A DNA stretch of 62,542 bases from Fragilariopsis cylindrus CCMP1102 (lineage: Eukaryota; Bacillariophyta; Bacillariophyceae; Bacillariales; Bacillariaceae). The stretch spans positions 1-62,542 of the forward strand of contig FMBT01000027.1 in assembly GCA_900095095.1 (NCBI GenBank), read 5' to 3'. Positions 1-62,542 of this stretch are shown here, in pieces. A program made the position numbers and the translations under genes. Numbering within the stretch: the first letter of the stretch is position 1; each line of letters opens with the position of its first letter. The notes under the pieces are model-generated. The model was given only the letters and a program-made list of their open reading frames with translations, was not told where the DNA came from and searched no databases.

Positions 1-601
1 CCAAAAACAAGTTTACGCTGTTCAGAAAGTCGTTCTTCTTCTTCTTCTTCTGCTGCTGCTTCATCATCATTCTTATTATAGGCGTCGGACTCGTCCTTTT
101 ATTGTTATTGTTATTGTTATTGTTTTTTTTAGGAACGTATCGTTTCGTAAATAGAGTTTTACCTCTTCTATCAAATATATGAAATGAATGAACCGTCATA
201 GTCTCCCTTTTTCTTTCTTTCCTGCCTCCCTAACAAACTTTACTGATTCCTTTACTTAATGCTTTTTTTTTTATTTATGCTTTTCTTTTTTCCAAAATGT
301 ATTAAATATTATTTTAAAATCCTTGATTATTTTTTTATTTCTCTATTAAAAGCAGAACCTAGTAGAAAGTATGTAGGTTTCCACACATTCCGGATTTGTG
401 TAACATTTTTTTCTGCTGCCAGGTGAACTCCTGAGAATCACAAAAACAAAAAACAGCACATCATACCGTACAATTTGTACGGTAGCCACGAAAAAAATGG
501 CGAAGTTGTCAAGATTGAAATAATATGTCATGTAGAGGAGCACTACATTGTCGACTACATTATATTTATTCTACCTCCAATCTTAAAAATCGATACTTTA
601 G
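1..601. other. Gene-free left edge
   Basis: I see no supported gene here. The stretch is AT-rich with CTT/CTG triplet runs near positions 35-60 and poly-T tracts, and probably contains the upstream region of the epimerase gene that follows. Confidence 0.5.
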
Positions 602-626
602 TTGATAATAGTAATAGATAAGAATA

Positions 627-2090
627 ATGACGGGTTTGCTTTACTATTCAACTTTTGTTCCTGGCTTGTTCTTGTGATTTCAACTGCTTCTACATTAGCC
701 TTGTCGATAAGCAGCAGCAATAACGGAAACCGAGTAAAAAGAATTTCTATTGTAACTGGTGCTAATGGTTATGTCGGAAGAGAAGTTGTTAACGTTCTAT
801 TAAATACTAATAATGATGCCAACAAAAACGACGGCAACGACGAAGAAGATGTGGACGAGATACTGTGTCTGGTACGTTCTCATCGTGTGGAATCAGAAAC
901 GAAGTACTGGTCAAGATTTAAATCTTCACTACTAGCATCAACAACAGGAACATCAAAACGCCTACTATTAAAGTCCTCCCATACGATATGTTAGATGGTG
1001 GAAAAAGTATCACGGATGCTCTTAACGCTGCGGTAAATAATGATAATGATAGTGATAGTAGTTCAACCGAAAACAACAACGACATAGATCCAGAAATTTG
1101 TGTTTATCATATAGCTTCTGTATTTGGTCCCAGTGAAGATCATATTAAGGTAGCCAAAGAAAATGTTCAAGGAACTAAAGACTTGGTATGTGCAATTGGT
1201 GAATTTCCAAAATCTGCTTGCTGTCGATTAGTTGTAACATCTAGTATGGCAGCAGTTAGAGGAAGTGGTCAAATACCAATGAATAATGAATATTATACCC
1301 ACCAGGACTGGAATACACAGTCTACGCTAGAAGATAATAATTGGGGTGCAAGTTACCAATGGTCGAAGGCAGAATCTGAACGAATAGCTTGGAAAATTTC
1401 TAATGATATGAAGATAAAAATGACATCCATTTGTCCATCTTTTGTTTTTGGTCCACCAACATCAATTCCATCATCAACGACAAAAACAGACTCTAATGAA
1501 GTCGATACGACGACGAATCTGTCTAATTCGTTCTCTATTACATTATTTGGTCAATGGGTACGAGGCACCTCTCCAATCCAAAGTCGATTGTTTGTCGACG
1601 TTCGAGACGTAGCTAAGGCACATGTTGCAGCGGGAACAAAATCTGATGCTATCGGGGAACGAATCATCGTTTCTACAGAGGCAAGGATACCATCCAAAGA
1701 AATGGCTGATATACTTAAAGATGTGTGTACAGAAAGTGGATTGAGTGATCCGGAAGGATATCTTTTGATAGTACCTTTAAAGGTGGTGCTATTCCAATCG
1801 GAAATCAAGAGGCCGAATCGACTGATCGATTATTTTCACTACTAGGAATAACATTAACGCCTGTTCACGAAACGTGAGTATTTTCAATAATCGAATCGAA
1901 TCATCCCAACATAATTATCTGGTAACTTCGTAAATTTTTCAACTCTTGTTTTTTTAACTCAACTCAACTCATCCTTATTTTTTAATCCTATTATTTTCTA
2001 TGATACACGCACAGAATCCGGGACATGGGTCGAGCACTTTTACTCGTCGAAGGTGGTAATAATTCTAAGGAATCAGCTGCAAAAAAATAA
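627..2090 (+). CDS. NAD(P)-dependent epimerase/reductase (extended SDR), frameshifted, two exons
   Basis: Extended short-chain dehydrogenase of the 3beta-HSD/dihydroflavonol-reductase type. The Rossmann motif is TGANGYVG (near 757-780), followed by an HIASVFGPS segment and the catalytic YQWSK (Y..xK, near 1357). A donor at 1874 and acceptor at 2014 join HET to IRDMGRALLLVEGG, ending at 2090. Reading through the whole domain needs a shift of one base at the A4 run 955-958 and another at the T4 run near 1763. Both behave as single-base deletions. The only plausible ATG (627) opens a signal-like leader and also lies one base out of frame with the Rossmann part, so there may be a third shift. The substrate is unknown. 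It is either a real gene with assembly indels or a young pseudogene. Its 3' end converges on the PUS7 gene. Confidence 0.7.
1874..2014 (+). other. Intron in epimerase gene
   Basis: GTGAGT donor at 1874 and CACAG acceptor ending at 2014, 141 bp. Splicing restores an uninterrupted SDR C-terminus in phase. Confidence 0.6.
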
Positions 2091-2245
2091 TAATGATTCA
2101 ATGCTAGTATCTATAATAAGTAGAAGTTTACTAAGTTTGCGCTCGTTGGAGGAAGTAATAAAATAAATAAATGGAGATGGGATTTTGATGCAATACAGCC
2201 TAATATCGATTACGTTTGAAAAGTAAGTTGTTGTTCTCTACTACT

Positions 2246-5041
2246 TCAACAATTAGATCTGATTACTGTTGTTACCATTAGCTCTCTAAGAAGCATTGTA
2301 GCGTAACAACCCTTTGGTAATTCAAATGAAAGCTTCATACTAGCACTAGATGAGTTGGAGGACACAATGTCTGCGCTAAGCTTTCCGGGATGCACTATCA
2401 ATTTGCGATAACTTCCCTTCGCTGTGGACTCTGGGACGGAGTTCTTCTCGAATCTGATATTATCTGTTAGTAGAAGATCTTTGTATAGCTGCCCGATATC
2501 ATTCCCTGGGTATTGAACGTCGTAGCCGGGAAGAGGCAAAACTACTTGTGTTATTTCGACTGGTGGTACTTCATTACAATTTACAATCTTGATGCTGTCT
2601 CGACAATGATCTCCATCCGTATCAAAGTAGATGTCGCCTTTGATTACTGTATCCCCATACAATTTAATTCGTTGAGATGCAACTGATTAAAAATATAAGA
2701 TTGGTACGCATTTATGTAAAACATTCTCATTTGATGGCTCAAAAACCGAAGAGATTCAAGTGGGTTGTTGGGATATCTTTTAAGCCGCGAAGCACTGCAC
2801 GCTCACGAGGCATGATATCTGCGTTCCCAAACGCCTTGATTGTTGTAGAAGGATCTCCATTACTCTCTTTCCAGGCTTGACGTACTCGACGAACGTCATC
2901 ATTCTCGCGATGTCTTGTTCCTTCCATTAGCATTTTAATTGCCTCCATATAATCTTTTCGTAGCATAGCCTGGCCAATCTGAAATCCCCTAACACCAACT
3001 TGTTCTGAACTTCCCGGATGACCTATACGCTGCTCTCCATAGAAATTGATGAAGCCGTGTTTTTTATCCGTTCTACCATTTGGTTAATATGCAGCTATCA
3101 CATTCTACGAAAGATTCTTCCAAAGATTCAGAAGCATCAGTCTCTCCGTCGGGATGTGAATGTTGATCTACCTTGATTCGTTTCAGGTTGCGTACCATGA
3201 TCTCAAAGAAATTACCTTTCAAGTCTCCAACATTTAAGGCAAAATCAACATTGAGTAAATAATCTTCAGTTCTACGTTTTGTTTACCTAACTGATTGATA
3301 TTTCTTTCGACATGCTGTTGCCCCATGTCGCGGAGAGTTATAAATTGGTACGTAATTGCCTGCATATCTTTTATAGATGATTAAAAAAAAAAAGCAATGG
3401 TTAGTGATGAGTTAGAAGAGGAAAACAACAAGAGATAACATTATGTCTGATCATTATGTGTATGCAATTACCTTTAATTCCCGCAAAGCCGATATCTGAT
3501 TGACGACATTTAAGGATACGTGATAGTATCTGCATCGCTGTCAAATGTTCTTTTTGGGTCTTCTTTAAAACACAAAGAAGATTTTTATCATTGTTTCTGT
3601 GCTTCGAATTATCGCTTCCACCCCCATCATTGCGAGAATTATGTTTTCGTTTGTTATTCTTTCTCGCATCTTTCGCCAGTGCTTGTCTCTTCCAAGTTAC
3701 CACTATCGATTTTAAACTACTATCATCCTGCTTCGATGATCCTTGATGGCGCATACTCGATTCAAAGTTTCTATTCTTAAGGGATATGATATGATGTACC
3801 GTCCTACGATCATCTTTAGATACATCCGATCGAAGTCGAAGAAGAGTGGATGAAATGGTAGATGCGCCATCAAAGCCCCGATTTCGAAACAAAAGAAGTC
3901 GCCGCAAATCATCTCGTGGTGCGTTAAGGTGTTCAATCATCCCATCAAAACAGTCTTCTACTGTTACCTTAATCCAATGTTCATCATTGGTACTGGTGTT
4001 GGTATTCGTACTTGTAACTCTATCATTAGTGTTGGTACTATCAGTTGTATCTTTAGTAGTGATTGTAGTAGTATTATTCTTTGTCGTTGTCGTTGACATT
4101 GGTGATACGTGCCTTATGGAACTCACAGTTTTGAGGAAGGGAAATTTAATGCTGATAGCTCGATGGAAATCTCTTCGATTGGTTCTAAATTTGAGACCAA
4201 GATTGTCATTATCTTCTTTCAATAGTCGAAATGGAGGGATCCAAACTTCAGTATTATGAATACTATCATCTGCTACTCCTTCACTGTTGCTGCTCGTCCC
4301 TACAATATTGTCGTGGCTTAATGGAATACGATTGATGACTCTCGCCTCCAATTCCTCCAATGATTGTCGCAACACTGTTGCTGGATGCTCTAGCGTAGCC
4401 ACATGTTCTAAGTATATTTGGATGATTTCTTCTTCCGTCAATGGTTCTGATGAAATGGTAGTAGTACTACTAGCAGTGGCATTTTCACCTGAAGAAGAAA
4501 AAGAAGAAGGATTGGAATTGATACATGACGTTGTCGATATCGTCGTTGTCGTAGTCGTCAGAGAAAGAATTTGTTGTTGCTGTTCCCCAGACAATTTTTC
4601 CTTTGGTAGTTCCTTCCCCTCCTGGTCTATAGCAGTTTCACTTTTGAGTGGACTTGCTTTAGATTCTTGGCAATCAGGGGGTAATTCAATCGGTGACACC
4701 GTTGGAATGCATGCGATTAAAAAAGCGTCGTCGTCGTTGTTGTTGTTGTTGTTGTTGTTTTCATTGACGGCGACATCACCACCATTTTTATCATTAGTGT
4801 TGCGTGTACTGTTATAATGAGAAACGATCTTTGCTATTTTTATGTTGTTCTTTGGTAGGATTTCTCGTACTACAAAATCTTCTGGCTTGTCTTTCACTAC
4901 ACCTGTAATCTCCCATGAAATGAACGGCGGCGATGACGATGACGAAGAAGATCGTGAAAGATAACTGGATGGTAAAGGATGGGTAGGACCGTCGATAAAA
5001 CCTTCTATCCCGATCGTGGAATAAGGACGCAATCCATCCAT
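2246..5041 (-). CDS. PUS7: tRNA pseudouridine synthase, TruD/PUS7 family, frameshifted
   Basis: Isomerises uridine to pseudouridine in tRNA and other RNAs. ATG is at 5041, since the longer ORF opens on GTG. The N-terminal half carries low-complexity Thr/Ser/Asn insertions. The TruD signature reads FAGIK-D-MQAITYQ once the 104-bp intron (3368-3471) is removed. The catalytic Asp codon is split by that intron. Further family landmarks are NVGDLKGN (near 3230), GFINFYGEQRIG (near 3040), FYINAYQSYIFNQ (near 2700), IKGDIYFD, and a C-terminal LPKGCYATMLLRELM. These segments lie in different frames, with shifts near 3280, 3085, 2745 (A5 run) and 2680. Three of the four equal single-base deletions. 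The family assignment is firm. Whether the gene is alive depends on whether the indels are real. Confidence 0.8.
3368..3471 (-). other. Intron splitting the catalytic Asp codon of PUS7
   Basis: Donor GTAATT at 3471 and acceptor AAAAG at 3368, 104 bp. Splicing joins AAAG to ATATGCAG and recreates the GxKD motif of TruD enzymes. Confidence 0.75.
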
Positions 5042-5702
5042 TTTATACACCTCTTCTTTTTGTATCGGTACTTCTATTATAAATAAAGTTGTTCGAAATG
5101 CTGTTTTAATAATAGTGTTTTTTTTTAATTTAATTGTTTTTCTGAATTTAATTTAAAGTTGATGGCTTCATTTTTTCATATATTTTTTAGTTCCTTTCTG
5201 TCTGTCCTTCGTGCACATTTTGACCTCAGATAAACAATAAGATAATCAAAAAAATTAGAAGAAATTGCTACAATACACAGTACACATTATGTTGGCACGA
5301 ATGAAATATCATGTGTACGTCTGACAGGACTTCGATCGAACACTAATGAGAAGTGTAACACTGAAGTGAGAAGTGTTGCTGTATCACACATTCAAACATT
5401 ATGAAGAACAATTGCATACGGAAAAGAAAACAATTGCATTCGTAAAGAACAATAGTGTAAAAAGGAAATAACACAATGTATAAGAACCAAAGGTTCACAA
5501 CTTAGGAATAATGCATATGAAAGGTAAAATAAGGAAACAAAGTTAATAAGAAATATACATTCTATAGAAATAGGTACTTGTAACGGATCATTCCAACACA
5601 TTAAACATAATTTAAGAAGTCCATTGATTATTTGATCAGTATTAGTTAGCAAGATTATGCATCCACCTTTTTCTCCTTTTCTCTTTCTTTCTTTCTCTCT
5701 CT
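5042..5702. other. Gene-free spacer
   Basis: AT-rich spacer of about 660 bp between the PUS7 start and the end of the HA-repeat gene. It contains a pyrimidine-rich TTTCTCTC run near 5670-5703. No supported gene was seen. Confidence 0.5.
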
Positions 5703-7609
5703 CTAAATAACCCAACAATCACCGTCACTTTCGTAGAATTCGTGATCGTTATCTTCGCATTCAATTGGATCCTCTTCATCGTCGATAACAATGATGGTGT
5801 CTGTGGGAGGAACTTCTAGTAGGAAAGGAACGGAAGGAGCTGCACATATAACTTCATTGTCGCCGCTCTCCTTCTGTGGTAGTAGCGAAATCATTGCAGG
5901 TACGTGACTTTGTTCTACCAGCCATTTATAATCCAGCTTTTCCAATGCACAAATTCGTTCTTTTGTCATCGAGCTCCGTTTGTTTTCTTTATAGAGCTTA
6001 CAGTAATGTCTCTGGTTGATAAGCCAAATTCCAAGGTTACCAAATCCATAACCTTTCTTAGGAACATGACAGTCGCCAAATTTTTGCTTGTAATCGGCAA
6101 GCTGTCCAATCTATCTTCAAAAGTAAAATACAATTTCCATTCAAAATCAAGCTTTTCCAAAGCACTAATCCGTTCTTTCGTCATAGGGCTCAGTTTGTTC
6201 TGTTTACAATGCTTGTACTGTGTTCTCATGTGGGATACCCAATCCGCAAGATTCCTGTATCCTTTATAGCTCCGAGGAACATTACAGTGGCCATTATTCT
6301 TCTTATAATCAGCAAGCTGTGCCAATCGTTCTTCAAACGTATGCTTCGTTTTGTCGGTTAACGGTGCCGTAGATACAGTCGTATGTTGGTCAATGATGCC
6401 CATCGTCTCTTGACGATACCTCCTTTCCTTTGAAGATGATGTTACTTCGCGAATGCATCTCTTTTTCAGCGGAGGAAGGACGTTCTTGTCTATTGCATAA
6501 CGCTCGTTATCATCACTGTCATCGTCACGAAGGATTCTTTTCATGCGCCATGATGGTGGCGGTACTTGTTGACCACCACGGCAACACAATACATCGACGA
6601 CATTCGTATTCGTAGTAGGATGATGCTGCTGTTGACGATATCGTTGCTGCTGTTGCTGCTGTTGCTGTTGCTGCTGCTGCTGCTGTTGACGATATTGCTG
6701 CTGCTGCTGCTGTTGACGATATTGCTGCAGCTGCTGTTGCTTTTGCTCTTGCATTTCTTGGTAGTAATGTTTGTGAGTTGATTGAAATACTTGTATGATT
6801 CGATCACGAGCTGTATGAAAATCAAGAACGTAAACTTCAACTTCTTCCTTTTCTTCCGTCGAATCATCATCATCACGATAATGATGATGACGAATTAATT
6901 TGATAAATCGACCATTATTTGTAGTAATCCTTAATATGATTTGTTCAACAGTCAAAATCTGTTCCTGTATTGTTTTAGCATGATGAAAAAATCGTTCATA
7001 ATTATGCATAATAATATCTTTCAAATTACTATTTTCGTTATAGCTTGTATTGACACCAAATAATACAACATCACGATCACGGGTATAAGCGGTAGCACTT
7101 CCGCCGACCAAGGCTGTTGATGGTGATAACGATGGGAGAATCGAAACTGTGGAAACGTCATCTTCGACGACGACTTCTCCTACTTCTATTGTTGTGACTT
7201 TTTTCTTCTCGTAGATCATGACAGCATTGTGGTGGTGACTGATGGAAGAACACTTTACATTGTTATTTGTTGGAGGTGGTAAACCACAAGAATAAATCGT
7301 TTTTTTAGACGATGACGCAGTAGATAGAACTACTTCGTCGTCATAGTCGTCGTCAGCAGTAGTACCTTCGTTATTGGTATTATGAAACAATTTGAGAGAT
7401 GATAATGATAAAATAGCAAGAGCAGAATCAATAGCTGATGATGATAATGATAATGATGTTTTCTTCTTCATCATCACGCCAACAGCGATGGCAGATGACC
7501 TTATAAAAGATGATGTTGATTTCTTTGTTGCTGTTGATGTTGAAACCTTAGCAGTAGGAGCGGTGTTGTTATTCTTCATTCTCGCGGAAGCGGCAGTAGT
7601 ATTCTTCAT
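5703..7609 (-). CDS. DUF6824, poly-Gln and two helicase-associated (HA) repeats, frameshifted
   Basis: Likely nuclear or nucleic-acid-binding protein of unknown role. From the ATG at 7609 it has a Ser/Asn-rich start. A block DVVLFGVN...NYERFFHHAK...NNGRFIKLI...FHTARDRIIQVFQ (about residues 180-280) matches the pattern of diatom DUF6824. A Gln tract interrupted by Arg follows (CAG-type repeats, 6620-6760). Then come two HA repeats: LADYKKNNGHCNVPRSYKGYRNLADW, then DYKQKFGDCHVPKKGYGFGNL. The second repeat is reached only after a one-base shift near 6098. The tail from 5969 ends in an acidic stretch rich in Asp/Glu. Repeat homology across the break shows that the two ORFs are one gene. The domain calls rest on pattern memory, without a search. 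Confidence 0.7.
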
Positions 7610-7963
7610 CTTATGTTTTGCTGCTGCTGTTTTGTTCTGTTCTGTTGCTGTTGTTTATTATATTATGATATTGATCAGTGGAAATGATAGTGATAGTGAG
7701 TGAGTTAGTGAGTGTGGAGGATTGAGAAATATGAGGATCTAATGAAAATTAACACAGGTCCAGTTTTGTGAGAGCATACAGATAGGCCCCTTTTCATGCC
7801 AGTATTTTTACTATGGTATGAGGGTTCGTGTTTACTTATAGTAAAAAAATTGAGGTGGAATGCTGAAGATAAAATAATATATTAGTCGTAAATGTCAGCC
7901 GTTAATCGTAAAAGTCGGTCGTTGTTGAAGAAGAACAAACCGAGTATCGCCGGTATGTTAATT
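7610..7963. other. Upstream spacer of HA-repeat gene
   Basis: No gene seen. GTGATAGTGAGTGAGTTAG microsatellite-like sequence lies near 7690, and two short TCGTAAA repeats lie near 7890-7910. Confidence 0.4.
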
Positions 7964-8173
7964 GTAATGTTTTTTGTTGATTGATCATGCAGCACTATCG
8001 CACGCGCTAATAGCTAGCTAGTTTAAAAAAGCAAGACTACGACAGGTATATATAAGTTTACTTACTTATCTATTGTTATAGTTATTTTTACTGTGCCACT
8101 ATTTTTGATACTTATTATATTGAATAATATGGTAAGCGTAGTTAAGTTAGTCTTGATCCCAACCCAAAGAAAG
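7964..8173 (+). repeat. Dispersed repeat, copy 1
   Basis: About 210 bp, repeated in the same orientation at 19915-20129 with only scattered differences. Shared words include GCACTATCGCACGC, TAATAGCTAGCTAG, TATTGTTATAGTTATTTTTA and CCCAAAGAAAG. It has no ORF. Its right end abuts the TG terminus of the gypsy 3' LTR, so the retroelement sits at its edge. Confidence 0.85.
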
Positions 8174-8419
8174 TGTCCTAAACTAGATGTAGTTGATTAA
8201 CTCGCTATATTATATTGTGAGCATTCATGTTAATACATGTTATCTATGAAGTACGAACGGTATTCTAAGTATTGCTTAGCTAGTTCCAAGCGGCTCGCTG
8301 ATACTCGCCAACTCTCAACGACTGGTTCCCTAACGGTAATCAGCGAGGCGAGGTGCTCCATAGCTTTGCCAACTCAAGTGACGTCACCAGTCACAGATGA
8401 CTAGTGACCGTTTGCTACA
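8174..8419 (-). repeat. Putative 3' LTR of gypsy element
   Basis: On the minus strand it starts TGTAGCAAACGG and ends TAGGACA (TG...CA). It is preceded by a purine tract AGTGGGAGAG at 8420-8429, which fits the polypurine tract of LTR elements. The left boundary is supported because the neighbouring dispersed repeat ends exactly there in both copies. No matching 5' LTR was found in the window. Confidence 0.6.
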
Positions 8420-11104
8420 CTCTCCCACTAAGACGTAACTTCCATTGAAGTTGTCTTCAGCTTAATCTAATCCTTTGTACGGAGTAAACCATCTTGTAGA
8501 TTGTGTATCCGTCACTGTTGGTGTTCTTTGGATAGTTATGTTTCCATTTGTATGGGTGGCTAAGATTCGGAACGGTCCTGAAGATCTCTCCGACAGCTTT
8601 GACTTATTCCATACTATTTGCATAACTCTATCACCAACTCTAAAGTGATGCTCTATTCTTCTCTTATTTTGTTTGATTAGATTTTCATCTATCATTTGTT
8701 GTCGACCATTCCATATGGTTTCTAAGTTCGCTATCAGGGGTACGTCCATGATCATATCACGACCATACACCATAGCTCCTGGGGTTGTGCCGATTGGTGC
8801 ACTTACTGAACATCTCATTGCATGCATGCATGTTGCTAATGCATTATCCATTACTTGATTGGCATCATTCATATTTTGTGGTGGATTTGTATGTAGTACT
8901 ACTCGAAGTATATCACTAATTGTTTGATGCATTCTTTCACATATTGCGTTGGCTTGTGGATTCCGTACGGCTGTGCATACATCCTTAATGCCATATCGTG
9001 CAAGCAATTCCACAAACGTCCAACCAGTAAACTCTGTTCCATTATCATGTACACATCGATTTGGTCTTGGGTATCGAGATAGCCATGAGTTCTCAAACTG
9101 TTCGGCTACATGTACCATTGTTTTGTTCTGAATTCTGATTAGTTCAACGAGATTTGTTACAGGATCAATACATGTTAATGCTTTGAATACACATATGTTA
9201 CCATTGACCACAATTTCCCACGGACCGATCAAGTCTATGCATACTTCATTCCATGGTGCTATATTTGCATGTCGTGGAGGTAGTTTTCCATAACCTCGAC
9301 CTTGTTGTTTATACATGTGACAATTTTCTGGACATACATACTCTCTGCACAGTACAGATAATCTTTCTGCATGGAATCTTGCTTTTATTGTATTATAAAC
9401 CTTTGTGAAACCACAATGTCCTAATATCATATGATACCATCTTATCACACTTCGTATCATTGATTGGGGTAGGTATATTTTCCATTCGTTCTGTAACACT
9501 TCCGGATTAGCTCTATAGCATATTAAGTTCCTTTCGTTGATCACCTTAATCGGAAAGGTATTTGGATAAGCTAATGCTGTTTGTCGTAATGCTGCGTCCG
9601 CAGCTTGATGTTGTTGTATATTGTTCACTGTCGTTGGGCAAACCATCTCCTGCAGCGTAGGAAGGTTCATGAACAGCTCTATTATTTCAATGTTGTCATT
9701 CCGACATATCGTTGGTAATATTGGTGGATCCTTATCTTCTTTGTCATATGAAAAGAATACATCTTGTTCATCTTTTGGAACCACTATCTTATTCCAATCA
9801 ATAAGTTTTCCTTTTAACTCATTCTTCCCCGGCGGCGAGGGTCCATTCATTCTAGGGAGCCTTGAAAATGCGTCCGCTAGTACATTAACCTTTCCTGGTA
9901 CATAAGTTAAGTTAATATTGTAATCTTCCAGGAATAACTTCCATCTCATCACCCTTGGTGGTGATAGGGTATGGAAGGTTAAATTTTTATGATCGGTGAA
10001 GACGTTTAACCGACCACCGTATAAAATATCATGATATTCTTTTACACACATCACAATTGCAAGAAGTTCCTTCTCTGTTGTGTTGTAGTTCTTTTGTGAT
10101 TCAGTTAGTTTCTTACTCCAGTATGCAATTGGCTTTCCATTCTGTAGAATCGCAGCTCCTAGCTGATAGTCACTTGCATCTGTATATATATCAAAAGGTA
10201 GATTTAAATCGGGGTAAGTAGTCATGGCGTCTGCTGCAATCATTGCTTTCATTGTTTCGAATGCTTCGACTTGTCGAGGTCCCCATATAAAGGGAATATC
10301 ACCTGTCAATTCATGGAGTGGTGCTAGTATGTGAGATCGACGAGGCCACATACTCTTGTAGAAAGTCACTGCACCTATGAATGATCGAACTTGTGATTTG
10401 TCTGTTGGTCTACCCAACTTTAGAAGTGCTTCTATTTTGTTTCTCATAGGAGTGACTCCGTCCGGAGTCATATAATGTCCTAGGAAGTGTGCTTCTTTCA
10501 CTCCCCATTTGCATTTTAGTGGATTACACTTCATACCATTTGCTGTTAGTCTTTCCAAAACTGTATCAACAATATGCATGTGATCATCGAATGATCCTTT
10601 CGTCCATATACCCAAGTCGTCCATATAAGCATCAATATCTAAACCTTGTAAGATTTTCTTTATCATAGATTGTGCGAAATCTGGCGAGACTTTAATGCCC
10701 ATTGGTACACGATTATACTGGTATTTTCCAAACGGTGTAGTAATCGTACAGAGCCTCTTGCTCTCTTCATCCATTTCAAAACAATAGGACATCATTGAAA
10801 GATCAATCTTTGTAAAGTGACTGTATCCTCTTTGCTTCAGCATGATGTCTTGTATCCTTGGTACCGGGTACTGTGGACGTTCTAAATGCTTATTTAATTC
10901 ACGAAAATCGTTTACCCATCTAACTGTATTGTTACTCTTTGGGATTATAAATGTGGGCGACGCCCATTCTGTCATACCACACGGACGTAATACACCGTCC
11001 TTGACTAGATTGTCTAATTCTTGTTTGAAGACGTCTTGTCTTGTATATGGTACAGGGTACGGCTTCTTATGCACTGGCTTTGAGCCTTGTTTGATTTGTA
11101 AGTG
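8174..11104 (-). mobile_element. Ty3/gypsy retrotransposon, 5'-truncated
   Basis: Minus-strand element made of polyprotein ORF, polypurine tract and 3' LTR. Gag, protease and 5' LTR are missing. The break lies at about 11105, where the arm of a foldback element begins. The right side of that foldback element carries unrelated sequence (an adenylosuccinate lyase fragment), so the missing half was deleted or moved. Confidence 0.75.
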
Positions 11105-11212
11105 CCCCCCTGCGCGCGACATGAGTCGAGTGATGAGTCGAGCGCTCGACTCTGAGTCGAGTGATGAGTCGAGCGCTCGACTCTGAGTCGAGCACTCGAG
11201 CGACTCAAGCAA
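8462..11212 (-). CDS. Gypsy Pol polyprotein (RT, RNase H, integrase), truncated at N-terminus
   Basis: An uninterrupted 916-codon ORF. Residues 1 to about 35 are translated foldback-arm DNA (Ser-Ser-Ala-Arg-Leu repeats) and not retroelement protein. True Pol starts at about HLQIKQGSKP. Reverse transcriptase has KIDLSMM and the YMDD box (about residue 196). RNase H begins with YTDASDYQLGAAI (about 340) and includes EKELLAI. Integrase shows an H2C2 zinc finger (HMILGH...CPENC), then the DDE residues in CIDLIGPW, VHDNGTEFTG and NAICERMHQ. RT, RNase H and integrase motifs all look intact, so decay is recent. It needs gag and protease from elsewhere to move. Confidence 0.9.
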   Translation of the reverse strand: MLESLECSTQSRALDSSLDSESSARLITRLMSRAGGHLQIKQGSKPVHKKPYPVPYTRQDVFKQELDNLVKDGVLRPCGMTEWASPTFIIPKSNNTVRWVNDFRELNKHLERPQYPVPRIQDIMLKQRGYSHFTKIDLSMMSYCFEMDEESKRLCTITTPFGKYQYNRVPMGIKVSPDFAQSMIKKILQGLDIDAYMDDLGIWTKGSFDDHMHIVDTVLERLTANGMKCNPLKCKWGVKEAHFLGHYMTPDGVTPMRNKIEALLKLGRPTDKSQVRSFIGAVTFYKSMWPRRSHILAPLHELTGDIPFIWGPRQVEAFETMKAMIAADAMTTYPDLNLPFDIYTDASDYQLGAAILQNGKPIAYWSKKLTESQKNYNTTEKELLAIVMCVKEYHDILYGGRLNVFTDHKNLTFHTLSPPRVMRWKLFLEDYNINLTYVPGKVNVLADAFSRLPRMNGPSPPGKNELKGKLIDWNKIVVPKDEQDVFFSYDKEDKDPPILPTICRNDNIEIIELFMNLPTLQEMVCPTTVNNIQQHQAADAALRQTALAYPNTFPIKVINERNLICYRANPEVLQNEWKIYLPQSMIRSVIRWYHMILGHCGFTKVYNTIKARFHAERLSVLCREYVCPENCHMYKQQGRGYGKLPPRHANIAPWNEVCIDLIGPWEIVVNGNICVFKALTCIDPVTNLVELIRIQNKTMVHVAEQFENSWLSRYPRPNRCVHDNGTEFTGWTFVELLARYGIKDVCTAVRNPQANAICERMHQTISDILRVVLHTNPPQNMNDANQVMDNALATCMHAMRCSVSAPIGTTPGAMVYGRDMIMDVPLIANLETIWNGRQQMIDENLIKQNKRRIEHHFRVGDRVMQIVWNKSKLSERSSGPFRILATHTNGNITIQRTPTVTDTQSTRWFTPYKGLD

Positions 11213-12040
11213 TTTTTTGCCTGGCCCTGTGTCCTAGTTTTCACTTGTATTCAAACAACAAAAATTATCCTATCATCATGACAATGGGATGTAATAAATC
11301 GTAGCTCCACCAATATAGCTCCATTTAATACAAACTATTAGACGAAATATTGATATTTGTACTCCTAACAAGCACGTAAAATTTTGGTTGAATTTGGTCA
11401 TTTGGAAAAAATGCTATGATGATTATTGTGGGTGGAAGGCACATTCGAATCACCAGGAATTGCCTGCCACCCACATAAATCCTCATAAATTTTTTTCTAA
11501 ATGATCAAATCACAGCGAAACTTTTTGTCTCTATTAAGCGTACAAATATCTATATTTCGTCTATAAAGTTTGTATTAATTGGGCCCATATTGATGGAGAT
11601 ACGATTCATTACATTTCCATTTTCATGTTGATGTGAATGCGGTAGTTCTCCATTTCAATTCTTAGTAATTGTCCTATAGAATTTTTTCTATATGATCAAA
11701 TCACAGCGAAACTTTTTGTCTCTATTAAGCGTACGAATATCTATATTTCGTCTATAAAGTTTGTATTAATTGGGCCCATATTAATGGAGATAAGATTCAT
11801 TACATTCCCATTGTTATGATGTTGTGATACAATTGAAAACCTTAAAAAAATATTTTCCTTGGACCAAACTAGAAATTGAGTCAAATCACTCGACTCAGAG
11901 TCGAGCGCTCGGCTCAGAGTCGAGCACTCGACTCTGAGTCGAGTGATGAGTCGAGCGCTCGACTCTGAGTCGAGCACTCGACTCTGAGTCGAGTGATGAG
12001 TCGAATCAGACTCATGTCGCGCGCGCTCGGTGGGGGTTGT
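11105..12040. mobile_element. Foldback/MITE-like element with palindromic arms
   Basis: About 930 bp. The left end CCCCCCTGCGCGCGACATGA and the right end, read inverted, CCGAGCGCGCGCGACATGAG are matching terminal inverted repeats. Inside each lies an array built on GAGTCGAGCGCTCGACTC (a perfect palindrome) and CTCGACTCTGAGTCGAG: 11120-11210 and 11885-12005. A 135-bp core unit occurs once inverted (11275-11415) and twice direct (11490-11630, 11681-11825). No transposase is encoded, so it is non-autonomous. Flanks read TTGTAAGTG and TTGTGAATA, possibly a degraded target duplication. Confidence 0.7.
11490..11825 (+). repeat. Direct repeat pair within the foldback element
   Basis: Two copies of about 135 bp lie 191 bp apart. 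They share CACAGCGAAACTTTTTGTCT, ATATCTATATTTCGTCTATA and TTGTATTAATTGGGCCCATA with few differences. A more diverged inverted copy lies at 11275-11415. Confidence 0.8.
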
Positions 12041-12066
12041 GAATATTCGGCGATTTTCGATTATTC

Positions 12067-12354
12067 TTAAATCGAGGATGTTCCGGCAAAAGCAAAATCG
12101 ATATCATAGATGTTGTTCCCAATCTGTTCCAATTGTTCATCACTAATATCAATGCCGAGCTCCTGTTCGGCAGTGGCCAGCGCAATCCAAAGCTTTCGCC
12201 AAGTTGTAAACTTCATGGCAGGAGACCAAACAAAGGACATTTCTTTCGTAGCGTAACGCTTCACGAGGGGGTGTTCATACACCTGATGGTCAGGAAGCGC
12301 ATCCTCTGGAAATCCAGAAGAAACTTCTAGGAACTTGTCGGCGTTGGAGCTCAT
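12067..12354 (-). pseudogene. Adenylosuccinate lyase N-terminal fragment
   Basis: From the ATG at 12354 the ORF reads like the start of eukaryotic/bacterial PurB: HPLVKRYATKEMSFVWS, then FTTWRKLWIALATAEQELGI and DISDEQLEQI, ending near NIYDIDFAFA. Normal family members are about 450-480 aa. Here homology stops after roughly 90 residues and a stop follows at once. No splice donor is visible at the break and no further ADSL sequence occurs downstream in the window. The break lies about 40 bp from the foldback end, so a rearrangement linked to that element is likely. It is either a gene truncated by insertion or a duplicated fragment. Confidence 0.75.
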
Positions 12355-12906
12355 GTTCTTGTGGGCGAGAGTTATGGATACCTGTGTAGTGATAATAATA
12401 TGTATTCTGGTATGATGCTGAATGCTGTAGCAATTTACTTTTACCACTCGACTCGTCACGAGTATCCATACCGCAATCTCATAGCATACTCCGTCAGGAT
12501 TAAACTACCACACTACCTGGTACCAACGGTACTACGTACAAGTACTCGTACTGCCATCTCATACAGTACGTACTGCCTCCATGATTTTTCTCAAGGTTGT
12601 TGCATGTTAATTTAGCCAGAGTTTTATTTTGTGGTTTTATAATAGGTTTTCAGCTCAAACAATTTCATTAGTTTTAAAATGATGTTCCTTCATTCGTCTC
12701 GACTCACTAGGAAAAAGGTTTTTATGAAACCCATAGAACCATCGACACTTCACAGTATAATACCTGGTACTGGTGTGGCTCGCATCCTCGCATCTCCATT
12801 CACAGCAGCCTTCAGAGCGAGTGTAGGACACTTTGCGAGGATGGAAGTTCAATACAATAGATTCGCAGATGATAACACTGAATACTCCGGTCCTTATTTT
12901 TGAATC
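12355..12906. other. Spacer with short repeats
   Basis: Divergent upstream region between the ADSL fragment and the GT31-type gene. The words CTCGTACTGCCATCTCATA and ATACCGCAATCTCATAGCAT form an imperfect direct repeat (12470-12560). No gene was seen. Confidence 0.4.
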
Positions 12907-14273
12907 ATGTCTAGTTTTACATCTAGTCGGACCCGTCCACTTCGATCCGTAATTCGGTGGGTCTGTGGGTCTTATTTGGTCTTTGTGCTGTGGAATTTTT
13001 TGGCTGTGCGGAGTAAGATTAGCAATATAGCAAACATTCAACATGATTTGAACCGAATCAGTGAGTCACAGGGGAAGAACGCAATCAAGTACACGTCTAC
13101 GTCCACGTTCCACCATGAACACCCAATTATCAATGAGGACGAATTGAAACCTCCACGAAACACGACCCAATCGAATATGGTGGTGATGGTAATGTCCGCA
13201 CGATCGCATTTTAGTCGTCGCCAACTGATTCGAGAAACTTGGGGTAGCGGTCATGACAATATTTATTTTGCTGTGGGCACTCCATGCCATGTGCCAGAGC
13301 ATCTACGAAACGATGAGTTGAGGTGCGAGTACGATGAATCGTCTCAGATGGAATGGTTGGACAAGGACCATAATATTCATCAGATGGACACTAAAAAAGA
13401 GCATGCATTGCTGGTTGGAGAACAAACCATAAACAACGATATCCTTTGGACAGATGAACCTGAAACGTATAGTGGACTACCACACAAACTACGAAGTTCT
13501 TTGATATGGCTCTATAAGAACGTGCCGCATGCGCAATGGTTTACCAAGGTAGACGACGATATGATTGTGCGTGTGGGAAAACTGGCGCAGTATCTTAACT
13601 CCTCACAGAATGACCCTCAACAAGCAACTGTTGTAGGTGATATCATATATAAAGCAGCAGTGCGGACGGATGGCAAATGGGCCGATCCTAATTATGGACG
13701 GGCAAAATACCCGCCCTGGCCACGAGGGTCTTCTGGATACGCTGTAAACAGGTTTGTGGCAAAATATGTGACCGAAAAGAACAAAGATTTATTCATATCC
13801 CAAGGAGAAGATACATCTATGGGTATTTGGATGGACGAGGCTCCTTTTTCTGATACGGTAAATTGGGTCAATTCCACAGTTTTTAACAATTTGAAAATAT
13901 GCAATGATACAAATTATCTTGTGATCGGACACGACCTCTTATCAGAAGAATTCAGGATCTGCTACAAGGGCGGCGTTATATTAAAAAAAACGACAAGCTT
14001 CTGGACACGATGATTGATTGGAGCGAACAGCCTGCACTGCCTGTTTGTTATAGAGGAAGCATAGTCGCCTTGAAAAGTTGCAACCCCACTGCCACTAACT
14101 ACAACTTCGCGCCCATTCTCATTACGGGAAATGACTTAAATAATGCCAAAAAAGTCTCTTGCCGAACTGGGGTCAATTCCTTTACAACAGTACGAATCTC
14201 AAACGTTCGATCCCTAGAATATTGCGTTTCCACATTATACGACATTCGTTGTCTTAATAATAATTTGTCGTAA
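12907..14273 (+). CDS. Type II membrane glycosyltransferase, galactosyltransferase (GT31)-like, one frameshift
   Basis: Golgi/ER type II glycosyltransferase. A signal anchor (about residues 14-33, SVIRWVCGSYLVFVLWNFLAV) is followed by the GT31-type pattern: MVVMVMSARSHFSRRQLIRE plus TWG, a VDDDMIVRV metal-binding DxD (near 13548), SSGYAVNRF, and QGEDTSMGIWMDE (ED motif). The first ORF stops at 14013. One extra A in the A8 run 13983-13990 would continue it as KKNDKLLDTMIDWSEQ to the stop at 14273, so the two ORFs are one gene. Sugar donor and acceptor are not inferable. The C-terminal cysteines fit a lumenal domain. Confidence 0.65.
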
Positions 14274-14489
14274 AAATAATTAGTTTCTGTAGAGAATTGC
14301 CATGCAAGTTATGAACGGCTTCTAACTTTTTCGATTCATCGAGTCTTGAGAGACTTCTTTGTTGAACATGCACTTGTTCCGGTGCTCGTTGTAACTGTTA
14401 CTCGTACTACCGGGTAGGTCTGTTCCTACCTGGTAATCAAACAACTATTATCCCTATTCCTAACTGAAATGTGAAAGTGAACAGACATT

Positions 14490-15062
14490 TTGAGTAGCTC
14501 TGTTTTGGATTTATGGTGTGGAGTAGGTCACGATGTCGCTCTTGCTAGTAGATTGATACAGCGAATTGGCTCTGTGATTCCGTTGGCTATGATAGAGGAA
14601 ATGATTGCCGTAGTAAAGGAGAACGTTGAGCGGTATGCATGGGATGAACATAATTGTGGGCAAGTCGCATTCATCTGTACTGTGATAGATGATCCTGTAG
14701 ACATTGCAAAGAAAGTGGAGGAACATGCTACCAAATTTGTTATTTCTAATAGAGTATTTAATCTAATTGAGGACAAGAGTGCAGCATTTGCAGCAGCCTA
14801 TCGCGCTCTTAAAAAGGGCGGCTGGTTCCTTCTTTCTGATGCTTGCTAGGTAGAGTTAAACCCTAATGCTATAGAAGCATGCATTATTGAACATTGCAGT
14901 TTTAGCGACTGAGTAACGGGATGTCTTGCACCAGAGGAGTATCTCGCTGTAATGAAGGATGTTGGATTTAATAATGCTGCTGTTGTTGGGCGCACAAATT
15001 TTTGGACGTCCCCGTCTACACACGATGTTAACTTTATTGCCATGAAGCCTACAGCAATATAG
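14490..15062 (+). pseudogene. Class I SAM methyltransferase (AS3MT-like) pseudogene
   Basis: One reading frame runs from SSVLDLWCGVGHDVALASRL (motif I, degenerate) through TKFVISNRVFNLIEDKSAAF and YRALKKGGWFLLSD to LAPEEYLAVMKDVGFNNAAV, the order seen in arsenite-methyltransferase-like proteins. In-frame TAG (14847-14849) and TGA (near 14913) interrupt it. No ATG exists, and the N-terminal part of the family is absent. Unlike the frameshifted genes in this window, the damage here is substitution-type stops plus truncation, so this is a genuine relic. Confidence 0.65.
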
Positions 15063-15274
15063 CTTTATGTTGATTTTCTGACAGAAAATGCGCATTTCCT
15101 AGTGAGGAACTTCACTTTACGATGAATGGCGGTGATGATCTCATGCCAACGGGAGTCGCCTGATAGTTACACCCTTTTCTTTTGTAGCTCGGCACACGCA
15201 CGAATAACATGACCTAAGACGTATAGATTGGTATTCCTATGTTATAAAGGCAATCTGCACATTTTGAAGCGAGA

Positions 15275-17256
15275 TTACCTCTCGGGGTATGCTGTCCATG
15301 GGCGCATATCGTACGACGTTTTCCAGTCAAAAGGTACGCGGTGTTTCTCGTTTTTCTCATCTTCGCACGCATCCTTAGAAGGAGAAGTCATGAGCTGATC
15401 GTGGACAAACATAATGGCTGCTTGGAGTCTTTCCCGATTTTCCTCAGGGCACTTGGCGAAATCTTCTTCGTAGTTCAACTTTGGGTCAACAGCGCAACCT
15501 GGCATCCACCCCCAACCCATTCCCAGATTCACCATATTATCTTTCTTGGATAACTTTGAATCATATTTCTTTATGTTTCGGTTCAAAGGACCAACCCTTT
15601 CCTTGGCATAGTCAAGCAGTCCGAATGCCTTGATAATATTGTGTAGCCACACAATGTTTCCATGTTGAGTCATGTACTTGGAATCATTGGAGTTTGGCAA
15701 TCCAATATGCCACGTTTCAACCCAATCTTTCCCCAACGCCTCATCCATTGCCAAGGATAGACGCTCTGATACTATCTTACGTTTTTCAGCAGTTCTTTTG
15801 TCACTCAACATGAGAGACGCCATTACTGGCTGATCGAGGTCACTGGGTCGGGCAGCTCCACACACGATCGTGTGACAGGGTGCCTGTTTTGCATCGTGCA
15901 TGTCGTGCTGCCAGAGCCAAACGGATCCATACGTGATGGGTTCCATATCTGGGAGTGTCAGCTCTCTCAACTTGTTGGAAGGAGCATACATACGCCCCCC
16001 CTGCACGAAGCAAATTAATTTAAAAATAAAATAACAGTAATAGTATTGTGCGTTCCAAAGTGAGTGGCCAGGCTGAACAGTGACATCTAGAACGACCGGG
16101 CCACAGCAGCAACAACAACAACAACACCAACAACAACAGCACCACATACCTTGTCGTAGGCGGATATAATAAAGACGCCCATGTCCTTTTCATGCGCAAG
16201 ACGAATATTGGACAGATTTCCACCAAACTCAGCATCTCCGCTAGCCGTGTACGATCCACAAAAGTGGTAATGGATGTTGCAGTACTCGAATGCATCGCTA
16301 TCGATAAATTTACGAATCAGCTCGGCACGTCCGTGCGTCGAAAATCCAATGTGACGAATTTTACCCTCTGCCTTGAGTTCATGCAGCGTTGAGATAAGAT
16401 TACCCTTGTCGTTACTGCTATTGCTATGGAACAACCATTCATAGTCGCAGTCCATGTTCACACCATGGACACTAAAAAGGTCGACGTAATCCAGCTGCAG
16501 CAGTTCAAGGCTATCTAGAATCTGTTTCTTGTAGTCTGCTGGTGTCATGCTCGAGGATAGTGCACCCTTGGTCTGGATGATGAGATCCTCTCTCTTCACA
16601 AATCCCGAATCAAAGAGAGTACGGAGGGCGGGACCAATCTGCATTTCCGATGTTCCGTACATTTGGGCTGTTTCAATGTGAGTGACACCACACCTGACCG
16701 CGTGTTTGATGATTTCCACAAGATTTTTCTGGCATTCGGCCTCCACACTAGTCAGATCTAAAACAACTTCTTTGCCGCGGTTCCAGCTTTGTTGGAAACG
16801 CATGCAGCCAAGTGACAGGACAGGCATCTGGAGTTCGGTCTTGCCAAATCTCTTTTTGGGGACCTTGCGCGTTTCCGCACCGGAAAGAATCGCGGCAAGA
16901 TTGTTGCACTCGTCCACCAAGAGGGAGAGAGACGCCTCTGCCAACGGCACAGCCTTGTCTTTTTCTTCCCTGGAGAGTGCGAGGTACGCATTTCGACGGG
17001 CAACCTTTAGGGTGGAACACACATTGCGGCCAATTTTGACTAAGCGGTCCTCCGAAGATCGTTGATCGGAATTAAGATCATCGAGCGCTGCCATTAGGTG
17101 GTGGGTGGGACACGCTCTAAACAAGAACGCACGGGCAATGGAAACCATTTGTTTCGTTTCATCAAGCGCATTATTGTTGTCGTTTGCATCCCTTGCTGCA
17201 ATGGCAGCATAATGGAATGGAAATTTTGTTCGTTGGTTCATGCTGATGTAGGACAT
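15275..17256 (-). CDS. Aldo/keto reductase, cyanobacterial/plastid-lineage type, two exons
   Basis: NADPH-dependent carbonyl reductase fold. The ORF is open further upstream but starts on GTG. The first ATG is at 17256 (MSYISMNQR), giving 610 aa. AKR homology begins KRFGKTELQMPVLSLGCMRF, typical of the cyanobacterial/algal branch. Tetrad candidates are the Glu in THIETAQMYG (Asp in classical AKRs), the Tyr of MYG, Lys in IQTKGAL and His in SVHGVN. A 149-bp intron (16001-16149) rich in GTT triplets separates exon 1 from an exon encoding a long C-terminal extension of about 240 aa. The open sequence upstream of the ATG encodes a hydrophobic stretch ending in PVAF, which resembles a plastid leader. 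A missed start is possible. Confidence 0.75.
16001..16149 (-). other. Intron in aldo/keto reductase
   Basis: Donor GTATGTGG at 16149, acceptor GTGCAG at 16001. Splicing joins YDK to GGRMYAPS in phase 0. Confidence 0.75.
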
Positions 17257-17445
17257 TTTAGTGTTGAAGGCGACGGGTAGTAGATGGTGGTGGTGGTGGT
17301 GGCACAGGAGAAACAACAAGAACAGTCTCGATAGGAAAAAGATGTGTTGTTGTGAAAATGATCGGCCATAATTTCTTTCTGAGCTGTCTGTATCGAATCG
17401 AATTGAATCGAATCGAGAGTCCCAGGGATTATATGCATGTCGCAC

Positions 17446-18298
17446 GTACGAATCAAATCTGTGTAGAAAAATATGCAGAATTCGCGTGAAAGCGCAGCTT
17501 TCGCGAAAGCTCCTGTCAAATTGAGGCGCGTAGCGCCAGGATTCGCGAATTGTAGCCGCAGGCTACTTTCGCCAGACCTGTTTCAAACCTGCCGGTTCAT
17601 TTTAAATTCAGGATGAAAATTTTAAAAAAAAATCTTCCGTTGACATCACATCAAATCACATTACATCATCAAACAACAAGAAGAAGAAGAAGAAGAAGAC
17701 ATCAACTATAACAATGAAAGATTCGTTCGATTCTACCTTCCTTACTGCCTGGACTATTCTTGTATTAGTAAGCTGTCAGAAATATTGTCATTGACAGTAT
17801 ATATTTTGTCATCAACAATATACATATTAATATCATCAGTCACAATAACATTGTAGCAATACTGTGAACAACAATATAAAGACATTTGATTATTGTTAAT
17901 GACAATATATCAATGGTATTCTATCATGTCTATCACTGATGACGACGGCGACGGCGCTATATCATCACCATCGGCAGCACTACCTCATCATTACCATCGT
18001 CATCGTCGGTGGTAGCAGCAGCAGCAACAACTCTATTATCACATCGAACAAGAAGAAGGAGAAGAAGACGAAAACTATAACTATAACAATTGACAATTGA
18101 CAATTCATTCAATCCTACCTTCCTTACTGCTGATGCCGATGTTGATGTTGACTTCGACTTTCTCCGAGCACAGACTCGGCATCCAGATAAAAACTATTAG
18201 ACCTCAGATGAACAAGGATATGGTCGCAGTTCAACAAGTGGCATATCATTATCAATAACAATCGAATTGCTTTGTACTACTCTAACGAACAGGGAAGG
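17446..18298. other. Gene-free spacer with hairpins
   Basis: Contains the hairpin cluster listed separately, a GAA triplet run near 17680-17700, and an AT-rich part with repeated 'tgacaatat'-type words (17780-17910). No gene was supported. Confidence 0.45.
17496..17566. repeat. Cluster of four short perfect hairpins/palindromes
   Basis: In 71 bp there are AGCTTTCGCGAAAGCT (17496-17511), GGCGCGTAGCGCC (17525-17537), ATTCGCGAAT (17541-17550) and GTAGCCGCAGGCTAC (17552-17566). Each is perfectly self-complementary apart from 3-nt loops. A related but imperfect CGCGAAAGTTGAGCTTTCGTG lies near 19765. Confidence 0.8.
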
Positions 18299-19477
18299 AT
18301 GGAGACGACAACGTTGACGGCATCTACATCAAGTACCATAGAATGCATTTTATTTGATTATAATAGTAGCAGTAGCAGTCGCAGAAGCAATAGCGATAGC
18401 GATAGCGATACCAACATCAACAGCAGCAGCAACAATAACGCGGACGGCGACGGCGACGATTTGTTTTCTACGGAACTCAATAATAATGAGACAACAACGA
18501 ATACGAATACAAATACGAAAAATATCAACACCAGTAGCATCAACAGAAGCGGCAAGAAGAAGAAGAAGCCTACGAAAATATCTCCGGCATCATCTCCGTC
18601 ATCATCATTGTTATCATCGTCGTCATCATCATGGATGGAAAAGTCAATTGACGATACTACTACAGGTTATAATGAACGCAAAAGCAGTAACAAAAACAAA
18701 ACAAATGCTACGAGTGCTACTACTACTATCATCTTAGATAATAATGTTGTGCGATGTCATCGTCGTAGCCGTCGTCAACCATTCTTACCAGTACCTAAAA
18801 CGATGTCAATGCTTACACCAGACATGTTCGAAACATTAGGTTTAACGGAATTACAGGATGATGATAATGATAATAATAACAAGACAAATAATTATAATAA
18901 GACACAATCACAGTCACAACGTACTGCACTTACTACTAACAACAATATCAACAGTAACAGTAACACGCCAATAATGATGCAACGGCGGCATGCGTACAAG
19001 TACAGGTACACGCACCACTGAAACTAAGATAACCCCAAAATTACAGCAACGAACATCACGTTCATCATCATTTTCACGACATGACAATGATGATGCTTCT
19101 GGTTACGTAGTGGACGACGACGACTACGATGATGATGATGATGATGATCGCAGTACTTATATAGAAACACAAGATGACGATTATAATGGCAACACTACTA
19201 AACTCATCTATGGAAAAAAGTCACGTCTTCTTCGTCGGGCACGTGTCTTACAAGTAGAAGGTCTTCTAATATACGATGTGATCATGACAATAATACAGGT
19301 GGAGAAGAAGTAGAAGAAGAAGAATGTACGATCGATGAAAACACTACTGTAGACTTCTATGAAAAATTTCCACGTCGTCAGCAACATCAAAGTCATGATC
19401 AAAGTCGTCGTCAGCGGCGGCGCAAAGAAGATGAAGAAAAAGAAGAATGGAAGATTGAGGATGACACCAATACCTGA
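18299..19477 (+). CDS. Low-complexity Ser/Asn/Asp-rich hypothetical protein, frame-disrupted
   Basis: I do not recognise this protein. From the ATG at 18299 it is rich in Ser, Asn, Thr and Asp. Its least repetitive block is RRSRRQPFLPVPKTMSMLTP followed by DMFETLGLTELQ (18770-18860). The first ORF stops at 19021. Acidic and basic coding-like sequence continues in a second frame to about 19260, then in the original frame as FYEKFPRRQQHQ to a TGA at 19475. The return to the first frame suggests a compensating pair of indels. Composition alone could produce such ORFs, so coding status is uncertain. Confidence 0.4.
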
Positions 19478-19914
19478 TATAAATGATGAATTTTTGGCAG
19501 TTTCCCTACTAGCTAGTATAATAAAAGTGCATAGAATGAATCCTGATACAAAATTGGTTTATGAATCTACATCTATTTTTAACATAATATTACGAATTTC
19601 TATTAACATTGCTTCATTCCTATTATAAAGATAGAGAAATCATCACGCAGTACATTAGTTATTAACAGTACCGGTAGTGTCGTCCAACTTGCTCGCTCTC
19701 TTACTTAATACAACTACTTTCGCCAATAAATTCAAACCCACTGGAATTGGTGCGCGTGCGCGTTACGCGAAAGTTGAGCTTTCGTGTTACTCTCTTTACG
19801 AAAGCTACGGACCTACTCTGAAAAACCCTTACAAAGCAAAGCGCCTGGCAGACGACGTCAACGACGACGATAGTTGATTGTGAAACCATCATCGCACTCT
19901 TCCAGTCACCTGTA
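19478..19914. other. Spacer before second dispersed repeat
   Basis: No gene. Near 19750-19805 is a GC-rich imperfect hairpin region (GCGCGTGCGCGTTACGCGAA) resembling the hairpins at 17.5 kb. Confidence 0.4.
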
Positions 19915-20129
19915 GTAATGTTTTTTGTTGATTGATTGCAGCACTATCGCACGCACTAATAGCTAGCTAGTTTAAAAAAGCAAGGCAGACTACGACTGGT
20001 ATATATACGTTTACTTACTTATCTATTGTTATAGTTATTTTTACTGTGTCACTATTTTTGATACTTATTATATTGAATAATATTATGGTAAGCGTAGTTA
20101 AGTTAGTCTTGATCTCAACCCAAAGAAAG
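19915..20129 (+). repeat. Dispersed repeat, copy 2
   Basis: Same orientation as 7964-8173 and nearly identical. It begins GTAATGTTTTTTGTTGATTG and ends CCCAAAGAAAG. Small indels distinguish the copies (for example GCAAGGCAGAC versus GCAAGAC). Confidence 0.85.
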
Positions 20130-21838
20130 CAATCAGAGACACTCTTAGTTATATAATGCATCCTCTTGTAATCTCATCTCATAGGGTTAGGGCCATAAGT
20201 CTCCATTGGTTAACACAACACAACACAACAAAACACAACATATTAGCCTAATTCTATCTCCATCAAGAGCAATTGGTAGAGGGGGGGGGGTTAGCCAACA
20301 CGCATCAGATTAGCACAGTAATGATAGGTCAGAGAAACTTTATAGAATAGAAACTTAGAGCTAAAAATATATCTCAATTCATAGGCGCAGTCTTGATGTA
20401 ATTATACTATCACTTTGTGTTGGTGATGACATATATCATACTCTCACTGTTGTTACACTTCAATGCTTTGGTTCTGTTAGCTTCAGCAGTCATAGCAAGG
20501 AAACTAAATGTATATATATAATATATCTATATATATAATATAATATAAATAATAAATAGCTAGATGGCTATTTGAAATCTTCAATATCTTAAATTCAATC
20601 AAGAAGATCACTACTTGCATGTGGTTACTCCACTATCATCAAAAGGCAAGAGTGGAAGATAGGGAATATGTTGCTTATTTGGCATCATCACATCTGTAGG
20701 AGACCCAGTTTGGGTAACAATTCTTCTCACATCCTCTCTCCAAAGATCTCAAGAAGAAGAGCCTTTAACTAACACCTTTTTATTACTATTATTACAATGA
20801 TATTGGTATTGTTGTCTGTCAAAATTGTCCTATTGTATTTTTGTGGTATGTTTGCTTTTCTGCCTTTCTTTGTTTTATTCACTTTTCATTCACTACTTTA
20901 TCTGATGTTTAGCCCAAAAATGCTATATGCTAGTAAATAGGTATGAATGATACATACCCCCCCCCCCCCCCACCCCACCCCCCTCTCTCTCATTTGAATG
21001 AACATTGAAACACCAGCTTCATTCATAAAAAGGCTCCATCAGTATTAAGGTAAAATATAGAGGGACATTATAGGACCTAATAGTAATTAGTTAGGCATAT
21101 AATTATTGATATATTGTAGTTTACATAATAATGTATTCACGTGATCTTTAAAACAAGGTTAAAATTCAACAAAAAGGAAACAGACCAAAGCCTGGCATGA
21201 TAAATAATAAGACAATGCTTACTAGCATCTTTGGCCCATGATTAACACACAAATTGAACCCTGCTGGGTGACATTGCAGAGCACTTTGAAATAGGAACAT
21301 AAGAGCTACTACTACATGTATTGCAAGTTACTGGAAAGATGTGTGTGTGTGTGTGCGTCTCTCTTTCCTGATATGATGTTATCTGCATACAAATGTGATT
21401 AAATCACAAACACTATGTGTCAGTGGGTGGGATGTCTCTACATTATATTTATACAGGATACAGCCTTCCAATATATGTACTCAATTAATGCAGGAGCTCA
21501 TTTGATTATTATTGATGCTTCTTCATTTATAACTAGTAATGAGCACTGAGCTTTTTGACCTGGCATATCTTCATGTGTTGCCTGTCTCACACATAACAAA
21601 CACTGTAATTAATGGGAAGCAAGTTTTAAATTCTACTTTTAGAATTGTTTCTGTGTAATTACATAACAGAGTCAGTCTATTCACAATTAAATTAAGTTTG
21701 AAGATAATCCAAGCTTGTTATATCTTAATTTGATTGATTGCGCCCAAAAAGAAGAGACCGAGTTCAGAATAGCTTATAAACTAACGTAGTAATTATTACA
21801 CAACAATCGTTTTTACGTTTTATTCGATACCTCTACCG
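20130..21838. other. CpG-depleted, gene-free segment
   Basis: I count about four CpG dinucleotides between 20161 and 21720, where base composition alone would predict dozens. Flanking sequence is CpG-rich. The segment holds a G-run near 20280, a long interrupted C-run (20957-20985), an AT dinucleotide block (20510-20560) and a TG block (21340-21357), but no ORF and no recognisable transposon protein. It lies directly after dispersed repeat copy 2. Confidence 0.7.
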
Positions 21839-23287
21839 CTACAGCCCAAAATCTTCCATCATGGACGCCATTTTAAGAATGTCAACATTACCGCCGCATA
21901 ATATAATGCCAACATTATTAATGCCGTGACTTTTTTTGTACTTCGTATTAAATTCCAAACTGTTTGCGACTGCAACTCCAACTCCAGCGGATGGTTCAAT
22001 GACAATTTTAAGTCGTTCCCATACTAGTTTCGTAGCTTGTAGAATTTCCTTCTCGGAAACAGTAATTATCTCATCTACAAAATCTCGTACCTGTTGAGAT
22101 ACATACAATCGAAATTGGTACAAACGAGAGAGAATGTGACCGAGTGAGTTAGCACTTTAATATATCTATATGTATTATTATTGCTGCTACCAATAAAGCT
22201 TCGATCGAAAATAGAGAAAATTTTAGTAAACGTACAATCGGCCAGGTGTTTGTACCAAGAGTTGTTCGTAGCCCATCCGCAACGCTATCGAGTACATTCT
22301 CGGGGTTATGCTTCAAAAGTTTTCCTTCTGTGAATGAACGCTTCGCATCGTCCAATGTTTCTGGTTCCGCTAGGATGATTTTAACTTTATCTCCTAGCAT
22401 TCCACGTATACTATTATAAAAATATGTGATAAATACAAATGATATTGAATATTACGTCGTGAGTCAGTCAGTGCGGTAAATTGATCCAGCAGAGTGATTT
22501 TGCAAAGACGATGACAGTGGCACGGCAGCGATACAATTTAGTATATAACTTACCACATACAATTTCCAGATGCTAAACCACCACCACCAACTGGAATTAT
22601 TACAGCATCCAAGTCGTCTACCCCCTTTAATAACTCCCGAACCTGTTCTATAAACTCCAGACACACAGTACCTTGCCCAGCAATAACTTTTGGATTTTCA
22701 CTTGGATGAATAAATACAGCTCCAGTAGATGAAACAATCCGTTCTGCTTCTTCTTTCCGAGCTTCGTTGGTGTTGTCGACTGTTACAATAGTGGCACCAA
22801 AATCTTGGACTGCCTGTTTTTTCACAAGTGGAGCAGTATTTGGCATAACAATAGTTGCCATAACCTTTGTGGTATTATTAGATGCTAATTTCGAAGCCAA
22901 TGCTAGTGCTTGAGCATGATTTCCCGAACTGTGCGTGACAACTTGGATCGTCGAAGTTGGTATTGTTGGTGTTTCTTCTTCTTCGTCGTCTATTTTATTA
23001 TTATTATTATTATTGAAAGTCTCCAATAATGCCATCACAGCATTTAACGCACCACGGAATTTGAACGATCCAGTTTTTTGCATTGCTTCAATTTTAAAGA
23101 AATAATTTTTCCCATCATCGTGATAAGATGTTGTCATGAGTGATCGACATGTCATGACAGGAGTAACATGAGCTATTCCTTTGATACGATCAGCAGCCTC
23201 CTTCACATCTTCAAAGGAGACACAATACTGTGGCGATGACGACGACGGCGACGATGATGATGTTATTGAAGATTCCATCTCTTTCAT
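21839..23287 (-). CDS. SRR: Serine racemase (PLP fold-type II), three exons
   Basis: Interconverts L- and D-serine, with dehydratase side activity. The spliced product is 386 aa. Exon 1 is 23287-22554, exon 2 is 22410-22236 and exon 3 is 22090-21839, with phases consistent throughout. The PLP lysine lies in KTGSFKFRGALNAV (about residue 76). SSGNHAQALALASKL binds substrate, HPSENPKVIAGQGT is characteristic of SRR, and the glycine loop is PVGGGGLASG. Exon 3 carries VWERLKIVIEPSAGVGVA and CGGNVDI. Threonine dehydratase is the main alternative. The lack of a C-terminal ACT regulatory domain and the close serine-racemase-like wording favour SRR. A poly-Asn/Glu insertion lies near residues 90-105. 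Intron 2 belongs to the introner-like family. Confidence 0.88.
22091..22235 (-). repeat. Introner-like intron copy A (serine racemase intron 2)
   Basis: 145-bp intron, donor GTACGTTTAC, acceptor CTCAACAG. Splicing joins TWPI to VRDFVDEI. From AATTTTCTCT to the acceptor it matches GST-HIT intron 2 with about eight differences in some 130 bases. Downstream exon sequence begins GTACG, repeating the first bases of the intron. Confidence 0.85.
22411..22553 (-). other. Serine racemase intron 1
   Basis: Donor GTAAGT at 22553, acceptor AATAG at 22411, 143 bp. Splicing joins SGNCM to CIRGMLGDK. It does not share the introner-like sequence. Confidence 0.8.
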
Positions 23288-23499
23288 AATTAATATTCCT
23301 CTGAAAATTTCATTCAGTTACGTTACGTCTTTTTGTCGTCGGTGTAGCTTATCCTCGTACGTCTTGATTCATTCGTCAATAATTCTGTGAATTATTGATT
23401 TAAAATTTAAATCAAGCTTATGAAATAATACCGGTAACTTAGAGATAATGTAGAAAAGGATTTAAAAACAAAACCTACCGCGCGGTTTTATATTTATTT

Positions 23500-23909
23500 T
23501 TAACCAAATGCTAAAGAGCAAAGTTCTCGTGATCGAAGATCCATTTGCGTGCGCGTCGTGTGTGTTCTTGCAAAGCCGAGCGAACGCTCCGTAACTTTAC
23601 CTACAGTACGTTCTGCATGATGCTCTTGAATTAATTTTTGGACTTGCTCTACAGTAGACACAAACACCCAGTTGACATCATCGGCATCTTGCAATTTACT
23701 TGAAGCAATCTTACAGAGCAGAATAAGGTGATAGCGGATCAGTAAAGAAAAGAGTATATTTTATAACTCAATTGATTTCATCACAATTACGAAGTATTAT
23801 ATTATCAAGTAACAAAACAAGCCAACAAAAACTAGAAACGAACGAAGAGGTCCTACATTAACATTTCAAATTTCAACGAAGAAGGCTGTTTTAAGAATTT
23901 CGCGGACAT
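23500..23909 (-). CDS. Small hypothetical protein, two exons
   Basis: A proposed 83-aa gene that I do not recognise. Exon 1 (23909-23857) begins MSAKFLKQPSSLKFEML, and exon 2 (23698-23500) continues IKLQDADDVNWVFVSTVEQV and ends SRELCSLAFG. Donor AT-GTAGGA and acceptor TTCAAG give a 158-bp intron and an in-frame total of 252 bp. It is divergent from DDX6, with about 185 bp between the start codons, so the two may share a promoter. The exon 2 ORF has non-random composition (charged, few low-complexity tracts). The exon 1 assignment is an inference. Confidence 0.4.
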
Positions 23910-24094
23910 ATAGACAGACGATTTCAGTACACTTTCTACGTAAGATCGAAAGCAGTGGTATTCACAAAAAATCGTGTCAAAAACAAAAACAAAACAAAAC
24001 AAAAAAGAGATTGAATACTAATAACTAATATTAACAATCAATTATAACGAACAAGAGGTTTAAAACACCACATAAACATCACATTATTATAAAG

Positions 24095-25787
24095 ATGGCA
24101 TCAATTCAAAAGAAAGCCTCACATCAGCAGAACGGAAACAGCTCCAAGAATACTGTTATTGAAGGAACTGGAACATATAAGGATGGCCTAGTTGAACCAA
24201 CGAAAGATACACGATACAAGACTGAAGATGTAACAGATACGAAAGGTAGAGAATTTGAAGATTTCTTCTTAAAGAGAGAATTATTAATGGGAATTTTCGA
24301 AAAAGGTTTCGAACGACCATCACCGATCCAAGAAGAAGCAATTCCTATCATCCTACAAGATCGTAATGTCTTGGCACGAGCCAAGAATGGTACTGGAAAG
24401 ACCGCAGCTTATATCATTCCATGCCTAGAAAAAACAGACACTGAATCAAAAATTATTCAAGGTAAATAAAATATGCTCATACATACGAACGAACAAAAGT
24501 GAAAATGTACTTGCTTAATCCACATACATACATCCAAACAAACAAACAAAAAAGAAGGAATTAACTTTACAAAACTTCTTTTCTTCGCGACGAAATATAT
24601 AATGACTCTGAAAAAACTCCACCGGATTTACTCACATACAGTACTAACATTTATCCCCCTTTCATGCTTTCTCTTTCATTTTGTACCTGTTAGTTTTGAT
24701 TTTAATCCCAACACGAGAACTGGCACTCCAAACATCTGCCATCGTGAAAGAAATGGGCAAACACATGGGAATACAATGTATGGTCACTACTGGAGGAACA
24801 TCACTAAAAGATGATATTATGCGTCTCTACAACACTGTGCATATTGTTGTAGCTACTCCTGGACGTATTCTTGATCTTGCATCTAAAAAAGTTGCTGATT
24901 TAAGCGACGTAAAAACAATCATCATGGATGAGGCAGATAAGCTTCTATCGCCTGAATTCCAACCTGTTTTGGAACAAATTATTAACTTCTGTAACAAGGA
25001 CCATCAAATCTGCTTGTTCAGTGCAACCTTTCCCGTCACCGTGAAGGATTTTTGTAAACGGTTCGTACCGAACGCATACAGTATCAATCTAATGGACGAA
25101 CTTACACTTCGTGGTATCACTCAATTTTATGCCTACGTTGAAGAGAGACAAAAGGTCCATTGTCTTAACACACTATTTTCGAAACTCGAAATCAATCAAA
25201 GTATCATCTTTTGCAATTCTGTCAATCGTGTTGAATTATTGGCCAAGAAAATTACCGAACTTGGCTACTCTTGCTACTACATCCATGCCAAGATGCAACA
25301 AGCTAATCGAAATCGTGTTTTTCATGAATTTCGTAACGGTGCTACGAGACATCTAGTAACCTCTGGTAAGTTTATTACTATTATTATTATTATTCCTCGC
25401 CCATATATCCCATACACAACTGCGACTGGATGTATGAGGCGATTCTATACCCTCTTTCAATATTCATACAATATCATCTTTACTAATTTCCATCCTCTAC
25501 CTTTATTTGTTATTGTCTTCTTATTTAATTTTCTTTGTTTTTAAGACTTATTTACCAGAGGAATTGACATCCAATCAGTCAATGTTGTCATCAATTTTGA
25601 TTTCCCGAAAAACAGTGAGACCTACCTACATAGAATTGGTCGATCGGGACGATTCGGTCATTTGGGACTCGCTGTCAACTTAATAACGTCCGAAGATAGG
25701 AACAACCTTCGACGTGTGGAACAAGAATTGGGTACAGAAATCCGTCCCATTCCTCCTTCCATTGATCGTAGCCTGTACGTTGGCTAA
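24095..25787 (+). CDS. DDX6: DEAD-box RNA helicase DDX6/Dhh1 family, three exons
   Basis: Cytoplasmic ATP-dependent RNA helicase of P-bodies that couples decapping and translational repression. Spliced length is 426 aa from exons 24095-24461, 24694-25365 and 25546-25787, with phases closing exactly. The Q-motif region reads [15 protein letters not shown]. Motif I is AKNGTGKT, Ia [15 protein letters not shown] (about residue 200), III SAT and [12 protein letters not shown]. Dhh1-specific wording includes [20 protein letters not shown] and [20 protein letters not shown]. The N-terminal extension before the helicase core is short and lacks a targeting signal. No frameshift is present. Confidence 0.95.
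24462..24693 (+). other. DDX6 intron 1
   Basis: Donor GTAAAT, acceptor CTGTTAG, 232 bp. Joins KIIQ to [10 protein letters not shown]. Confidence 0.85.
25366..25545 (+). other. DDX6 intron 2
   Basis: Donor GTAAGT, acceptor TTTTTAAG, 180 bp. Joins RHLVTS to [10 protein letters not shown]. Confidence 0.85.
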
Positions 25788-26248
25788 ACTAGCTATTTAG
25801 GGGTGGAGCGAACTATTGGTGGGGGTTGGACCTGAACGTTTTCGTTGTCAATAGTTTTGTAAAAGAAAGTTACTCGATTACGAACTATAATATGATTATG
25901 AACGGGATCATCTCCTACCAAGAACTCTCCATCCTTTTTTTTATTTCTTTTTCTTTTTGGCCTCTTTGTAATGGGATATGATACTATGGAAGATATCAAT
26001 GCATAATAATACGAAATGAACAATATACATGAACAATAGGATAATACGAGAGTTGGTGTAAAAATAGAATGAAGACATTACAAGGCGCTACATTTTTTTT
26101 CTTCTTTCAATATTGTATTTTTTAGTGCATTGCAATAGCATAGGCAATGATCTTCCACTTGTTATCTCTATTAACCGTTTGCCGATTGGATTATATTATG
26201 AAGATGTATGTATATTCATTTATCTGAGATATGACTCAGTTCTAAATT
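25788..26248. other. Convergent 3' spacer
   Basis: 3' flanks of DDX6 and of the GST-HIT gene. No further gene was seen. Confidence 0.5.
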
Positions 26249-28248
26249 TTAACCAGGAGGCCAGTTGAAATCACGTCCACCCAACACGTGAACTTAGATT
26301 TCATTGTAGCAGTAAGCAATCATGTAAGCAGTATTGATAATGGAAGATTAGCAAACGATGGTAAATGAAACGGCATCAAAAACAGAATAATTTTAAAACA
26401 CACAAAAGCACCCGCATTAATGGCGTAGAGAGAGAGAGGGATCAAGGCTTGCATACACACACACACACACACGCACACACACGTACCATGTAGATGAAAA
26501 ACTTCTTGGCCTGCCTTCGCACCGTCGTTAATCACAATACGTGCACCGTCTCCGAAGCCAAGAGATTCATCTTTAGCAATTTCACCCGCTGCCACCATTA
26601 GCCGTCCAAGGATCTCGTAATGCTCTGGTGTTGACTTACTAAGACGGGTAAGACCATCACGATCCTTAGGAATGACAAGAACATGTGCCGGTGCCGCTGG
26701 ATTGATATCCTTAAATGCTAATATTTTGCCATCTTCTTTGACAATAGAAGCGGGGATCTCCCCAGCTAATATTTTATTAAATAGTGTATCTGGTTCGTCA
26801 TCTCGAAGTCCAGCCAACCAAATTGTATCCCAACGACCCTTTTCATCCCATTTGGCAAGACCACCGCTGATCTATTGTTTGTTTATTTGTTGGTGGGTTA
26901 GGATAGTATTGGTACAATCTCATTCCAGTGATGATAATGATATGCCCATTTACATACGACAAGATAGGTAGATGGTGAGAAAAGACACGTATGTTGAGAG
27001 CATTTTCCCAGACAGGGTTATTTGAAAAACTCTAATAGGTACACGGGATAGTAATGAAATCCGCACATAGTACATTCCAGTATCAATATTTCAACGTACC
27101 TCTTCATAGACCTTTTGAAATGCAACATCCGTGTCGATCATACGTTGAAACCATTCCTCGATCTTTTTTGGTACGAGTTGTTGCTGCTGGTCGTCCATTA
27201 ATTCTTTTTGATCAAATTTGGGAAACATAAAGGAAGCAAAGACGACAGAGGGAAATACGCTAGCATCCGCTAATGAAACTTCCTTTCCACACAAGTATGG
27301 ACCTTCATCGTCCATCATATTAGAAATAATGTATAATTGTTTCGAATATTCCTTCAGTGCATCCTTACGAGTACCAAATATACCAAATGGTGGTACAGCT
27401 CTATACAAACAAGTTTGAATGGTTGTTAGGTACATGTCGTGAAAGCGTGCGATTTCGTTACTTAATGGATTATCTGGTTGGAAGGATGGACCAAGATCAG
27501 AATACGACGACATTAGGTATCTACAAACTGTATCACTTTCTGCGATAGTAACTCCCGTAGTTTGACATTTCAATGATGGAATTTTTCCCTGGGGATTAAT
27601 AGAAAGATATTCCTCCGATTTAAATCCACCAACATCCATAACACTGATTACTGCACATTCCGATTCTGGAATTTCTTTTTTATACCTGTCGAGATACATA
27701 GGATCGAAATTGGTAAAACGAGAGAGAATGTGACCGAGTGAGTTAGCATTTTAATATATTTATATGTATTATTATTGCTGCTACCGATAAAGCTTCGATC
27801 GAAAACAGAGAAAATTCTGTCATTTCATTGATTTTAGCATCTAACGTACATAATGATTCGTGTCCTCGCACCATTATTTGAAACGGGAAGGTCGAACTGA
27901 AAATGGGAGAATAAAAAATGGGATACAAAACACAGGGGATGAGACCGAGTAAGTGAGTCAAGTCTTCGTATTGCTTCTAATTCACTGCTACCGATACAAT
28001 AAAGTTACGATCGAAGACCGAACAATCCTATCACTACTTTGATTCCATTCATTCTAACGTACAAGTAGATTCTTGGCTGGTGGTGGTGTAATACTGCTGC
28101 TGCTGCTACTGCTGCTCGTAGTAGTGCTATATATAGCAGTACTGGTAGGCATTGCCTTTAATCTGATACCACCTGTAAGTGCGTGTACTCGTGAAGAAGT
28201 CGTTGCTATTAAGGCACATTTCAACATCTTTAACGAATAGTTGAACAT
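26249..28248 (-). CDS. Glutathione S-transferase fused to HIT (histidine triad) domain, five exons
   Basis: A 415-aa fusion predicted from exons 28248-28063, 27896-27850, 27685-27100, 26871-26487 and 26292-26249. All junctions are in phase. Residues 1-60 form a leader (Ser-rich, organelle-like). GST-N has FDLPVSNNGARTRIIMYKK and NPQGKIPSLK with the SNAIL-type ESD (IAESDTVCRY). GST-C carries GKEVSLADASVFP. After FQKVYEE, exon 4 continues ISGGLAKWDEKGRWDTIW into a HINT-like domain: DTLFNKILAGEIPAS, HVLVIPKDRDGL, INDGAKAGQEV. The triad is H399-L-H401-V-H403, interrupted by the last intron. The continuous frame upstream of DTLFN and the absence of an ATG for a separate HIT gene support the fusion. 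Glutathione conjugation plus nucleotide/adenylate hydrolysis is the implied chemistry. Confidence 0.75.
26293..26486 (-). other. Intron inside the HIT triad
   Basis: Donor GTACGTGTGTG runs straight into a TG/CG microsatellite. Acceptor ATCTAAG. 194 bp. Splicing completes HLHVHVLGGRDFNWPPG. Confidence 0.8.
26872..27099 (-). other. Intron joining GST and HIT coding parts
   Basis: Donor GAG-GTACGTTG at 27099, acceptor ACAATAG at 26872, 228 bp, phase 0. Without splicing the GST ORF would end one codon later. Confidence 0.7.
27686..27849 (-). repeat. Introner-like intron copy B (GST-HIT intron 2)
   Basis: 164 bp, donor GTACGTTAGATG, acceptor CTCGACAG. Nearly identical to serine racemase intron 2 over its last 130 bases (TCGATCGAAGCTTTAT, GGTAGCAGCAATAATAATAC, GCTAACTCACTCGGTCACAT). 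The downstream exon begins GTATA. Confidence 0.85.
27897..28062 (-). repeat. Introner-like intron copy C (GST-HIT intron 1), diverged
   Basis: 166 bp, donor GTACGTTAGAATG, acceptor CATTTTCAG. Shares ordered blocks with copies A and B: GTACGTTAGA at the donor, CTTCGATCG, CTTTAT, CGGTAGCAG, then CTCACTTACTCGGTC. It is clearly related but older or faster evolving. Confidence 0.7.
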
Positions 28249-28670
28249 GATAACTTATGAGTATAATGTTAGCGTCGTCGACGAAACAAGACAACTACTT
28301 ATATTTTGTTTACATTGATTCATTGATTGATTGTTGTAGCGTTCTCAATTCTCATCTCCTTCATTTTTTGAGGATTTGTCGGATGTTCAATGTGTCAAGA
28401 ATGATTTCAGTCGAGTGAGTCACACTTGCAAAGCGCGCGCAAAAACAAAATACGAAAGTCGCAAATGTACTAATAACGCCTATTACAGTAATAATCATTC
28501 GTTTCTGACTCTGTCTCATTCGATCTTTGTTTGTGCTACCCCATAACTATTTTTCTAATTTGCAAATCATTGTCTTCCTGAGAGGAATCCGATAGCAGTA
28601 GACACCGGATTACGTTTTATTTATTTCACATTTGCATACTGTGCGATATACGTGTCGTACATAAAAGCAT
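28249..28670. other. Divergent upstream spacer
   Basis: Lies between the GST-HIT start and the HAD-like gene. No gene was seen. Confidence 0.4.
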
Positions 28671-30835
28671 GATAATAAATTCACCACAAGAACTGCACTT
28701 GGATTATTTGCTACCATTGGGAATACTATACAAACTGGATTATCGTTATCAATTGGTGGTGGCAGCGTCAGAGTAACATTGGCCTACATACTGATTCTTA
28801 CTTCCGGCAATTAGTTTTGGACAGAAGAACAAGAATTTCACCTGAATTTTTATCTATCGTCTTCGACGAAACCACTAAAGAAGGAAGCACGATTTCGTAT
28901 TGTCAGAATCGTCATCGCTCAGTTTTGCGCCGCAAGAAAAAGAGAGGAAGACGACGAAGCATTAGCTCGATGGGAACAATTGTAAAAGAGGGAAAAGAAG
29001 ATAAACAAAAGCAAATATCTTATATGAAGGCGATGTCGATGATGAACGATAAAGATAACGACAGTAACAAACTTACAACCGTCCCATTGGTTCTCATGTT
29101 CGTGTCGTAACATTCGATTTAGATAATACGCTGTGGAAGACATCGGAAACATTAGTGCTGCCAACGATGCATTAGCGATCTACCTATCAAAATCAGATGA
29201 CGGTGATGGTAACCCTATTAAGGTACCAGAAAGAATCGAAAAGATAATGGGAGAACTATTTCGTGCCGATCGACGAAAATATTGTCCCCTTGTTAGTAAT
29301 GGTGGCGCACAGGAGTACGAGGACGAGGATGAACTAGAACAACGTTGCAAATCACCCGTATTGTTGACACAATTACGAACCGATGCTATATGTTACGTTC
29401 TCGAAACGGAAAATGGGTTCTCTACCGAACGAGCGTTATCCTTTGCGGAACGTGCCTTTGACGAGTGGACACAGGCACGACATGGGGCAATCCTTGATCA
29501 TTTGGCACCTCGAGTAGTAGAAACGTTAGATAAGATTCGAACAACTATTAGTTATAACAACATTCCGGTATTGATGGGAGCAGTGACTGATGGAAATTCT
29601 GATCCTTCACGTATCGAAGCCTTGGCACCATATTTTGATTTCTGTGTCAACGCCGAATCGGTAGGTGTGTCAAAACCCGATAGTCGTGTTTACCTGGAAG
29701 CTATCCGACGGGCAGTGAAGGTGTCCCAGTCTAAAAGTCTTTCCTTACAAAAGTCATCACAGGAGAAGCAACAGCCACATCTTTTCTACGATCTAATACC
29801 ACCGGAAATATTGAACGATAAGATAATAACAAAAATGGGTATTTCAATATCGATGACATCGACGACGAAATCTTAGAAGGAATTATCGGCCCATACTGGA
29901 TTCATATAGGTGATGACTTTCTTAAAGATATTGTAGCTGCGAAGGAAATGAAAATGCGTACAATTTTTGCCGTCGGTCTTGTTCGAGATAAACTACTCGA
30001 CAATACAAATACGGAGAAGGACGACAGCAACAAAAAAGATGCAAAGATGGATATGGCTGAATTTTTACAAAAAGTTTCATCTCAAGTTTCAACTCAAATG
30101 TTCTCACTCTCGAAATTGGTGCTAGTGATTACCTAGCTAAATCACTTCATGGAGAATTTGTGGATGCGGTTGCTCATGAATTTTTTGATATCAGCACAAT
30201 TCTTGAGACTGGCATGCAGAAGCCATCACTTCTAGAGAAGGGGAAAAAATGTTATTGAACCATCACCAACTTCACCGGTGATTAATGTTATCGAACCACC
30301 ACTAACTTCACCGAAAACAACGTCACCGGTAATAAATGATACCAAACCACACCAACTTCACCGAAACCAGCTCCAGCCAACAGTGGTATAGAAGAACTAA
30401 AGGTATTTTAGAAGTTATCGAACCATCCTCTGATAGTGATGGACTTTCTGTAACGCCTATAGCGAAGAAGAACGAAGAAGGGGAAGTGGACTTTCTTCTA
30501 CCAAGAGCATTTCGCATCATTCGAGAAGACTGCAGTATGGATATTCCTGCACCCCTACGAAATCGAGGAGAAAGAACGATGAAGGATGTAATGGGCATGG
30601 CACAAAGGGATAAATCATCAGGCGTATTTGCATTTAATCCCGATGATGTTGCTTCCCTAAAGACGGAAAACAAATATTAATGATTCAAATTGGTGACAAA
30701 GACCTGAAGTTTTCGAGAGAAATATTTTCGGAGATGTCTGTACAAGAAGTATTGGGTCTCACGGATGAAAATCCAATGAAACTTTCACTTTATATGGCAG
30801 AGGCATCCAAACAACCATCGTTCGATCTTTTCTAG
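28671..30835 (+). CDS. HAD-like hydrolase with C-terminal extension, many frameshifts
   Basis: Haloacid-dehalogenase superfamily. Motif I reads VVTFDLDNTLWKTSET (near 29107). A helical cap follows (FADRRKYCP region, RALSFAERAFDEWTQARHG), then GAVTDGNSDP (motif II), ESVGVSKPDSRVYLEAI (motif III Lys) and WIHIGDDFLKDIVAAK (motif IV). The motifs are spread over frames with breaks near 29075, 29150, 29824, 30097, 30247, 30350, 30400 and 30661. Seven of these eight are equivalent to single-base deletions. The distal part is a Pro/Thr linker (VIEPSPTSP repeats), then a second conserved-looking block ending AEASKQPSFDLF. The N-terminus is unresolved: a WTEEQEF...ARWEQL block precedes motif I in yet another frame. 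It is either a badly assembled gene or a pseudogene. Confidence 0.6.
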
Positions 30836-31293
30836 CTAAATGTGTGGTGAAGAGAGCAATCTCTTTTTGATAGTAGATATTCTACGTTGTCGGTCGTTGT
30901 TGTTAGTACTACGAAGAGAGTGAGTCTTATGATATCTGGGCGTTCTTTTGAGCATATTGATGCAGGTCCGACTATATAGCCAGCTATCTTACATTAATTA
31001 CATTAATTATGAGATAGATCACCAGTTATTCAACTCAATCCTAGGGCTCACAGAAGAATCCTGATTATTTCTCATTCAGATAGTTTTGTAAAGGTATAAT
31101 ATAGCATATAGCATTCATAAGGCAATCTGTTTTATGGGATTGTTACAGATATTTTTGAAAATGTTCAGACTATGAACTATGCTACGTGCACACATTATGC
31201 ATTCAATTGACTTGCATATAATAGGGTTAGTGTCACATCTATATTATCACCCACCCATACACCCAGCAAAGCGAAGCGCAGAAAATCGACATA
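30836..31293. other. Convergent 3' spacer
   Basis: No gene. AT-rich 3' flanks of the HAD-like and TPR genes. Confidence 0.5.
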
Positions 31294-33879
31294 CTAAAAT
31301 TCGGCCATAGTCTCACTGCGTCGATTCATATTTTTCACTCTATGAACAATCTTTTCGATCTCTTCAGAATATTTGTCTCTCTGGTCGCTTAAGTCGCTAG
31401 TTCTCAGTAGATCGTTCGCCTCATTTATACATTCTATTGATTTCTTCGTTGAATTAGTAATTAGTACAATTTCCCCCATAGCAATTAACGAAGCTACCAG
31501 CTGTTGTTTGGCATTTTTCGTATCTCGGTTTTCTTCCTCGAGCTTCGCTATAACCGTTCTTTTCATGTCTACTACGACATCTATTGTTTTCGTACAAGCT
31601 TTGTAGTCTCTTATTTTCTTCGACATCTCCACTTTTTCTTCTAATCGAGATATAGTGGCTTCGTAGCCTTCAATGCATCCAATTTCAGTTACTGACACGG
31701 GATATTGTTCTTGGTGCATTTTACTTGCAGCAAGATGAGATTTTTCCCATATCATGTTGACAATCGGATGGGAATCAGGAAACCCTTCTTTTCTGATATA
31801 GAAAAGAGCCTGGTTGAAGCTCTTAAAGGCATCGCCTTCTTTGTTTCGTAATAGTTCTATAGAGCCAATACCTGCAAGGCACATAGCACAGTGGACATAA
31901 TTTGATCGATTCTCAGCTTTCCGCTGTTTATCACTAGCCTTGCGGAGTTCCAGAGATTCGCCATATAGTTTTGCGGCTTCAGTATATTTCTTGTCAGTTA
32001 GTTTCACTTTTGCTATGTGATATAAAACACATGCGATCTCGTCCTGGCGTTTTGTAAGTCGATTGTTGGATTGAATTTAACAATTTCTGAGCAATACTGA
32101 AGTCCGCCTGCAAAATTGACAGCGCCTCTAGGAATGAAGCAATAGCTAGGTCGAACTTCGATTCAGCAGCAAGACTTTTCCCTAATTTTTTCAATGTCAG
32201 TGCAATGCTAGAATTACTGATCAACCAGGTATTTTTCCAAGGTCTTTCGCTGATACATCATACTGTTTCCTTTTGTCTCTCTGAATACGTAGAGCGTTTC
32301 TCGCTGCATTCGTAGCCAATTCGTGCTCTTCCTGCAGACCATAGCATTCAGCCAAATTCGCCCACATTTGAATGTGCTTGGTTGAAGTATAGTCTGATCC
32401 TTCTACGAATCCTTTTACGAAGTCCTCCTCGTATATATGGATGGCATCACTCAACTTCTTGACGGCGACATTATATTTTTTCTGTTGAATATCAAGACTC
32501 CTAAGTCATTCAATATGGAGCATTTTCTTTCAGAAATATTTCCCTCCCCCCTTTCAAGCGTTGCAATAGCTTTTTCGTATAAATCAATAGCCTTTGCAAC
32601 GTTACATATACCACCAATGTGTTCATAAAGCTTGGCTGCTTCTTGATACATGATTCCAGTTTTGGGGTGCGAGTCTCCAAGTGCTATTTCGCAAATCAAA
32701 ATAGCATCGTTCATTGCTCTCAGAGCTTTCTCGTTCTGTCTAATTTCGCTGTAAAACACGCTCAACAAGCCTTTCGTATAAGCAATTTGAGGATGTGACT
32801 CTCCAAGATACATCAGCTCGAGGGAAAGAACGGTTGAAAGCTTATCAAAGATATCTTCGTAGAGAAAACCCCGACTTGTTTCGTCCATCGTTGCTGCAAT
32901 TTTTCCGCGTATCCGTTCCACCGTTTGATGCAATGATTTTCGTATATATTGTGACTCCATCGCCTCCTCGATTTTTTCCACCATCTCTTCCATCGAAGAT
33001 CTTTCCTCACGAGCACTAGATCCCTTCTTATGATGCCGTTTATCAAAAATTGCCTGGCGTTCATATATAGCTCTTGCTTCTTCGCAGCAGCTTATTGCTT
33101 TATCGTATTCTCCTGTCTTTCGTAGATAAGTGCCATCATCTTTCTAATTTCTGCTATGACTAAAGCAATCTCTGTCCATTCCTCATGTAAGATGATAAAT
33201 AACGCAGTTTTTTCGAATTTTGGTTTGCTTGACGCTGCATTTTCCATCTGTTCTGATATCCTCTTTATTCCTTGTCTTAAAATACGTAGTCCGTCCTTAT
33301 AAATTGCAACAGCCTTTTCTTCATTTCCTTGTGATGCTCGATGTGATGCGGCATCGATCAATAATTGAACTTCCACGATAAAATTACTGTTGCTACCCGT
33401 AATAGGAGTAGAAAGTGGTCGAATGTGTGATGATATATCATCATCATCATCATCGACTGGAAAACATACATCATACCCTAAACATTTCCCATGTATAGAT
33501 GCATCTTCGCCTTCTTCTTCCTTATCTGGATACTCTTGTATTGGTGACAGAGAATTTTCATAACTCTTCCTTTCTTTTGTTGCCTTCGTAATCTCGATGC
33601 ATGTTTTCCTTCTTTGTTGTCCCTCCTAGTAAATACGGTAGGAGGAGCAGGAGATATAACACCGACATTCGTAGTAGGAATAGGAATTGTGGTCCTGGTA
33701 GAGTAGTCCCGCACTTCACGATCCGTTATTGAACTGTCTTCTCGACTTTCTAGTGATTTCTCGCTTACATTTTCTGGAGCATTTCCTAGTTGTGGTGATT
33801 GCAATGTTTTCAAGATTGCCATACTGCTTTTTTCATTTGTATTATCGATAGGGACAACAGCAAGATCCCACTTCTCCAT
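31294..33879 (-). CDS. Kinesin-light-chain-like TPR protein, frameshifted
   Basis: Tetratricopeptide-repeat scaffold, probably cytosolic and binding protein partners. Starts at ATG 33879 with a Ser/Thr-rich region. TPRs begin around EEKAVAIYKDGLRILRQGIK. KLC-style units include ELMYLGESHPQIAYTKGLLS, ALRAMNDAILICEIALGDSH followed by PKTGIMYQEAAKLY, AIDLYEKAIATLERGEG and AESKFDLAIASFLEALSIL. The last ORF (31294-32007) ends in coiled-coil-like sequence (LEEKVEMSKKIRDYKACTKT). At least five breaks (near 33535, 33080, 32490, 32225 and 32005) separate overlapping ORFs that all read as TPRs in order. The order and spacing leave little doubt that this is one locus. Confidence 0.65.
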
Positions 33880-34361
33880 TGCTTATTTACGATATGCAGA
33901 TGCTGTTGTTGACGTAATGGTTTTAGTTGGTTGGTTAGTTGGTTAGCCACCATGCAATACTTCTTGATTAACCGAACTCCTAAACACATGCGATTAATTC
34001 CATTAATATCCTGTTCTCCCTCCACTGTAAAAGAGAATAATAATGATTTCTTAACGTATCCTACTTAAAAGTATTGACATATTATTATGTATTGCCCCGA
34101 AAAAATGATCGCTGAAATAATTTTGTATGGTATGGTATGATTACTACGTACAATGTATAAGTAGTACTCGTAGTATGATACGCCTATTATTTGGAGCTCG
34201 CTCTGCCTTCTTTACTTCGTACTTTAACTGAACAACACCAACAATAACAACAACAACATCACATCAAGAATCACAACAACATAATCATCACAGATAGAGC
34301 AACAAACAAGCTCTCTTTTCAAACAACATCGAAACTGTAGAGTTCATTATTTGTCAATACC
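33880..34361. other. Divergent upstream spacer
   Basis: Between the TPR gene and NDUFA13. It includes a GGTTAGTTGGTTA microrepeat (33930-33946) and CAA/CAT-rich sequence before 34300. No gene was seen. Confidence 0.4.
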
Positions 34362-34971
34362 ATGAGCGTCCGACCAGATGTAAACTTTGTTCCCAAGCAG
34401 GAAATGGGCCCTGCGAGTGGTTGGGCCCATGGGAAGGTGAGTGTGTGTGTGTGTGTGTGTGTAGCCTCGTTCGCTGCTGCTGCTGCTGCTGCTGCTGGTG
34501 GTTCTTTTTTAACTGCATGAACCATAATGCCATATGTATAGTATTTATTTACAGCATGCTGATTATACTGACTAAATTGATACTATCATTTCTGTCATCT
34601 TCCTTATTCTTCGTCATTTCTACTTCTAGTCAATTTTTGAATTTACGAAAGGACGTCGTGGTCCAAAGGGATGGCAATTATTCATGGGAGCATCGGTTGC
34701 AATTTTTTGGGGTTTCTCTAGATTGGGAGCCGGAAATAAAAAACGAGCGGAACAAAAACTTTTTGAGCGTCAGGAACGGTACACACTAGTATCACTATTA
34801 CAGAATGAGGCTGATCGTGAATACATTATGAGAGAAAAGAAATTACAGAATCATGAGGCAAATATCATGTCTGAAATTCCAGGTTGGGTTGTTGGAAAAT
34901 CACAATATTATGGATCCCGGTGGACACCTGAGCATGTTATGGATGCGAACAAGAGTAATCAGAAGAAATAA
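34362..34971 (+). CDS. NDUFA13: NADH dehydrogenase complex I subunit NDUFA13/GRIM-19, two exons
   Basis: Accessory subunit of mitochondrial complex I. Exons 34362-34436 and 34630-34971 give 138 aa. It starts MSVRPDVNFVPKQEMGPASG. After the intron, KGRRGPKGWQLFMGASVAIF plus WGFSRLG forms the single membrane span, followed by the family pattern ER...RYTLVSLLQNEADREYI and PGWVVGKSQYYGSRWTP at the end. The size fits GRIM-19 homologues (about 140 aa). The 193-bp intron begins GTGAGTGTGTGTG, continuing into a TG microsatellite and a GCT run. Confidence 0.88.
34437..34629 (+). other. NDUFA13 intron
   Basis: Donor GTGAGT in a TG repeat, acceptor CTTCTAG. A CTG/GCT triplet tract lies at 34477-34500. 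Confidence 0.85.
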
Positions 34972-36156
34972 ATAAATATTATATACTTTTTATGATGACA
35001 ATATTGTCACGATATAATAATATCTGATGTCGATATACAGTACGAAAGAAACAAAAATTAATCCGAAAGAAATAATAATAACCTGCTGAAAGAAACAGTA
35101 CGCTCAGCAACAACAAAAGAACAACGACGGTCAATAGATAATAGAGATCCTTCTTCAATTAATAGTTTAAATCGATTCTAAATTATTACGGTAATGCATT
35201 AAAAAACGTAGCTATGAAGGAGGATATTATTGTTTGGCATATTGTCAAGCAAAAAAAATCCTCCTCTTTGATCGAACTTGATACTATATACGTATATTAT
35301 ATGCATGTGCAGATATTATCATATAGTATGTAGTACAATGCACAAAATATAGTACTATCATAATCGATAGCAGTTAACAATATGAGACGATGACAGTACG
35401 TTTTGGAAAAAGAAACCTTAATATATAATGAAGAACTTGAGAAACATTTCTAGTGTAGTTCCGCTTACTTCGATTGAGATGATTCAGATCTCTTCGATGA
35501 ATTCAATAATCATGCCAAGCTAATTTTTAAGTAATTAGAAAAAATCAAAGACGGATGATACTGAAAAGTATTCAAGATTAGCCCGACGATTACATAGAGT
35601 TAAAAAAAATGGTGACTTGATATACCGATGCCAAGACCAAAAAAATGGATATAGGCCAGTCCAAATCTAATCCCAGCTAGATAGAGGAATGCTTGTAATA
35701 GACATACATAAGAGCTGATCTAGTACTATAGCGACTGGAGCAAGACCAAACCGACTATTTTAAATAGTTCGAATTTATATGCGTACAATTACTAAAGTGA
35801 TTCAATCACGACCTAAACGAAAATGTAGAATGAATCCCATGGATGAGATATTATTTATAGTGGTCCGTCTAAAATTGTCCTTGGGATTGTGCATAAATAC
35901 TATCGCAATTCAAAGATCCTCTGGTTTTCCTATTTTTCATAAATACTACGTATATGACTAATCAAATCAAAGTAGAGTTGTCATTATTATAGCTAATTTT
36001 TGGTATTATTTAATCGTATCGGCCATTGATCTCTGATTGGAAAAGTTTCCTTTCTTAGTCTTCATACGCATACAGACACGAACGCACACAAGGAATATTT
36101 AAAAAGAGATACAGACACGAACGCACACAAGGAATATTTAAAAAGAGAGACTATAC
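34972..36156. other. Long gene-free spacer
   Basis: About 1.2 kb, AT-rich, with no ORF that looks coding on either strand. Its right end holds the 41-bp tandem duplication listed separately. Confidence 0.5.
36067..36148. repeat. Two-copy tandem repeat, 41-bp unit
   Basis: ATACAGACACGAACGCACAC followed by AAGGAATATTTAAAAAGAG occurs twice head to tail without visible differences, next to the 3' end of the following minus-strand gene. Confidence 0.8.
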
Positions 36157-37213
36157 TCAGAAATTCTCTAGGTATTCCATCATGACCTTGTTCTTCGCCT
36201 GTTTTTCAGTTAGAGAGTTTGTGTTCATCAGCCACTTCATACGATCCACCGCGGGGTAAAATCTAGAATAATCAGTACCTAGTACAATATTCGGATTCCA
36301 TACCATATCTTCAATATCTTTCTTCGTTGATGGTTGACTTAATTTCATATTATCGTCAGCGCTCTTGGTTACGGCGAAATAATCCACAGTCGATCGAATA
36401 ATGTCTTTACATTGGGTAACACAGTTATCCCAATCAGCCGATCCCGATTTTGTCGCGTCACATGACCAATCGTCCTTCACATCTTTTAGATTATCGGCGG
36501 CACCGAATTATCGGTGTGAGATTTCTGAAGATTTCTTGCTGCAATATAGGAGCCAAAGCTTCCATTAGCAGCAGTGCAAGCTGTACCCCACCCACTACAC
36601 TTTCCTACCAGTTTGTTAACGACAGCGGGTAGTTGTTGAGAAATAATTCCATTTTGACTCACGCCAGCAATAAATGCCAACCCCAATAAGCATATTTGTA
36701 AGTACAAAGAGCATCACGTCTTGGCATCGTCATTCTATTTTTCATGTAGACATTGTTTATCTGTTTGTCCAGTCGGCCCTCAATATAGCCATCCTCAGTG
36801 TTCAACACACCAGCAGGGGGTGGTGGTTTCGAATCCTGTAACATAAGATCAAATTGACTGTCGTATTGACGGGCGTTGCTGGACAGTCCTTGGCACCGTT
36901 GCTGGAAGAGCTCCAACGATCTCTTTGAATTTGACTTGGCGGAAGTGTACGTTGCCGCTTGGGCCCGAAACTTGTACACTTTTGCCTTGATTGCTTGCGA
37001 TGTGGTAAAACTACGTACCATGTTCTTGATTTTGTTTTCATTGAGTAGCCACTTTTTTACAAATGGGACGGAACCGATAGGACACATACCAAAGAAGGAC
37101 ACCCCCGTTTTATACTGGACCGGAAGCTTTAAGACTGCGACTTGTGAAAAGGCAGCTGCCGCAGCCAATACTAGGGTAGTGACGCGTCCGAATTCGACCT
37201 GTCTCCGTCTCAT
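36157..37213 (-). CDS. Hypothetical secreted/membrane protein, two frameshifts
   Basis: I do not recognise this family. The ATG at 37213 is followed by Arg residues and a hydrophobic stretch (TTLVLAAAAAFSQVAVL), a signal peptide or anchor. A second hydrophobic segment, QICLLGLAFIAGV, is reached after a one-base shift near 36706. Another shift near 36505 leads to AADNLKDVKDDWSCDATKSG plus SADWDNCVTQC and an end at MMEYLENF. Both breaks equal single-base deletions. Paired Cys residues in the last part suggest a lumenal or extracellular domain. Confidence 0.5.
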
Positions 37214-38013
37214 TTTTGATACTCTTGACCATCATCGATGCCGTTGCCATTGGACGTGACGATCCGTTCCGTACGTTTACTACTTGAATCGTCGGGATCA
37301 TTGTCGGTTCTATCAAAGCTGAGATCTGTTAATGTTATTATACAAAGAATAAACCGAAACAATTTGATTCGTTAATGAAATGAGAAACTTCAGAAGAACA
37401 CAAAATACCAATACTGCAATGGTTCTGATGTTGTTTCGGAACGGATGAAAAAAAGAGTCGAGTATCTTGCTTATTACATACATGCTGTACGGTGCAACTC
37501 TGAATTGGGGATCGTGCCATCGCCCCTATTTTTACGAATTACTCTACTAAGCAAGCTAGGTTGACGTTTTCCTTCAACCACAACCAATAGCGCAAGCGCT
37601 AGGAGATACACGATCTCTACAATCCTTAGACTTTTCATCTCCTCTCTTAAAATTTAGATTTTGTCCGACCAATGGATCCTATCCAATGTTCTAACAACTG
37701 TGCCTTTGTGCAAAACTGAAAAATAATTACTGCTTGACAACATGTTGAATCGAATGTTGATCTTGTTTTCCCCTATGCTGTTTTGGTCTATCAAAATATA
37801 CTCTTACTTGGGCAATCTTTGAATTCAACCGATGTCGATGCGGAATGACAATAAAAGTCTCTCAAGTGAGTGAGTCCGTCGTAGTAGGATCCATGTTAAT
37901 ATTGTTGCCCCCGTTTGGTCCATTGCTTGGCCTGTGGTAACTATTAATAACTGCTATTCCTGACAACGGCCGCAGCTACAATACTGTATAGTATGTTTGT
38001 TGGTGTGCTGGTT
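37214..38013. other. Gene-free spacer
   Basis: 800 bp with no supported gene. Only short unsupported ORFs are present. Confidence 0.45.
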
Positions 38014-38634
38014 TTACTTTGATAATGCTGTCTCATGATGGCCGTTCGGCTGCTCGTCGTGGTGTTGTTGTTGTTGCTGCTGCTGAAATATTGCACTTTC
38101 CCGTCGTAACTTCATCTCGAGGTCAAACCTATTTTGCATATCTTGTTTTAACTTCTGTCGGCTCGTCTTCGTACTGAAGTACGCCTGGCAAGAAATGACC
38201 AGTATTGTCATAGTTGGGTAGAACCAAACATCGAAAATTATCACGTAGGTCGGAAGCGGATGCTTCGTCAACCCCGCGACATAGCTCAGACATGTACGAC
38301 CCAGGAATAATAGTAGCACCGACAGCTTTGCCGTCGTGGGTGCGTAGTCCACAAAAGCGATGGCAGCCGCCAGGGGTTGTGGTTGTGGTGGATCCGGTTT
38401 GTCCGACGTTATATTATAATCATGATCCATATAGTAGTGGATTCCAATGTGGTCGGATTCGAATACATACATCAACGCTACTAGTGTCAATCCGACAGTC
38501 GCCGGCAGTACATCAACTACATATTCGAGTCCCAAGGGTTTGGGATGAATTATATGATCCACTGCAAGGCACACCGCAAATCCTGTTGCTAGTACGGACA
38601 CCTTGGTCTTTACGGAAATTCTTTTGGTAGTCAT
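38014..38634 (-). CDS. Multi-pass membrane protein of unknown function
   Basis: 206 aa from the ATG at 38634, uninterrupted. Hydrophobic segments lie at about residues 13-27 (VLATGFAVCLAV), 40-60 (VVDVLPATVGLTLVALMYVF), 97-117 (TAKLSVLLLFLGRTCLSYVA) and 128-147 (YVIIFDVWFYPTMTILVISC). That suggests four spans. The C-terminal tail is charged with a Gln run and ends in His/Asn-rich sequence. It resembles small TMEM-type proteins in layout, but I cannot place it. Confidence 0.6.
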   Translation of the reverse strand: MTTKRISVKTKVSVLATGFAVCLAVDHIIHPKPLGLEYVVDVLPATVGLTLVALMYVFESDHIGIHYYMDHDYNITSDKPDPPQPQPLAAAIAFVDYAPTTAKLSVLLLFLGRTCLSYVAGLTKHPLPTYVIIFDVWFYPTMTILVISCQAYFSTKTSRQKLKQDMQNRFDLEMKLRRESAIFQQQQQQQHHDEQPNGHHETALSK

Positions 38635-39106
38635 GTTACTAGATTACTAAAGTTGTTTGGGTTTGTTGTAGTATACAGCAGTTTAATTTCGACCAAGTGG
38701 TACGATTGTCGTGTTACTGGAAGTATCGACAAAAGAGATACGTACTGTACGACCGATAGAGTAAGACTCGAATGGTATTATACAAGTCTTGTATAATTTA
38801 ATTCGTTTTTCGTTTGGTATATGTGGTTATTAATTCACTTAGCAGGTATTAAACAGGGGCTATAATATCAAATAATACGCCCCACACTCAGTACGCGACA
38901 CTAATATAGGTCGTGATCAAATCAATCCGAAAAGTATATTTGTCATCGGCGGCACTAATGTACTCATATCTTATTTTGAGAATTTTGTAACACATAATAC
39001 TTTACTCTATTATATCGGCACTTTCAACTTATCACATCATTGTTCATTATTTCTCTCTCTTTTCGAAAGGTTGTTTCATTCCGCTGGAATTTAAATCGAG
39101 AATATA
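38635..39106. other. Divergent upstream spacer
   Basis: Likely promoters of the membrane-protein gene and the SDR-like gene. A pyrimidine-rich TTTCTCTCTC lies near 39050. No gene was seen. Confidence 0.4.
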
Positions 39107-40347
39107 ATGATGATGTCGTCGTTGCTGAACTCATTTGCTACTACACTCCTAGCACTAACAATAGCAGTGACCATAAATGAAGGAGATTCTCAATGCCAAG
39201 CATTTTCCATGGCGATTTCTATGTCTATGTCTACGAAATCAGCCTTACCTAATAGGGGATCGGCAGCGAAACCTTTCGAGAAGAAAAAGGTAGCTGTATT
39301 TGGTGCAGGTGGTTACCTGGGAGGTTGTGTTTATGGATTTTTACAACGTGCTGGCTCATTGTATGGGACAGGCATCGCTGGAATTGGTGCACCAAGAGCA
39401 ATCGTAGCTTCAGCGTCCGGGTCGTCATCTCTAAATGGTGTCTTAAGCAAGAACTTTGTTTTAGCCCAAGCGGACGAGACATATATGCGTCTGACTGATA
39501 TGACATCTATCGATTCGATTCAATCTAAGATTAATGGATTTGATGCTGCCATATTGGCAACTCGTTATTCCTATGAGATAAAACCTGTTACTGGGGGAAC
39601 ATACGGTAAAGGCCCTAACGACCAAACCAAAGAATTTTACATGGACCAAAGAAGGTCTTCTTCTAGATCAATTGATGATCCACAATATTCTTTTGAAATC
39701 TTTAAAAATACATTGGAAGCATGTAAGAGATCAAATAAACTGCGACATTTAGTAGTACTTGAAACTGATACAGAATTTGATGGAGACGAAAATATAGTCG
39801 GAGAAAAATATCTACAGCTATTGGAGGAAGCTCAAATACCATATACGTATATAAAGCCATCAGGAAAGGTAGGATAGAAAGAAAAACAACGCACGTTCCT
39901 CGTTGTATTACTACTACTACCATTACTATTTCCTCCACTCTTTTTTTCCTCCTCTAAAACTAACAATAAGTAATAATATTTAATTGATCTTCTCCCTATA
40001 TTAAGTTTGAGAATATTGGAGACTTTACTTACATGAAGGGGGTCCAATCGGATTTGAAAATATCCCGAGCAACTTCAGTCGAAGAACTTATGGAAAATAC
40101 GAACAACAACAAATCGTCGTCGAGCAAAAACAAGACGATCTACCGGGAACATATTGCAGCTGTATGCGTTCAATCACTCATGAGTTTAGGATGGGATGAT
40201 AATAGGGTAATACAGATTGAACAATCATCATCTGAAGATGATCCTATGACGACAATGGCTGATAATAAGGGTGGTAAAGTCGTTCTACAAAAGGAATGGT
40301 GTGTGAATTCGAATATACTACAAAATTCTCTGGCGGCACTTTCCTAA
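39107..40347 (+). CDS. NAD(P)-binding (atypical SDR/NmrA-like) protein, probably plastid-targeted
   Basis: 367 aa from exons 39107-39868 and 40006-40347. A signal peptide (LLNSFATTLLALTIAVTI) leads to CQAFSM, an ASAF-like site with Phe at +1 that marks diatom plastid import, followed by a Ser/Met-rich transit stretch. The Rossmann motif is VAVFGAGGYLGGCVYGFL. Later segments, LRHLVVLETDTEF and GEKYLQLLEEAQIPYTYIKP plus SGK, match the NmrA/atypical-SDR pattern (no YxxxK catalytic pair). After splicing it reads FENIGDFTYMKGVQ. Substrate unknown. Confidence 0.7.
39869..40005 (+). other. Intron in SDR-like gene
   Basis: Donor GTAGGATA, acceptor ATATTAAG, 137 bp, phase 0. Confidence 0.75.
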
Positions 40348-40774
40348 TCTCTCTCTTGGCTACCTACCACCGTATAGATGGTATTTCGATTGTACTGCTA
40401 ATTAATGATTGTTTGATTATCTTACGGCTATTGGATACTTACGAATAGTACAACACATAATGTTCATTGAATGCAACATCCAATCAATTATTGCATTACA
40501 ATAGAGAGTCGAAAGTCGAAAGCACTTTCTTTTGTAGACTGCTAGCTAGTTAATAGTCGCGCGCTTTCAGCATGATTATTCGACCAATGCGACTAAAATC
40601 CCATGTGTGATCCTGTAATAATCCTGAATCAGTGGTACAGTAACGACGATGATGGATAATTACATCACATAGAGTTACACATCTGAAAGCAATACATTGC
40701 ACTCTAAACAGACTCTCTGTACCAGCTACCCGTTGTGAGAATAATCTCATCGTTTGCACTACTTCAATAAGCAT
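40348..40774. other. Spacer
   Basis: 3' flank of the SDR-like gene and 5' flank of the peptidase gene. No gene was seen. Confidence 0.45.
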
Positions 40775-42970
40775 ATGACAATCTTTATTAAGCGACCCGT
40801 TTTCAGTGTTGCGTGCATATTCCTACTTCGCACTTGCAAATCTTTTCATTCTGAGAGTTTTACTATTGCAAGATCTTGGTCCACTGTCACTTCTTCATCG
40901 CCATTCTCGTTAGCTGCTGCGGCAACCAGTGACAATAACAACGACATCGACGGGAAAGTCGAAGGCAAAACTGGGTGGAATCATAATCCACCATCGGAAT
41001 CTTCTCCTTTTTGGAAAGAAGAAGAATCATTGACAGATTCCAATCAAGAAAAGACGACAACAAAAAAACTACGTACGGGCTGGTTACACAATACCGAGGC
41101 TGTAAATAAAAACAAAACGACGAAAGAATCAGCGACTACTACTGGTGGAGTATCGAAAGCACAATTACGTTTACAACAGGCTATGAAAGAACAAAGGGAT
41201 AATCACCGAATCGTATCGCCAGGTGCATTGCACGCATGTGGTGAGGATCGACAAATCGTTGTCACCGAACATCGACTGTCTGTACCTATTGATCACGTCA
41301 ACGAAGGAAAAGAGTCAAAAAATCGTATCGACGTAGCATTCACTATAGTAGAAGAAATCAAGGACGAAGCAAGTCAAAGATGGTTCGAATCAACTTTTGC
41401 GACCATGACACCCTCGCAACGAGCCACTGCGTACATTAAGCGATGTGCAATGACATCCGCTGAAGATATGTTTATCTACCTCCAAGGTGGTCCTGGTTTT
41501 GGTGCTCCCACTCCCGTTGTTGGACTAGATTTTGCAGCGAAGGGGTCTTCATGGGGATCTGCCGCCTTAGATCGTTACCAGCGTGTCGTGTTAATGGATC
41601 AACGAGGTACGGGATCTTCAACTCCAATCACAAAGCAAAGCCTGGAACAACGCTTTCCTGACTTGTTCATGCTAGACGATGTCGACATAGGAAGTGACCA
41701 AGCCGATAGCATCAATGACAAAAAGGATCAAGGTGATATCATGGATCACATACAAAAATCTTACCCCGAAGAATTTGGAAAGTTTTCAAAATCTAGGGAT
41801 GATGCCACAAAATTCATGAGTCAATTCAGAGCGGACAACATTGTTCGGGACGCCGAAATCATTCGAGAGGCCTTAATGTTGCCCCCTTCTATCGACGACG
41901 ATAACAAGAAAAGTGAAGAAATCGATGCCGCATCGTTACCACGTCCATGGGGTGGAAGTTTGGGCCAATCATTTGGTGGCTTCTGTACAATGACATATCT
42001 ATCGATGATTAAACATCCACCAAAAGTTTCTCTCTTTACTGGTGGTATTGCTCCAATGTTGGCTAACAACGCCGTTGACGTGTACACTTCTCTCTGGAAC
42101 AAGATCCGAGAAAGAAACCTTCGATATTATGACATGTACCCCGGAGATATTGCCTTGGTGAAGACAATTGTCCGAAAACTATTGGAAGCGGAGAAGGAGG
42201 GAACACCGATACAGCTGCTATCAGGAGGGAAATTAACTGCACGACGCTTTTTACAATTGGGAATGATGCTGGGGGGAGGGGCTTCGAGCTTTGCTTCAAT
42301 GCATAAGCTATTTTCTTCGGCATTTTTGCAGTCAACAACTGGTGGAGAAGTACACGAAGAGTTCACTCGTGGGTTTTTAAAGACAGTCGAAAATGAACAA
42401 TCATTTGACGAAACGCCCTTATACTTTATACTTCACGAAAGTATATATGCGGATGGAAATCGTAGAAAGGAGGAAAAGTCAATCGATATTGCTACTAAGT
42501 GGAGCGCCAATTCTGCATACGAAACTAAGGTACATTCACGTTCTGGGGAAGAAACCGAATACGATTATAGATTGACAAGCTTGGAGGATAATAATCGACC
42601 TGTTTTATTTTTTGGAGAGATGGTATTCCCTTGGATGACGGAAGACTATAAGGAATTAGGAGGCATCGGTCTTACCGAACTTTCGCATGCATTGGCTAAG
42701 AAGGATGACTGGGGACCGCTGTACGATGCTGATCACATGCGGGCTGTACTGGATGACGGAAGAACGCGTAGTGCAGCTGCGATATATTACGACGATATGT
42801 ACGTTGATTTCGATAATTGCATGAAGGTAACATCTCGCAATGGACCTCTCGAGAAATGCAAAGTTTATATAACTAACGAATACCAACACTCCGGGCTCAG
42901 AGATGACGGTGCGGCTATATTTTCCAAGCTACACGGTATGGCAACGGGCAGCATACGAACTCCTAGCTAA
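40775..42970 (+). CDS. Alpha/beta-hydrolase, prolyl-aminopeptidase-like (peptidase S33)
   Basis: 731 aa from the ATG at 40775, uninterrupted. A hydrophobic start (FSVACIFLLRTCKSFHS) suggests a signal peptide, possibly plastid-type. The S33 signature is YLQGGPGFGAPTP (oxyanion loop; usually HGGPG), followed by LMDQRGTGSSTP (about residue 275) and the nucleophile elbow GQSFGGFCTMTYL (about residue 395). The likely acid and histidine lie in YYDDMYVD and EYQHSGLRDDG near the end. The length exceeds bacterial prolyl iminopeptidases (about 430 aa) because of a 130-residue N-terminal linker rich in Lys/Thr and an insertion between the DQRG and GQS motifs. Confidence 0.8.
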   Translation: MTIFIKRPVFSVACIFLLRTCKSFHSESFTIARSWSTVTSSSPFSLAAAATSDNNNDIDGKVEGKTGWNHNPPSESSPFWKEEESLTDSNQEKTTTKKLRTGWLHNTEAVNKNKTTKESATTTGGVSKAQLRLQQAMKEQRDNHRIVSPGALHACGEDRQIVVTEHRLSVPIDHVNEGKESKNRIDVAFTIVEEIKDEASQRWFESTFATMTPSQRATAYIKRCAMTSAEDMFIYLQGGPGFGAPTPVVGLDFAAKGSSWGSAALDRYQRVVLMDQRGTGSSTPITKQSLEQRFPDLFMLDDVDIGSDQADSINDKKDQGDIMDHIQKSYPEEFGKFSKSRDDATKFMSQFRADNIVRDAEIIREALMLPPSIDDDNKKSEEIDAASLPRPWGGSLGQSFGGFCTMTYLSMIKHPPKVSLFTGGIAPMLANNAVDVYTSLWNKIRERNLRYYDMYPGDIALVKTIVRKLLEAEKEGTPIQLLSGGKLTARRFLQLGMMLGGGASSFASMHKLFSSAFLQSTTGGEVHEEFTRGFLKTVENEQSFDETPLYFILHESIYADGNRRKEEKSIDIATKWSANSAYETKVHSRSGEETEYDYRLTSLEDNNRPVLFFGEMVFPWMTEDYKELGGIGLTELSHALAKKDDWGPLYDADHMRAVLDDGRTRSAAAIYYDDMYVDFDNCMKVTSRNGPLEKCKVYITNEYQHSGLRDDGAAIFSKLHGMATGSIRTPS

Positions 42971-43098
42971 ATATTTACCTTTTGATCTCCAATTAATTGA
43001 TCAATAAACTCATAAAACTAGAACATAAATCGGACATTATTTTTTTCGTAACGGCCTAATATACATTAATATTTCATTTATTTAAAGTGTGTGAAGGC

Positions 43099-43938
43099 TC
43101 ATACCTTCTGCGGTTGTACTTCTTTTTCAGGTGCCGGGGCATTGTGCTGGTCAACATTAGTCAACGGACTACCAAACAACAATTCTTCAAGTCGATGCCA
43201 GCAACGATGCCGTCCCATGACTAATTTGTATCCTTTATGTGCAATGGATTTTCGTTCCTTTTCATTTTCTGGATTGAGATAGTATTTGATTAGCTCTTTT
43301 AGCATCTTCGGATTATCATACACTATGATATTGGCCCTATCGACTAGACCCGCTGGAAGAATTACCATAGGATCTGTCATGACCAAAGCTCCACTGGCAA
43401 GTGATTCCATCAGTCTATAATGATCTTCCCATTCGTCCCGTTGGGTGATCACCACGATCTTGCATTTCAATAGATCCAATGTATATTTGTACTGTACATT
43501 CCCCGCTTCCATCCCTTTCTCGTCTGAGTAGACAATTTGGACTTGATTCTCCATAAGTTTACCGGTCTTCTTATTGATTGTGGAATGATGCAGAGTCTTA
43601 ATAACTTTAGCAACATCTCGACGATAAAAACTATAATGGGAATAGTCTCCAGATTTCCAAAAGTAACCCACATCGATGGGGCGTCTTAATCCCCTACTAA
43701 CCGGTTTCCCATTAGTTATATTTTGTATACTCATAACGAAAGATTCCCGGAGAGCAATGGGGCTGTGTAGAATGGACTGATCATAATCTGACGGGACATC
43801 GTCCCATTGGTTTGGTGATAGCTCTCCCATATGTATTTCTTTACTCGCATGATCGTAGTATCGATTTTGAACGATACTTCGTTTGGCCAAACGTATTCTT
43901 TTCATATCATTTGTTCGCGCATAACTCATTTCGCGATG

Positions 43939-43970
<32 letters not shown>

Positions 43971-44920
43971 ATATCAACACCAATATCGACACCCCTACTA
44001 GTAGCAAATAAGTTACTACAACCAGCTCGTCGTGTACTGCCACTAAAATCTAACAAGAAGATGTATGGTTCCTCTATTTCTTCTTCTTCATGACGAATTT
44101 CTTGTTTTCCAAGATTATCTAGAATCATCTGTAATCTATGACAATCTCGATCCATCGATCCCCAATCGATCAGATACAAGAACGGTAAATTCGTCTTTCG
44201 TGGAAAAATTTCAACAGTATTCACGGATGGCCTAACGAATGTAACTGCTGATATTGTATATATTTAGACCGTTCAACTGCTGCGAACAATAGCTTTGATG
44301 CGGGGTCGATATTGGCGGAACCTGTCATATCTACGATTATATGAATTGTACAGTTCGGTTCCATCCATCGAGGATAACGGGAGAGTTTGAAGCTTTATAC
44401 TGTGACAATAAACAATTATTGTCATCGATTTTTTCCGATTTTTTCGATGACGATGATTGTTTTTTTATTTCCAATTGGTCACTATTCTTTTGTTGTTGTT
44501 GTATCTGCGATGCTTGTAACGATATGTGGTCGGTGCTAGGTAGGTCACTATATTTATTTTTGTGTTGTCAATTTCGGAAGTCGGAGTCGATTCGCTACTT
44601 TTTGTCGTGGTGGTGTGGAAGAAGAATCGGATGATGGCGATATACTTTAGGACTGCGTACACTATTAGTAGGGCATCCATGGCAGTAGTGGTGCTGCTTC
44701 TTATCCCTACAGTTGACTTTGTGCTAGGATTATTATAAGGCGTCGTAGTTGCTCTCATCATGGCAATCCCGACGAGTCCCGCTAATAACCATTTGAAGTA
44801 TCGCAAAAAACCTGCACATAAAATGTCGGCACCTGAATAATTTCTTCCGTGATTTCCTCGAGGAGAAACACTGAGTCGTTTCGATGGAGAAATGATTCGT
44901 TTTGACGATGGAGATATCAT
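43099..44920 (-). CDS. Exostosin (GT47)-family glycosyltransferase, frameshifted
   Basis: Type II membrane glycosyltransferase. A probable ATG lies at 44920, as the longer ORF opens on TTG. A membrane span (FLRYFKWLLAGLVGIAMM) precedes YPRWMEPNCTIHIIVDMTGS, INTVEIFPRKTNLPF-like sequence and the exostosin C-terminal signature YTLDLLKCKIVVITQRDEWE then MESLASGALVMTDPM (near 43400). Breaks lie near 44460, 44360 and 44235, and in an (ACT)n tract at 43939-43970. In one frame on the coding strand that tract is poly-Ser and in another it is TAG repeats, so slippage there is lethal to the reading frame. Family assignment rests on the C-terminal half. Confidence 0.6.
43939..43970. repeat. ACT/AGT trinucleotide tract in exostosin gene
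   Basis: About 32 bp of (ACT)n. It is read as poly-Ser in the 43099-44043 ORF and as consecutive TAG stops in the overlapping upstream ORF. Confidence 0.85.
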
Positions 44921-45609
44921 TCTTTGTTGTTGTGTACGAACACTACGGTCTAGGACGTGATATTCGGTTTGGATGGGATGTACAGTTGTAGAAAAAAATG
45001 TCAAATATCGGACGCGTGAAGCAATGATTCAATCAACGAGTCAATCCGCCTTCAATATCAAGTGGTAGAACAGCAACAAATGTATATATTTGCAGAGCCA
45101 CTCCTACCAATACAATGACTTGCTCTGTTGATTTCCTCGTTCTTAATTCATTCGACACCGAAAGAATGAATCTGTTGTGTTTTTGTTACTATAGCTGTTA
45201 CGGGACGGCTTCAAATAAAACTTGTAAAACCATTATTCACGTCCGCCGTGCCAATTTTTGTTGACGAGATCGAGGACCTAGCATAACAATCCCGTATGGG
45301 ACTGGACGGTATGCACTCGTACACGACTGAAACCTACAATGTAAAAAAACATGGAAAAGAATCTACGCGTGGTAGTTATTGTGTCAGAGCGAGCGCGATT
45401 TGCTTCACAACCATCACTTTTGCTCTTAGTTGATCAACTAATTCACAAACCACGAAGAACATCATGTACGCACCAACCATAACAATTAATCAAAGAAAAC
45501 AAAGAAAACCCACATAAAAGAATTTGCTTTTAGCATCATAACCAAGGACAACTAATCGACCGTACTTACTACGTTGTTGATTACATTACAATTCGCCAAC
45601 AATAGCATC
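44921..45609. other. Divergent upstream spacer
   Basis: Upstream region of the exostosin and J-protein genes. No additional gene is supported. Confidence 0.4.
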
Positions 45610-46764
45610 ATGATTCGAGATACTTCCTTCCTATTCTTTGCCTTAAAAGCGACAGTGGCGTTTGTTGTATTTTATAATCACTTTAAAGTACAGGCTTTTG
45701 TCCCGACATTATCATCATCGTCATCATCATCGGCAGCTGTAATAAACGGAAAACCATACACATCTCAACCGTTGTTTGCAGATGGTATAGGAATGGGAAT
45801 GGGAACCAAGACATCTTCAAAGAAGAAAAATAAAAAGGGTGGAAAGAAGAGCAATAGCAAGGCTTTCTCGTCTACCTCCTCATCGTCGTCGTCGTCGTCA
45901 AAGTCTCCCTTTAATGTCAATGCTTCACTTCTCCGAATGGAGAAAAAGTATGATGAAATTATGTTGAGTCTCGCCAAAGAGCAACAAAAATCGGAAGAAG
46001 AAGCAGAACTTTATTCTGCCTCTTTTTCAACCTCAACGATGATGACCAGTGAGTACATTGTGGCTGCGAGAGGAGGTTCTGTTTCAGATTGGGTCCCCAT
46101 CGCTCAATTTTGTCTGAAACGACCCGAGTCAGAATACCAGGATGGTGCATCAGATGAAATGGTTAAAACAGCTATCTCTGTATATTGTCGAGAGCTTTCT
46201 TACTTAGCTTCCATGGGTGCACCCGTCTTTTCTACCATGGCTCGGAATGAGATCCAATACAGCGTCGAAAATAAGGATAGCTGGTTTAAGCATATTTACG
46301 AAGGAGTAGTGGAAGGAAATGCAAATAAGAGTGCAGATATGGTGATGACAAAAATGGAAGCCCGGAAAGCATTAGGACTTATCAAAGATGATGATTCTAC
46401 TTCCAGTAGTACGGATGAGATTACCAAATCAGACATCAAAAAGGCGTACCGAAATTTGTGTTATGAACTTCATCCAGATCGCTTTGAGGGTACACCGGAG
46501 GAATGTTTAGAAGCTAGGGATCGCTTTGGTCGTGTTACGTTAGCGTACGAGACACTATCATCAGGGGTTCGGGGAGAAGTAGGTATGTCATGGTACGAAT
46601 CATTAGGCGGACGGGAACGAACTCAATTTGTTGGGCCAATTAACTTATTACCTCTAGGTGCTGCCCAAGAACATATGACACGACACAATGCAGAGGGAGC
46701 ATGTTTGCCTTTGAATACCGACATGGTCCAAACATTTGTTGCACGTAATTTGCGATCTGCATAA
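45610..46764 (+). CDS. Plastid-targeted J-domain (DnaJ-like) protein
   Basis: 384 aa from the ATG at 45610; the longer ORF begins on TTG. A bipartite leader is clear: hydrophobic signal FLFFALKATVAFVVFYNHF, then VQAFVP, an ASAFAP-type cleavage site, then a Ser/Lys-rich transit region. The J-domain lies near the C-terminus: MEARKALGLIKDD, SDIKKAYRNLCYELHPDRF with the HPD tripeptide (about residue 288), and RVTLAYETLSSG. No Gly/Phe or zinc-finger regions follow, so this is a type III J-protein, likely a co-chaperone of plastid Hsp70. The middle contains VPIAQFCLKRPESEYQ, of unknown role. Confidence 0.8.
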   Translation: MIRDTSFLFFALKATVAFVVFYNHFKVQAFVPTLSSSSSSSAAVINGKPYTSQPLFADGIGMGMGTKTSSKKKNKKGGKKSNSKAFSSTSSSSSSSSKSPFNVNASLLRMEKKYDEIMLSLAKEQQKSEEEAELYSASFSTSTMMTSEYIVAARGGSVSDWVPIAQFCLKRPESEYQDGASDEMVKTAISVYCRELSYLASMGAPVFSTMARNEIQYSVENKDSWFKHIYEGVVEGNANKSADMVMTKMEARKALGLIKDDDSTSSSTDEITKSDIKKAYRNLCYELHPDRFEGTPEECLEARDRFGRVTLAYETLSSGVRGEVGMSWYESLGGRERTQFVGPINLLPLGAAQEHMTRHNAEGACLPLNTDMVQTFVARNLRSA

Positions 46765-47542
46765 ATAATATGAACTGCTACGATTATCATTATTTAATCG
46801 ATGTAATTATAGAAGTAAATTAGCTTAACTTAAAACATGAATGCAAATAAACAACAATATCGGTAGTAGCAAGCCTTCTATTTGTACAACAAGTAATATT
46901 AATAGCTCGAATGAGATTCAACATGTAATGGATCTTTTTGAGTGCAGCATCCACACCGTAAATCCATCGAAGATACAGTAGTTATCAATAAATCATCTAG
47001 CTAGAATTAGGAGAGCTAGCGGTAAATACGTTTAGATGAAAAACTAAATTTTAAAATAATTAAATACTTCATTGAAAAAAGATTTAGAATATGATTAAAA
47101 TTAGAAGTACATAATAGTATATCGTTATGTATGATATATCCGTTCATTTAAAAATCTATGTCCTATAATGTTAGTAATAAAGACAAATTTCAAAACGAAA
47201 TAAAATGAGTCAGTATGACGTATTACGGGGGAAATTAAATTGTCTCGACAGACAGGTCCAATCATTCATGCCACTGAAAAGACATCAAGTTGGGTTAAAA
47301 TATCGATATTTGTTTTTCTTCGAAGACATAGACACCCGGAATGTGCATTTTACACAAACTCATGGGATGTCATTTTCTCTATTGACATTTTGAAAATAGA
47401 GAAAATGACATAAAAGAGCACCGAGTACCGCCTATAGCTTCGATTACCGCGGAAACCATCATAAAATACATACAACACGCGCAGTTCAGAATTAAAGCAA
47501 CAGTCGAATGGAACGTACCTTTGTATTTCATTTAGAGAGCAG
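46765..47542. other. Gene-free convergent spacer
   Basis: AT-rich 3' flanks of the J-protein and ELP4 genes. Short ORFs look random. An inverted 'gagaaaatgaca' pair lies near 47370-47412, a possible hairpin. Confidence 0.45.
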
Positions 47543-49150
47543 TTAAAAGTCTAACACGGAAGATCCTGATGAGTTAGAAGAACAACCCATTCCAGTCTTC
47601 TTCGGCTTTGAAGGTGCTTCTGATGCTGGTCGGCCAGCACCCGAACGAACCCCTCCAGAGCCAACACTGCCGCCACCCTCTGCGTAATCCTCGGGTGGAA
47701 TATGTAAAAGAGGAATATGCAATTTGCGTCGATCTCTTTTGAATCCATAAATCGATGCGGCTATTTCAGATCGTTTGCGGGTCGTTTTGGAAATTTTCAA
47801 CACACCTTGTAGGTGACGAAATTCAGGTGGAGGAGGATATTCCTTACGAGAAGCAAATCCCTCAGTTGCAAGGACAACGTCACATGAGCGAGCTAATCGG
47901 ATACAGGACTTCACATCGTCATTAGGCGATATGCAGATCATGATCACAACGGGTAACGATTCTTTTCGAATATGCGCCAGTAACAGCGGCAATGCGATTG
48001 CTAGCGCCTCTATTGGTGGGTGATGGAGCAATAGTCGAATAGCTTTGTCGGTACCTGCTCGAGCCGATAAAGATGCTTTATCCTTCAAAAGTTCTACCAA
48101 ATCATAAAAGAGTTTGTAGGCCTTTGATTGGCTGTTACTAGTACGAGTTCGGATTGTAGATGAGGGCAATTGCGCAATGTAGGATGGAATGTCTAACGGA
48201 GTTTGATCTATCATTCGTCCAGAAAGATCGTAGGAATGACAGAAGACATTGTTGTTGACCATTGCTGATGCTGAAGTGTTGGATTGAGCTAGGCGCTCTT
48301 GCTGTACAGATTTCTTGTACTGCCAAGCAATTTCTAGTCCCTCATCAGCATTTTTTTCTTCTGCTTCTTCCTCGTCTTCCTCCTCAAGAATAGCCATGGC
48401 TCCAAGGCTGCTGGCAAGTCCGCTATTGTTGTTGCTGTTACTTTCTTCTTCTTGCTGTTGCTCTTTTTTTGCTTTTTCTTCCCTTTTCTTTTGTTTGTCC
48501 CAATGAAGATTGCGAGGCAAAGATGACAGTATGTCCCCCAATTCTTCTCTTATATCTATCGAGACAACTTCGTCATCTTCTGACGATATCGAAGCATCTT
48601 CATTGAATAAAAATGATAGATTAATACCGTCTTCCTTCTCAGCATCAGACAAAGGGGGTTTCGAAAATATCGGTATAACCAAGTGCTGATCTTGCGATAT
48701 GGCCTGTTAAAACATATGACAAGTTGAAAATAGAAGAGAAGGATATTGGTAAGATTGGGACTAGTCCTATATCTACTGGTATACTTGTACATTCAGAGTA
48801 CAGTAGAGCGCGAAAAGAATAGTGCATCAAAATAATATAAAACATACCTCAGCACACCAATATTTGACTAGTGTAATAGCTAAATTACGAGTCCACAATC
48901 GATCTTCTTCCAGAAGGATACTCGTTCCTAGGACATGTCCACCACCTACAATACTATCCAAATCATTCAAACCTGATGATGTCAGATATGCACCACCCTG
49001 CCATGGCTTCACACCTCGCAATCGGAACAACGACGATACTGTGGTAGTATTACTGTTGGTGTTAGAGGTAGACGACGATGTAGATATTCCAGAGGTCGTC
49101 GACGATACACTCTTAGTCTGAGCCCCCTTACGTCGGAAAGCCGAAGGCAT
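47543..49150 (-). CDS. ELP4: Elongator complex protein 4, two exons
   Basis: RecA-like accessory subunit of Elongator (Elp4-5-6 ring), needed for wobble-uridine modification of tRNA. Exons 49150-48848 and 48703-47543 give 487 aa. The N-terminus has FRRKG, RGVKPWQGGAYLTSSGLNDL then DSIVGGGHVLGTSILLEED, the PAXNEB/ELP4 signature. Exon 2 opens AISQDQHLVIPIFSKPPL. A Gln/Asn/Glu-rich insertion (about residues 150-210) precedes IAWQYK, FCHSYDLSGRM and LLLHHPPIEALAIALPLLLA. The HLQGVLKISKT and RDRRKLHIPLLHIPPEDYAE segments close the fold. No frameshift. Confidence 0.85.
48704..48847 (-). other. ELP4 intron
   Basis: Donor GTATGTTT at 48847, acceptor TTTAACAG at 48704, 144 bp, phase 0. Confidence 0.8.
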
Positions 49151-49713
49151 TTTTGACTTCACCTATTTCTTGTTACAACAATTAATTCGTTAAAACAATT
49201 TACAGCAGCTATTATCTGCGTGGTCTATCATCCTCTGATGGAGAGGAGATCACGTAGTAGTGATCTTCATCACGAATTATTATGAGGAGAGTGATGATTC
49301 AATCATCCTTTGATTTCTAATTCGTAGTGGGAATTTATGAAAATAATAAATCCTTTCTCTCCCGAAAGAATGTAAGTATTTTATTTATGTGTGGTTCACA
49401 TGTGGCGTCTGTTATGCGTGCAGATATATCTTTGATTTTTAATCAAGCGAGTCGAATCTGAGATCAAGAACATGAATTGTTGGTATGATTGTATCAACGC
49501 ATAATGAATAATAATAATACAGTACTAATTTACGCACATCAATCAAGACACCGGAAAACACAAAACAACAACAATATAACACAACATCATCATAAAATCA
49601 ACAATCAAGCTATAGAAGAAGAATCGATCGAAGACATACAACTCCACTGAATAAAACTCATTGAAACACAATAGAACGAGGGAGACATAATATATATATA
49701 GAAAAAGACTAAA
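49151..49713. other. Divergent upstream spacer
   Basis: Shared upstream region of ELP4 and PP6. It ends in CA-rich sequence and an AT run (ATATATATATAG) just before the PP6 start. No gene was seen. Confidence 0.45.
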
Positions 49714-51092
49714 ATGACAGGATTGGATGTTGACGCTTGTATCGCTACATTGAAACAGGGAGAAACTGTTTCAGAACGAGAACTTCGACAACTTTGTCAG
49801 TATGTTGGTGAATTATTAATCGAAGAATCAAATGTCCAGCCTGTTTTAAGTCCTGTTACAATAGTGGGAGATTTACATGGACAATTTTTTGATCTATTGA
49901 ATTTATTTGAAAGTGTCGGGGGTTGGCCACCAAATACTTCGTACATATTCTTAGGGGATTTCGTCGATCGTGGTAAGTTTTGAGTTTTTTGTTACTGTTT
50001 AAGAAATACTTGACTGAATTTAAATGATAATAATCTTTTCAAAAACAAAATCATTTGCTCTACTCGGCTCATAATATTGTTATTATTGCCGTCGTTATAC
50101 CAATACAATATTATCAAGGTCACAACTCGGTGGAAGTGTTAAGTCTGCTGTTATGTTTAAAACTCAAATTTCCAGCACATATAACTCTATTGAGGGGGAA
50201 TCATGAAGTAAGTATACCAGCGTATATACTTGATTGGTCGATTCCGTGTCGATGTCATGTAATTCTCTGGTTTGTGTGTTTTTATTTATCTCATTTTCCC
50301 AATATATATCTTCGATTTTGAATTTATTACGTGTACTAATTCAAATAAATATATTCATTTAAAAAAAAGTCTCGACAAATCACACAAGTATACGGATTTT
50401 ATGACGAGTGTTTGAGAAAATACGGGAATGCAAGTGTATGGCGACATTGTGTACAATGCTTTGATTGTTTCGGTCTAGCTGCATTAATAGATGAACGTGT
50501 ACTTTGTGTACATGGTGGACTCAGTCCGGATGTTCGTACACTTGATCAAATACGGGCCATCGATCGGAATCAAGAAATTCCTCACGAGGGTGCATTTAAT
50601 GATTTAGTTTGGAGTGACCCAGAAGATATTGCAGGATCATGGCAACTATCTCCACGTGGGGCTGGATATCTATTTGGGAAACTCGTTACCGATGAATTCC
50701 ACGAAGTTAATAATTTACAATTCTTAGCCCGAGCTCATCAACTTGTTATGGAAGGACGAAAATATCATTTTGATAAGAGACTAGTCACCGTATGGAGTGC
50801 ACCAAATTATTGTTATAGATGTGGAAATGTGGCGGCTATATTAGAAATTGGAGGTAATGATATCACTAACGACTCCGGAAGCAGCAACAACGACAATGGT
50901 GGAAACGTTACTACGATAGAAGAAAACGACGACGAAAGTGATCCAAATCGACAACAAGTGAGCAGCAGTAACGAACATGAGGGCTACCCTGGATCAATCT
51001 CACAGCGGTTTAAATTCTTCCGAGAAACATCACACAGTGCACATGGACCACGAGGAGAGGAACGGGCACAACTTGTACCCTACTTTTTATAA
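49714..51092 (+). CDS. PPP6C: Serine/threonine protein phosphatase PP6/Sit4-type catalytic subunit, three exons
   Basis: 356 aa from exons 49714-49972, 50119-50207 and 50370-51092. PPP-family metal and catalytic motifs are all present: [36 protein letters not shown] and [17 protein letters not shown]6-like wording ([47 protein letters not shown]) distinguishes it from PP2A and PP4. The C-terminus is YFL, the carboxymethylation-type tail. An Asn/Asp/Glu-rich insertion of about 50 residues before that tail makes it longer than the usual 305-310 aa. In yeast and animals PP6/Sit4 acts with SAPS subunits, and Sit4 also affects Elongator phosphorylation. Confidence 0.88.
49973..50118 (+). other. 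PP6 intron 1
   Basis: Donor GTAAGT, acceptor ATCAAG, 146 bp. Joins FVDRG to HNSVEV. Confidence 0.85.
50208..50369 (+). other. PP6 intron 2
   Basis: Donor GTAAGTAT, acceptor AAAAAAAAG, 162 bp. Joins RGNHE to SRQITQ. Exon 2 is only 89 bp. Confidence 0.85.
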
Positions 51093-51258
51093 TACAAATA
51101 AAATAGAAGCAAAACAACTAGACAGTTCACAAAATGGCGTTATCGTAGATGCATTCAATACAAAATATCAAAACTCGTTATTGTCGGGATAGAATACTCG
51201 TTCCAAGGTCAAACCAACTGAGGGAGCTGGTTTGCATGGATTATTTTTCTCGTTAAGT

Positions 51259-52466
51259 TCAATTCGACGGTCGATTCAATAGATCCAAGAAGCTTTCTTC
51301 ATCTAACCAATTTCGGCATACATCAAGAGCTGTTCCGATTAAATTTCGTACCATTTTATATAACGCCCCATCCAAATATATATCAATTCGGTAATAAGAA
51401 CTAGAAGGATCACTGCCATCGACCATTTTACTATCAACCTCTTTGACCAACTGAATTTTTTGTATATTTCGAACAGTACTCCGTCCGACTATTCCTGTCT
51501 TTTTTCTTGTGCTTCTATTGCCCCTGCGAAGCAGATAAAGTCATGCGAACCTTCATATAATTTAAGAATCTGTTCTAATCGATCGGTGTCTATTGTCGTG
51601 GGCCATGGTAACTGCCATCGATTATAACGATCTAAGGGATTCATAGCATGTCCGATACAAATCCTGTAGGAATACAATTTACCCGTACTAGTTTTCATTG
51701 CATTCCAATTATATATACCAGGACGAATATATTTACCAGTATCTTCTATCGGTATCTCATAAGGTGAAGGTGCCTGTATATTCCAAATTCGTATATCCGA
51801 TGGAAGCATACGGTTCATACATGTTTCTAAGTCTGATGTTGATTTGCTTGTATCATTATTATTACTATTATTATTTGTTTCGTTATGATACAAATCAAAG
51901 TGAGCAGCCTGACCTCTTGCATGGACACCACCATCAGTCCGAGAAGCACCTGTAACTCGTACCAAGCGTTGGAAACGTTGCGATAAAACTTGTTCAAGTT
52001 CTTCCTGAATAGTCTTAGGGTTGTTCGTGTCTCTTTTGTTGTTGTTGTTGTTGTTGTTGTTGTTGCTGTCATTGTCGCTCGTTATTGAGGGGTCGGCGAC
52101 GATCGATTTATTATTATTTCGAAATGGAACCGTAGCCTGATCTTCTGCTGGTCTTCCTCCTTGCATTTGAAAACCAGAATATATAGTCCCATCATAAGCA
52201 ACACGACATCGATATCGAATACGAGATGGATCGTAGCATATTCGTGGAGATATTTCTTCTTCTTCTTGATGCTGCTCTTCTATACTATTATACGTAATAA
52301 TTATGCGACGACGATAACGATGATGATAATGATGATGATTGATGATGGATGTAGTACTACTTATACTTGTCCCAGTATGCAGAGACGGCGAGAAAGCATC
52401 ATGTATCTTAAATTTCAGGATCAGAACAGCAACAAGGAATAAGGACGGAGAAGAGATCCTCGTCAT
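51259..52466 (-). CDS. truA: tRNA pseudouridine synthase TruA-like, probably plastid-targeted, one frameshift
   Basis: Forms pseudouridine in the tRNA anticodon arm (TruA/PUS1-3 family). The preferred ATG is 52466: MTRISSPSLFLVAVLILKFK gives a signal peptide and HDAFSPS an ASAF-like cleavage site, suggesting plastid import. Conserved blocks are VAYDGTIYSGFQMQ and the catalytic GASRTDGGVHARGQ (Asp near residue 180). Later come YSYRICIGHAMNPLDRYNRW and GSHDFICFAGA. The long ORF stops at 51489. One more T in the T6 run 51500-51505 continues it as KKTGIVGRSTV...YKMVRNLIGTALDV to 51259, the expected TruA C-terminus. An Asn-rich insertion precedes TIQEELEQVLSQRF. Confidence 0.8.
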
Positions 52467-52903
52467 TGTTGTTTGTTTCTTCCGCTCTGGACGTTCTTTC
52501 TTGTCGCTACTAAATGCAACCTTGGACCTTGATCGGTAAGAAAGAGCAATTGTAGTGCAATTGACTCGATCATCATCGTGCACTCGTTCATCGTCCACCC
52601 ATCACAAAAATCAAAAATCACATGCTTGAAGAAATTTCGATTTCCAGTATTTTTATCCATGTCTGAAAGATGACGTAACATATGACGTAACATGACGATC
52701 GATCGGCATTCTAGCCAGAAATTAATTACGAAATTCGAAGCAGTTGAAATAAAATACTAATAAGCAATAAATCAATAAATTACATCATCTAGCTAGCAAG
52801 CTAAAAGTACTGGCAGTATCGTTGATCATATCCCACTGGTTTGCCAAATCATTGATTTGAACTTCGGTATACTGGATTATTATATTAGACTAAAAACGCA
52901 ACC
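52467..52903. other. Divergent upstream spacer
   Basis: Between TruA and the SLC10A7-like gene. No gene was seen. TATGACGTAACA occurs as a short tandem duplicate near 52680-52693. Confidence 0.4.
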
Positions 52904-54284
52904 ATGGTACATCTTACATTTCGGTTTTCTCGTCAATGTCAACTGATAATGATACTGACATTGGCATTGTTTGGTGTGTTTAACGTCAATAAGATGTGTC
53001 CTCCGACCGTATGGGCTTTGCAAACAATAACTAATACTCGGTCGACTTTTGTTCATGGCCAACATCATCAACAGCAACAACAACAACAGCATCGTCTTTT
53101 TAATCCATGCTGTTTGAGAGCTGGTGGAGACAATAATGATGTACCGATTACTGCTAGTATTGTCGACAACGACAATATTATAACGAATACAAGCAGCAAT
53201 ACGCCGATACAAGACCTATCGTTTGACCCTACAGTTTCCTTATCACAACGTGTATCAAAGGTTGTGAAATATGCAGATAAAAACTACTTTCTAATTGGGA
53301 TGTTTGCCGCAGTAATTCTTGCAAAAATTGTTCCTTCATTAGGAATTAATGGTGGGATTCTCCGACCTGAATTATTTATTGGAAATTATGGTGTAGCATT
53401 GATATTTTTACTTTCAGGCTTATCATTACAAACTAAAGATTTAACTCAAGCTATATCAAATGTCAAATTAAATGGACTTGTTCAGTTATTAATATTTGGA
53501 TTTTGGCCATTTTGTATCGGTCTTCCTCTTCGGTACGTCCTAACACGTATCATTCCTAATCTTATACCACCAGCCTTGGCGGATGGTTTACTCATAATGA
53601 CGACGTTACCGACAACCGTAAATATGTGTATCATGCTAACATCAACAGCGGGAGGTAATACAGCATCGGCTATCTGTAATGCCGTTATTAGTAACCTTGG
53701 AGGAATAGTATTAACGCCATTGTTACTACTAAAGTTTTTGGTGCGTCGATACATCTACCATTTGGAAAGATGGTATTAAAACTATGTCAAAAGGTGCTTT
53801 TACCAGTAACTATTGGACAACTACTCAGGAATAGCGATATGGTAAAGAATTTCTATAGGAATCATTCCAAAACATTTAAGCGATTACAAGAAACGATCTT
53901 ATTGGGTATCGTTTGGAATGCCTTCTGTAATGCATTTGGGGATGGTTTGGGAATACAATTAAAACATTCCTTGGTTCTGTTACTGTTGCTACCAACGTTG
54001 CATGTAACAGCTCTAGCAGCTTTTTTCAAATTGTTTTCACTCCCATCATTACGTTCAACAAAGGGAGAAACAATATCTGCAATGTTTTGTAGTAGTCAAA
54101 AAACTTTGGCTTTTGGCCTTCCATTGGTAAATACAATCTTCCAGGGTAATCCCAATCTTGCATCATATTGTGCACCTATTATGTTTATACATCCTTTACA
54201 AATGGCAATCGGATCATTCCTACTACCAACTATACAAAATTTATGGATGATGGTGACGATGATGCTGTTATAGAAGCTAAATAA
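52904..54284 (+). CDS. SLC10A7-like (sodium/bile-acid cotransporter family) membrane transporter, frameshifted
   Basis: Multi-pass transporter of the SLC10A7/RCH1 branch. The ATG at 52904 starts a hydrophobic leader (LIMILTLALFGVFNV) and a Gln-rich region. The core begins KNYFLIGMFAAVILAKIVPS, then GVALIFLLSGLSLQT, WPFCIGLP, MTTLPTTVNMCIMLTSTAGG plus NTASAICNAVISN, characteristic of SLC10A7. A one-base shift near 53740 (G-run) joins GIVLTPLLLLKFLG to PFGKMVLKLCQKVLLPVTIG. The second ORF includes SSQKTLAFGLPLVNTIFQGN and HPLQMAIGSFLLP. A further shift near 54247 would replace the end with an acidic MDDGDDDAVIEAK tail stopping at 54284. If not, the CDS ends at 54273. RCH1-like members influence Ca2+ homeostasis. 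Confidence 0.75.
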
Positions 54285-54670
54285 ATTACAGAGGGGAGGA
54301 CTGCGGCAATACAAATAGAGAGGAAGAAGAAAATTAATTCGAAGATAAGAAGAGACCAAACTCCAGAAATACAAATTCAAATTACTTCTAGCTAGTTGAG
54401 TTCAACTGTCAACTGTATGTATAGGGAGTTTCTGAAGTGAGATATACTGGTTTATTTTCTTATCTCTATTCTATATGTCAAAATTAATCTGAGTTGATCA
54501 TCGCACACCGAACACAAATCGTCGTCGATAATAATCTCATCATAGCTAGCTATTAGGCATTCGACCATTAAACGTTATCGTCGAGCCAAAAACCAAATTC
54601 TGCTTTTGGGTAAGCGCCTTGTTGAAAACAAACCATCGTGGCCTATCACTCAAAGTTTTAGAAACAATCG
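54285..54670. other. Convergent 3' spacer
   Basis: No gene. AT-rich flank between the transporter and CysRS ends. Confidence 0.5.
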
Positions 54671-56973
54671 TTAGAATTTCTTATCTAAACGTTCTCGGTG
54701 CTTTTCTCGCTTCTTCAGTAGTTTCTTCAATGATCGTTTCGAAACCTCTGAATCATCGGCGTTATGGGTGGGAATACCGTCTTCTGTGTATGAAGAGAAA
54801 ATTCCTTCGTACTGTCCAACCCGGAAGAAGTCGATAAGTGGGATCGACGTGAGATCTGAACTTCCGTCAGAAGAGCTGCTAGTATCGTTTATTATACTGC
54901 TCTTTTTTCGATCAGCTGATGGGTATGAGGTAAACAATATTTCCAGTCATCTTCTATTTCTCTGTCGTTACTATCAATAAGTTGGACGCCCACTTCTGGA
55001 AGAATTGAATCCCTTAATTCATCAGACAAAGCTAGAACTTTCTTCATTCCTTCAGAAATCTCAGTATTTTGCGCAGCACAACGCTCGTCCAGGGCTATAT
55101 TACGGACCGTTGATCGAAATCGGACGAGGGCTTCGATAAGAGTATCTTCGCAAACCTTGCTATTAGAATGGCTGCTAGAATTTACCGTTTGACTGCCAGC
55201 CTCTGTTGTTGCATCCGTGAAGCCAACTAACCGCAAAAGATTACGTAATTCTCCAATAGACGATATTAATGGCTCAACAGGACCTCTATTCTTTTTGCTG
55301 ATATATTTTATTCCGCATTCTACTATGACCAACAACTCTGATACAAAAGTTGACCCGTCTAAGTCATTTTCTAAAGCTGATAAACATCGTCGTTTGGCGC
55401 CATCGGTTACTTTGAACAATTCACATTCTTCGTCGTGCAATACTTTAGTAGATAATTCTTCTTCTTTTTCATTGCTACGAATCCAAGTTTCCCCATCAAG
55501 TAGAAATCTCAAGATCTTTTGTCGAACGGAACGAGCCTCTTTGATTCTTGCCGTAGAAAAAGTAGCTGGACCACGATATGAACCCGATAGACCTAAACAC
55601 CACAATCGAAAATCATCGGCTGGACTTTCTAATGCATTTGTTGATTTGCTGTTGTCACTTCCGTTGTAGCCATTCAAAAAGTCTTCAATACTGACGAAAT
55701 TTTTTAGTGACTTGGACATTTTCAATCCATCTATGTGTAAATGTCCCGTATGGACCCAATGTGGAATCCATTCTCCTCGGCCCGAATATGCCTCGGATTG
55801 AGCGATTTCATTAGTATGGTGCGGAAATTTCAAATCGATACCACCGGCATGCACGAGAAATTGGTGCGAATCTTCAAATCGTTCCGAAATGGCTTCGATC
55901 ATTGCGCTACATTCGATGTGCCATCCTGGTCTTCCATCTCCCCACGGAGAGGACCAGTGAAGAGCTTCCTGTCCTTTTCGTTTCTTCCACAGTACAAAAT
56001 CTCGAGGATCGCGCTTCTGCCTCGCAGACCTTTCGTGATCGTTGCCGCTTGCATTGTTGTTGTTACGAAGAATATCTTCGATCCCGTGTGCAGCAGCCGG
56101 TGGAGCTAATTTGCCATATTTAGTTAGATGTCCCATTCGTTCATTGTAGGCAAGTACGTCGAAATACACCCCATCTACGTCTCCTCCATTTTGTCCTTCT
56201 TCTTCTTTTACTACTAATCCATACGCCATGCCTTTTTCTACCAATCGTTGTATAAACGGTACGATATGCGAGTCGACGTGTTCTGTTACACGGGTGACAA
56301 TATTAGGTCTTAAGCAATTGAGAGCGTCCAAGTCTCTCCAAAATTCACGTTCGTACTTTCTAGCAAGTCGCACTGGATCACTACCACCATCCGCAGCGGC
56401 TGCCGCTAAAATTTTGTCGTCTACATCGGTAATATTAAGAACGAAGAGAGGTGCCGTCGAGTTTGCTTGTCTACTACTACTAGCCATCATTATTCGGCGT
56501 AGAATATCAAGACAAACGTAGGTCCGAGCGTGGCCTAGATGTGATGGTGCGTACACAGTGGGACCACATGTGTACCAAATCATTCCTTTCTTTTTTTGTG
56601 GTAGCGATAATGATGATGATGATGATGGTGGAGAGGAATTTTCATCTGTCTCCGTGACAATAGAATCGGCGGAAGGAAGAGATTCTAAACATTCTGTCAT
56701 TGTGTTGTATAGTTTCATATTGTGAACGGTACACGGATGTTTATCATCCGAGTTGTTGCTGTGCTCATTTGAATCACGGGTATCAGAAGATAGAAATCTT
56801 CTTTTACCATAAAATTCACTTGAGTTGTAAAAATGTTGCTGCTGTTGTAGTTTCGTATCGCCGACATCGTTATGATTTTCCATCGTTCCGAAAATAACCG
56901 GACGCCCTTTTGTACAGCAGCGATGATGTATTCGACTTGCCAATTGCTGCGGATTGGTCCATATTCTTTTCAT
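54671..56973 (-). CDS. CARS: Cysteinyl-tRNA synthetase, one frameshift near C-terminus
   Basis: Charges tRNA-Cys. From the ATG at 56973 there is a 130-residue Ser/Asn/Gln-rich leader that may include an organellar targeting signal. Class I motifs: WYTCGPTVYAPSHLGHAR (Zn Cys and HIGH box, residues 133-150), NITDVDDKI, WHIECSAM, GGIDLKFPHHTNEIAQSEA (remaining Zn ligands) and LKMSKSLKNF (KMSKS, about residue 420). The main ORF stops at 54892. A one-base shift near 54928 continues into ADRKKSSIIND, then DGIPTHNADDSEVSKRSLKK and LLKKREKHRERLDKKF, the standard CysRS C-terminal element, ending at 54671. The match across the break shows that this is one gene. Confidence 0.88.
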
Positions 56974-57459
56974 CTTGTTTGTTGTGTATCGTTGTTGTTT
57001 TCTTCAGTATAAATTTCTTGTTAATCCGACAATTTTCTCCTGGTTGTAATTTTATTCCTACTGTGTGAGAAGCAACAGGCTGGTACTATCCAGTAGATGT
57101 AATACCATAATGGTGATGATATTGAATGATGATGGAGGGAAGAAAAACAATTATTTTGCTCTTGCGGTTGCCGTTTTAGTTTTGGGGGCAAACACGATAG
57201 AATAATATTTTTGCCCCTTTTTAGGTTAGATAATAATTCAATGAGTAAAGGACGAAAGCAGTCTGAGAAGAGATATAATAATAAATTGAAATGAATACTT
57301 TCTACTGAAGTAAGTTACTGGTACCAACATAATGGATCAACGAAAAAAAGGACATCCTAGTAGTGAAATAATGAGTCTTGGGCATTTAAGTTGCTATCTT
57401 ATTAAGAAAAAGAAGTTATAAAAAGTATTGTATTTGATTATAATGTATAAAAGAAAAAA
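56974..57459. other. Spacer
   Basis: 5' flank of CysRS and 3' flank of PRP17. No gene was seen. Confidence 0.45.
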
Positions 57460-59397
57460 CTATTGCCACATTTTGATGACACCATCCCATCCGCAGGTAA
57501 AAGCTACAGAAGGCTCCAATGGATGCCATACGCAAGCAATAGCCGGTCCGCTATCATGAGCCTTGTACTTTTGCAATGTTTTCTGCATCTTCCAGTCCCA
57601 AAAGAAGATTCTTCCCTTCCCGTCACCGCTCATTAGGAAGCGTCCATCCGGACTGAATGCAGGTTCACATGCATACCCCGCAACTTGGTGGCCACTGAAC
57701 TTCTTTTTCTTCGATAGTTTGAATTTTTGACCAACCTGAAAACAAACGAGATTGTTATCAAGAGATTGTCCAACGAAGAACTGTTGCGATGGGTGCATGG
57801 CCAAAGACGGCATAGAATGCATGGTGGGATCGGAAATGTATTTGATCGGTACTCCAATATCCCATTCCCATACTAGTATCTTCTTGTCGTCACTAGATGA
57901 TACCATCTTAGTCGCGCCGTTGTCATCATCGACAAAAAGGATTGCATTAATGGGTGCTAAATGATGGTTGTATTCTTGGGTGATTTCACCGGTAGTGGCA
58001 TCGTACGTGACGATCTTATTATCACTACATCCTACAACAAAATAATTATCGTCTTTGGGATAAAATTCAACGCAGTACGGTACTTTTTTATTACCAAATG
58101 TTTGTAAGACTTTTCCACTCTCTGTATCCCAAAGTCGTAAGAATCGATCGAAGGACGCCGAGACAAATCGTGTACCATCGTGATTGAATTGGACGTCTCT
58201 CACTGCTGCCTTGTGTCCCTCGTACGTTCGCATAACCTTTCTTTGACCGACTCCACCAACCGACCATACCTTGCATTTTCCATCCAATCCGGCACTGAGT
58301 AACAAATGACCCGTTTTGGGAAAAAGTCGTATTCGTTGCACTCCTTTGTTGTGTCCTGTGTAACGATGAACACACTTCTTTGGAACGAAACATTTGTGAT
58401 CGTCCATTTTTTCCTGTATCGTCGGGGACAATGAAAGGACCGATGACATTCCTGATGGCGGTGCCATCCACGACCGTCCTTTGTAGTCGCTTTCTGCTTC
58501 CCCGTGAAAAGTGGTTTTGGTGGGTTCCATTGGTTTGTCGTCGCCTGCGATTTTGGGCGGCAGTAGATGAGCCATTTTTCGTTCCATAAGTCGTTCGAAG
58601 CCAGATACTTCTTCCTCCTCCTCTTCTTTTTCTCCCAATAACCTATCTCGCTCCTTAATAAATTCACGTTCGGCGAGTTGTTCAGGGGCAAGAGAGTCTA
58701 TTCCACCCTTTTGAATATCTGTGAGTCCATTGTCAGCTTTCCATCGTTCTTCTTTCGAAGGCGGAGCCCACACACCATATACGGCTTCATCATCTGATCC
58801 ATAAACGAGAGTTTCTTTTGCCTTCTTCTTTTTATTCTTGCTCTTCTTTTTGCCTCCATCTTCATCGTCGTCATTGTCATCATCACCATCATCGTCGTCG
58901 CTACCGTACAACTCTCGCTCTCGTTTTTTACGTTCAACTTCTTTCTGTTCAAATTGTCGTAATCGATTGGAATTGTAACCTAATGTAGTCCGAACTATAG
59001 TTGTTTTCTCATCGGGACCCACAGCCTGTCCCGTTCGTTGGAATTGTTTTCGTTCTTTCGCAAATGATATAGGATCGACATGGGTATTTCGTTCTACTTT
59101 ACCAACCATCGCTAATTGATTCTTATTTGCACGGGGATCATCCAGTTGAGGTCCCTGTATAGGTTCAGTAATAGTTAGCTGGTAGTTGTTAGGATCACTA
59201 CGGACGATCAATTCATGTCCGTGTTTTCGTCTAGTCATTATTGATATTGTAGGTGCGGCTTTTAAAAATCTACGATCAGGGCGTTGAACTTTTTGTGACG
59301 CCGTTGGGACAATGCCGTCGTCGTCGTCGTCGCCGATATCTTTTTCATTATCGTTGTCTGAATTGGAATTGGAGTCGTATCCACCTAGCAAATCCAT
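57460..59397 (-). CDS. CDC40: Pre-mRNA splicing factor PRP17/CDC40 (WD40)
   Basis: Second-step spliceosome factor. 645 aa, uninterrupted, ATG at 59397. The PRP17 N-terminal region includes RRKHGHELIVRSDPNNYQLT and VERNTHVDPISFAKERKQF. An Asp/Lys-rich patch follows (about 165-195), then YGVWAPPSKEERWK and GRSWMAPPSGMSSVLS, both family hallmarks. Seven WD40 repeats follow from about residue 335: HRYTGHNKGVQRIRLFP, RTYEGHKAAVRDVQFN, KVPYCVEFYPKDDN, YNHHLAPINAILFV, SDPTMHSMPSLAMHP, FSGHQVAGYACEPAFSP and KAHDSGPAIACVWHP, ending WDGVIKMWQ. The match is strong from end to end. Confidence 0.92.
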   Translation of the reverse strand: MDLLGGYDSNSNSDNDNEKDIGDDDDDGIVPTASQKVQRPDRRFLKAAPTISIMTRRKHGHELIVRSDPNNYQLTITEPIQGPQLDDPRANKNQLAMVGKVERNTHVDPISFAKERKQFQRTGQAVGPDEKTTIVRTTLGYNSNRLRQFEQKEVERKKRERELYGSDDDDGDDDNDDDEDGGKKKSKNKKKKAKETLVYGSDDEAVYGVWAPPSKEERWKADNGLTDIQKGGIDSLAPEQLAEREFIKERDRLLGEKEEEEEEVSGFERLMERKMAHLLPPKIAGDDKPMEPTKTTFHGEAESDYKGRSWMAPPSGMSSVLSLSPTIQEKMDDHKCFVPKKCVHRYTGHNKGVQRIRLFPKTGHLLLSAGLDGKCKVWSVGGVGQRKVMRTYEGHKAAVRDVQFNHDGTRFVSASFDRFLRLWDTESGKVLQTFGNKKVPYCVEFYPKDDNYFVVGCSDNKIVTYDATTGEITQEYNHHLAPINAILFVDDDNGATKMVSSSDDKKILVWEWDIGVPIKYISDPTMHSMPSLAMHPSQQFFVGQSLDNNLVCFQVGQKFKLSKKKKFSGHQVAGYACEPAFSPDGRFLMSGDGKGRIFFWDWKMQKTLQKYKAHDSGPAIACVWHPLEPSVAFTCGWDGVIKMWQ

Positions 59398-59916
59398 TTT
59401 ATTTTTTGGTTTACCTATTTATTTGTGATGTATATTGTCGTCGGATTTCAACGTGGGCTTCTTCTAATCAGAATGTTGAACGGTTAGAGTAAGAGGAAAA
59501 TATGCAGATACGAGTATTGGGAGTGCAATATACAATGTGTAATGAATACTTTTTCAACTTATTGTCATGACAACAATCTTACTTTTGAACTTTCTAACGT
59601 TTCTTACTTAAACAAAGCAACAACTAACCTCGATACCCAAGACAAAAGTTGTGCAACAAAACAAATTACACGACGCAGGACCATCTTTAAATCTTCTAAA
59701 AATTAAAAATTAAACTCCGAAACTTCCCGGACACCCTCATCAGCCGCCACCCATTTTTGTCAATCACGTGCAGTAAAATGATGCAGAACTTCGATATCAA
59801 TTAACAAATACCCATCTCCTTATTTTTTATAATTCTTCATGGATTGACTCACGGCATCAACGATGATCTCATACTGATCTCTTTTACTTTAACAAAAAAA
59901 GAAAAGGCTGGTTACC
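59398..59916. other. Divergent upstream spacer
   Basis: Shared 5' region of PRP17 and TYW1. No gene was seen. Confidence 0.45.
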
Positions 59917-62307
59917 ATGAGTAATACCTCGCAAAAACAAGTGCTGGTCACAGCGGTTGTCTCTATGGTTGCTGTTGGAACCTTTTGGTACCGGCGGCAG
60001 GAAGCGGACCAAAAGGAAAAAGCAAAAGACGAACAACTGGAGCAGAAACATCAACAACCCAAAGAAAGAGATCAAAAAGAACATTTTTCGGAACAAGAAG
60101 AGGAAAAAAAGGAAGAGCACAAAGAATATTATGACGTAGCACCAATTCTAGATATTCAATCTCAAAATCTGGTCAGCATTCTTGAAGAGGAAAAAGATGA
60201 TTATCAAAGGCATGCTCGGATCTTATCAATGAACACTATTACCATTGCACACGGGTCTGTGACTGGTACATGTTCCAAACTAGCACAAGACCTTTTAGAG
60301 TGTCTACAGGAGAAAAATCTCCCAAATCGAACTATTCAAATGGGTGCATTGGCAGAATGGGACTGGTGGGATGAATTGATTAATGACGAAGAAGAAGACG
60401 AAAAGAAAAAGGCAGCTAAGGAGGGATCAAAGGCAAACCAAAACCTACCCGTTCTTTTATTAATCTTACCGACGCATCATGGTGGTGCATGGCCAGCAAC
60501 AGCCACTTGTTTAGAAGAAGCTTTGCAAGAATTAGATACTGACTGGAGGATTGAAAAACGTCATTTAAGAAATAAGATGCAAATTGCTGTGATGGGTATG
60601 GGTTGTTCTGATTATGGCGATGACACTATGGGAAAACCTGCGAAGGAAGCATTTATTAACTTCCGAAAGCTTGGAGCTAAAGTTTTTGGGAGACAAGTTC
60701 GAGTCGGAGATGATTCCACCGGCAACCAAGATCGTGTGTTACAAGCTTGGATACATCATGATATTCTTCCAAAATTGATTGATTATGACGACGATGAAGA
60801 AGAGGAAGAAGAAGATAAAGGGGAACCGGAAGTTACTGACATGGAAGATTTAGGTACGGCCATGGAGACATCAGAAAAAGAGAATGAGGTTGGAATGAAG
60901 TCGTTGAAGTCGAAGGAACCAATGGAAATGGTAACAGCTACACAAGCCAAGGCCTTGCAGAAGGAAGGATACAAGTTGATTGGGACGCACAGCGCAGTCA
61001 AATTGTGTCGCTGGACTAAGCATCAACTAAGAGGACGGGGTGGCTGCTATAAACATACCTTCTACGGTATCACTTCCTACCAATGTATGGAGGCAACTCC
61101 AAGTCTAGCGTGTGCTAACAAATGTGTCTTTTGCTGGAGGCACCACAAAAACCCCGTGGGTAAAGAATGGCGATGGAAGACTGATGATCCATACTTCATT
61201 GTGGATGAGGCTGTCAAGGCACACATCAAATTAATTAAGGAGACAAAGGGAATTCCTGGAGTAAATATGGAACGATGGAAAGAGGCTCACACTGTTAGAC
61301 ATTGCGCTCTTTCACTTGTTGGTGAGCCAATTATGTACCCTCGAATTAATGAATTTTTGGGCGATTTGCATAAGCGTAACATTTCTACCTACTTGGTAAC
61401 CAATGGGCAGCACCCCGCACAGATCGATTCTTTGATTCCAATTACACAATTGTATGTAAGTATAGACGCGCCAACGCCAGAAAGTCTAATTGCCATTGAT
61501 CGACCTCTTTTTTCGGATGCTTGGGATCGTCTTAAAGATTCATTGACGTTCCTGAAAGATAAAGGACAACGAACAGTTGCCCGACTGACTGTTGTAAAGG
61601 GCTGGAATTCAGATGAAATCGGAGGATACGCCAAGTTAATTGCCCTGGGTAAAGTGTCGTTAATTGAAGTCAAGGGTGTCACATTTTGTGGAAAATCGGA
61701 TGCTTCCAATTTAAACATGTCCAATACACCATGGCATCACGAAGTAATTGACTTATGCCGTAATCTGAAGATGGAGCTAGACCGAATGCGAGAGGAAGGT
61801 GGACCAGATGCCCCTCCAGAGTATGATCTTTGCTGCGAGCACAGACATTCCGTGAGTGTCCTTCTGGCACGTGTCGATCAATTTTCTGTGAAAGATCAAG
61901 ACGGTAGACGCGTGTGGAAAACATGGATTGACTACCCGAAATTCCAAGAACTAGCAGCTGCACATGCCAAGGACCCTTCTGCTACCTATAAAGTAGAGGA
62001 TTACACGGCAGAAACTCCGGCTTGGGCACTCTTTGGATCGGAAGAAGAAGGCTTTGATCCTATTGACAAACGCCATAGAAGGAAGCAAAAGCATCCAAAA
62101 TACACCCAATATGACCACAGGGGAGTCCCCACTCACGATGACAACAATGAAAAGCTGAGTTCAGAGGAGTATCGTAGATTGAATACCAGGATGGATGAGA
62201 AACTCAAACAGGTCGGTTGCGGATCAACCGTGACGGCGTTAAAAGGAGGTGAAAGGGTAATTGATAATGCTTCGCTTATGTTCCGCGGGGACACTATTAT
62301 TAAATAG
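59917..62307 (+). CDS. TYW1: TYW1, tRNA 4-demethylwyosine synthase
   Basis: Radical-SAM enzyme of the wybutosine pathway acting on m1G37 of tRNA-Phe. 796 aa, uninterrupted. A membrane segment (VLVTAVVSMVAVGTFWY, residues 9-25) is followed by a Lys/Glu-rich linker. The flavodoxin-like domain (about 105-290) has AHGSVTGTCSKLAQDLL, LPTHHGGAWP and MGMGCSDYGD. An acidic linker precedes the radical-SAM domain: LACANKCVFCWRHHKNPVG with Cys399, Cys403 and Cys406 for the 4Fe-4S cluster, then SLVGEPIMYPRINE, TNGQHPAQI, YVSIDAPTPESL, and GVTFCGKSDASNLNMSNTPW. This two-domain layout is the eukaryotic form. The N-terminal anchor resembles that of fungal and animal TYW1. Confidence 0.95.
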   Translation: MSNTSQKQVLVTAVVSMVAVGTFWYRRQEADQKEKAKDEQLEQKHQQPKERDQKEHFSEQEEEKKEEHKEYYDVAPILDIQSQNLVSILEEEKDDYQRHARILSMNTITIAHGSVTGTCSKLAQDLLECLQEKNLPNRTIQMGALAEWDWWDELINDEEEDEKKKAAKEGSKANQNLPVLLLILPTHHGGAWPATATCLEEALQELDTDWRIEKRHLRNKMQIAVMGMGCSDYGDDTMGKPAKEAFINFRKLGAKVFGRQVRVGDDSTGNQDRVLQAWIHHDILPKLIDYDDDEEEEEEDKGEPEVTDMEDLGTAMETSEKENEVGMKSLKSKEPMEMVTATQAKALQKEGYKLIGTHSAVKLCRWTKHQLRGRGGCYKHTFYGITSYQCMEATPSLACANKCVFCWRHHKNPVGKEWRWKTDDPYFIVDEAVKAHIKLIKETKGIPGVNMERWKEAHTVRHCALSLVGEPIMYPRINEFLGDLHKRNISTYLVTNGQHPAQIDSLIPITQLYVSIDAPTPESLIAIDRPLFSDAWDRLKDSLTFLKDKGQRTVARLTVVKGWNSDEIGGYAKLIALGKVSLIEVKGVTFCGKSDASNLNMSNTPWHHEVIDLCRNLKMELDRMREEGGPDAPPEYDLCCEHRHSVSVLLARVDQFSVKDQDGRRVWKTWIDYPKFQELAAAHAKDPSATYKVEDYTAETPAWALFGSEEEGFDPIDKRHRRKQKHPKYTQYDHRGVPTHDDNNEKLSSEEYRRLNTRMDEKLKQVGCGSTVTALKGGERVIDNASLMFRGDTIIK

Positions 62308-62542
62308 TAAGTCATATCTAAGTATTAGTTTTTCTTATAATTACTGTAGCTAGAAACCATGGAAAAACATAAGTTCTAATAATTGAATAGGCCTACGTTG
62401 TATGTACACAGTAGCATTACGGTAGTAGTCAAAAATAATCATATTCTAGCTAGTAGTTACAACAAAGAACTGCGAAGATAATTAATGCACGTCGCCTTCC
62501 TTCGATCACTACTATGTTTCTTCCGTATCATCACAGGGTCGT
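62308..62542. other. Right edge, gene-free
   Basis: 3' flank of TYW1. No feature was seen. Confidence 0.4.

Follow-up and report, generated by a model that had tools for sequence, protein, structure and literature searches.

Three homologous introns within 6 kb in two unrelated genes of Fragilariopsis cylindrus: a candidate case of local intron copying

Host genes and intron positions

The analysed window, a stretch of 62,542 nucleotides of contig FMBT01000027.1 from Fragilariopsis cylindrus CCMP1102, carries a serine racemase gene (SR), which matches PF00291, and a gene matching the GST_N and HIT families (GST-HIT); the two are not paralogues. Between them sits a DEAD-box helicase gene in the opposite orientation. 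SR intron 2 (SRi2) and GST-HIT introns 1 and 2 (GSTi1 and GSTi2, both hosted by the same gene) all lie on the minus strand and have GT...AG ends (Table 1), in agreement with the initial annotation, which had described three sense-strand introns bounded by splice sites at these positions. The SR and GST-HIT copies are 5.6 kb apart, and all three introns fall inside about 6 kb.

Table 1. Positions of the three introns and adjoining exon segments in the window (a slash marks an exon-exon junction).
Feature	Positions	Strand	Description	Basis or role
SR intron 2 (SRi2)	22091-22235	minus	145 nt, phase 0, GTACGTTTAC...TCAACAG	sequence, splice model
GST-HIT intron 2 (GSTi2)	27686-27849	minus	164 nt, phase 2, GTACGTTAGA...TCGACAG	sequence, gene model
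GST-HIT intron 1 (GSTi1)	27897-28062	minus	166 nt, phase 0, GTACGTTAGA...TTTTCAG	diverged homologue
GST-HIT exon 2	27850-27896	minus	47 nt, between GSTi1 and GSTi2, within the GST_N match	
SR exon 2 end, CGATT	22236-22240	minus	directly 5' of SRi2; joined exons read ATT/GTACG	
SR exon 3 start, GTACG	22086-22090	minus	same as the first 5 bases of SRi2	candidate target duplication or microhomology
GST-HIT exon 3 start, GTATA	27681-27685	minus	agrees with the intron start over 3 bases only	

Continuity of the encoded proteins suggests that SRi2, GSTi1 and GSTi2 are spliced out. With intron 2 removed, the SR protein aligns without gaps over the junction to the PDB serine racemases 5x2l and 3l6b, and GST-HIT without its introns retains the GST_N and HIT domains, with a protein alignment that continues over the junctions. 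A crude gene finder placed GSTi1 and GSTi2 at identical coordinates and left the SR exons unjoined. The same finder has GST-HIT introns 3 and 4 likewise beginning with GTACGT, so this shared start is weak evidence when taken alone. The proto-splice site consensus is AG directly before the intron, and the exons 5' of the three introns end in ATT, TAT and CTT. A serine racemase lacking an intron at the SRi2 site would read ATTGTACGAGAT.

Sequence similarity and intron ends

SRi2, GSTi2 and GSTi1 are homologous and bounded by splice sites. SRi2 and GSTi2 share 93.9% identity over 132 columns (BLAST), with a global alignment z of 23, whereas GSTi1 is only about 65% identical to GSTi2 (z = 8.5) and scores z = 5.2 against SRi2; in each of the three comparisons, none of 300 dinucleotide shuffles reached the observed score. 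Control introns SRi1 and GSTi3 gave global z values of -0.1 to 1.9 against SRi2 and GSTi2, while GSTi1 against GSTi3 gave 0.4 and GSTi3 against SRi1 gave 0.3, the GSTi3 slice having begun 3 bases 5' of the intron and lacked the last intron base. The control pair SRi1 and GSTi1 was slightly raised (global z = 3.2, 0 of 300 shuffles; local z = 2.3, 11 of 300). These alignment scores, together with the differing protein families of the hosts, bear out the proposal of the initial annotation that two unrelated genes hold copies of one sequence, a near-identical pair and a more diverged relative.

Homology covers essentially the whole introns and runs at most about 3 bases beyond the acceptor (22088-22222 against the GST-HIT copy on contig C679). 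GTACGTT is common to the 5' ends of all three introns, and the likeness of SRi2 and GSTi2 reaches the acceptor and the following GTA; taken alone, the BLAST match of this pair opens at intron bases 14 and 34. SRi2 is the shorter copy, lacking in the alignment a 5' segment common to GSTi1 and GSTi2. The blocks TTCGATCG, CTTTAT and ACTCGGTC are identical across all four aligned sequences, and GGTAGCAG is present in GSTi1 at a shifted place.

At the intron ends, the direct repeat between intron start and downstream exon measures 5 bases (GTACG) in SRi2, 3 (GTA) in GSTi2 and 0 in GSTi1. The target duplication suggested earlier thus has a candidate at SR and finds no comparable repeat at the other two introns, leaving the evidence equivocal, and the GTACG repeat is itself a post hoc observation. 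GTACG occurs 23 times and TGTACG 5 times in the 22,122 coding bases of 18 chosen reading frames of the window, and TGTACG is common to the donor junction in GST-HIT and the target in SR. In none of the three introns are the two ends linked by an inverted repeat. An Rfam search with E values up to 5 gave no match within the introns; its two matches both lie at 26393-26584, outside them. Folding compared with shuffles revealed nothing unusual in GSTi2 (z = -0.81) or GSTi1 (z = 0.58).

Copy number, haplotypes and divergence

Across the 67.9-Mb assembly, and at the sensitivity used, only three loci were found. Each appears twice, since contig C679 is the other haplotype, giving six copies. A 20-base pattern allowing up to 3 mismatches returned 57 matches, including 6 exact ones, all at these loci, none with 1 or 2 mismatches, and 51 with 3 mismatches against 53 in a reversed-pattern control. 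A three-block gapped pattern gave 6 matches and two patterns of the SRi2/GSTi2 type gave 4 each, every one at these loci, with no matches in the controls. GSTi1 was recovered by the 20-base and three-block patterns, and the SRi2/GSTi2-type patterns, which miss it, cover their own type only. A plain DNA search misses copies of about 65% identity, as the SRi2 and GSTi2 queries left GSTi1 unreported, and strongly decayed copies that have lost the blocks would escape all of these searches. When a family sequence model was applied to 24 of the 51 three-mismatch loci, the best (L027) scored 13.2 bits, which is not evidence of a further copy because the hit lies at the same pattern match that selected the locus. 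Introner proliferation in this assembly is rejected on the whole-assembly searches, at the sensitivity of these patterns. The initial annotation had proposed a multiplying introner family, had called for a genome-wide search and had named an absence of further copies as its refutation; no copies were found elsewhere. By simple arithmetic, the chance of an unlinked copy landing within 6 kb is about 12 kb/67.9 Mb, or roughly 2e-4.

Two further candidate explanations were set aside. A GST paralogue with the same introns was not encountered in a GST-HIT protein search, where residues 1-65 were matched by the two haplotypes only among 12 matches. Distant GST-like frames on C652 and C41 (25% and 22% identity) each span these residues in one uninterrupted open frame, at a distance too great for judging intron positions. 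An assembly artefact is unlikely, as the introns occur on both contigs with nearly equal spacing; polishing may erase haplotype differences, according to a passage of the F. cylindrus assembly paper.

Judged by substitutions, the split between SRi2 and GSTi2 is shallow, with 8 to 11 differences over 141-144 aligned columns, some 5' columns being badly aligned, compared with 4 over 142 columns between the two SR alleles. The SR allele on C679 carries four extra bases (ATGA) at the 5' segment that is otherwise missing from SRi2. The recent copy more likely went from GST-HIT to serine racemase.

Origin of the copies and comparison with known systems

The favoured reading, with a probability of roughly 0.5, is a local micro-family in which one spliceosomal intron was copied within 6 kb through DNA-level templated repair. 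An older event would have copied an intron inside GST-HIT, producing GSTi1 and GSTi2, and a more recent one would have copied a GSTi2-type intron between GST-HIT and serine racemase. In the latter, a DNA break at ATT/GTACG, within the serine racemase exon, may have exposed a GTACG end that paired with the identical 5' splice-site sequence of the nearby intron (T/GTACG); copying would then have proceeded through the intron and returned at GTA, which lies 3' of the intron in both genes. Such a piece would bring its own splicing signals, and would therefore be removed by splicing and tolerated. Templated repair at the DNA level is favoured because it fits the proximity of the copies, while reverse splicing fits their exact boundaries. 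Two observations count against DNA repair: the copies end at splice sites, as reverse splicing directly predicts, and the GTACG repeat was noticed post hoc, with GTA alone at GSTi2 and nothing at GSTi1. In addition, according to a review passage, 26% of conserved introns in Drosophila have repeats of 5 bp or more at their flanks (PMC3443670).

Splicing-mediated transposition, in which an excised intron entered its own mRNA (GSTi1 giving GSTi2) and SR mRNA by reverse splicing, followed by reverse transcription and recombination, is a tentative alternative that we consider rather unlikely. Sense orientation and splice-site boundaries in all three copies, intron ends not joined by an inverted repeat and two copies within GST-HIT, as reverse splicing into its own mRNA would suit, all speak for it. 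However, it does not predict a donor-target distance of 5.6 kb, a transcript common to GST-HIT and SR is unlikely because of the intervening opposite-strand helicase gene, and none of the upstream exons ends in AG. Ectopic gene conversion or concerted evolution is less probable still. On this reading, related introns would already have stood in both genes and SRi2 and GSTi2 would have been recently homogenised, so that the SR intron, instead of being gained, may have pre-existed and been overwritten. The close grouping of the three related introns accords with conversion, as does the far greater divergence of GSTi1, which makes the relatedness older than the recent event. Nevertheless, an earlier spread of introns is required anyway, conversion alone leaves the presence of a related intron in SR unexplained, and GSTi1 escaped homogenisation just 47 bases from GSTi2.

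An introner family, in the sense of a mobile element that makes introns and is either still young and low in copy number or old with its other copies decayed, appears improbable: same-strand, splice-bounded copies in unrelated genes and the 5-base repeat at one site suit it, but just three loci clustered within 6 kb and lacking inverted terminal repeats do not. That the introns host a conserved regulatory element or functional RNA, such as a snoRNA, is highly improbable despite the identical blocks and the retention of GGTAGCAG, given the lack of Rfam matches, folding of GSTi2 and GSTi1 that does not improve on shuffled sequences, and block lengths that, in our uncomputed judgement, look ordinary at about 65% identity.

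A broader and rather doubtful extension of local DNA repair is that introns spread locally in DNA, the 5' splice-site sequence serving as microhomology that primes copying into neighbouring exons bearing the motif. If true, new introns that can be spliced at once would arise with neither a transposon nor reverse splicing nor reverse transcriptase, and the spread would leave a distance-dependent footprint that surveys demanding at least 4 copies discard.

In the literature on introners, intron transposition and diatom intron gain, this family was absent among the matches listed, in a search that left most subscription journals uncovered. Introners of Micromonas and fungi, as described in passages of that literature, are likewise similar, splice-bounded, sense-strand introns in unrelated genes, but here there are three loci, nothing beyond 6 kb and no inverted terminal repeats. 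Gozashti et al. 2022 give introners for 175 genomes and, in the sections consulted, defined them as families of at least 4 introns only, with target site duplications and/or terminal inverted repeats common but not universal (PMC9860276). Against these measures, the present family has three loci in the genome, short of the minimum of four similar introns, SR and GST-HIT are not paralogous hosts, and similarity starts near both exon-intron boundaries, as judged by the ends of the alignments instead of the exact 15-base rule of that paper. Intron gain at repaired double-strand breaks in Daphnia also involves a short direct repeat between intron and adjacent exon, expected after a staggered break, for which the post hoc GTACG repeat at SR is a candidate here; 33 such repeats of 4 to 12 bp are given in an excerpt of that work (PMC4202315). 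In the present case, unlike in Daphnia, the putative insert matches an entire intron from a nearby gene.

Intron gain outside introner bursts is poorly documented, and cases like this one would be overlooked by surveys with a four-copy minimum. A three-intron micro-family reveals no new mobile element. The recent pair, whose neighbours are known, which has diverged little and which has a short matching motif at the target, provides a clean test case for intron gain, for which strains or sister species may still hold the empty serine racemase site. In intron transposition in Mycosphaerella and Oikopleura, an existing intron was likewise copied to a new position in another gene in few copies; a 2012 review counts, in the part consulted, 14 events as unambiguous and lists no demonstration of the process in vivo (PMC3443670). 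Its hallmark, a match of a whole intron to an intron of a different gene, is present here (SRi2 with GSTi2), although donor and target lie only 5.6 kb apart and the gain itself is putative. Collectively, the three introns look like the product of a rare local copying event instead of a genome-wide burst of multiplying introns, and the kind of event is one already known as intron transposition or duplication.

Homology and splice boundaries of the three introns

Intron 2 of the serine racemase (SR) gene, SRi2, and introns 1 and 2 of a GST-HIT fusion gene, GSTi1 and GSTi2, had been regarded in the initial annotation as copies of one introner-like family. All three carry GT...AG ends at the positions assigned to them, and the close likeness of SRi2 and GSTi2 was confirmed at 93.9% identity across 132 columns. 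GSTi1, described as a more diverged relative, indeed aligns with GSTi2 over its full length: 56 substitutions were counted across 158 aligned columns, along with 8 gap events, an identity of ~65%. When sequences were shuffled 300 times with dinucleotides and splice ends kept, the observed score was reached by 0/300 shuffles for each of SRi2-GSTi2, SRi2-GSTi1 and GSTi2-GSTi1. Control pairs involving the other SR intron (SRi1) or GST-HIT intron 3 (GSTi3) gave global z values of -0.1 to 1.9 in six of seven cases; the seventh, SRi1-GSTi1, was weakly raised (global z 3.2, 0/300; local 11/300). Between 20000 and 30000, only the two halves of the SRi2/GSTi2 pair were reported as gapless direct repeats of at least 30 bases.

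Spliced at SRi2, the SR protein aligns gap-free to PDB serine racemases (NTWPI/VRDFVDEI, slash at the junction, versus NTWPIIRDLVDDI). The GST-HIT model comprises five exons, and its GST N-terminal match at residues 30-108 spans the GSTi1 and GSTi2 junctions; introns 3 and 4 are unrelated in sequence, to the extent that intron 3 was compared. The gene between SR and GST-HIT is a DEAD-box helicase (helicase domains matched).

Coordinates of the introns and of features in their surroundings
Feature	Position	Strand	Remarks
SRi2	22091-22235	-	
GSTi2	27686-27849	-	
GSTi1	27897-28062	-	
GST-HIT fusion gene	26250-28248	-	four introns, all starting GTACGT
121-base piece	23912-24032		immediately 5' of the DEAD-box helicase gene
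11.7 kb segment	8174-19914		on C662; absent between matching flanks of C679 (224001-250000)
Direct repeats of 210 bases	7964-8173 and 19915-20129		flank the 11.7 kb segment; 93.5% identical
Reverse transcriptase/RNase H/integrase reading frame	8462-11212		
Nested direct and inverted repeats	11135-11997		113-369 columns; adjoin the retroelement reading frame

Copy number and genomic setting

The contig studied, C662, is one of 818 that make up a 67,884,144-base assembly and is 98.8% identical to contig C679 across 17.7 kb; the two are taken as haplotypes. Compared over 19915-28414, they show 3-6% divergence to the left of 22219 and none from 22219 to at least 28080, and the switch falls within SRi2. 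Diverged haplotypes in an otherwise identical diploid genome have been described for Fragilariopsis cylindrus (PMC5634323), and the C662/C679 comparison makes them visible in this assembly too. Genome-wide, the ice-binding family PF11999 (DUF3494) was matched 53 times, in some cases by fragments of a single gene, which suggests a large expansion of this family. A match to the PDB ice-binding protein 6a8k was obtained at one locus (E = 6.9e-127), and the source organism accordingly looks like a polar diatom.

DNA searches of the assembly returned four matches for SRi2, two for GSTi1 and four for GSTi2, every one of them in the SR/GST-HIT region or in its allele on C679. The 20-base block CTYACTCGGTCWCATYCYCT gave 57 matches at up to 3 mismatches, of which the 6 exact ones all lie at the locus or its allele, none has 1 or 2 mismatches, and 51 have 3, versus 53 for a reversed-pattern control. 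With the same tolerance, a 25-base block and a 30-base acceptor region of the SRi2/GSTi2 type each matched there only (4/4; control 0). A loose pattern requiring exact matches to three short, widely spaced blocks was likewise confined to these sites (6/6; control 0). At this sensitivity the presumed spread beyond SR and GST-HIT was not borne out, the whole-genome searches returning three loci and their C679 alleles. As far as these searches reach, the family consists of three introns within 6 kb; DNA search scores best candidates only, and copies without the blocks would escape.

A search with the entire 6.4-kb region returned 11 matches. Two are the haplotypes themselves, one is a 117-base copy on contig C384, and the other eight are short and fall in CA-repeat sequence at query 1758-1801. 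The C384 copy (510608-510724) corresponds to the 121-base piece at 93% with gaps (122 columns, including 2 mismatches and 6 gap positions), showing that a short non-intron piece of the SR/GST-HIT region is likewise present again outside it, which may bear on the copying mechanism. It forms one end of a 1.84-kb stretch adjoining a reading frame with a weak match to an NAD(P)H-binding family. The allelic contig C499 does not have this stretch, which may reflect either an insertion in C384 or a deletion in C499. The 11.7 kb segment carries other reading frames besides that of the retroelement.

Age, direction and route of copying

Between SRi2 and GSTi2 there are 8 to 11 substitutions over 141-144 aligned columns, and between the two SR alleles of SRi2 there are 4 over 142, some 5' columns being poorly aligned; the copying thus seems to predate the allele split somewhat. 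GSTi2 is the same on C662 and C679 and provides no allele depth, because the haplotypes lack differences in that stretch. Using the Phaeodactylum mutation rate reported as 4.77e-10 per site and generation, roughly 6e7 to 8e7 generations would have passed since the SRi2/GSTi2 split. With GSTi1 as outgroup, a 5' segment common to GSTi1 and GSTi2 has been lost from SRi2, and the C679 SR allele retains four more of its bases than C662 does, which favours, but does not prove, GST-HIT as the donor.

Any mechanism must reconcile splice-bounded ends and a single strand with a 5.6-kb separation. Local DNA copying accounts for the distance, and can also explain the ends and strand because selection would usually remove an imprecise insert from a coding exon; reverse splicing accounts for the splice-bounded ends and single strand. 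Without SRi2, the SR exon sequence would be CCGATTGTACGAGAT. The GSTi2 donor junction is T/GTACG, with GTA directly after the intron. By DNA copying, a strand would depart the SR break at GTACG, copy GSTi2 and come back at GTA, yielding the present arrangement, GTACG repeat included. Counts over 22,122 coding bases (18 reading frames chosen in the window) are 23 for GTACG and 5 for TGTACG. The repeat noted at the starts of SRi2 and its downstream exon is present, whereas GSTi1 has none; since the match was noticed post hoc and GSTi1 is without it, the DNA route is given about even odds.

Comparison with known mobile introns

No inverted repeat joins the ends of any of the three introns, no Rfam family matched inside them, and GSTi2 and GSTi1, the two folded, showed no unusual RNA fold. 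A survey of 3,325 genomes defines an introner family by four or more introns (PMC9860276), whereas three were found in this assembly; the words diatom, Fragilariopsis and Bacillariophyta are absent from the main text of that survey. Among known kinds, intron transposition comes closest: by definition an existing intron is copied to a new position, one that is empty in relatives. A 2012 review lists 14 events from Mycosphaerella and Oikopleura as unambiguous, without in vivo proof (PMC3443670). The SR/GST-HIT case appears to work alike and agrees with the sequence part of that definition.
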